Shown one piece after another: positions 1 through 34,044 of a DNA stretch of 34,044 nt. Within the stretch, counting starts at the first letter, position 1. Each line of letters begins with the position of its first letter. The stretch covers positions 10,969 through 45,012 of the forward strand of contig VBOT01000021.1 in NCBI GenBank assembly GCA_005893225.1. Direction: 5' to 3'. A program made the position numbers and the translations under genes. The notes under the pieces are model-generated. The model searched no databases and was not told the DNA's origin. It worked only from the letters and a program-made list of their open reading frames with translations. The stretch comes from Candidatus Eiseniibacteriota bacterium (GTDB lineage: Bacteria; Eisenbacteria; RBG-16-71-46).

Positions 1-2
1 TG

Positions 3-941
3 GTCGGGATCTCGGACAACCGGGCCATCGAGTCCACGGCCGCCATGCGATGGAACGGCGCCCCGACCGAGGTGCTGCCAGGGACTCTCGAAGGCCTCGT
101 CGTGACGAGCGGCGTGCACGCCGAGGCGCCCGTGCCCGAAGCGCCCGCGTCTCCGGCGGCAGCGGGCTCCGGCGTGGCGGTCGCGTCAGCGACAGCGCAT
201 GCGATCCCGTTCTCGATCGACCTGCCGCTCAAGGGCAGTGCCGGCGCCTACTGGGTGCCGATGGGCAAGACGACCGAGGTCGCCGTGCGATCCAACTGGA
301 GGAGCCCGAGCTTCCAGGGCGGCTGGCTCCCGGAGCGGCGATCGCTGGGCCCGAAAGGCTTCGAGGCCGAGTGGACCATCGCCTACCTCGGCCGCAACTT
401 TCCTCAAGCGTGGAAGGACGCGGCGGTTTCGAAGGAGACGCTCGAGTCGGCGCGCTTCGGCTTCGATCTCATCGAGACCACGGATCACTACCAGATGGCG
501 GCGCGCAGCGTGAAGTACGCCGGATTGTTCCTGCTGCTCACGTTCGCCACGCTGTGGCTCGTCGAAGTGCTGGCGCGGGTCTCGGTGCATCCGATCCAGT
601 ACCTGCTCATCGGCGCGGCGATGTGCGTGTTCTACCTGCTCGAGCTGTCGCTATCGGAGCACCTGGGGTTCGGGTTCGCGTACTGCGTTGCCACCGTCGC
701 GATTGTCGCCCAGATCGCCGGCTATTGCGCGGCCGTGCTGCACTCACGAAGACGCGCCGCGATCGTGAGCGGCATGTCCGCGGTTCTCTTCTGCTACCTC
801 TACGTGGTGCTCACGAATGAGGATTACGCGCTCTTGATCGGCTCGATCGGAGTGTTCGCGATCCTGGCGGTGATCATGTACCTGACCCGGCGCGTGGACT
901 GGTACGGCACCCAGCCGGCCGGCGACGCCGCGCGAACCTAG
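3..941 (+). CDS. creD: CreD-family inner membrane protein, 5' end truncated by window start
   Basis: Frame is open from base 3. Translation has the soluble segment 'PFSIDLPLKGSAGAYWVPMGKTTEVAVRSNWRSPSFQGGWLPERR...' followed by several TM helices ('YAGLFLLLTFATLWLVEVLARVSVHPIQYLLIGAAMCVFYLLELSLSEH'), the typical CreD layout. Confidence 0.9.
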   Translation, partial: VGISDNRAIESTAAMRWNGAPTEVLPGTLEGLVVTSGVHAEAPVPEAPASPAAAGSGVAVASATAHAIPFSIDLPLKGSAGAYWVPMGKTTEVAVRSNWRSPSFQGGWLPERRSLGPKGFEAEWTIAYLGRNFPQAWKDAAVSKETLESARFGFDLIETTDHYQMAARSVKYAGLFLLLTFATLWLVEVLARVSVHPIQYLLIGAAMCVFYLLELSLSEHLGFGFAYCVATVAIVAQIAGYCAAVLHSRRRAAIVSGMSAVLFCYLYVVLTNEDYALLIGSIGVFAILAVIMYLTRRVDWYGTQPAGDAART

Positions 942-979
942 GGCCGGCGCGCTTGCCGACTCCTCCGCCTGAAGGCCGT

Positions 980-1009
980 ACGGCCCGCGGGATCGCTCCC
1001 GCGGGCCGT
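980..1009. terminator. Bidirectional intrinsic-type terminator hairpin between convergent genes
   Basis: Perfect 13-bp stem acggcccgcggga (980-992) / tcccgcgggccgt (997-1009) with a tcgc loop, between convergent stops at 941 and 1033. Confidence 0.75.
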
Positions 1010-1032
1010 CGGTTCAAGCGCTGGTCGGTGGA

Positions 1033-2277
1033 TCAGCGGACCGAGATCGTCCGGCTCAGCGTCTGGCCCTCGACGGTCAGGCGCACGAAGTAGATGCCGG
1101 GCGACACCTTGATGCCGGCGTCGTCGCGCAGATCCCAGTCGACCGAGTGCGAGCCCGCGCTCATGACGTCGTCGGCGACGTCGCTCGCCAGACGGCCGCC
1201 GATGTCGTAGACGTGGAGCGTCACGCCCGTGGCCCGCGGCAGGGCGAAGTTGAAGATCGCGTGGGTCGCGACCGGGTTCGGGGTCACAGCTCCCAGCCAC
1301 GCCCGACCCTCGGCGACGTTCGAGCTCGCGCTCAGGTCGAGGTCGCCGGACTGGCTCCCGGACGCATTGCGCGGCTTGGCGCAGCCGGTGACGTGGATCT
1401 GGAGGTTGCCGTTGAGCACGGCCACCGGGTCCACGGTGTTCGGGTTGCCGTCCTGATCGACGAGCAGAAGGGTCGAGCCCGCCGGGTTGGCCGGGTTGCT
1501 GTAGACCTGGAGAAAGTAGCGATCCTTGGCGTCAACGGCACGCTGGCCCTTGCTGCCCGGCTCGGCGCGGTCCTCAACCCGGCCGAAGAAGTACACCTTC
1601 GGGTAGCTCGCCTTGTTGCCGTTGATGCCCACCAGGCGCCCGGTGCCGGTGAACTCGATGAAGTTGTACGGCGTCTTGGGCGAGGTCGAGCCGGCCGGAA
1701 TGCCCTCGACGTTGCCGCAACGGACCACCTGGATCGCGCGACCCTGGAAATGGAGATTGAGGTCGTGGGCGATGTGGTTCCAGTTGCCGCCCTCACCCGC
1801 GGTGGGGCTGCAGCCCGGGTTCACGTTGCCGCCGTAGCTGTGGAGGCCGGTGCGGATCTGCACCTGGCCACCGCCGGTCATCCAGCACTTGCCTTCCTTG
1901 CCGGGAGGCGGGGGCGGAGGCGGCGGGCAAATGATCGCCCAGTTCCTCTCGATGGTGGTCGCGTCCTTGGTACAGAAATCGTAGTAGGCAGCCACGGGCT
2001 CCAGGTATCCGCCGTTTCCGCCGTTCACACCCTCGAGGGTCTCGTGATAGCAGGCCGGTTGCTCGAGCAGATGGATCGTGTAGCGCCCGGTCGAATCGGT
2101 GACCGCGGTTACGTTGAACGGCATGTTGGGATCGGTCGAAACGACCCGAACCGTGGCGCCGATCACTGGACTCCAGTCGGCGCACCTGACGTTACCCTGG
2201 AGCAACCAGGCATGAGCTGCACCGGCAGAGAACAGCATGGTCGCGGCGACGGCACCGAACTTCATCAAACGCTTCAT
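1033..2277 (-). CDS. Secreted protein: carboxypeptidase-regulatory-like domain, Pro-rich linker, GGG-motif post-COAP-like domain, FlgD/T9SS-like C-terminal domain
   Basis: Start placed at MKRLMKFGAVAATMLFSAGAAHA (signal peptide) with an upstream GGAGG. PPPPPPPP linker, 'CWMTGGGQVQ', C-terminal 'PNPVATHAIFNFALPRATGVTLHVYDIGGR...SPGIYFVRLTVEGQTLSRTISVR'. Confidence 0.75.
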   Translation of the reverse strand: MKRLMKFGAVAATMLFSAGAAHAWLLQGNVRCADWSPVIGATVRVVSTDPNMPFNVTAVTDSTGRYTIHLLEQPACYHETLEGVNGGNGGYLEPVAAYYDFCTKDATTIERNWAIICPPPPPPPPGKEGKCWMTGGGQVQIRTGLHSYGGNVNPGCSPTAGEGGNWNHIAHDLNLHFQGRAIQVVRCGNVEGIPAGSTSPKTPYNFIEFTGTGRLVGINGNKASYPKVYFFGRVEDRAEPGSKGQRAVDAKDRYFLQVYSNPANPAGSTLLLVDQDGNPNTVDPVAVLNGNLQIHVTGCAKPRNASGSQSGDLDLSASSNVAEGRAWLGAVTPNPVATHAIFNFALPRATGVTLHVYDIGGRLASDVADDVMSAGSHSVDWDLRDDAGIKVSPGIYFVRLTVEGQTLSRTISVR

Positions 2278-2805
2278 GGAAACACGACCTCCGTGACTGG
2301 AGACAAAGCGAGTGAGAGGAGGCCCGGGAACTCCGCAGCGCGGCGGGCCAGCACGCGTCGCAGTCCAGGTGGCCGGCTCGCGATCCTGCCTTCCTGGCTT
2401 CATGCGCTACGAGAGCCGTCGAACACCCGGCCTTCGAGGCGCGTCATCGTCGAGGTGTCATTGCAGGGTCCGGACCCGATCTGGAGGTGCCGCGTTCCTG
2501 CGGTCGGGCAAGATGAGAGCCCTGGGACTGCTCGATCAAGACACGCTCTCACCATGCTCTTGGGTCGGCATGTCGAGTCAAGGTTGAGAGGCGGTGCGGG
2601 CCAGCGTGCTAAGCGCACTGCCGGGACAGAGGCAATCATGGGCGGACTCGCCCAGGGGGATTCGCGCCGCGGGGCGCTCCACCCAGTGTTTCGCGACCGA
2701 GGGCCGGGCAGGGCTGCGCGGACCGCGCGGCGTGGGGTTACTTCAGTGACGGAGGGCTTAGCGGCTGAACATGTTCCGCGCGACGCCGCTCCCGATCATT
2801 CTGGC

Positions 2806-3291
2806 TCAGGCGGGACCCGACTCATCGCGAAGCAACCGGCGGGCGTATTCGACCAGCTCGCGGTCCACATCCGCCGGCCGGCATCCGGGAAGACCGTACT
2901 CGTCGTCGGCGCGATAGAAGGGGATCAGCGCGTCGTGATAGTTGAAGGCCGCGGCCAGCCGAGCACCCTCGGATGCGACGCGCCGTGCGTTCGCGGGGTC
3001 TGCGAGCACGATCGCGCTCAGGTGTCTCGCCCGCCGGCGTCCCAACTCCTGCAGCGCTCTTCGAAACAGCTCATGGGCTTCGTCCAGTTCGGCTTGGGTC
3101 AGCCCGGCGAGGCTTCGGATCGCCGGCGTGTCCGTTCCGGCTGCCAGGAGATTGCCGGCGACCGCCGACAGCTCCTCACCAGGGCCTTGTCGCCGAGTGG
3201 GCCACCCTTCACGAGAATGAGTTGCTCGAGAACTGGGAGCGCGCCCGTTCTCGGGCGGAAGCTGCGTCGAATTGCTCCCCTGGAGTAGCAC
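2806..3291 (-). CDS. Hypothetical protein, probably 5'-frameshifted
   Basis: Protein-like C-terminal composition (LTQAELDEAHELFRRALQELGRRRARHLSAIVLADPANARRV...). The plausible N-terminus lies in another frame (ORF 3099..3305). Confidence 0.4.
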   Translation of the reverse strand: MLLQGSNSTQLPPENGRAPSSRATHSREGWPTRRQGPGEELSAVAGNLLAAGTDTPAIRSLAGLTQAELDEAHELFRRALQELGRRRARHLSAIVLADPANARRVASEGARLAAAFNYHDALIPFYRADDEYGLPGCRPADVDRELVEYARRLLRDESGPA

Positions 3292-3304
3292 CTACCGAAG
3301 CCCA

Positions 3305-4492
3305 CTACGCCGCTCCCAGCGCCCCCTCAAGATCCTCCCAGAGATCCTCCACATCCTCGATCCCCACCGACAGCCGCACCAGCCCCTGCGAGATCCCCGC
3401 CTGGGCCAGCTCCTCCGGGCTCATGTGCCGGTGCGACGTGTGGGCCGGCAGCGAAGCGAGCGACTCCACGCCTCCGAGGCTCGGCGCGTGGCGCACCAGC
3501 TCGAGCCCATTCACCACGCGCTCGGCGGCCGCCATGCCTCCGCGCACATCGAAGGCCAGGACGGGCCCGAAGCCCAGCATCATCTGCCGCCGCGCGATTT
3601 CGTGGCCCGGGTGCCCCTCGAGGCCGGGGTAGAAGACCTGCGCCACCCGCGGGTGCTTCGCTAGCCGCCGCGCCAGCTCCAGGGCATTGGAATTACCCCG
3701 CTCGACCCGGATGGGGAGGGTTTTGAGGCTGCGCTCGATTAGCCACGCCATCTGCGGGTCGGGCACGGCGCCGAACACCGAGCGCACGTTGTAGACGCCG
3801 GCGAGCAATTCGCGACTGCCAAGCGCCACGCCCGCGAGGAGGTCGCCGTGCCCGCCGATCGACTTGGTGGCGCTGTACATCACGAGGTCGGCGCCGAGCG
3901 GCATGCACTTCTGCCCGACTGGGGAGGCGAAGGTGTTGTCCACGGTGAGGAGCGCGCCGTGGCGGTGCGCGAGAGCGGCGGCATGCTCGATGTCGACCAC
4001 GCACAAGGTGGGATTGGTCGGCGTCTCGATATGGAAGATTCTCGTGCCGCTGCGGAAGCCATCCTTCCAGCTCTCGGGCTCGCGCGCGTCGACCAGGGCG
4101 CACGACCAGCCGAGTCGCTCCTTGCCCCAATGCAGGGCATCGAGGGTCCCGCCGTAGCACTGGCGCAGGGCCACGACGTGGTCCTTGGCGTGCAGGTTGG
4201 CGAGCAGCACGCCCGTGATGGCCGCCATCCCCGAGGGAAAGAGCAGCGCCTCTTCCGTCCCCTCGAGCCCGGCGAGGCGCTCCTCGCAGGCGCGCAGCGT
4301 CGGGTGTCCGAGGCGCTGGTAGAAGGCGCCCGCCGCCCCGCGATCCCTCTCGACCAGCATCGACTCCAGGCTGTCGAACGAGAACGTGGAGGAGTGGATG
4401 ATGGGCGTGCTCACCGCGCCCGCGCGCCGGCGGGAATCGCCGGCGACCGCGCGGGTATTGCTGCCGTGACCGGTGCGGCTCCTGGTGGCCAT
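3305..4492 (-). CDS. Trans-sulfuration-family PLP-dependent enzyme (Cys/Met metabolism, gamma-lyase type)
   Basis: Motifs 'IETPTNPTLCVVDIEHAAALAHRHGALLTVDNTFASPVGQKCMPLGADLVMYSATKSIGGHGDLLAG' and 'GLVRLSVGIEDVEDLWEDLEGAL' are characteristic of the Cys_Met_Meta_PP family. Confidence 0.92.
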   Translation of the reverse strand: MATRSRTGHGSNTRAVAGDSRRRAGAVSTPIIHSSTFSFDSLESMLVERDRGAAGAFYQRLGHPTLRACEERLAGLEGTEEALLFPSGMAAITGVLLANLHAKDHVVALRQCYGGTLDALHWGKERLGWSCALVDAREPESWKDGFRSGTRIFHIETPTNPTLCVVDIEHAAALAHRHGALLTVDNTFASPVGQKCMPLGADLVMYSATKSIGGHGDLLAGVALGSRELLAGVYNVRSVFGAVPDPQMAWLIERSLKTLPIRVERGNSNALELARRLAKHPRVAQVFYPGLEGHPGHEIARRQMMLGFGPVLAFDVRGGMAAAERVVNGLELVRHAPSLGGVESLASLPAHTSHRHMSPEELAQAGISQGLVRLSVGIEDVEDLWEDLEGALGAA

Positions 4493-4519
4493 GCGCGGTC
4501 CTCCTTCCCGAAGGTTGGC

Positions 4520-4641
4520 GCAGGCTGCGGAGAAAGCCGATCACTGCCTTGCTCGGTCGCTCCTCGCTGCGACGTATCTTGCAGATACGACTCGCTCGTC
4601 GCTTCCCTCGCGCCTTGTCCTCGGCTTTTTCCGCAGCCTGC
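4520..4641. repeat. Palindromic repeat element copy A (terminal inverted repeats, internal hairpin)
   Basis: Left arm gcaggctgcggagaaagccga (4520-4540) pairs with tcggctttttccgcagcctgc (4621-4641), 20/21. Interior contains the hairpin cgtatct-tgc-agatacg. Arms are shared with the element at 18716-18795. Confidence 0.75.
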
Positions 4642-4655
4642 TAGATTCTGCCGGC

Positions 4656-5723
4656 ATGATACCCCACAGGCCCGCGCCCACCATCCGACCCGTGGACCCC
4701 GGCCCGGTGCGCCGGGTGCTCTTGATCCGCCCGCGCTACCTGGGCGACATCTGCCTCACGCTGCCGGCGCTGGACGCCGTGCGCGCCCAGGTCGCCTACC
4801 TCACCGAGCGCGAGAGCGCCCCGCTCATCGAGGGAGACCCGCGCGTGGATGAGCTAATCGTGGTGCCGAGAAGTCCCGGCCCGCGGGAGAACATCACGCT
4901 CATTCGTCGCCTGCGCCGCTTCGCGCCCGATGTGGCGTTCGACTTCTTCTGCAATCCGCGCACCGCGCTCTGGACCGCGCTCTCGGGCTCCCGCGTCCGC
5001 GTGGGTTATCCGAACAAGGGCTGGCGCTCGGCGCTCTACACGCATCAATCGCGGCCGCGCACGCTCTCGGCGGTTGGCTTCCACCTCGCCTCGCTCGCCG
5101 CCCTGGGCTGGCCGGCCCGCGAAACAACGCCCCGGCTTCACATCGGTGAGCAGGCCCGCAGCGAGGCAGCCGCCGCGCTCAGGGCGCTCGGCGTTCCCGA
5201 GGGCGCGGTCCTCGTCGGATTCCATCCCGGAGCCCGCTGGGAGACGCGCCGCTGGTTCCCCGAGCGCTTCATCGAGCTGGCCGGAAGGTTCTTGAGCGCC
5301 CGCGAGGATGGCGTGGCCCTGGTGAGCGGCGGACCGGCAGAAGCCGATCTGGTCCGGAGCATTGTCTCCGCGCTGCCGCCAAGACGGGCGCACGCCGTCG
5401 TGGCCTGGCCGATTGCGCGCTTCGTTGCGCTCCAGGCGCGATGCGCGGCGTTCGTGTGCGGCGACACGGGCCCGCTCCACACCGCGGTGGCCGCCGGCGC
5501 GCCCACGCTCGGGCTCATGTCGCGCAACCGGCCGGCGATGTTCTTCCCCTACCCTGCCTCCCTCGGTCATCGCGCCTACTACGCGCGCGCCGAGTGCAGC
5601 CCGTGCGATCGCGACGTCTGCGCGGACCTGCGCTGTCTCAGGCGCCTCACGGTGGAGGGGGCCTGGAATCTACTCTCCGCGATGCTGGGCGAAAGGGCTC
5701 GTCGCGCGACTGGCGGTTCATGA
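4656..5723 (+). CDS. Glycosyltransferase family 9 (ADP-heptose:LPS heptosyltransferase-like)
   Basis: 'RRVLLIRPRYLGDICLTLPALDAVR' N-terminus, 'VGFHPGARWETRRWFPERFIELA', 'FVCGDTGPLHTAVAAGAPTLGLM' are GT9 hallmarks. Confidence 0.9.
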   Translation: MIPHRPAPTIRPVDPGPVRRVLLIRPRYLGDICLTLPALDAVRAQVAYLTERESAPLIEGDPRVDELIVVPRSPGPRENITLIRRLRRFAPDVAFDFFCNPRTALWTALSGSRVRVGYPNKGWRSALYTHQSRPRTLSAVGFHLASLAALGWPARETTPRLHIGEQARSEAAAALRALGVPEGAVLVGFHPGARWETRRWFPERFIELAGRFLSAREDGVALVSGGPAEADLVRSIVSALPPRRAHAVVAWPIARFVALQARCAAFVCGDTGPLHTAVAAGAPTLGLMSRNRPAMFFPYPASLGHRAYYARAECSPCDRDVCADLRCLRRLTVEGAWNLLSAMLGERARRATGGS

Positions 5724-5748
5724 GCCGTTCAGGCTAGCCTCCCGCGCC

Positions 5749-6549
5749 ATGGCGTCGCCGATCATCACCTTCACCTCGGACTTCGGGCACGAGGACTGGT
5801 TCGTTGGCGTCGTCCACGGCGTCCTCTACGACCTGTGCCCGAGCGCCCGCGTGGTGGACCTGAGCCACGCGGTCGATCCCGGAGACATCGAGCGGGCCGC
5901 GTTCATCCTCGAGGCCGCGTCCCCCGACTTCCCGGTGGGCACGGTGCACCTCGCGGTGGTCGACCCCGGAGTGGGCACGACGCGCCGGGCACTCGCGGTC
6001 CACTCGCGGGGCCAACTGTTCGTCGGGCCCGACAACGGAATCCTCGAGTGCTCGCTGGCGGATCCTGACGCGGAGATCCGATCCCTCACCGAGCCGCGCT
6101 TCTTCCGGCTGCCGGTGAGCCGCACGTTCCACGGCCGGGACGTGTTCGCCCCCGCGGCCGCCCACCTCGCCGGCGGGGTCCCGCTCGAGTCCATGGGTCC
6201 ACGGGTCAGCGACCCGGTGCGGCTCGCGCGACCGCCGATCTGCTGGGCGGACGGCCGGCTGGAAGGCCGGGTGATGCTGGTCGATCGCTTCGGCAACGCG
6301 CTCACGAGCCTCACCACCGAGGCCATCGGCTCGGCCTTCCCGGGCATCGCGGAGAGCCGGCTCGAGGTCCTGCTCGGGGGCCGGCACATCCAGGGGATCG
6401 CGCGCTCCTACGGAGACGCCCCGATCGGGACCCTGGTCGCGATCATCGGGTCGAGCGGGCGCCTCGAGATCGCGCAGGTGGGAGGCCACGCGGCCCAGCG
6501 CTTCGGGTTCGGCAAAGACGACGTGGTCTCGATCCAGGCGATACGCTGA
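5749..6549 (+). CDS. SAM hydroxide adenosyltransferase (DUF62 / chlorinase-fluorinase superfamily)
   Basis: 'MASPIITFTSDFGHEDWFVGVVHGVL...LSHAVDPGDIERAAFIL...VHLAVVDPGVGTTRRAL...FVGPDNGIL...TFHGRDVFAPAAAHLA...MLVDRFGNALTSL'. Confidence 0.93.
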   Translation: MASPIITFTSDFGHEDWFVGVVHGVLYDLCPSARVVDLSHAVDPGDIERAAFILEAASPDFPVGTVHLAVVDPGVGTTRRALAVHSRGQLFVGPDNGILECSLADPDAEIRSLTEPRFFRLPVSRTFHGRDVFAPAAAHLAGGVPLESMGPRVSDPVRLARPPICWADGRLEGRVMLVDRFGNALTSLTTEAIGSAFPGIAESRLEVLLGGRHIQGIARSYGDAPIGTLVAIIGSSGRLEIAQVGGHAAQRFGFGKDDVVSIQAIR

Positions 6550-6619
6550 GGGGCGCTGTTTCTCGGTCGCGACGCGGCCCTGGAGCCTCTCGCCTGAACC
6601 CCGCGCACGGGGGCCTCTC

Positions 6620-8113
6620 TCAGGAAGCGGGCGACCCCGAGGCAGGATGCCAGCCCGCCAGCGTGGCCGGGCAATGCAGGAGCTCGGGGACCGTGACGAA
6701 CCGGTAGCCGCGCGAGCGCAGGCGCTCGATGATCTCGGGCAGCGCCCGCACGGTGGGGCTGCGGTCGATGTCGTGGCTGAGGTTGAGGCCATCGTGGAGC
6801 AGGATGATCGAGCCGGGCCGCGCATGGAGCACGGCGCGCCGCGCCACGGTCTCGCGCGAGATGGGATCCCAGTCCCCGGGCGCGTCGTCCCAGGTCACGG
6901 TGATGAGCGAGTCGCTCTTTAGGACACGCATGAGCCAGGGCGAGCGCAGGCCCTGGGGCGGGCGGAACAGCCGGGGAAAAAGCGCCGTGGCCGCGTGGAT
7001 CGTCTCCTCGGCCGCCGACACCTCGGCCCTGATCTGCTGGACCGGCTCGAGCGCAAAGCGCAGCGGATGGTGCTCGGAGTGGTTGCCCACCACGTGGCCC
7101 TCGCGCACGATCCGCGCCGCCGCGGCCGGATACTTCCGCACGTTCTCCCCGATCAGGAAGAACGTGGCGCGCACGTGCTCGCGCTCAAGGATGTCGAGCA
7201 CCTGCGAGGTGTAGGGCTCGTTCGGGCCGTCGTCGAAGGTGAGCGCCACGACCTTCTGGTGGGTGGCGGCGTGCCAGTAGGTCTTGCCGAACGCGCTCGA
7301 GCGCGGCGAGAACGCGCTCTCGCCCAGCACCACGGCCACCGCCAAGGCCGCCGCCGCCGCGGCCAGCGCCGCCCGCCGGCGCCGCGGTCGCAGCCCGGCC
7401 GCGGGCTCGCGCACCACCGGGAAGTCGCGCCACAGCGGCCGCGAGAACAGCTTCATCCAGACGAAGTTCGACACGTAGAGGAACAGATTGGAGAGGAGCG
7501 CGCGGTTCCAGCGCCGCGACGAGGTCTGGACCCGCAGCGACTCCAGCACCACCACGCGGCCGGCGCTCCGCAGGCGCTCGGAGAGCTCGCTGTCCACCTC
7601 GAGGCTGTAGTCCGAGTTCCAGCCGCCCACCGCGAGGAACGCATCGCGCCGCACCGACAGGTTGGCCCCCCAGAGATGCGGGCCGCGCGGGTTCCGGCGG
7701 TCGATCCAGTTAAAGGCCGGGACCAGGACCCGCGCGAGCAGCCATCCCTTCCAGTTCGCGCGCGTGAATACCACGTCGCCGCCGATCGCCACGACGTCGG
7801 GCCGGCGCCGGTACTCTTCGACCAAGCGCGACACCCAGTCGGGCGGCACCACGGTGTCGGCGTCGGTCATGGCGATGATCGACCCCGTCGCCGCGGCGAA
7901 GCCGCGGATCAGCGCGAGGCAGTAGTCCCGCCTGGGCTCCGAGACCACGCTTGCGCCCAGCAGACGCGCCACCTCCGCCGTGCGGTCGCTGCTGGCGTTG
8001 TCCACGACGATGATCTCGAGCGCCCCGTCGTAATCCTGGGCAGCAAGGGCGCGGAGGCAGTCGGGGAGCAGGGTCTCCTCGTTGTGGGCCGGGATCACGA
8101 TGGAAACCTTCAT
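6620..8113 (-). CDS. Bifunctional GT2 glycosyltransferase - NodB/CE4 polysaccharide deacetylase fusion
   Basis: N-terminal GT2 (VSIVIPAHNEETLLPDCLRAL...IIVVDNASSDRT...MTDADTVVPPDW), central hydrophobic segment, C-terminal CE4 motifs TFDDG, GNHSEHHP, RPPQG, ILLHDG. Confidence 0.9.
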   Translation of the reverse strand: MKVSIVIPAHNEETLLPDCLRALAAQDYDGALEIIVVDNASSDRTAEVARLLGASVVSEPRRDYCLALIRGFAAATGSIIAMTDADTVVPPDWVSRLVEEYRRRPDVVAIGGDVVFTRANWKGWLLARVLVPAFNWIDRRNPRGPHLWGANLSVRRDAFLAVGGWNSDYSLEVDSELSERLRSAGRVVVLESLRVQTSSRRWNRALLSNLFLYVSNFVWMKLFSRPLWRDFPVVREPAAGLRPRRRRAALAAAAAALAVAVVLGESAFSPRSSAFGKTYWHAATHQKVVALTFDDGPNEPYTSQVLDILEREHVRATFFLIGENVRKYPAAAARIVREGHVVGNHSEHHPLRFALEPVQQIRAEVSAAEETIHAATALFPRLFRPPQGLRSPWLMRVLKSDSLITVTWDDAPGDWDPISRETVARRAVLHARPGSIILLHDGLNLSHDIDRSPTVRALPEIIERLRSRGYRFVTVPELLHCPATLAGWHPASGSPAS

Positions 8114-8286
8114 GGCTGACCTCCAGGCGGGCTGGGCCATCGCGACGCCGAGATCATGGAATTGCAAGGCGACGCGCTGACCGTGGGGCGCGGCATGCTA
8201 CCAAAAGGAGGCCCTCGCCGCCCGCCGCCGTAAACCGTTCGCGAGCGGAGTGCTTCCGGGGCAGCACAAAAGCCAGCAAGAGAGAA

Positions 8287-8318
8287 GCGCGAGGGGAAGG
8301 AACCGATTCCCCCCGCGC
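8287..8318 (-). terminator. Stem-loop downstream of the S41 protease gene
   Basis: gcgcg-a-ggggaa (8287-8298) pairs with ttcccc-c-cgcgc (8307-8318), one A/C mismatch. On the minus strand it is followed by the pyrimidine-rich TTCTCTCTT. Confidence 0.5.
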
Positions 8319-8327
8319 TGGTCCTGT

Positions 8328-8349
8328 GTCGAGGCGTTCGCGCCTCGAC
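8328..8349 (-). terminator. Perfect 9-bp stem-loop downstream of the S41 protease gene
   Basis: gtcgaggcg-ttcg-cgcctcgac, 42 bp beyond the stop codon at 8391. Confidence 0.45.
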
Positions 8350-8390
8350 CTCTGCTTCCGGGCCCGGGCTCTCCGCCCCGGCCCGCCGGG

Positions 8391-10013
8391 CTAGTGCCGG
8401 TGCTGCTGCGGCACCGCGGCGTCGCCCGCCATCGACATCAGCTTGCTGGCCCGCGGGAACAGGTCGAGCGATGCCTGGAGCTGCGAGTCGTCCTCCACGA
8501 CGATCTTGTAGCGCTCGAGCGGGCTCAGCGTCAGGTTCGCCAGCTCCTCCCGCGCCTGCCGCACCATGAAGTCCCGATCCGCCTGCCAGATCGAGTCGGT
8601 CACCGCCACCTTGCGGTTCGCCATGATGCTCTTCACGTCGGCCCATTCGGCGTCGTTCAGCTGGAAATTGCGGCCGAACGACTGCGGCGTCCACTTCTGG
8701 TCCTTGTGGTGATGAATGTAGTGCGTGGCGAACTCCCAGAACACCCGCTTCTGGATCATGTCGGCCTGCGGGCGGGTGAGGTTCGGCGGATCATGGACGA
8801 TCACGTCGGGGTAGATGCCGCCTCCGCCGTACACGGTGCGGCCGGCGGTGGTCTTGAACTTGGGCAGGGTCGCCAGCACCGAGTCGGTCGGCACGTCGAC
8901 CTTGAAGGCGTCCTCGGCGTACTCGCTCCGGTCGGCGAACTTGGTGTAGTCGCGCTGGATCAGGCGGCCGCTCGGCGTGTAGTACTTGGCCACCGTGAGC
9001 AGCAGCTTGGAGCCGTCCGAGAGCCGGAGCTGGTTCTGGACCAGGCCCTTCCCGAACGAGTTGGTCCCAGCCACCAGGCCGCGATCCAGGTCCTGGATCG
9101 CGCCCGAGACGATCTCCGAGGCCGAGGCGCTGCCGTGGTCGATCAGCACCACGATCGGCACGTCCACGAGCTTGGGCCGGTCGGTGCTCTTGTAGTCGGC
9201 GTTCGAGGACGGAATCCGACCGCGGGTGTAGACCAGCAGCTTGTCGTTCGGCACCAGCTGGTCCAGCACGTCGACCGCCTGCGACAGGAGCCCGCCCGAG
9301 TTCGAGCGCAGGTCGAGCAGCAGCGACTTCATGCCCTGCGCGCGCAGGGTGTTGAGGTCCTTCTCGAGCTCCTCGCCGGTGGTCTGCGAGAAGCGCGTGA
9401 TGCGCACGTAACCCACGCCCGGCCGGATCATGTGCGGGTAGTACACGCTCTCGATCGGGATCTTGGCGCGCTCGATGGTGAGCTTGAGCGGCTCGGCCTC
9501 GTCCTCGCGCTCGATGGTGACCTCGACGGTGGTCCCCGAGGGGCCGCGCAGCAGCTTGAACACGTCGTCGGTGGTGATCGACTTGGAAACCGGCTTGCCG
9601 TCGATCTCGACGATGCGGTCCCCGGCCCTCATTCCGAGCCGGAAGGCGGGCGTGCCCTCGAGAGGCGAGATCACCACGATGGCGCCGTCGCGGATGTCGA
9701 ACTGGATGCCGATCCCCGAGTACTCGCCGCGGAAGTCCTCGTCCATGCGCTGCGCGCGCTGCTCGGGCACGTAGACGGTGTGCGGATCGAGGGTCTTGAG
9801 CATGCCGTCGATCGCGCCGCGGATGAGCTGGTGGTTGTCGGGCACGTCCACGTAGTTGTTCTGCACCAGGAACAGCACCTGGGAGAACAGATCGAGCTGG
9901 CTGCGGAGGTCGTCGGTGGCCTGGAGCCCCCGCGCCAGGCCGAAGCCCAGCAGGAGCGACAAGGCCATGGCGACGGCGACGGGACCGAGCGAGGTGCGAC
10001 GGAAGGATGCCAT
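8391..10013 (-). CDS. ctpA: S41-family C-terminal processing peptidase with PDZ domain
   Basis: Start at MASFRRTSLGPVAVAMALSLLLGFGLA. PDZ segment 'GIGIQFDIRDGAIVVISPLEGTPAFRLGMRAGDRIVEIDGKPV'; catalytic 'LLLDLRSNSGGLLSQAVDVLDQLV' and 'VVLIDHGSASASEIVSGAIQDLDRGLVAGTNSFGKGLVQ'. Confidence 0.93.
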   Translation of the reverse strand: MASFRRTSLGPVAVAMALSLLLGFGLARGLQATDDLRSQLDLFSQVLFLVQNNYVDVPDNHQLIRGAIDGMLKTLDPHTVYVPEQRAQRMDEDFRGEYSGIGIQFDIRDGAIVVISPLEGTPAFRLGMRAGDRIVEIDGKPVSKSITTDDVFKLLRGPSGTTVEVTIEREDEAEPLKLTIERAKIPIESVYYPHMIRPGVGYVRITRFSQTTGEELEKDLNTLRAQGMKSLLLDLRSNSGGLLSQAVDVLDQLVPNDKLLVYTRGRIPSSNADYKSTDRPKLVDVPIVVLIDHGSASASEIVSGAIQDLDRGLVAGTNSFGKGLVQNQLRLSDGSKLLLTVAKYYTPSGRLIQRDYTKFADRSEYAEDAFKVDVPTDSVLATLPKFKTTAGRTVYGGGGIYPDVIVHDPPNLTRPQADMIQKRVFWEFATHYIHHHKDQKWTPQSFGRNFQLNDAEWADVKSIMANRKVAVTDSIWQADRDFMVRQAREELANLTLSPLERYKIVVEDDSQLQASLDLFPRASKLMSMAGDAAVPQQHRH

Positions 10014-10035
10014 TGGGATTCCTCGAGTTGTTGAG

Positions 10036-11205
10036 CTACCGGGCGGCGGCGCCGAGCTTGCCGAGGCGCGCCGCCGCCGCTTCAAGTGTCTCTCGTCGGC
10101 GCGCAAAATGGAAGCGCAACCGCTGGTTGCCGGCCTCGGGCGTCGAATAGAAGCTCGATCCCGGCACCGCCGCCACCCCCACATCCGCCACCAGGTACCG
10201 GGCGAACGCCACGTCGTCCACGAAGGCGAAGCCCGAGATGTCAGTCATCACGTAGTACGCCCCACGGGGCTGGAACGTCCGGAATCCGGCCTGCTCGAGG
10301 GCCGGGATCAGGAAGTCGCGCCGCTGGCGGTAGCCGTCCGCGAGCTGCCGGTAATAGGCATCGGGAGACTCCAGGGCCACGGCCGCGGCCTCCTGGAGCG
10401 GCGCCGGCGCCCCCACGGTCAGGAAGTCGTGAACTTTGCGGATCGCCCCGGTGATCGCCGGCGAGGCCAGGCAGTAACCGATCCGCCAGCCCGTCACGCT
10501 GTAGGTCTTGGAGACTCCGCTGATGGTCACGGTCTGCTCCCGCATGCCCTCGAGTGATGCCATTGAGATGTGCTCGGCGCCGTCGTAGACGATGTGCTCG
10601 TAGATCTCGTCCGTCACCGCCACGACGTCCCAGCGCTGGCACAGGGCCGCGATGTGCTCGAGCTCGACGCGCGAGAACACCTTCCCGGTCGGGTTGTTGG
10701 GAGTGTTGATGATGATCGCCTTGGTGCGGTTGTTGAAGGCTTTGTCCAGCTCGGCGGGGTCGAACGACCAGTCCGGCTCGCGGAGCCGCACGAAGCGCGG
10801 AACCGCTCCGGAGAGGATCGCGTCCGGGCCGTAGTTCTCGTAGAACGGCTCGAACACCACCACCTCCTCGCCCGGATTGACGAGCGCGAGCAGGGTGGCC
10901 GCCATGCACTCGGTCGAGCCGCAACAGACCGTCATCTCGGTCTCCGGGTCGTAGGAAAGGCCCGAGAAGCGCCGGGTCTTGGCCGCCAGGGCGTCGCGCA
11001 GCTTCTTGGCACCCCAGGTGATGGCGTACTGGTTCACGTCCTCGCGCACCGCCCGTGCCGCGGCTTCCTTGACGGATTCCGGCGCGGGGAAGTCGGGGAA
11101 TCCCTGGGCGAGGTTCACCCCCCCGTGCTGCTGGCACAGGCGGGTCATCTCGCGGATCACGGATTCGGTGAATCGGGTGCTGCGGTCAGAGACGAGGGGG
11201 CGCAT
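10036..11205 (-). CDS. Class I/II pyridoxal-phosphate aminotransferase (kynurenine/methionine aminotransferase-like)
   Basis: 'NLAQGFPDFPAPESVKEAA', 'IIINTPNNPTGKVFSRVELEHIAALC', 'VAVTDEIYEHIVYDG', 'ISGVSKTYSVTGWRIGYCLA'. Confidence 0.92.
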   Translation of the reverse strand: MRPLVSDRSTRFTESVIREMTRLCQQHGGVNLAQGFPDFPAPESVKEAAARAVREDVNQYAITWGAKKLRDALAAKTRRFSGLSYDPETEMTVCCGSTECMAATLLALVNPGEEVVVFEPFYENYGPDAILSGAVPRFVRLREPDWSFDPAELDKAFNNRTKAIIINTPNNPTGKVFSRVELEHIAALCQRWDVVAVTDEIYEHIVYDGAEHISMASLEGMREQTVTISGVSKTYSVTGWRIGYCLASPAITGAIRKVHDFLTVGAPAPLQEAAAVALESPDAYYRQLADGYRQRRDFLIPALEQAGFRTFQPRGAYYVMTDISGFAFVDDVAFARYLVADVGVAAVPGSSFYSTPEAGNQRLRFHFARRRETLEAAAARLGKLGAAAR

Positions 11206-11382
11206 GGGACTGTCATATTATCGTCCCGCGGGAGCGGGTCCCAAACGCCGTTTATCGGGCCCCGCGCCACCCTCCCGGGGCGGCGGGGAAGGCTCGCAGC
11301 ACCGGCGCTCCGCGCGCTTTTCGCGCGCGGGCACCCGAATACATTGACAACCTTCGCCGGCTCGCCCAGTTTCCCCGCCGTC

Positions 11383-12825
11383 ATGGACGCTCAGCGAGGC
11401 ATCGCCCGCCGCTTCGTTATCGGACTGCCTCCGGAGGGTATCGGCAAGGCCTGGGAGAAGGACTTCAGCGCCTTTCCGCCCGCGGGCGTCATCATTTTCA
11501 AGCGCGACTTCCGCGATCTGGAGGACCTGCGCCTCCTGACGGCGCGCCTCCGCGACCTGGCGCGCCCGCGCCGGCTCTTCATCGCCACCGACGAGGAGGG
11601 CGGCCACGTCTCCCAGCTCGCGGGTCACCTGGTAGTGCCCCCCAACGCCCTGCTGCTCGGCCGCGGCGCCGAGCCGGGCGACATCGAGTGGGTGAGCCGC
11701 GTCACGGCCGAGCGGCTCCGGGCGCTCGGCATCGACTGGGTGTTCGCCCCGGTCGCCGACGTCCACTCCCGGGCGCTGAACCCGGTGATCGGGCCGCGCG
11801 CGTTCTCGACCGCGCCGGGCGAGGTCGCCGAGCGGGTGGCCGAGGCGGTGCGCGGCCTGAGGGCCGGCGGCGTGGCGAGCTGTCTCAAGCACTTCCCGGG
11901 GCACGGTGACACGGTGCTCGACTCGCACCTCGCGCTGCCGACCTGCACCGCCCCTCGCGCCGAGCTGGCCCAGCGCGAGCTCGTGCCGTTCCGCGCCAAC
12001 CTCGGGGCCGACGCCGTGATGAGCGCGCACGTCGTCTATCCGGCCCTGGACGCCGAGCATCCCGCCACGTTCTCCCCGGCAGTCCTGCAGAACCTTCTGC
12101 GCCGGGAGCTCGGCTTCGGGGGAGTGTGCATCACCGATGCGCTCGAGATGAAGGGCGCCGCCGAGGGACGCGACACCTTCGAGACGGGACGCCTGGCGCT
12201 CGAGGCCGGCTGCGACCTCTTGCTGTTCGCGTTCCACAACGACGAGCTGAGACGCGTGCGCCTGGAGCTGTCGCGCGCGCTGGTCGACGGCAAGATCGGC
12301 CGCGCGAGCTTCGACGCCGCGCGCCCGCGTCTCGCCCGCCTCGATGGGGCGCATCGCGGGCCCAGCGCGGCCGAGCTCGGGAAGCCAATCGGGGAGCTGA
12401 CCCCGGCCGACTGGGAGTCGCGGCTCGAGCGGGTCGTCGAGCGGGGGCTCATCGTCCGGGGGGCGCTCGCGGCGCCGGCGGCCGGCGCCCTGTGGGTCGA
12501 GGAGCCCGAGTGGAAGGAGGGCCGCTCGCTGAGCGAGGAGCTGTCGAGCCTCGGCGTCCCCGTGTCGGCGAACGGGCCGGCCGGGCTCGGCATGGTGGCG
12601 GTGGCGAGCCGCAAGCCTCTCCCCGCCGAGGAAATCGACGGCCTCCGCGCCCGCTGCAACGAGCGGCCGACCATTCTCGTCGGCCTCCAGAACGACGCGT
12701 TCCTGGACGCGCTCCCCGAGGCGGCGCTGCGGATCTCGGCGGCCGACTCCACGCCTCTCACCCGCCGCGTGGTGGCGCGATTGCTGGCCCAGCACCTGAA
12801 GACCGCGGCGAGGGCCGGAGTGTGA
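11383..12825 (+). CDS. nagZ: Glycoside hydrolase family 3, beta-N-acetylhexosaminidase-like
   Basis: 'PPAGVIIFKRDFRD', 'LFIATDEEGGHVSQLAGH', 'GIDWVFAPVADVHSRALNPVIGPRAFS', 'SCLKHFPGHGDTVLDSHLALP', 'GVCITDALEMKG'. Confidence 0.88.
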   Translation: MDAQRGIARRFVIGLPPEGIGKAWEKDFSAFPPAGVIIFKRDFRDLEDLRLLTARLRDLARPRRLFIATDEEGGHVSQLAGHLVVPPNALLLGRGAEPGDIEWVSRVTAERLRALGIDWVFAPVADVHSRALNPVIGPRAFSTAPGEVAERVAEAVRGLRAGGVASCLKHFPGHGDTVLDSHLALPTCTAPRAELAQRELVPFRANLGADAVMSAHVVYPALDAEHPATFSPAVLQNLLRRELGFGGVCITDALEMKGAAEGRDTFETGRLALEAGCDLLLFAFHNDELRRVRLELSRALVDGKIGRASFDAARPRLARLDGAHRGPSAAELGKPIGELTPADWESRLERVVERGLIVRGALAAPAAGALWVEEPEWKEGRSLSEELSSLGVPVSANGPAGLGMVAVASRKPLPAEEIDGLRARCNERPTILVGLQNDAFLDALPEAALRISAADSTPLTRRVVARLLAQHLKTAARAGV

Positions 12826-12859
12826 GGTGGGGCGAAAGGCTACCTAGGCCGGTCCCGTC

Positions 12860-15574
12860 CTAGGGAACTACCACGGACCTCAGCGACGTTTGTCTGTCCG
12901 CGCGGACGAGACGCACGACGTAGACTCCCGCGCGGATCCCATCGCCCCGTACCGTGAGTGCATGCTCTCCCGGCCCGAGCGCGCTCAGCTCACGCGAGTA
13001 GACGATCCGACCCTGAATGTCGAAGACCCGGAGCAGGCTTGTACGGTCGTCTGGAAGCACGACGCGGAGCGACAGGTCCCGGCTTGGATTGGGACCGGCC
13101 ATCGAGAGCGAGAGCTGGGGCACCGCAGAAGTTACGACCTCGAACGGAGCCGAAAGGCTCGTCTGGCCCCTCACCGTGTAGCGGAGGCGGTAGAAATAGG
13201 AGGTTGCGGGCATGACCGTGCGGTCCTCGAATTGGTAGGTGGTATCCACGCCCCCGAGGGCGTGCAGCAGCCCCTTCTCCTCCCAGGACCCACCACCGTC
13301 GCCGCGCTCGACCACGCCGTCACCTCCACCGGGGCTCACGGACCACGTCAGCCGAACCCGACGTGACTCGGCGACGGCGTCGAGCAATGAGAAGTGGACC
13401 GTGAGAAGCGGTACATGAACCCGGGTCTCGGCCGTGTACTGTTCGAATCCATAGATGAAATAATACAGACGGTAGGCGTAGTCGGCCCCGGGGCTCACGT
13501 CTCGATCCTCGTACTCGAACGCTCCGGAGGAGCCCCGAGAGATCACCGCGACATCGTTCCACGGATGGCTGGAAACCTGTCGCTGGACCATTGTGCTCAT
13601 CACATCATGGGCGCCGACCCACGACAGGAACACATGATCGGCGTCCCAGATCAGATTGCGGAGCGCAAGGCTGGGGAGCAATGGCACGCTCACATGTGCT
13701 TCGGCCGTGTAGAGAACCCTCCTTCCCAGCAAATATCGAAGGCGATAATCATATGCCGCACCCGGCGTGACCGAGCTGTCCTCGAAGGTGAAGATGCCGC
13801 CGGTCGTCTGGGCGGCCCGGCCGATCTCGCGCCAGTCAGAGCCGGGCCCCCGGCGCTCGACAAAGGCGTCCGAGGCGACGGGGAATCCGGACCACCGCAG
13901 GCGCACGCGGCCCGAATCGGCCAGGGCGTCGAGCAGCACCAGCTCAATGGGAGGGCTCGAGCTTCTCAGCGTTTGCGGTTGCTCCAGTCGAATGCTCGTT
14001 TGCTTGAAGGCTGCAGCGATCCGGATCGGGTTGACGCCGGCGACGGCGGTCTCCGGCACGGCGAACCGAAACACCACCTGCCGCTCGCCCTCGGCCGAGA
14101 CAAGCACGGTCTGCGCCGATGGCAGTCCCGGCCACCGACGACTGTCGACGACCGAGCACACCACCTCCTGGCCGAAAATGAGGGGGTTCGAAAGAGTCGC
14201 GCCAACTGCGAGCGTGTCGCCGGGCACCCAGGTCGTGTCCGAGCTTAAGGTAAGCCCTGGATATGCGGGAGTGCCCCAGAACAGGGTCCATTCAGAGCCG
14301 TCGCTCCGGAACACGAAGAGCTGGTCGCGCACCGGGTCGTACGCCTCGGCAGGGAACCCGTACCCCCGGGCGAAAAGCCTGCCCTCGGGCGACAGGTACG
14401 ACCACCCTGCGGCGGGGTCCAGGACCACGGTCAGGAGATCCGAGCCGGCCCCGTTGTCGATGCTGCCGTGGGCGACGATGCGATTGCGCACCGGGTCGTA
14501 CACGGCGTGGTAAGCCGTTTCGCGTGGATGCCAGCCAACGGGGACCAGAGTGGTCCACGATGGAGAGGGTCCGAGCGACAGCGCCCAGGAGCCGATCTCG
14601 GTCGGTATGGTGGTTCCGAAGAACCCGCCCGACATGATGAATCGATCGCCAGCAGGGTCATACCCACTTGCGAGGTCCATGAGGTAGCTTGGCACCGAGA
14701 CCAACGCGGGTGGCGATCCCGTCACGTGCAGCGAGTCCCACTGCGCGATGCCGTCCAAGGGCAGCTCCCAGACGCCCAGCGAACCGTAGAACCCCGGGGG
14801 CGGATGGGCCACTCCCGATACCTCGAGACGGTGCCAGGTGGGCGTTCCCTCGAGCATGAGCTCCCAGAGCTGATAGTCGCGGGTGCTCGAGCCCGATGGC
14901 GAGCCATCTCCGTAGGCGATCAGGCGATCTCGAACGGAATCGTAGAATGGATATGGAAAGAATCCCGGTCGCGCTCCACATTCAATATCGACTCTCGTCC
15001 ACTTCTGCGCCGTCATCGAGAACGCCCACAGCTCGGGCGTGCCGCCATACTCGGAGGAGGCGAACAAGAGGAAGCGATCGCGCACCGGGTCATAGACCAG
15101 GTTGGCGAAGAAGTAGCCGGGCGATGGCGCGGCTTGATAGGGGAACGGCGACCACTGCCCGGTGTGCAGATCGAAGGACCAAACGTCGCCGGTCGGCTCG
15201 TACGATCCTGGAACTCTGCCGCCGAACATCACCGCAGTCCCGCTCGTGGAGTCCAGTACGACGCTGAATCCGGTGGTGTTGCCCGGAACGGGAGCCAGCC
15301 CTTCCCACGCGAGCGACGGCGAGAACCTGAGCGCGTAGCTGCCTCCCGGGCTCGCCGACGCGAACAGGATCATTCGATCGTTCACCGGATCGAACACGGC
15401 CGGCTGGCCATACGAGGGCGGTGGACCCTGGCCGGCGGGTGACAGCCGGGACCATTCGAGCGTCGCGAGCGACAGCCTCCAGACATCCGAGTGCGCCTGC
15501 GGCGGCGCAAAGGGGTCTTCGAACGGCCCGACCCCCCCAAACATGATCAGGGCGTCACGAGCCGGATCGTACAC
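12860..15574 (-). CDS. Kelch/galactose-oxidase-type beta-propeller protein with FlgD/T9SS-like C-terminal domain (downstream fragment)
   Basis: Repeated 'YDPVRDRxxxFGG...DVWxxSLxxxxWxxL' blades. C-terminus 'AGPNPSRDLSLRVVLPDDRTSLLRVFDIQGRIVYSREL...GIRAGVYVVRLVRADRQTSLRSVVVP'. Confidence 0.8.
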   Translation of the reverse strand: MYDPARDALIMFGGVGPFEDPFAPPQAHSDVWRLSLATLEWSRLSPAGQGPPPSYGQPAVFDPVNDRMILFASASPGGSYALRFSPSLAWEGLAPVPGNTTGFSVVLDSTSGTAVMFGGRVPGSYEPTGDVWSFDLHTGQWSPFPYQAAPSPGYFFANLVYDPVRDRFLLFASSEYGGTPELWAFSMTAQKWTRVDIECGARPGFFPYPFYDSVRDRLIAYGDGSPSGSSTRDYQLWELMLEGTPTWHRLEVSGVAHPPPGFYGSLGVWELPLDGIAQWDSLHVTGSPPALVSVPSYLMDLASGYDPAGDRFIMSGGFFGTTIPTEIGSWALSLGPSPSWTTLVPVGWHPRETAYHAVYDPVRNRIVAHGSIDNGAGSDLLTVVLDPAAGWSYLSPEGRLFARGYGFPAEAYDPVRDQLFVFRSDGSEWTLFWGTPAYPGLTLSSDTTWVPGDTLAVGATLSNPLIFGQEVVCSVVDSRRWPGLPSAQTVLVSAEGERQVVFRFAVPETAVAGVNPIRIAAAFKQTSIRLEQPQTLRSSSPPIELVLLDALADSGRVRLRWSGFPVASDAFVERRGPGSDWREIGRAAQTTGGIFTFEDSSVTPGAAYDYRLRYLLGRRVLYTAEAHVSVPLLPSLALRNLIWDADHVFLSWVGAHDVMSTMVQRQVSSHPWNDVAVISRGSSGAFEYEDRDVSPGADYAYRLYYFIYGFEQYTAETRVHVPLLTVHFSLLDAVAESRRVRLTWSVSPGGGDGVVERGDGGGSWEEKGLLHALGGVDTTYQFEDRTVMPATSYFYRLRYTVRGQTSLSAPFEVVTSAVPQLSLSMAGPNPSRDLSLRVVLPDDRTSLLRVFDIQGRIVYSRELSALGPGEHALTVRGDGIRAGVYVVRLVRADRQTSLRSVVVP

Positions 15575-15628
15575 CAGCGTGGGTTTCCAGCGTCCGCCGG
15601 GGAGAGGGCCCGCGGGTTGCAGCTTCTC

Positions 15629-16330
15629 CTACTCTGGATAGCGTGCCAGCTTCAGAGCCCAGACATCGTTAGAAAACCCCTCCGCCTGGCTCCACCCACC
15701 GAAGTTCAGCACCCGCCTTCGGACTGGGTCGAACATGATCGAATAGCCCGTCGGCGTGTTTCGCTGCGTGTAAATCGACCATTGGGGCGCGCCCGAAAGC
15801 GAGAGCTGCCCGACATGGCCAGTGGGGCTGAACGGGTGAAACACGAGGACTCGATCCTGGTCGGGATCGAAGACGGCCACGCTGCTGTCGAACGGCACCT
15901 CGTAGTTGACCGACAGCCGGGTTTCGGGCGAGTCGATTCGGGTCCATGCGCGACCATCGAGCGAGAATGCCCAGACGTCATCGAGTGGGTTTTCAGCGTC
16001 GCCCCCGCCCAGCACGATCATCCGGTGTCGGATCGGATCGTAGACCGCCGTATGCCCCTCGCGGGGAGGAGAGGTGAAGCGGAACCACTGTCCGTCCCAC
16101 GACGGGCTCGGCCAGGAGGGGTTCGCGTGCCCGGGGCAGGCGAGGGAGGCGGCCATCGCAATCACCAGCGCGTGAACGACCAAGGGGCCGCATGCCCGCG
16201 TGGGCTCGAGCCCGGGGCGCGCGAGCGGGGCGTGACCGGCCCGGCGTCGAGCAGCCTGCTCGAGCGAGGGGGCCGCAGGGATGGAACCGGGCCGCAAGGC
16301 GCCGTCGGCTTGCGCTTTTTCAGAGGCCAC
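15629..16330 (-). CDS. Upstream fragment of the same kelch protein (signal-peptide region and first blades), ending at an in-frame TAG
   Basis: Same reading frame as 12860..15574. 'VVHALVIAMAASLACPGHANPSWPSPSW' signal-like segment, then 'REGHTAVYDPIRHRMIVLGGGDAENPLDDVWAFSLDGRAWTRI'. True start uncertain. Confidence 0.65.
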   Translation of the reverse strand: MASEKAQADGALRPGSIPAAPSLEQAARRRAGHAPLARPGLEPTRACGPLVVHALVIAMAASLACPGHANPSWPSPSWDGQWFRFTSPPREGHTAVYDPIRHRMIVLGGGDAENPLDDVWAFSLDGRAWTRIDSPETRLSVNYEVPFDSSVAVFDPDQDRVLVFHPFSPTGHVGQLSLSGAPQWSIYTQRNTPTGYSIMFDPVRRRVLNFGGWSQAEGFSNDVWALKLARYPE

Positions 16331-16467
16331 GGTCGCGAATTATACGCCCTCCCGCTTCCCGATTGACCTGCCCTGGGCAGGGTGCTAACCATCGCCGGCC
16401 CCGGCGCCTGCAGGCACGATCGCGCGAGGCGGTTTCGCCTGCGGCGGTAACGCCCAGAGGAGGTCCC

Positions 16468-17733
16468 ATGCGTCACGCTCTTCGCGCGGTTGCTGTCGCC
16501 CTCCCCCTGATCTCGCTCGGAATGCTGGTCTGGCCTCGTGGCGGCGCCACCGTGCCGCTCTACGCGGCGCGCACCGGGCTCATGTGTGCGAACTGCCACT
16601 TCGACCCCAACGGCGGCGGCCCGCGCAACGACTTTGGCTTCGCCTTCGCCCGCAACCGGCACAGCCTCGAGCCCGAGGACAGCACCAGCGCGTGGCATGA
16701 CCTCTCGGTGGTGAACCGGGTGGGCGACAACATGCCGGTCTATTTCGGGCTCAACCACCGGGTCCTGCTCCTGGGCAACACCACGGTCAAGACCGACTCC
16801 CTCGACCGGCTGGCGTTCTTCAACATGGAGAATGCGATTCACATCGCGTTCCAGCCCCACCCGCGGCTGGCGCTCGTGCACACCCAGGATGGGGCAACGC
16901 CCCGCGAGTCGTTCGGCTGGATCGGAGGATTCCCGTGGGACGGATACATCAAAATCGGAGCCTTCAGGAATCCCTTCGGGCTGCGGATGGACGACCACAC
17001 GGTGGCGACGCGCCAGGGGTTCCTGGATTTCTTCACCGTTCCCTCGGGCCTCGCCAACCTGGTGCAGAGGACGTTCCTTCCTTATGACCCGCGCAGCACC
17101 GACGAGGGCATCGAGGTTGGCGCGACTCGCTCGGGATTCTACGGGCGCGTGGCTCTCACCAACGGAAGCTCGTCCCTCTTCGCGCCTCCCGGTTTCGGGA
17201 ACTCGTTCGCGGAAGCGAAGGCGGTCAAGCTGGGCTACGGGAACACGTTCTTTCACGCTGCGGCATCCTTCTACGACGACTACCAGAAGAATCCCATCAC
17301 CTTTACGCTGCCTCCTGCTTTCCCCATCCGGCGCGCCTCGCGCTGGGGCTTCTTCGCTCTGACCCATTACCGGCGCCTCGCCCTGCTGGGCGAGATCGCG
17401 GCCGGAACCGACGAGTTCGAGTTCTCGGAGGCCAAGCGGAACCTGCTGGCGGGTTTCGCCGAGGCCGACTACGCGCCCATGCGCTCGGTCAACTTCAGGT
17501 TCCGCTACGACCACGTGAACCTGGACAACAGGCGATACATACTCATCAGTGGCCCCGCGGACGGACTGAACACCCACGACCGCTATTCGGTGGAGGGGGA
17601 GTACGTGCCGGTTCCTTTCGCCGAGCTGCGCTGGACGCTGCGCTTCATCCAGCACAAGTTCGGAGGGAATTCCCTGGTCGGCGACGTCCCGGACGAGCGG
17701 CAGGGCTACCTGCAGTTCCATTTCTCGTACTGA
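16468..17733 (+). CDS. Outer-membrane beta-barrel protein with an N-terminal CxxCH heme motif
   Basis: GAGGAGG then ATG at 16468; signal peptide; 'TGLMCANCHFDPNGGGPRNDFGFAFARNRH'; long amphipathic beta-rich region ending 'RQGYLQFHFSY' with a C-terminal aromatic residue. Confidence 0.8.
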   Translation: MRHALRAVAVALPLISLGMLVWPRGGATVPLYAARTGLMCANCHFDPNGGGPRNDFGFAFARNRHSLEPEDSTSAWHDLSVVNRVGDNMPVYFGLNHRVLLLGNTTVKTDSLDRLAFFNMENAIHIAFQPHPRLALVHTQDGATPRESFGWIGGFPWDGYIKIGAFRNPFGLRMDDHTVATRQGFLDFFTVPSGLANLVQRTFLPYDPRSTDEGIEVGATRSGFYGRVALTNGSSSLFAPPGFGNSFAEAKAVKLGYGNTFFHAAASFYDDYQKNPITFTLPPAFPIRRASRWGFFALTHYRRLALLGEIAAGTDEFEFSEAKRNLLAGFAEADYAPMRSVNFRFRYDHVNLDNRRYILISGPADGLNTHDRYSVEGEYVPVPFAELRWTLRFIQHKFGGNSLVGDVPDERQGYLQFHFSY

Positions 17734-17740
17734 GGCTGCG

Positions 17741-17809
17741 CCCGGCTCCATCCGCGCCCTTCGTGGATTCCCCATGTTGGGATACGTAGAACCACGGATG
17801 GAGCACGGG
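17741..17809. terminator. Long inverted repeat downstream of the CxxCH barrel gene
   Basis: gctccatccg (17745-17754) / cggatggagc (17795-17804), perfect 10 bp, extended by cccg/cggg across a 1-nt bulge. Confidence 0.45.
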
Positions 17810-17876
17810 CCACGCGCCGTGTAGCCTTGTCCAGGGTTCGTCCAGCGTCACCTCTCGACCGAAGAGGAGATCGGCC

Positions 17877-18236
17877 ATGGCATCGCACCGCACCCAGCAC
17901 CTTAGGATTCTGCGGCAGGCAGGGCCTGTCCTGGCTCTCACGTTCATACTGGCCCTCGGCCTTCGTGACACCGCGCCACCGGCCGCCGCCAGCCCGCACG
18001 CGGGCCACGACGCGGGCATGCCGATGACCGACGAGGCCATGCAGCGGTGGGTCGACCAGTGGTTCTCCCAGCTTCCCGAGGTTGGCGGCCGCGGCGGACA
18101 CGTTCCTCGTGGGCCCCAACTCCAGTTTCCGGTTCGACACCGACGGCAACCTGAGCACGGCCATCGACACGGCCAAGATTCAGGTGGGCCAGTCGATCCT
18201 CTGGCGCTGGGTCACCGGATCGCACACCATCACTAA
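17877..18236 (+). pseudogene. Frameshifted N-terminus of cupredoxin protein (signal peptide and Met/His-rich segment)
   Basis: GAAGAGGAG then ATG at 17877; 'ILRQAGPVLALTFILALG...ASPHAGHDAGMPMTDEAMQRWVDQWFSQLPEV', then becomes antisense-like composition. Coding continues in the other frame from about 18080. Confidence 0.55.
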
Positions 18237-18714
18237 CGGCAACGGGTCCCTGGACCCGCAGGCGGGGATCTTGTTCGACGTACCGAGCACCTCGGCCGCT
18301 CCCCTGTTCACGTTCACATTCAACTCGGCAGGAACGTTTCCGTTCTTCTGTCGCCCTCACGAGTCCTTCGGCATGAAGGGTGTGGTCGTCGTCTCGACTC
18401 CAGCCGGCGTGCCGCCGGTCGCAGGCGGCAACATCGCGATCGGATTCACGTCGGGTCCGGCTCCGAATCCGAGCCGCTCGGGAGTGAGTTTCGGCTTTGC
18501 ACTCAGGGAAGGCGGCCGCGTGGAGGCCCAGGTCCTCGACGGCCAGGGGCGGGTGATCGCGACGGTCATGGATCGGGACGTCGAGGCGGGATCCCATACC
18601 GAGGCCTGGGACGGGCGGACGAGAACGGGAGCCCGGGCCCCTGCGGGCATTTACTACTTGCGCTTGCGACTCCCGGGGTTTGCAGGCACGCGCCGCATCG
18701 CGCTCGCCCGCTGA
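18082..18714 (+). CDS. Plastocyanin/cupredoxin-domain protein with FlgD-like C-terminal domain (5' end displaced by apparent frameshift)
   Basis: Type-1 copper pattern 'GSHTITNG ... FPFFCRPHESFGMKGVVVV' (His...Cys-x2-His-x4-Met). C-terminus 'PAPNPSRSGVSFGFALREGGRVEAQVLDGQGRVI...APAGIYYLRLRLPGFAGTRRIALAR'. Confidence 0.8.
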   Translation: MAAAADTFLVGPNSSFRFDTDGNLSTAIDTAKIQVGQSILWRWVTGSHTITNGNGSLDPQAGILFDVPSTSAAPLFTFTFNSAGTFPFFCRPHESFGMKGVVVVSTPAGVPPVAGGNIAIGFTSGPAPNPSRSGVSFGFALREGGRVEAQVLDGQGRVIATVMDRDVEAGSHTEAWDGRTRTGARAPAGIYYLRLRLPGFAGTRRIALAR

Positions 18715-20432
18715 AGCAGGCTGCCGACAAACCCGGACCCACGCGCCGTGTGGGTGCCCCCGGAGTTCTCGTCCTCGGCTTTGTCGGCAGCCTGCAAGGG
18801 GCGCACCCGCGGCGCGCCGAAGCCACCCCCGCCCGGGCTCGCGACCGTCAGCACCGCTCCCTCCCGCAGGTCGATCTGGAACTTGCCGGGCATGAGCCTC
18901 GGCGCGGCGTCGCGGCGTTCCTGCACCAGGTTCTCGCCCGGCCGCCCGGCGGCCCCACCCTGGAGGCCGTAGGGCCCGCGCGAGCGCCGGTCCGAGATCA
19001 CCGTGACCCGCGACCGAGCGAGCAGCTCGACCACGCGCTCGATGCCGTCGCCGCCGCGGAAGCGACCCTGCCCGCCGCTCCCGCGGCGGATCCTGGTCGC
19101 GAGCACGCGGATCGGATAAGCATGCTCGAGTGATTCGATCGGCGTGTTCCGGGTGTTGGTCATGTGGCCCTGCATCGCCGAGGCGCCATGCCACCCGGGG
19201 CCGGCCCCGTGCCCGCCGGCGAGCGTCTCGTAGTAGGCGAACGGCCGCCCGCTCAGAGGCTCCGTCCCCCCGATCAGAAGGTTGCTCATCGTGCCGTAGC
19301 TCGCCGCGGGCACGCGGTCGGGCAGCGCCTGCGCCAAGGCACCGAGCACCACGTCGACGATGCGCTGCGAGGTCTCGACGTTCCCCGCGGAAACCGCGGC
19401 GGGCGGCAGTGGGTTCACCACCGTGCCGCGTGGGGCTATGACCTCGATCGGCCGGAACGCGCCGTCGTTGACGGGGAAGTCGCCGCCCAGCACGCAGCGC
19501 AGCGCGTACGAGGCGGCGGCCCTGGTCACCGGCTCGACCGCGTTCACCGGCCCGGCCGTCTGCGGGCTCGAGCCGGTGAAGTCGACCCGCACGCGATCGG
19601 CGCCGATCGTGAGCGTGGCCGCGATCCTCACCGGCTCGGGCGTGAGCCCGTCGTCGTCGAGCGCGTCCTCGAAGCGGAAGGTGCCGCGCGGCAGCTCGCC
19701 GATCGCGGCCCGCACGCATCGCTCGGCGTGATCCATCAGGAGTGCCGCAGCGCGGCGGAGCTCGGCCGCCCCGCGGCGCCGCGCCCACTCCCCGAGCCGG
19801 CGCGCCCCGGTGGCCTGCGCGCCGAGCTGGGCGTCGAGGTCGGCGCGCCGCTCGTCCGGCGTGCGCACGTTGGCCAGCAGCAGGCGCAGGACGTCGGGGA
19901 CCGGCCGGCCCGCGCGCGCCAGGAACACCGGTGGGATGCGCAGGCCTTCCTCGTACACCTCCCGCGCGAGCGGCATCGAGCCCGGCGCGGCGCCGCCGAT
20001 GTCGGCGTGGTGGGCGCGCGTCGCGACGAAGAAGTCGGGCGAGCCCGAGCGCGTGAGCAGCACCGGCGAGACCAGCGTCAGGTCGGGAAGGTGCGTGCCG
20101 CCCGCGAACGGATCGTTGAGCATCACGGTGTCGCCGTCCCGGAACGGCCCGAGCTCGAGCGCCGCCTCGACGGCGCGCGGCAGGCTCCCCAGGTGGACCG
20201 GGATGTGCGCGGCCTGGGCCACCAGGCGGCCTCTCGGGTCGAACACCGCGCACGAGTGGTCGAGCCGCTCCTTGATGTTGGGCGAGTGCGCGGTCCGCAT
20301 GAGGGTGGCTCCCATCTCCTCGGCGGCGGCGGCGAACAGGCCCTGGTAGAGAGCGAGACGCACGCCCTCGCCGGGCCGCGGCTTCTCCCGGCCCCGGGCG
20401 CCCCGGCGAGCGCTCCTCGCCCGCCCCCTCAT
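18654..20432 (-). CDS. hyuB: Hydantoinase B / oxoprolinase family protein
   Basis: 'LYQGLFAAAAEEMGATLMRTAHSPNIKERLDHSCAVFDPRGRLVAQAAHIPVHLGSLP', 'VMLNDPFAGGTHLPDLTLVSPV', 'HHADIGG', 'GGGGFGAP'. ATG overlaps the hyuA TGA (ATGA). Confidence 0.92.
   Translation of the reverse strand: MRGRARSARRGARGREKPRPGEGVRLALYQGLFAAAAEEMGATLMRTAHSPNIKERLDHSCAVFDPRGRLVAQAAHIPVHLGSLPRAVEAALELGPFRDGDTVMLNDPFAGGTHLPDLTLVSPVLLTRSGSPDFFVATRAHHADIGGAAPGSMPLAREVYEEGLRIPPVFLARAGRPVPDVLRLLLANVRTPDERRADLDAQLGAQATGARRLGEWARRRGAAELRRAAALLMDHAERCVRAAIGELPRGTFRFEDALDDDGLTPEPVRIAATLTIGADRVRVDFTGSSPQTAGPVNAVEPVTRAAASYALRCVLGGDFPVNDGAFRPIEVIAPRGTVVNPLPPAAVSAGNVETSQRIVDVVLGALAQALPDRVPAASYGTMSNLLIGGTEPLSGRPFAYYETLAGGHGAGPGWHGASAMQGHMTNTRNTPIESLEHAYPIRVLATRIRRGSGGQGRFRGGDGIERVVELLARSRVTVISDRRSRGPYGLQGGAAGRPGENLVQERRDAAPRLMPGKFQIDLREGAVLTVASPGGGGFGAPRVRPLQAADKAEDENSGGTHTARGSGFVGSLLQRASAMRRVPANPGSRKRK
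18716..18795. repeat. Palindromic repeat element copy B
   Basis: gcaggctgccgacaaa (18716-18731) / tttgtcggcagcctgc (18780-18795), perfect 16 bp, extendable to about 20 bp with one mismatch. Inner hairpin acccac...gtgggt. Arms and the 'tcctcggcttt' flank match copy A. Confidence 0.8.
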
Positions 20433-22600
20433 CGCGGCCCTCGTGCCGGGCGCGCCCTCACGAGCACCAGCGTCCCGGTGCCGTGGAGGCGAGCCGTCCA
20501 TCCCGGAGCGATCCAGAGCGTGGCCCCTTCCTCGGCCACGATCCCTGGCCCCGGCGCGGAGAACCGGGCCGGCAGCGCGGCGCGCTGCCACACCGGGGCG
20601 CGGAGCCACCGGCCGTCGTGATGAACGCGGGCCGTATCCCGCGGCTCGCCCAGGCGACGCGTTGGAACGGAATCGCCGCCGCCGGGCAGCTCGTCGCCCG
20701 GCAGAGCGCCGCGCACGTCCACGGTCACGACCTCGACCCCCGAGCGGCGGTCGGCGAAGCCGAAGCGGCGGGCGTGCTCGCGGTGGAAGCGCTCCTCGAG
20801 CCCGGGGCCGTATGGAAGCGAGAGCTCGTGCGACTGGCCCCTGTACCTCACCTCCGCCCAGCGCTCGAGGCGCACGCGCGCCCGCTCGGAAGGCGAGAAC
20901 TCCGCGAGCATCGCCGCCTGGAGCTCGTCCAGCGCTCGGCCGAGGCTCGTCTCTTCGCTCGCCTCGATCAGCACCGAGCGGCTGCGCTCGCGCCGCGAGC
21001 CTCCGTTGAGCGCCCCGATCGCCGAGAGCAGACCCGCGTGGCGAGGGAACAGGACGACGGCGCATCCCAGCGAGTCGGCCAGCGCGCAGGCGTGGAGCCC
21101 CCCGGCGCCGCCGAAGGCCACCAGGCCCGCGCCGCGCGGATCCTCCCCGCGCTCGACCGAGACGCGCCGCAGCGCCGCCGCCATGTGGAACTCGGCGACC
21201 TCGATCACCCCGTCCGCGGCCTCGAGGGCACCCATCCCCCCCAGCCGCCGGCCGAGCGCCGCGAGCGCCCTTGCCGCCGCGCGGCGATCGAGCCGCAGCG
21301 CGCCTCCGGCCATGCTCTGTCCCGGGATGCGCCCGAGCACCACCAGGGCGTCGGTGACGGTGGGAGGACCGCCGCGCCCGTAGCATGCGGGGCCCGGGAC
21401 CGCGCCCGCGCTCTGGGGGCCCACGTGCAGCAGGCCCCCGGCGTCGACCGCGGCGATCGACCCGCCTCCGGCCCCGATCGTGTGCAGGTCGAGCGAGGGG
21501 AGCTGGATCGGGAAGCCCGCCACCTCGCGGGCCCGCCGGCGCGGCAGCTCGCCGGCAACGAACCCGCAATCGGTCGAGGTGCCCCCGATGTCGAGCGTGA
21601 GCGCTCGCTCGAAGCCACAGGCGCGCGCCACGTCCCGGGCGGCCTTGAGCCCGCCCGCCGGTCCCGAGAGGAGCTGGGTCACCGGCTCGCGCGCCGCGCG
21701 CGCCGGGGTCGTGGTGCCGCCGTGCGACAGGACGATCTCGAGAGAGGCCGGCGTCCCGCGCGAGAGCCGCGTGAGATAGGAGGCGACGCGCGGAATCAGG
21801 TAAGCGTTGGCGACGGTGGTGGAGAGGCGCTCGTACTCCCGCACCTCGGGACAGACCGCCGAGGAGCGGGTGACCGGGACGCCGAGGCGCGCGAGGGCGC
21901 GCTCGAGGCGCCGCTCGTGCGCGGGGTTGGCGTAGGCGTGGAGCAGGCCGATCGCGATTGCCTGCGGGCGGCTCTCCCGCGTCTCGCTCGCGGCCTTGCG
22001 AAGCCCGGCCGGACCGAGTGGCTCGAGAATCTCACCCTTGGGCCCGGTGCGCTCGGACACGCCGACGCGACGTGACGCGGGGACCAGCGGCTCGGCGCGA
22101 CGCGGGGCCAGGGCGTAGAGGTCGGGACGATCCTGGCGGCCGATTTCGATCAGGTCCTCGAAGCCGGCCGTGGTGACGAGCGCCACGCGCGCGCCGCTTC
22201 TCTCGAGCAGCGTGTTCGTGGCCACCGTCGAGCCGTGCCGCACGCGCGTCGCGCGCCCGGCGCCGAGGCGGCGGAGCCCCTCGAGCACGGCGCGCTCGGG
22301 GCTTCGCGGGGTCGAGGGGAGCTTGAGCGCCACCAGCCGGCCGCCGGCGAGAGCGACGAAGTCGGTGAACGTGCCGCCGGTGTCGACGCCCACGGCCCGC
22401 GGAGCTACGCGCCGAGCTTCAGGCCTGGGCGAGGAGGAGCCGTCCGAGGGCCTCTGCAAGACCCGCGGCCTCCGACCTCCTGTCTTCGGTCGCTCACTCG
22501 CGACGCGGGCTCCGGCTCCTGCCTCCGCGCGCGAGAGTCTCGCTACAGCCCTCGGACGGCTCCTCCTCGCCCGGTCCCTGGTTCCAGAGCCGTTGGTCAT
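20429..22600 (-). CDS. hyuA: Hydantoinase A / N-methylhydantoinase (oxoprolinase) family protein
   Basis: 'AVGVDTGGTFTDFVAL', 'TVATNTLLERSGARVALVTTAGFEDLIEIGRQ', 'TLDIGGTSTDCGFV', 'TIGAGGGSIAAVDAGG', 'VGPQSAGAVPGPACYGRGG'. Start placed at the ATGA overlap with the upstream stop. Confidence 0.92.
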   Translation of the reverse strand: MTNGSGTRDRARRSRPRAVARLSRAEAGAGARVASERPKTGGRRPRVLQRPSDGSSSPRPEARRVAPRAVGVDTGGTFTDFVALAGGRLVALKLPSTPRSPERAVLEGLRRLGAGRATRVRHGSTVATNTLLERSGARVALVTTAGFEDLIEIGRQDRPDLYALAPRRAEPLVPASRRVGVSERTGPKGEILEPLGPAGLRKAASETRESRPQAIAIGLLHAYANPAHERRLERALARLGVPVTRSSAVCPEVREYERLSTTVANAYLIPRVASYLTRLSRGTPASLEIVLSHGGTTTPARAAREPVTQLLSGPAGGLKAARDVARACGFERALTLDIGGTSTDCGFVAGELPRRRAREVAGFPIQLPSLDLHTIGAGGGSIAAVDAGGLLHVGPQSAGAVPGPACYGRGGPPTVTDALVVLGRIPGQSMAGGALRLDRRAAARALAALGRRLGGMGALEAADGVIEVAEFHMAAALRRVSVERGEDPRGAGLVAFGGAGGLHACALADSLGCAVVLFPRHAGLLSAIGALNGGSRRERSRSVLIEASEETSLGRALDELQAAMLAEFSPSERARVRLERWAEVRYRGQSHELSLPYGPGLEERFHREHARRFGFADRRSGVEVVTVDVRGALPGDELPGGGDSVPTRRLGEPRDTARVHHDGRWLRAPVWQRAALPARFSAPGPGIVAEEGATLWIAPGWTARLHGTGTLVLVRARPARGPR
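22427..22572. repeat. Long inverted repeat inside the 5' coding region of hyuA
   Basis: gggcgaggaggagccgtccgagggc (22427-22451) is the exact reverse complement of gccctcggacggctcctcctcgccc (22548-22572), 25/25, spacer 96 bp. Interior tcggtcgctcactcgc..gac resembles the interior of copy A (tcggtcgctcctcgctgcgac). Confidence 0.8.
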
Positions 22601-23130
22601 GCGCTCGACCGCGACGCGCGACGCTTGCGCCATCGATCGATTAGGACCCCCACCACCACCGCGCCGGCCGCCGCGAGGAGCACCCAGAGGGGAATCCGCA
22701 CCTTGCTGCCGATCAGCGCCAGCGCGTAGAAGTACGGCATCGAGCCCAGGAACGTGGCCAGGCCGTAGAGGTGGACCGGATAGCCGATCGTCGCGGCCAC
22801 GAGCTTCAGGGGAGCATCGGGCAGGGGTGTGGCCCGGGCCGTCACGAGCGCCAGGAACGAGGCCGAGGGATAGCTCTTGAGCGCCGCCTGGAGCTTCTCG
22901 CGCGACGGCGCGAAGCGCTTCATCCACGGCTGGCCCGATCCCAGGATCCAGCGCAGGAGCAGGAGCTGGATCGAGCTCCCGAGCGCGCTCGAGGCGCCTC
23001 CCGCGACCGCCAGCAGCACCGGGGGATGGTAGCGCCCGTAGTGGAGCAGCAGCACGGTCGAGGCGAACGAGAACGTGGCCCCGTCCAGAAACAGCAGCAG
23101 GCACAGGAACCAGAGCGCCTGGCCGGTCAC
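22597..23130 (-). CDS. VTT/DedA-like (SNARE-associated) small membrane protein
   Basis: GTG start; hydrophobic helices; 'SYPSASFLALVTARATPLPDAPLKLVAATIGYPVHLYGLATFLGSMPYFYALALIGS' resembles the VTT-domain core. Confidence 0.65.
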   Translation of the reverse strand: MTGQALWFLCLLLFLDGATFSFASTVLLLHYGRYHPPVLLAVAGGASSALGSSIQLLLLRWILGSGQPWMKRFAPSREKLQAALKSYPSASFLALVTARATPLPDAPLKLVAATIGYPVHLYGLATFLGSMPYFYALALIGSKVRIPLWVLLAAAGAVVVGVLIDRWRKRRASRSSA

Positions 23131-23218
23131 GAGCGGCGCTCGCCGGCGCCACGACCGGGAACGCGGAGGACGCCTGCGGCGGCAGGAGCCCTTCGGCTGC
23201 GCCGCGGGCGGATCGAGC

Positions 23219-24661
23219 TCAGATCTGCGTGGGAGGGCTGGACGGCGGAGCGGCGGGCCCCGGATCGGCCGCGACCATGCCCGGGGTCGGAGCGGGTGAA
23301 GGCATGTTCGGGACGGTCGCCTCGGAGGCGGGACGCCGCCCCCGCCACCAGCGCCCGAGGGTACCCGTGGTGAACTCGCTGCGCAGCCATGCGCCGCCTC
23401 CCATCGCCGCCGCGAGCGAGCTCGCGACGATCGAGACCACGGAGATGAAGGTGCCGATTCCCGGGAGCGGCGGGGCGAACCAGAACATCTTGAGGAGCTC
23501 GCCTGCGAAGCCCGCTCCGCTCACCAGCAGCACCCCCGCCACCGCCCGGCGTTCGAGCGAGTGCGCAGGCGGCGCGCTTCCAGGCATCGCGACATCCGCC
23601 GCGCGGCGCGAGCGCCTCAGGACCCACCCGCCGACCGCCTGCATCGCGACCGCGTAGCCCCACACCCAGAGCAGACCGAGGAAGACAAAGTAGCCAAACA
23701 GGGCGGCGATGGCGATCGGAATTCCGATGATGGTGATGCAGAGGATCGCCACCACCAGGCACAGGGCGATGAGGGACGGCACGATGAGCGCGCACACCAG
23801 GGCGGCGAGGCCAAGGGAAAGCGCCGGAGCCCTCTCCAGGACCTCGGCGGCCGCGCCGGTGCGTCCCGGCGCCAGCGCGGCGAAGCCCCATGCCACCCCC
23901 AGGAGGACGAACAGCCAGACCAGCGAGGCGGCCACGTGGCCGCTCCTCCGCACCGCGCCTGCTTCCGCGCCTCCTTCCATGTGGCGCAGCGCCTCGCGCG
24001 CCGCCCGGCCGTGGAAGCCCCTCATGCTCCTGAGGCCCGCCCCGGTGACGCGCTTGCCGCCGACGGCGGCCCCGGGATCCTCGCGGAGCTGCCCGCCCAT
24101 GCACACCACGTCGCCGTCCACCCGGGCGGTGGAGTGAAGGTCGACGTCGCCGCCGAGCGCCACCAAGTCCCCCTCGACGTGCCCATCGACCGTGACGTCC
24201 CCCCCGATCGCCATCAGGTCTCCCGCCACCACCTGATCCCGCTCGACGTGGACGTCCGACCCGATCCGCATGATGTCGCCGGTCCGGCCCGCGACCTCCG
24301 GGCGAGGAGGCTCGGGCGGAAGCGGAGCGGCGCCGGGAGCGGGCTCCTCGTCGGAGGAGCGTTCGGGGCGTCCCGAGCGCTGCGACTCGAGCTCCGAGGC
24401 GCTCTCGGGGGAGACGGGCTTGAACTTGAGGACCTCTTGCCCGGCGCTCGCGTTTCGCGCCCCGAGGCCCGCGAGCGCGCCGGCGACCTGCCCGATCCGG
24501 GCGGCCGTCGCGCGCGCGAGCCGCAGGGCACAGGGCCCGCCGTTGCAGCTCGCCCCGTGGATCGAAGCGCCGGACGACGAGGCGATCGCGAGCCCCAGGA
24601 TCAGCAACGCGCCGCCCAAGGCCGCCGGCCGCCGCGTCATGTCCCTGCCTTCGCCGCTCAT
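23219..24661 (-). CDS. Polymer-forming (bactofilin-like) repeat domain plus multi-TM membrane protein
   Basis: Signal segment, then 'GDIMRIGSDVHVERDQVVAGDLMAIGGDVTVDGHVEGDLVALGGDVDLHSTARVDGDVVCMGGQL', then TM helices (SLGLAALVCALIVPSLIALCLVVAILCITIIGIPIAIAALFGYFVFLGLLWVWGY). Confidence 0.8.
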   Translation of the reverse strand: MSGEGRDMTRRPAALGGALLILGLAIASSSGASIHGASCNGGPCALRLARATAARIGQVAGALAGLGARNASAGQEVLKFKPVSPESASELESQRSGRPERSSDEEPAPGAAPLPPEPPRPEVAGRTGDIMRIGSDVHVERDQVVAGDLMAIGGDVTVDGHVEGDLVALGGDVDLHSTARVDGDVVCMGGQLREDPGAAVGGKRVTGAGLRSMRGFHGRAAREALRHMEGGAEAGAVRRSGHVAASLVWLFVLLGVAWGFAALAPGRTGAAAEVLERAPALSLGLAALVCALIVPSLIALCLVVAILCITIIGIPIAIAALFGYFVFLGLLWVWGYAVAMQAVGGWVLRRSRRAADVAMPGSAPPAHSLERRAVAGVLLVSGAGFAGELLKMFWFAPPLPGIGTFISVVSIVASSLAAAMGGGAWLRSEFTTGTLGRWWRGRRPASEATVPNMPSPAPTPGMVAADPGPAAPPSSPPTQI

Positions 24662-25872
24662 TCTCCGCTCCTGACCCGGATGTCGCCCGAGGAGGTCCTC
24701 AGGACCACCGGAGCCGTACCGCCGTTCACCACCCCGGTCACGAGATGCCGCGTCACGTTCTTCACCGCCACCTTGGTCGAGAGGTCGAGCGACCCGTTCG
24801 AAGTCCTCATGTCGATCGCACAGCCGACCGAGGGCCCGAGCCGCGCGTCGATGTCGCCGCTTCCGGTCGTGATATCGGCGCGGCGCAGGGGATTCTCCAA
24901 GCTCACGCTCACGTCCCCGCTCGCGGTCTCGATCCTCACCAGCCCGGCTGCCGAGCGCGCCACGATAGCACCACTGGTGGTGCGCGCCACGAGCCCCCGC
25001 GGGGCGGGGCCGGCGTGGATCTCGCCGCTCACCGTGGCGAGCGACAGCGAGTCCTCGGAGCCGCCCACGATGATGTCGCCGCTGGTGCTGGTCGCCTCGA
25101 GGGCGCCGTGCGAGCCCTCGACCTTGACGTCGCCGCTCACGGTCTGGAGCCGGGCCGAGGCGATCCCCTGAACCTCGAGGCTGCCGCTGGTGCTCGACGC
25201 CTCGACCCGGCCGCGCGCGCCGCGCACCGCGACGTCGCCGCTCGTGGTGCGGAGGTCCTGCGAGCCCGAGATGCCCTCGGTCTCCAGATCCCCGCTGGTC
25301 GAGACCAGCGTGAGCGGCAGCCCGTCGGGGACCTCGAGTCCGAGCCTCACCTCGACCTTGGGGAGCTCGCAGCCGGAGAACACCTGCCACAGGCTCACGT
25401 GCACCGCCTCGCGCTGCGGGTAGCGGACGCGGACCACGAGGTTCCCGCGGTCGAGATCTGTCGCCACCTCGGTCTCGCGCGCGAACTCCGTGGAGCGGTC
25501 GGGGTCCGGGGCGCGCACGATCTTGAGGGCGGTGATCCGGATGCGGCCGCCCTCGCCGCCTCGCACCCTCACGAGCCCCCGAGAGTTCTCCACCCGGATC
25601 GACCGGATCCCCTGGGCGTCGATCACGCGTTCGCTCTGCTCGCGCCGGGTCTCCGTGCCCGCGCCGGCGGGAACGGCGGCCAGGGCCATCAGGGCGCCCG
25701 CAGCGACCAGGAGGCGCGCCGCGGCGGGAAGCGGAGGGAACGTCAGGGAGGCGACCCGGCGTCTCACCCGCGGGCCGGCCGAGGCACTCGCCGCAGGCGG
25801 GTCGCCCCCTCGCGCGGTGCCCGGGACACCGGTCCCGATCGCGCGAAACATCGATGAACGAGCCTCAGTCAT
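24658..25872 (-). CDS. DUF4097-family beta-solenoid putative adhesin
   Basis: Signal-like N-terminus; tandem repeats of about 18 residues with TSGD[IV]xV core. Stop overlaps the next gene (ATGA). Confidence 0.85.
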   Translation of the reverse strand: MTEARSSMFRAIGTGVPGTARGGDPPAASASAGPRVRRRVASLTFPPLPAAARLLVAAGALMALAAVPAGAGTETRREQSERVIDAQGIRSIRVENSRGLVRVRGGEGGRIRITALKIVRAPDPDRSTEFARETEVATDLDRGNLVVRVRYPQREAVHVSLWQVFSGCELPKVEVRLGLEVPDGLPLTLVSTSGDLETEGISGSQDLRTTSGDVAVRGARGRVEASSTSGSLEVQGIASARLQTVSGDVKVEGSHGALEATSTSGDIIVGGSEDSLSLATVSGEIHAGPAPRGLVARTTSGAIVARSAAGLVRIETASGDVSVSLENPLRRADITTGSGDIDARLGPSVGCAIDMRTSNGSLDLSTKVAVKNVTRHLVTGVVNGGTAPVVLRTSSGDIRVRSGE

Positions 25873-26062
25873 GGTCCCACTACGGGGCTGGGTGAGCTTG
25901 GGTTGCGTCCGGATCAGCCGATGCGGTGGGGATTTTGCAATGAGGCAGGGAAGCGGAGGGCCGCATCGATGAAGCCCCCAAGCCAAAGTCGCAGGAGGGG
26001 AGCCTCCCTCACGGGATCCCCCCTCCCACGCTATCGATTGCCGAAAATCAGCGTCTCGCCGC

Positions 26063-26257
26063 CTACTGATGCATCGACGTGTCGGCGTGCATCGAGGTGT
26101 CCGCCTTCATGGTGGTGTCCATGCTGGTCTCGGCCGGAGGCGTGCTCGTCTCGCTGGTAGGCGTCGTCTCCTCCGCCTTCTTACCGCAGCCGATCGCGGC
26201 GAGTGCAATGGTGAGGGCCAGAAGGGCCACCATTGCCAGAGCGAAAATCTTCCGCAT
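26063..26257 (-). CDS. Small lipoprotein with Met/His-rich C-terminus
   Basis: MRKIFALAMVALLALTIALAAIGCGKKAEETTPTSETSTPPAETSMDTTMKADTSMHADTSMHQ. Lipobox-like AAIGC, upstream GAGGAGGTGACG. Confidence 0.75.
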   Translation of the reverse strand: MRKIFALAMVALLALTIALAAIGCGKKAEETTPTSETSTPPAETSMDTTMKADTSMHADTSMHQ

Positions 26258-26330
26258 TGTGTTCTCGTCACCTCCTCTCGGTCTCGCCGCGCCCGAATTG
26301 CCGGTCGCGGCCCTTGTTCTCAGTGCGCTC

Positions 26331-26361
26331 AAAACGCAAAAACACCACTCGTGAGCGGTGT
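26331..26361 (-). terminator. Rho-independent terminator (minus strand)
   Basis: Minus-strand reading: ACACCGCTCACGAGTGGTGT hairpin (one mismatch) followed by TTTTTGCGTTTT. Confidence 0.65.
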
Positions 26362-26549
26362 CTTGGTCGGCAGCATCCCTGCTGTCCCGGTTTCGACGTT
26401 GTGTGAATGCTGGAGAATTCTGGGCCTTCCTCTTCTGGCAAGCGGGATCCTCCAACCGAAACGCGCGAAAGGCTAGGGGGCGGCCCCCCAGATGTCAACT
26501 AGGATCTTTGCTCGGCGCCCGGTAGGGTCCGGCCGGTAAACGAAACTTC

Positions 26550-27725
26550 TCAAACGGATTGCAGGGCCTGGGCCACGTCCGCCCGGAGGTCCTCGACATC
26601 CTCGATCCCCACCGAAAGCCTGAGCAGGCCGTCGGCGAAGCCGATCGACAGCCGGTCCTCGCGCGGCACCGAAGCATGGGTCATCGAGGCGGGATGGCAC
26701 ACCAGGCTCTCCACTCCGCCGAGGCTCTCGGCGCGCGCGAACAGGCGGAAGCGGCCGGACACCCGCCGCCCCGCCTCGAGCGAGCCGTCGCCGGGGATGA
26801 ACGAGATCATGCCGCCGAAGCCCGACGCCTGGCGCCTGGCCAGCTCGTGCTGGGGGTGGCTCTCGAGACCGGGATAGAGCACGGCCTTCACCTGGGGCTG
26901 GGCGGCGAGGAAGCGCGCCAGGGTCCGGGCGTTCTCCTCGTGGCGCTGCATCCGCACCGCGAGCGTCTTGGTGCCGCGCAGCGCGAGCCAGCAGTCCATG
27001 GGCCCCGGCACGGCGCCGGCCGCGTTCTGGAGGAAGCGCAGCTGCTCGGCCAGCCGTTCGTCGCTCGTCACCAGCGCCCCGCCGATCATGTCGCTGTGAC
27101 CGTTGAGGTACTTGGTGACCGAGTGGAGCACCACCTGGGCGCCGAGCTCGAGCGGACGCTGCAGGTAGGGCGTCATGAAGGTGTTGTCCACCACCACGCA
27201 CACGTTGCGCCGGCGCGCCCGCTCGCTCACCGCCGCGAGATCGGTGAGCTGCATCATCGGGTTGGTCGGCGTCTCGACGAACAGCATGCGGGTCCTGGGC
27301 CCGAACGCGCGCTCTACCTGGTCGGGGTCCTGGGCGGAGACGAAGCTGAACTCGAGCCCAAAACGCTTGAACACCCGATCGAACAGACGGTAGGTGCCGC
27401 CGTAGAGGTTGTTCCCCGCCACCACGTGGTCGCCGGCCGAGAGGGTCTGCAGCAGGGTGGTCGTGGCGGCGAGCCCGGAGGCGAAGCAGAAGCCGTGGCG
27501 GCCCCCCTCGAGGGCGGCGAGGTTGCGCTCGAGCGCGAAGCGCGTGGGGTTGTGAGTGCGCCCGTACTCGTAGCCCTTGTGCTTGCCGAGCGCCTCCTGG
27601 GCGTAGGTGGAGGTCTGGTAGAGAGGCACGACCACGGCCCCGGTGGTCGGGTCGGGCTCCTGCCCGGCGTGCACGGCGCGGGTGCTGAACCCCGAGCCGG
27701 GCGTGAGCGACGACTCTCCGCCCAT
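26550..27725 (-). CDS. Cystathionine gamma-lyase/synthase-type PLP enzyme
   Basis: 'FSTRAVHAGQEPDPTTGAVVVPLYQTSTYAQEALGKHKGYEYGRTHNPTRFALERNLAALEGG', 'VETPTNPMMQLTDLAAV', 'HSVTKYLNGHSDMIGGALV'. Confidence 0.94.
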   Translation of the reverse strand: MGGESSLTPGSGFSTRAVHAGQEPDPTTGAVVVPLYQTSTYAQEALGKHKGYEYGRTHNPTRFALERNLAALEGGRHGFCFASGLAATTTLLQTLSAGDHVVAGNNLYGGTYRLFDRVFKRFGLEFSFVSAQDPDQVERAFGPRTRMLFVETPTNPMMQLTDLAAVSERARRRNVCVVVDNTFMTPYLQRPLELGAQVVLHSVTKYLNGHSDMIGGALVTSDERLAEQLRFLQNAAGAVPGPMDCWLALRGTKTLAVRMQRHEENARTLARFLAAQPQVKAVLYPGLESHPQHELARRQASGFGGMISFIPGDGSLEAGRRVSGRFRLFARAESLGGVESLVCHPASMTHASVPREDRLSIGFADGLLRLSVGIEDVEDLRADVAQALQSV

Positions 27726-27777
27726 CAGGAGGGTCCCGCCCCCGGTCCCGTCGTCCCGGGGTCCACCCGCCGTGCCA

Positions 27778-29178
27778 TCACTCGCCGCCGACGATGAACT
27801 GGAGCATGTCGAATCGCGTGAGGATCCCCACCACCGAACCGTTCTGGCTCACCAGCACGGCCGGGGTGCGGGCGGTGAGCAGGCGCGTGACCTGCTCGAC
27901 CGGCTCGTCGCGCGGGACGACCGGCAGGGGCTCCGCCATGAACGACTCGACCGGCTGGTCGAGCGCCGAGGAGTCCTGCAGCACGCTCTTCAGGATCTCG
28001 CTGTCGTAGAGCGTGCCCACCACTTCCTTGTCCTTGAACACCGGGATCTGGGTGATGTTGTGGCGCTCAACCAGCGCGAGCGCGCGGCGCAGCGACTCCC
28101 CCACCTGAACCGAGAGCAGCGGCGGGATCTCGCGCCCCTTGCCCGCGACCACGTCGGCGACCAGAGTGACCGCCGGGTCGAGCAGGTGATTGTCGCGCAT
28201 CCAGGCGTCGTTGTGGACCTTGCTGAGGTAGCGCTCGCCGGTGTCGGGAAGCACCACCACCAGCAGATCGGCCGGCGTCAAGTGCTTCGCGACCTCGAGC
28301 GCCACCCACGCGGCCATCCCGCCCGAGCCCCCGACGAAGATCGCGTCCTCGCGCGCCAGGCGGCGGGTGAGGTTCAGGGCCTCGCGGTCCCCGCACGAGA
28401 TCACCTGGTCGATCAAGGAGAAGTCGGTGGCGCTCGGGATGAAGTCCTCCCCGACCCCCTCGATCTTGTAGGTATGAGCCTCGGTGATCTCGCGGGTCTC
28501 GTGATAGTGCTTGAGGATCGAGCCCACCGGGTCGGCTCCGATGACCTTGACTCCCGGGCGGCGTTCCTTGAGATAGCGCGCCACGCCCGAGATCGTGCCT
28601 CCCGTCCCCATGCCCGCCACGAAGTGGGTGATCTTGCCGGCGGTCTGCTCCCAGATCTCGGGCCCGGTGGTCTCGTAATGGGCCTGTGGGTTGGCCGGGT
28701 TGTGATACTGGTCGGTCAGGAACGCTCCGGGCCGCTCGGCGGCGATGCGGCGCGCCACCGAGTAGTACGACTCCGGTGAATCCGGCGGCACGGCGGTCGG
28801 GCTCAGCAGGACCTCGGCGCCGAAGGCCTTGAGAAGGTTGACCTTCTCGCTCGAGACCTTGTCGGGCATGCAGAACACCGACCGGTAGCCCCGGACCGCC
28901 GCCACCATCGCGAGGCCGAGACCGGTGTTCCCCGAGGTGCACTCGACGATGGTGCCCCCGGGCCTGAGCTTCCCCTCGTGCTCCGCGGCCTCGACCATGG
29001 CGAGCCCGATCCGGTCCTTGACGCTGCTGCCGGGATTCAGGGTCTCCATCTTGGCGAGCACCGGCGCGGGACAGTGCCGGGCGACCCTTCTCAGCCGCAC
29101 GAGCGGAGTGCGCCCCACGGTCTCCAGGATCGTCTCGAAGTACTGGACGCCTTCGAGGGCGGTGGTCAAGGGAGGCAA
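27778..29178 (-). CDS. cbs: Cystathionine beta-synthase (PLP domain plus CBS domain pair)
   Basis: 'VGRTPLVRLRR', 'METLNPGSSVKDRIGLAMVEAAE', 'ECTSGNTGLGLAMVAAV', 'GMGTGGTISGVARYLKE', C-terminal CBS domains 'ITQIPVFKDKEVVGTLYDSEILKSV' and 'PAVLVSQNGSVVGILTRFDMLQFI'. Confidence 0.94.
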   Translation of the reverse strand: MPPLTTALEGVQYFETILETVGRTPLVRLRRVARHCPAPVLAKMETLNPGSSVKDRIGLAMVEAAEHEGKLRPGGTIVECTSGNTGLGLAMVAAVRGYRSVFCMPDKVSSEKVNLLKAFGAEVLLSPTAVPPDSPESYYSVARRIAAERPGAFLTDQYHNPANPQAHYETTGPEIWEQTAGKITHFVAGMGTGGTISGVARYLKERRPGVKVIGADPVGSILKHYHETREITEAHTYKIEGVGEDFIPSATDFSLIDQVISCGDREALNLTRRLAREDAIFVGGSGGMAAWVALEVAKHLTPADLLVVVLPDTGERYLSKVHNDAWMRDNHLLDPAVTLVADVVAGKGREIPPLLSVQVGESLRRALALVERHNITQIPVFKDKEVVGTLYDSEILKSVLQDSSALDQPVESFMAEPLPVVPRDEPVEQVTRLLTARTPAVLVSQNGSVVGILTRFDMLQFIVGGE

Positions 29179-29550
29179 AGCTCCTGGGCGGCTCTCACGG
29201 GGTGGGCCCTTTCCTGAAGGGCCGGCGCGCCTGCGCTCCGGGACAGGCGGCGCGCTCCAAGCCCGAGGACGCAGGGTAGGGTGGGGGTCGGAAGAGAGTC
29301 AAGGGCCGCCGCCGGCGGTGGGGCATCGCACCCAGGTTCCGCCGCCGTCGTGCGGGCGTCGTTCGCCCGCGACAGCCGACGCGAGCCCCGGGTTCCTTCG
29401 CCGCTCTGCTGCGCGGACCCTCGCAGCCGCGGCTCCCCGGCCGCAAGCCGCCCCTCGTCACCGACCTAGCTCCGGGAGGCCGTGATCGACGAGGCCGCTC
29501 GCTTCACCCGGCGCGCCGGATCCATGGGTCACCTAGGATCCAGACGCCGG

Positions 29551-29665
29551 CATGATATCAGACAATCACAATCTAGATTAATTCTTACAACCACATGTAT
29601 CACGTTCTAGTAAGTTTTGGTTTACTGTAAGATATCAACCTGCTTTATACTAATAGCAGGTTTCC
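29551..29665. promoter_or_regulatory. AT-rich island with nested inverted repeats upstream of the SDR/kinase cluster
   Basis: aatctagatt palindrome (29570-29579); tcttaca/tgtaaga (29583-29589/29626-29632); agtaa/ttact (29609-29613/29622-29626); aacctgct/agcaggtt hairpin (29637-29644/29655-29662); TATACT at 29646-29651. Confidence 0.55.
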
Positions 29666-29790
29666 ACGTGTTCAGACGCGCCGCGAAGTGACCCCCGCCT
29701 TCCATCCAAGAGATACGAGGGCCCTGAGAACCGGCCGCTCGACGCCCGCGGACCAAACACATCTCGCTAGCAATCCAACCTGGAGGGTCC

Positions 29791-30834
29791 ATGCGTGTTC
29801 TAGTCGCGGGTGGCGCAGGTATGATCGGCTCGAACCTGTGCGAGCAGTTGTTGTCCCGGGGCCACGAGGTGTTCTGCGTGGACAACCTCGTCACCGGCCG
29901 CCGCGTCAATATCGAGGCCCTGCTCGCTCAGCCGCGCTTCCACTTCGTGCAGCACGACATCATCCACGAGCTGCCGGCGTTCGCCCTGATGGACCGGATC
30001 TTTCACCTGGCGAGCCCCGCCAGCCCGCCCGGCTACACGCGCGTCCCGATCGAGACGCTGCGCGTCAATAGCGAGGGAACCCGCCGGCTGCTCGAGATGG
30101 CGGAGTTGCACGGCGCGCGCCTCCTGTACACGAGCACCTCGGAGACCTACGGCGACCCTCTCCAGCACCCCCAGTCCGAGGACTATCGCGGCAACGTGAG
30201 CTGCACCGGCCCCCGTTCCATGTACGACGAGGCCAAGCGCTACGGCGAGGCGCTCACCATGGCCTTCGTGAGGACTCGGGGACTGGATGCCCGGGTGGTT
30301 CGCATCTTCAACACCTACGGCCCGCGCTCGGCTCCCGACGACGGCCGGCTGGTGGTGAATCTCATCACGCAGGCCCTGCGCGGCCAGCCCATGACGATCT
30401 ACGGGGACGGCTCCCAGACCCGCTCGCTCTGTTACGTCTCCGATATGGTCAGCGGCCTGATTTGCGCCATGGAGTCGCCGCGCGCCGCCGGCGAGGTCGT
30501 CAATCTCGGCAACGCCGAGGAGCACACGGTGCTCGAGTTCGCGCGCATGATCCGCGAGCTGACCAGCTCCACGTCCGGATTCGTATTCGGTCCTCCCGCG
30601 GTGGGTGACGATCCGCAGCTCCGCTGCCCCGACACCCGCAAGGCCCGCGAGCTCCTCGGCTGGGAGGCGCGGGTGGGGATCCGCGAGGGATTGACCCAGA
30701 CCATCAACTATTTCCGGAAGCTGCTCGACCTCGACGGGGTCCGCCCGGCGGCGCTGGCGCCGCACCAGAACGGCACGGTTCACCGCCCGTGGCTGAAGCG
30801 CATCGACGGCCTCCGCCACGAGCGGAGCTCCTGA
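29791..30834 (+). CDS. NAD-dependent epimerase/dehydratase, UDP-glucuronate decarboxylase-like
   Basis: 'MRVLVAGGAGMIGSNLCEQLLSRGHEVFCVDNLVTGR', 'IFHLASPASPPGY', 'YTSTSETYGDPLQHPQSEDYRGNV...YDEAKRYGEALTMAF', 'RIFNTYGPRSAPDDGRLVVNLITQAL'. Confidence 0.9.
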   Translation: MRVLVAGGAGMIGSNLCEQLLSRGHEVFCVDNLVTGRRVNIEALLAQPRFHFVQHDIIHELPAFALMDRIFHLASPASPPGYTRVPIETLRVNSEGTRRLLEMAELHGARLLYTSTSETYGDPLQHPQSEDYRGNVSCTGPRSMYDEAKRYGEALTMAFVRTRGLDARVVRIFNTYGPRSAPDDGRLVVNLITQALRGQPMTIYGDGSQTRSLCYVSDMVSGLICAMESPRAAGEVVNLGNAEEHTVLEFARMIRELTSSTSGFVFGPPAVGDDPQLRCPDTRKARELLGWEARVGIREGLTQTINYFRKLLDLDGVRPAALAPHQNGTVHRPWLKRIDGLRHERSS

Positions 30835-31013
30835 AGGCGGTGGCTTCGCACTGAATCCGATCTTCCTCTTCGAAACGCGAAACCAGTGGATCTTGCGGCG
30901 AATTCCAGGCAGGGAAGGAAGCGGGCCCGCCCGCGCGTTCGAGCGCGCGCTCGCACGGAGGCGAGCTCCTGAAGGGCTCCGAGTCATCGTCGCGTGAATC
31001 AGGGACCGCCGTG

Positions 31014-32033
31014 ATGGAAATCCCCGGAGGGCCGACCCCGGGCGAGGGCCCGAGGGCCGACGACGAGGCGCTGCGCCGGTGGCTGCAGAGCAGTCTGCTC
31101 GGGCGCCCGGACCCCGCGCCCGAAATCGTGTCGCTCCAGCGGCGGCCGGTGGCCGAGGACACCTCGTACCCGTGCGAAGTCATCACCATGACGCTCGCCG
31201 GAGGCGCCACCGCCGAGATCTTCCTCAAGATATTCGGCCGTTCCGAGTCTCCCAGTGATGATATTTCGCTGCGCTATGAACGGGAGCTGCGGGTCTATCG
31301 CGATGTGCTGGAGGGAGCCAACCTCGGCACCCCCAGCTTCCGGGGCTCGCTCCGTTCGCCCGAGCGATCGTGGCTGGCGCTCGAGTTCGTCCCGGGCGAT
31401 CGGCTTCACTGGCGCGACTCGACCCTGTTCATCGCCGCGGCAGCCTGGCTCGCCCGCATGCAGGCTCACTTCACCGCGCACCCCGAACACCTGGGCGAAA
31501 CTTCGTTCCTGATCCGCCACGACACCGCGTTCTTCCGGTTTCACGCCGACGAGGCCCTGCACGCGGTGTCGCAACTCTCTCCCGTCCTCGCGGAACGCCT
31601 CGCGCAGGTGCTCGAGGACTACGACCGGAACATCGAGGTCATGACTCGCGAGCCGGCCACGTTGATCCATGGCTCCTTCAGCAAGCACGACATCCTGGTC
31701 GAGACGTCGGCGGATCCCCCCCGCCTCTGCCCGATCGACTGGGAACAGGCGGGGCTGGGATCGCCCTTCTACGATCTGGCATTCCTCACCGACGGCTGGA
31801 AGCCCCCCACGCTGGACCGGATGTGGGATGCTTATAGGGACGAGTTCGCGAGGCACCGGCTCGACCGCCCCAACTGGGATCGCTTGCATCTTCTCGTGCC
31901 GTGTTTTCGCCTGCACAAGATCCTCATGACCCTCGGCAAATCGTCGGCTCGCGGCTTCAACGAAGCGGCCGTCGGCAAGCTCGTGGAAACGGCCTGGCGC
32001 CTCCGGCGGGCGCTGGCGGGAGACTACTCGTGA
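31014..32033 (+). CDS. Aminoglycoside-phosphotransferase (APH)-family protein 1, degenerate catalytic loop
   Basis: 'ATLIHGSFSKHDILVETSADPPRLCPIDWEQAGLGSPFYDLAFL', APH fold signature with HGS in place of HGD. An alternative GTG start is at 31011. Confidence 0.8.
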   Translation: MEIPGGPTPGEGPRADDEALRRWLQSSLLGRPDPAPEIVSLQRRPVAEDTSYPCEVITMTLAGGATAEIFLKIFGRSESPSDDISLRYERELRVYRDVLEGANLGTPSFRGSLRSPERSWLALEFVPGDRLHWRDSTLFIAAAAWLARMQAHFTAHPEHLGETSFLIRHDTAFFRFHADEALHAVSQLSPVLAERLAQVLEDYDRNIEVMTREPATLIHGSFSKHDILVETSADPPRLCPIDWEQAGLGSPFYDLAFLTDGWKPPTLDRMWDAYRDEFARHRLDRPNWDRLHLLVPCFRLHKILMTLGKSSARGFNEAAVGKLVETAWRLRRALAGDYS

Positions 32034-33049
32034 GTCGAAAAGAACCGGTGGCGGTCTGCAACTACTCCGTGGCCGAGCATCCCGCGGCCCGGGCGTGGCG
32101 CGAATTGGGCTCCGACCCGCGCACACCCGTCATCGTCGAGACCTGGAGAGGAATGAAGACGACCAAGCCGGCGATCTATCGACTCGGCTTCGGCGACGCC
32201 GAATCCTCCTCGGTCTTCGTCAAGTGGTTCCTGGGACAGAGCCCCGACGTGGAGCGCACCGTCTACGAGGAGATCCTGCCCCGGCTCCCCGTCACGGGGC
32301 CGCGCTACCACGGATGCATCGAGACCGGCGACGCGAGCACCTGGCTCTTCGTCGAGGATGTCGGGAGCCAGCGCCTCTCGCCTTCCGACCCCGCGCAGCG
32401 CGCCCTGGCGGCGCGCTGGCTGGGGACGCTGCACACCCGTGCCCTCGAGGTCGGCGCCGCGGCGAGCCTGCCGGAGGCCGGACCGCCCCGCTACCTGGCG
32501 AATCTGCACGCGTCGCGCGAGGCCATCCGCAAGTGCCTGAAGAAGCCGATCCTGACCGCCGATGACCGGTGCGTGCTCGACGGCGTCCTCGCCCAGCTCG
32601 ATTACCTGGAGAGTCGCTGGCCGAGCCTCGAGAGGGAGTGCGACGCCCTGCCCCGCACCCTCACCCACGGGGACTTCCGGCCCAAGAACGTGAGGGTTCG
32701 CCGGCAGGGAGCCGGGCTCGTGATCAATCCCATCGACTGGGAGACGGCGGGCTGGGGCGTGCCGGTCGCCGACCTGGCCCCGGGGCGGGGGCGGGGGCTG
32801 GAGAGCCAGGTGGACCTGGAGGTGTATGCGTCGATGGTTCAGAGGGTGTGGCCGGACCTCGATTCGAACCTGATCGGCAGGATGGTCGTCATGGGCAGCA
32901 TCTTTCGCACGCTTGCGGCGATCGAGTGGTCGTGCGTCAGTCTCGGGTTCGACGAGCCGGTGTTCCTCCTCGAGCCGATCGCCTCGATGAGCTCCTACCG
33001 CAAGAGGCTCTCCATGTTCCTCGAGGCGGCGGCGGAGTGGCTGACATGA
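32030..33049 (+). CDS. APH-family phosphotransferase 2
   Basis: GTG start overlapping the upstream TGA (GTGA). 'RTLTHGDFRPKNVRVRRQGAGLVINPIDWETAGWGVPVADLA'. Confidence 0.82.
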   Translation: MSRKEPVAVCNYSVAEHPAARAWRELGSDPRTPVIVETWRGMKTTKPAIYRLGFGDAESSSVFVKWFLGQSPDVERTVYEEILPRLPVTGPRYHGCIETGDASTWLFVEDVGSQRLSPSDPAQRALAARWLGTLHTRALEVGAAASLPEAGPPRYLANLHASREAIRKCLKKPILTADDRCVLDGVLAQLDYLESRWPSLERECDALPRTLTHGDFRPKNVRVRRQGAGLVINPIDWETAGWGVPVADLAPGRGRGLESQVDLEVYASMVQRVWPDLDSNLIGRMVVMGSIFRTLAAIEWSCVSLGFDEPVFLLEPIASMSSYRKRLSMFLEAAAEWLT

Positions 33050-34044
33050 TCGAGGGGCTGGAGCGCGCCTTCGCCGGGGCCGGCCAGGAGATGCCGCCCG
33101 GCCTGGATCGAGCCCTGAGCGAGGCGGTTCGAGGCTCGGGGGGTCCCATCCGGCTGATCGAGCACCGAGAGCTCAAGGCCGCCGTTATCCGCCTGCGCCT
33201 GGAGGTGGCGGGCGAGGTCCGCGCGGTGGTGGTGAAGCGCCTGCGCCCGGCGGAGGCCCGCCGCAACCAGCTCGCGATCCAGCGCTGGCTGCCGGCCGGA
33301 GACATGGGCGGCATGGCGCCCGAGTTGCTGGGCGCCGCTTCGGACCTCACCGGGGAGCGGGTGTGGCAGATCTACGAGGATCTCGGGGACTGGTCCCTGA
33401 ACGGCGAGGAGCCCGGGGCCGAGCGCGTGGCGGCCGGCGTGCGCGAGATCGCGCGCATGCACGGCCGTTTCTCCGATCACCCGGTGCTCGGCGAGTGCCG
33501 CCTTCACGGTGGAAGCCTCGACTTCGGCGCCTTCGAGGCCAACCTGCGGGATGCGACGCGAGCCCTGGAGGCGCTGCGGCCTCCGGGCCTTACACCCACC
33601 TCGGAGCAGGTCGCGCTCCGGGACCGGCTGCTCGCGCGCCTCGGTCGGCTCGCCGGCGAGACACCCATGCGCCGGGAGGCCCAGGCGGAGCTCGGCGGGC
33701 CCGAGACCCTGCTCCACGGCGATCTCTGGACGACCAACACCTTCGTCGAGGCCCTCGACGGAGGGTTTCGGGTGCGGCTCATCGACTGGGATCACGCCGG
33801 GGTCGGACCGGCGGCCTACGACCTGTCCACCCTGTTGCTGCGGTTCGCGCGCGAGCGCCGGCCGTGGATCCTCGACTGCTACCGGCGCGGCCCCGAGCGA
33901 GCCTGGCGCTTGCCCGGGACCGACCCTCTCAACCTCATGTTCGAGACCTTCGAGCTCTCCCGCTACGCGAGCCGCATCATCTGGCCCGCCATCGCGCTGC
34001 TCTACCGCCGCGTGACCTGGGGCTTCGACGAGCTCCAGGCGGTG
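33046..34044 (+). CDS. APH-family phosphotransferase 3, 3' truncated by window end
   Basis: ATGA overlap with the upstream stop. Frame open to base 34044; translated by hand: 'ETLLHGDLWTTNTFVEALDGGFRVRLIDWDHAGVGPAAYDLSTLLL'. Absent from the supplied ORF track because it lacks a stop. Confidence 0.85.
   Translation, partial: MIEGLERAFAGAGQEMPPGLDRALSEAVRGSGGPIRLIEHRELKAAVIRLRLEVAGEVRAVVVKRLRPAEARRNQLAIQRWLPAGDMGGMAPELLGAASDLTGERVWQIYEDLGDWSLNGEEPGAERVAAGVREIARMHGRFSDHPVLGECRLHGGSLDFGAFEANLRDATRALEALRPPGLTPTSEQVALRDRLLARLGRLAGETPMRREAQAELGGPETLLHGDLWTTNTFVEALDGGFRVRLIDWDHAGVGPAAYDLSTLLLRFARERRPWILDCYRRGPERAWRLPGTDPLNLMFETFELSRYASRIIWPAIALLYRRVTWGFDELQAV

Follow-up and report, generated by a model that had tools for sequence, protein, structure and literature searches.

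The palindrome at positions 4520..4641 of the window, that is, of the whole stretch of 34,044 nucleotides analysed here, is probably a copy of a non-autonomous, ERIC-like miniature mobile element: an imperfect palindrome of about 122 bp that inserts at TA, often in CTAG, with two conserved internal motifs and with arms that are free to vary while they pair. This copy, which we call the focal element, is a member of an ERIC-like class and is itself new.

The focal element and the GT9 promoter

The preliminary description had drawn an element with near-perfect 21-bp terminal inverted repeats and an internal hairpin, filling most of the gap between two divergent genes, and this picture holds. The focal element is 122 bp long and its core reads on the + strand; the general covariance model R3, described below, matches it at 4520-4640 with 116 bits. 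The arms of the outer stem, at 4520..4540 and 4621..4641, are 80 nt apart and 20 of their 21 positions are complementary (95%). Inside them lies motif I, with its 5' side at 4544..4552, reading CTGCCTTGC in this copy and CTGCGTTG in the family consensus, and its 3' side, CGCGCCTTG, at 4609..4617. The apical hairpin at 4573..4589, CGTATCT-TGC-AGATACG followed by ACTC, has a 7-bp stem formed by 4573-4579 and 4583-4589. All these features are given on the + strand.

Such a structure is not expected by chance. Folded as RNA, the element reaches -62.5 kcal/mol, with a z-score of about -6.3 to -6.4 against shuffled sequences; folded as single-strand DNA, its z-score is -4.8. The arm motif has 4 matches in the window, where 0.02 are expected and no shuffle gets to 4, and 16 in the host genome, where the reversed control has none. 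A scan of the focal region with a terminator consensus yielded nothing.

The two neighbours are a gene for a PLP-dependent enzyme of Cys/Met metabolism, on the minus strand at 3305..4492 (PF01053, E 2e-115), and a glycosyltransferase family 9 (GT9) gene, on the plus strand at 4656..5723 (PF01075, E 1e-16). Their divergent start codons are 163 bp apart, and the element occupies 122 of these. At least 12 genomes of the family contain a close relative of the GT9 gene; in 11 relatives it is adjoined by the PLP gene, always divergently and always without the element. Nine of these 11 orthologous promoters contain the pattern KTGGCR-(17 to 19 nt)-TANNNT. In the host genome, the corresponding hexamers are a -35-like TTGGCG at 4515..4520 (+), whose last base is the first base of the element, and a -10-like TAGATT at 4642..4647 (+), which abuts the right edge and whose TA is the right-hand flank. 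They are separated by 121 nt, instead of 17-19 nt in the relatives: since both abut the element, it took the place of the original spacer, which is gone. Scanning 4300-4900 with the sigma-70 consensus gave no other promoter candidate.

Because the spacer has been replaced, the GT9 promoter, recognised here by its conserved pattern, has most likely been silenced or rewired by the focal copy in this lineage. The preliminary description had supposed an influence on the neighbouring genes, and the position of the element should indeed affect expression of the GT9 gene. The locus is a natural experiment, in which -35- and -10-like hexamers 121 nt apart can be compared with eleven undisturbed orthologous loci.

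Copies, target sites and arms

The host genome (G000) is a MAG of 3.37 Mb in 219 contigs. BLAST finds 23 matching stretches in it and, together with arm searches, about 20 elements, six of them full-length, the focal copy included. The earlier proposal of a repeat family, rather than a lone hairpin, is thus borne out: the copies are not confined to the two in the window. In other copies an additional hairpin, GGACCCACGC-nnn-GCGTGGGTACC, stands between arm and core, where it occupies either or both of two constant positions, and in some copies the core is deleted, leaving palindromes of 45-55 bp.

The second copy in the window, at 18716..18795 (no strand assigned), had been described as a recurrence of the arms and inner flank of the focal element. 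These parts are indeed common to both, but the core has been swapped for a different inner hairpin, ACCCACGCG..CGTGTGGGT, and R3 gives no score there: it is a core-less derivative of the extra-hairpin type. It starts 1 nt past the stop codon (18712-18714) of a plus-strand gene. Read on the minus strand (18654-18795), the same copy is in frame and makes up a tail of about 27 residues, LQAADKAEDENSGGTHTARGSGFVGSLLQ, of a Hydantoinase_B protein, whose Pfam domain stops at residue 541 of 592; this tail overlaps the end of the gene on the opposite strand.

Several other arrangements were observed among the copies of the host genome. A second hairpin module, ACCCACGCG-nn-CGCGTGGGTACC, is present on contigs C18, C32, C53, C116, C127 and C209 and at 18737-18760 of the window, again at two fixed arm-core positions; its consensus has seven matches in the genome, six of them inside elements and the seventh at C10:9978. 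Two copies on contig C212 (locus L111, 1597-1708 and 4493-4576) have the core replaced by an AT-rich insert with TTTTAAC/AAAAGT repeats. A short deleted copy (L032/L085, C79:8095-8140) lies immediately before a tRNA-like sequence, GCCCGGGTGGTGGAACTGGTAGACACG, and copies L170, L183, L200 and L202 likewise adjoin tRNA-like sequence.

When the homologous arm ends of the host copies are aligned, TA stands just outside 14 of the 37 ends, preceded by C in 11 of them. The background frequency of TA is 1.0% over the window and 1.6% in intergenic sequence, and the excess has a probability of about 1e-12 even at an assumed 3%. TA flanks both sides of several copies in genome G012 and in distant genomes, and this is not universal. 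Target-site duplications had been proposed as a check: TA flanks are common, but for no insertion was a clean TA duplication found by comparison with a closely related empty site. At the focal locus, the right-hand TA belongs to the -10-like TAGATT, which has equivalents in the relatives that lack the element, so TA is there a property of the target.

Most copies lie next to stop codons. Considering open frames of at least 110 codons that run towards an element, the element's end is at most 4 nt from the incoming stop for 15 of 18 host copies, 13 of 17 copies in the family and 6 of 17 distant copies, compared with 1.5-3.6% under random placement. The usual stop is C|TAG, where the element supplies the G. 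Frames that enter the element meet a TAG or TGA of its own, which makes this proximity partly mechanical; it shows which sites are tolerated rather than a targeting of stops, and the focal copy is an exception to it. The window contains 15 occurrences of CTAG, one of them in the body of a predicted gene, clear of the stop: CTAG may be rare in genes, which would confine the usable CTAG sites to stop codons and spacers. The orientation of copies with respect to the gene is mixed, about 10 being sense and 5 antisense.

A loose pattern finds the core on six named contigs, all of Candidatus Eisenbacteria, and a stricter one on none. The search was extended with three covariance models, all built without ERIC: R1 from Eisenbacteria copies, R2 with distant copies added, and R3 as the general model. 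Model R1 detects copies in 15 of the 20 genomes of the family; unexpectedly, it also detects them in five genomes related at the level of the domain only. At E <= 1e-6, R2 finds copies in 32 of 385 genomes: 15 belong to the family, one to the same class, and 16 have no more than the domain in common with it. Full-length homologues outside the family thus occur in 17 of the 365 genomes sampled there, and for 16 of these the domain is the only shared rank. There are up to 9 copies per genome, 9 being the number of candidates scored with R2, and full copies mostly measure 119-127 bp. By eye, the distant matches of R1 and R2 show both inner motifs, in the layout arm, CTGCGGCGTT, inner stem, TGCGGCGTAC-loop-GTACGCCTCACTCCTC, inner stem, CGCGCCTTGCAT, arm. 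Relatives of the focal element and of those of genomes G133 and G132 were sought on plasmids, and none were found; viral contigs gave none either. Rfam has no match at E <= 1 for the focal element, nor at seven distant copies tested.

The outer arms coevolve between copies. Within a copy, each arm matches its partner better than it matches the arms of other copies, and the host copies show 31 symmetric departures from the consensus, against a mean of 7.5 and a maximum of 18 in 5000 re-pairings of the arms. Relatives keep the core with outer arms that are entirely different and still self-complementary, such as CCTAGGCTCCGTTAGGAGCC, CTGGCTCGGTCCGAGAGC and GCGGTGTCTGAAAACCCC. In an alignment of 19 members, 12 pairs have changed on both sides, and none of 500 shuffles matches the covariation score or the percentage of paired positions; in alignments A1 and A5 alike, the observed covariation score is reached by none of 500 shuffles. 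Thirty diverse members have 279 double-changed cells against 82 in shuffles, a count flattered by the fitting of that alignment to the structure; the unfitted alignment A1 leads to the same conclusion. When the partner is displaced by one column, the paired cells fall from 90-95% to about 30% (from 90% to 31% with 30 members). Covariation extends into the core, with changes from A-U to G-C (columns 27/105) and from C-G to G-C (columns 48/84). The conserved inner motifs are TGCGTTG / CGCGCCTTG, which is motif I and is kept in Eisenbacteria and in distant genomes, and CGTAC-loop-GTACG-CTC. Matching arms can be explained by selection for pairing or by one arm being repaired from its partner at replication; either could produce them.

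How the element may move

Given how much the arms vary, recognition of the folded form and of the inner motifs by the enzyme would be the more economical explanation. The element would be moved by a trans-acting enzyme that recognises the folded hairpin and the internal motifs, with no fixed terminal sequence. Most of the resulting copies would be tolerated because they touch a stop codon, the first base of the element completing C|TAG. These stop-adjacent copies may be transcribed as a 3'-end hairpin and affect termination or mRNA stability, by analogy with the effect that ERIC is reported to have in Yersinia; the focal copy would instead have replaced the -35/-10 spacer of the GT9 promoter. 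The mobilising enzyme itself was not found among the Y1 and IS630 loci of the family or the Y1 loci of distant carriers.

The preliminary description had called the element REP- or MITE-like and named a TnpA-REP (Y1) enzyme as a possible partner. The MITE-like form stands, with its empty orthologous sites, but membership in REP is not supported, given a unit of about 120 bp, long pairing arms and TA flanks. A REP or REPIN (BIME-like) element would be spread by a REP-associated Y1 transposase (TnpA-REP/RAYT) via single-stranded hairpins, and the focal family does resemble REP, BIME and REPIN in being multicopy, extragenic and palindromic, in keeping its paired structure and in the possibility of forming such hairpins; moreover, Y1_Tnp genes (PF01797) are present in 19 of 20 family genomes and in 13 of 17 distant carriers. 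However, REPs are defined as palindromes of 20-40 bp with a GTAG or CGTC tag (PMC3733652), and the focal family has a much longer unit, no such tag and no linked RAYT. Scanning the flanks of Y1 and IS630 loci with R3 revealed an adjacent copy at 1 of 61; this is the Y1 gene of G014, the only tnpA of the family with a copy in the gap downstream, the others being empty sites. No Y1_Tnp match was obtained in the copy-rich genomes G217 (8 copies) and G332 (6 copies). In the host genome, a damaged Y1 gene (L036, on C83) has no copies beside it, and the palindromes that border the Y1 gene with the AIRYVRTQ motif are of another family. A TnpA-REP partner is thus unsupported and was rejected for lack of linkage in the R3-scanned flanks of PF01797 genes, in the family as in the 17 distant carriers; we judge a REP origin very unlikely.

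Two settings of Y1 genes were observed along the way. On contig C47 of the host genome (L037, about 830-1960), a Y1 gene whose AIRYVRTQ motif looks intact stands among tandem palindromes, CCCGGGCTNAGAGCCCGGGCTCGGC and GCGCCCTGTNAGGGCGC, in a REPtron-like setting whose repeat family differs from that of the focal element. At loci L036 and L063-L080 of family genomes (host copy G000:C83:5963-6223), a single-copy Y1 (IS200-like) gene follows a lexA-like gene, assigned by eye and fully read in L036 only, and often faces a convergent gene for an EamA-type transporter. Ahead of the Y1 gene stands a conserved TGCACATnnGTTCA, which we take to resemble a LexA box of the Myxococcus type. The usual catalytic-tyrosine motif is not obvious in this gene, and the host copy seems to have suffered an internal deletion and a frameshift. 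It may possibly be a domesticated transposase under SOS control.

If the element were instead a MITE of the IS630/Tc1-mariner group, a DDE transposase would cut its ends and duplicate TA, with a preference for CTAG. This accords with the TA and CTA flanks and with the IS630-type transposases of 9 of the 20 family genomes, some with CTAG-type ends, and it has a precedent in the RUP repeat of pneumococcus (PMC2229807). Yet none of the IS630 ends examined in the family resembles the arms, and an IS630 partner was rejected on that ground; the host's C32 copy is cut off by the end of its contig. Many arm positions also vary within one genome, which an enzyme reading a terminal sequence should not tolerate, and we regard this origin as unlikely. 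The element could also be immobile, a structured RNA serving as a terminator or stability hairpin at 3' ends, kept vertically and spread by ordinary duplication or recombination. Its structure is strongly conserved, its placement is at gene 3' ends, and its short forms resemble terminators made of an A-tract, a stem and a T-tract; a possibly related family in Geobacter was termed short RNA elements (PMC2700814). But orthologous sites are empty, orientation to the gene is mixed, the ends at TA are sharp, and many relatives lack the T-tract, so that this reading seems quite improbable. A non-autonomous mobile palindrome, recognised by its fold, remains the reading that we prefer.

Comparison with ERIC and other repeats

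RUP and Correia/NEMIS, compared by description, are small and TA-flanked like the focal element, and QMITE, which overlaps gene 3' ends and stop codons (PMC5896051), is by description like the focal family in that placement. Unlike the focal family, RUP has fixed terminal repeats tied to an IS, and QMITE2 has long variable direct repeats. The multicopy intergenic family described in Geobacter in 2009 (PMC2700814) has the centre GRCGTAGCGCTGCTACGCC, close to the CGTAC-loop-GTACGCC of the distant homologues; judging by this central palindrome, it is possibly a further relative of the focal family.

The closest likeness is to ERIC, also called IRU or RU-1, an imperfect palindrome of about 122-127 bp with a central hairpin within long arms. 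ERIC shares with the focal family its TA ends, its intergenic location, its placement at gene 3' ends and cases of in-frame read-through, all of which are published for ERIC together with its layout and length (PMC2229807, PMC10969869). Its reported hosts are Enterobacteriaceae and Vibrionaceae (PMC10969869), whereas the focal family inhabits Eisenbacteria and other distant lineages. The ERIC segments TGCGTTGGCT..GCCGCCTT are in register with motif I, while the inner stem (CCCCAG/CTGGGG) and the apical loop differ, and the sequence has otherwise diverged.

ERIC sequences, on which ERIC-PCR typing is based, have been recognised since around 1990; we know of no transposase identified for them, nor of an identified origin or mover. 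We assembled seven real copies from E. coli and other Enterobacterales (8.7 kb), fetched with a query that we take to be the ERIC consensus and that matched 5393 of 5426 E. coli genomes. Full-length matches on the correct strand were obtained for three of the seven with R1, four with R2 and six with R3; they are weak, the best having an E-value of 0.001 in 8.7 kb. All other matches of R3 to these loci at E <= 1 are short hairpins, none of them full-length, and a sequence-only profile of the core (nhmmer) found no match in the ERIC copies.

Judging from these alignments, common ancestry of the focal family with ERIC is plausible, not established. A bolder conjecture, which we advance tentatively and hold to be somewhat doubtful, is that the focal element and ERIC are members of one superfamily of structured, mobile palindromes that extends across bacteria and whose enzyme would read a folded hairpin with two inner motifs, leave the arms free if paired, and target TA in stop codons and promoters. 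As far as we have searched the open-licence literature, neither the breadth of the ERIC-like class nor its covarying arms have been described. The layout of ERIC, found in unrelated bacteria with covarying arms and two fixed inner motifs, is a concrete structural signature, which can be used to seek the enzyme in complete genomes and to discriminate between recognition of a hairpin and recognition of a terminal sequence.
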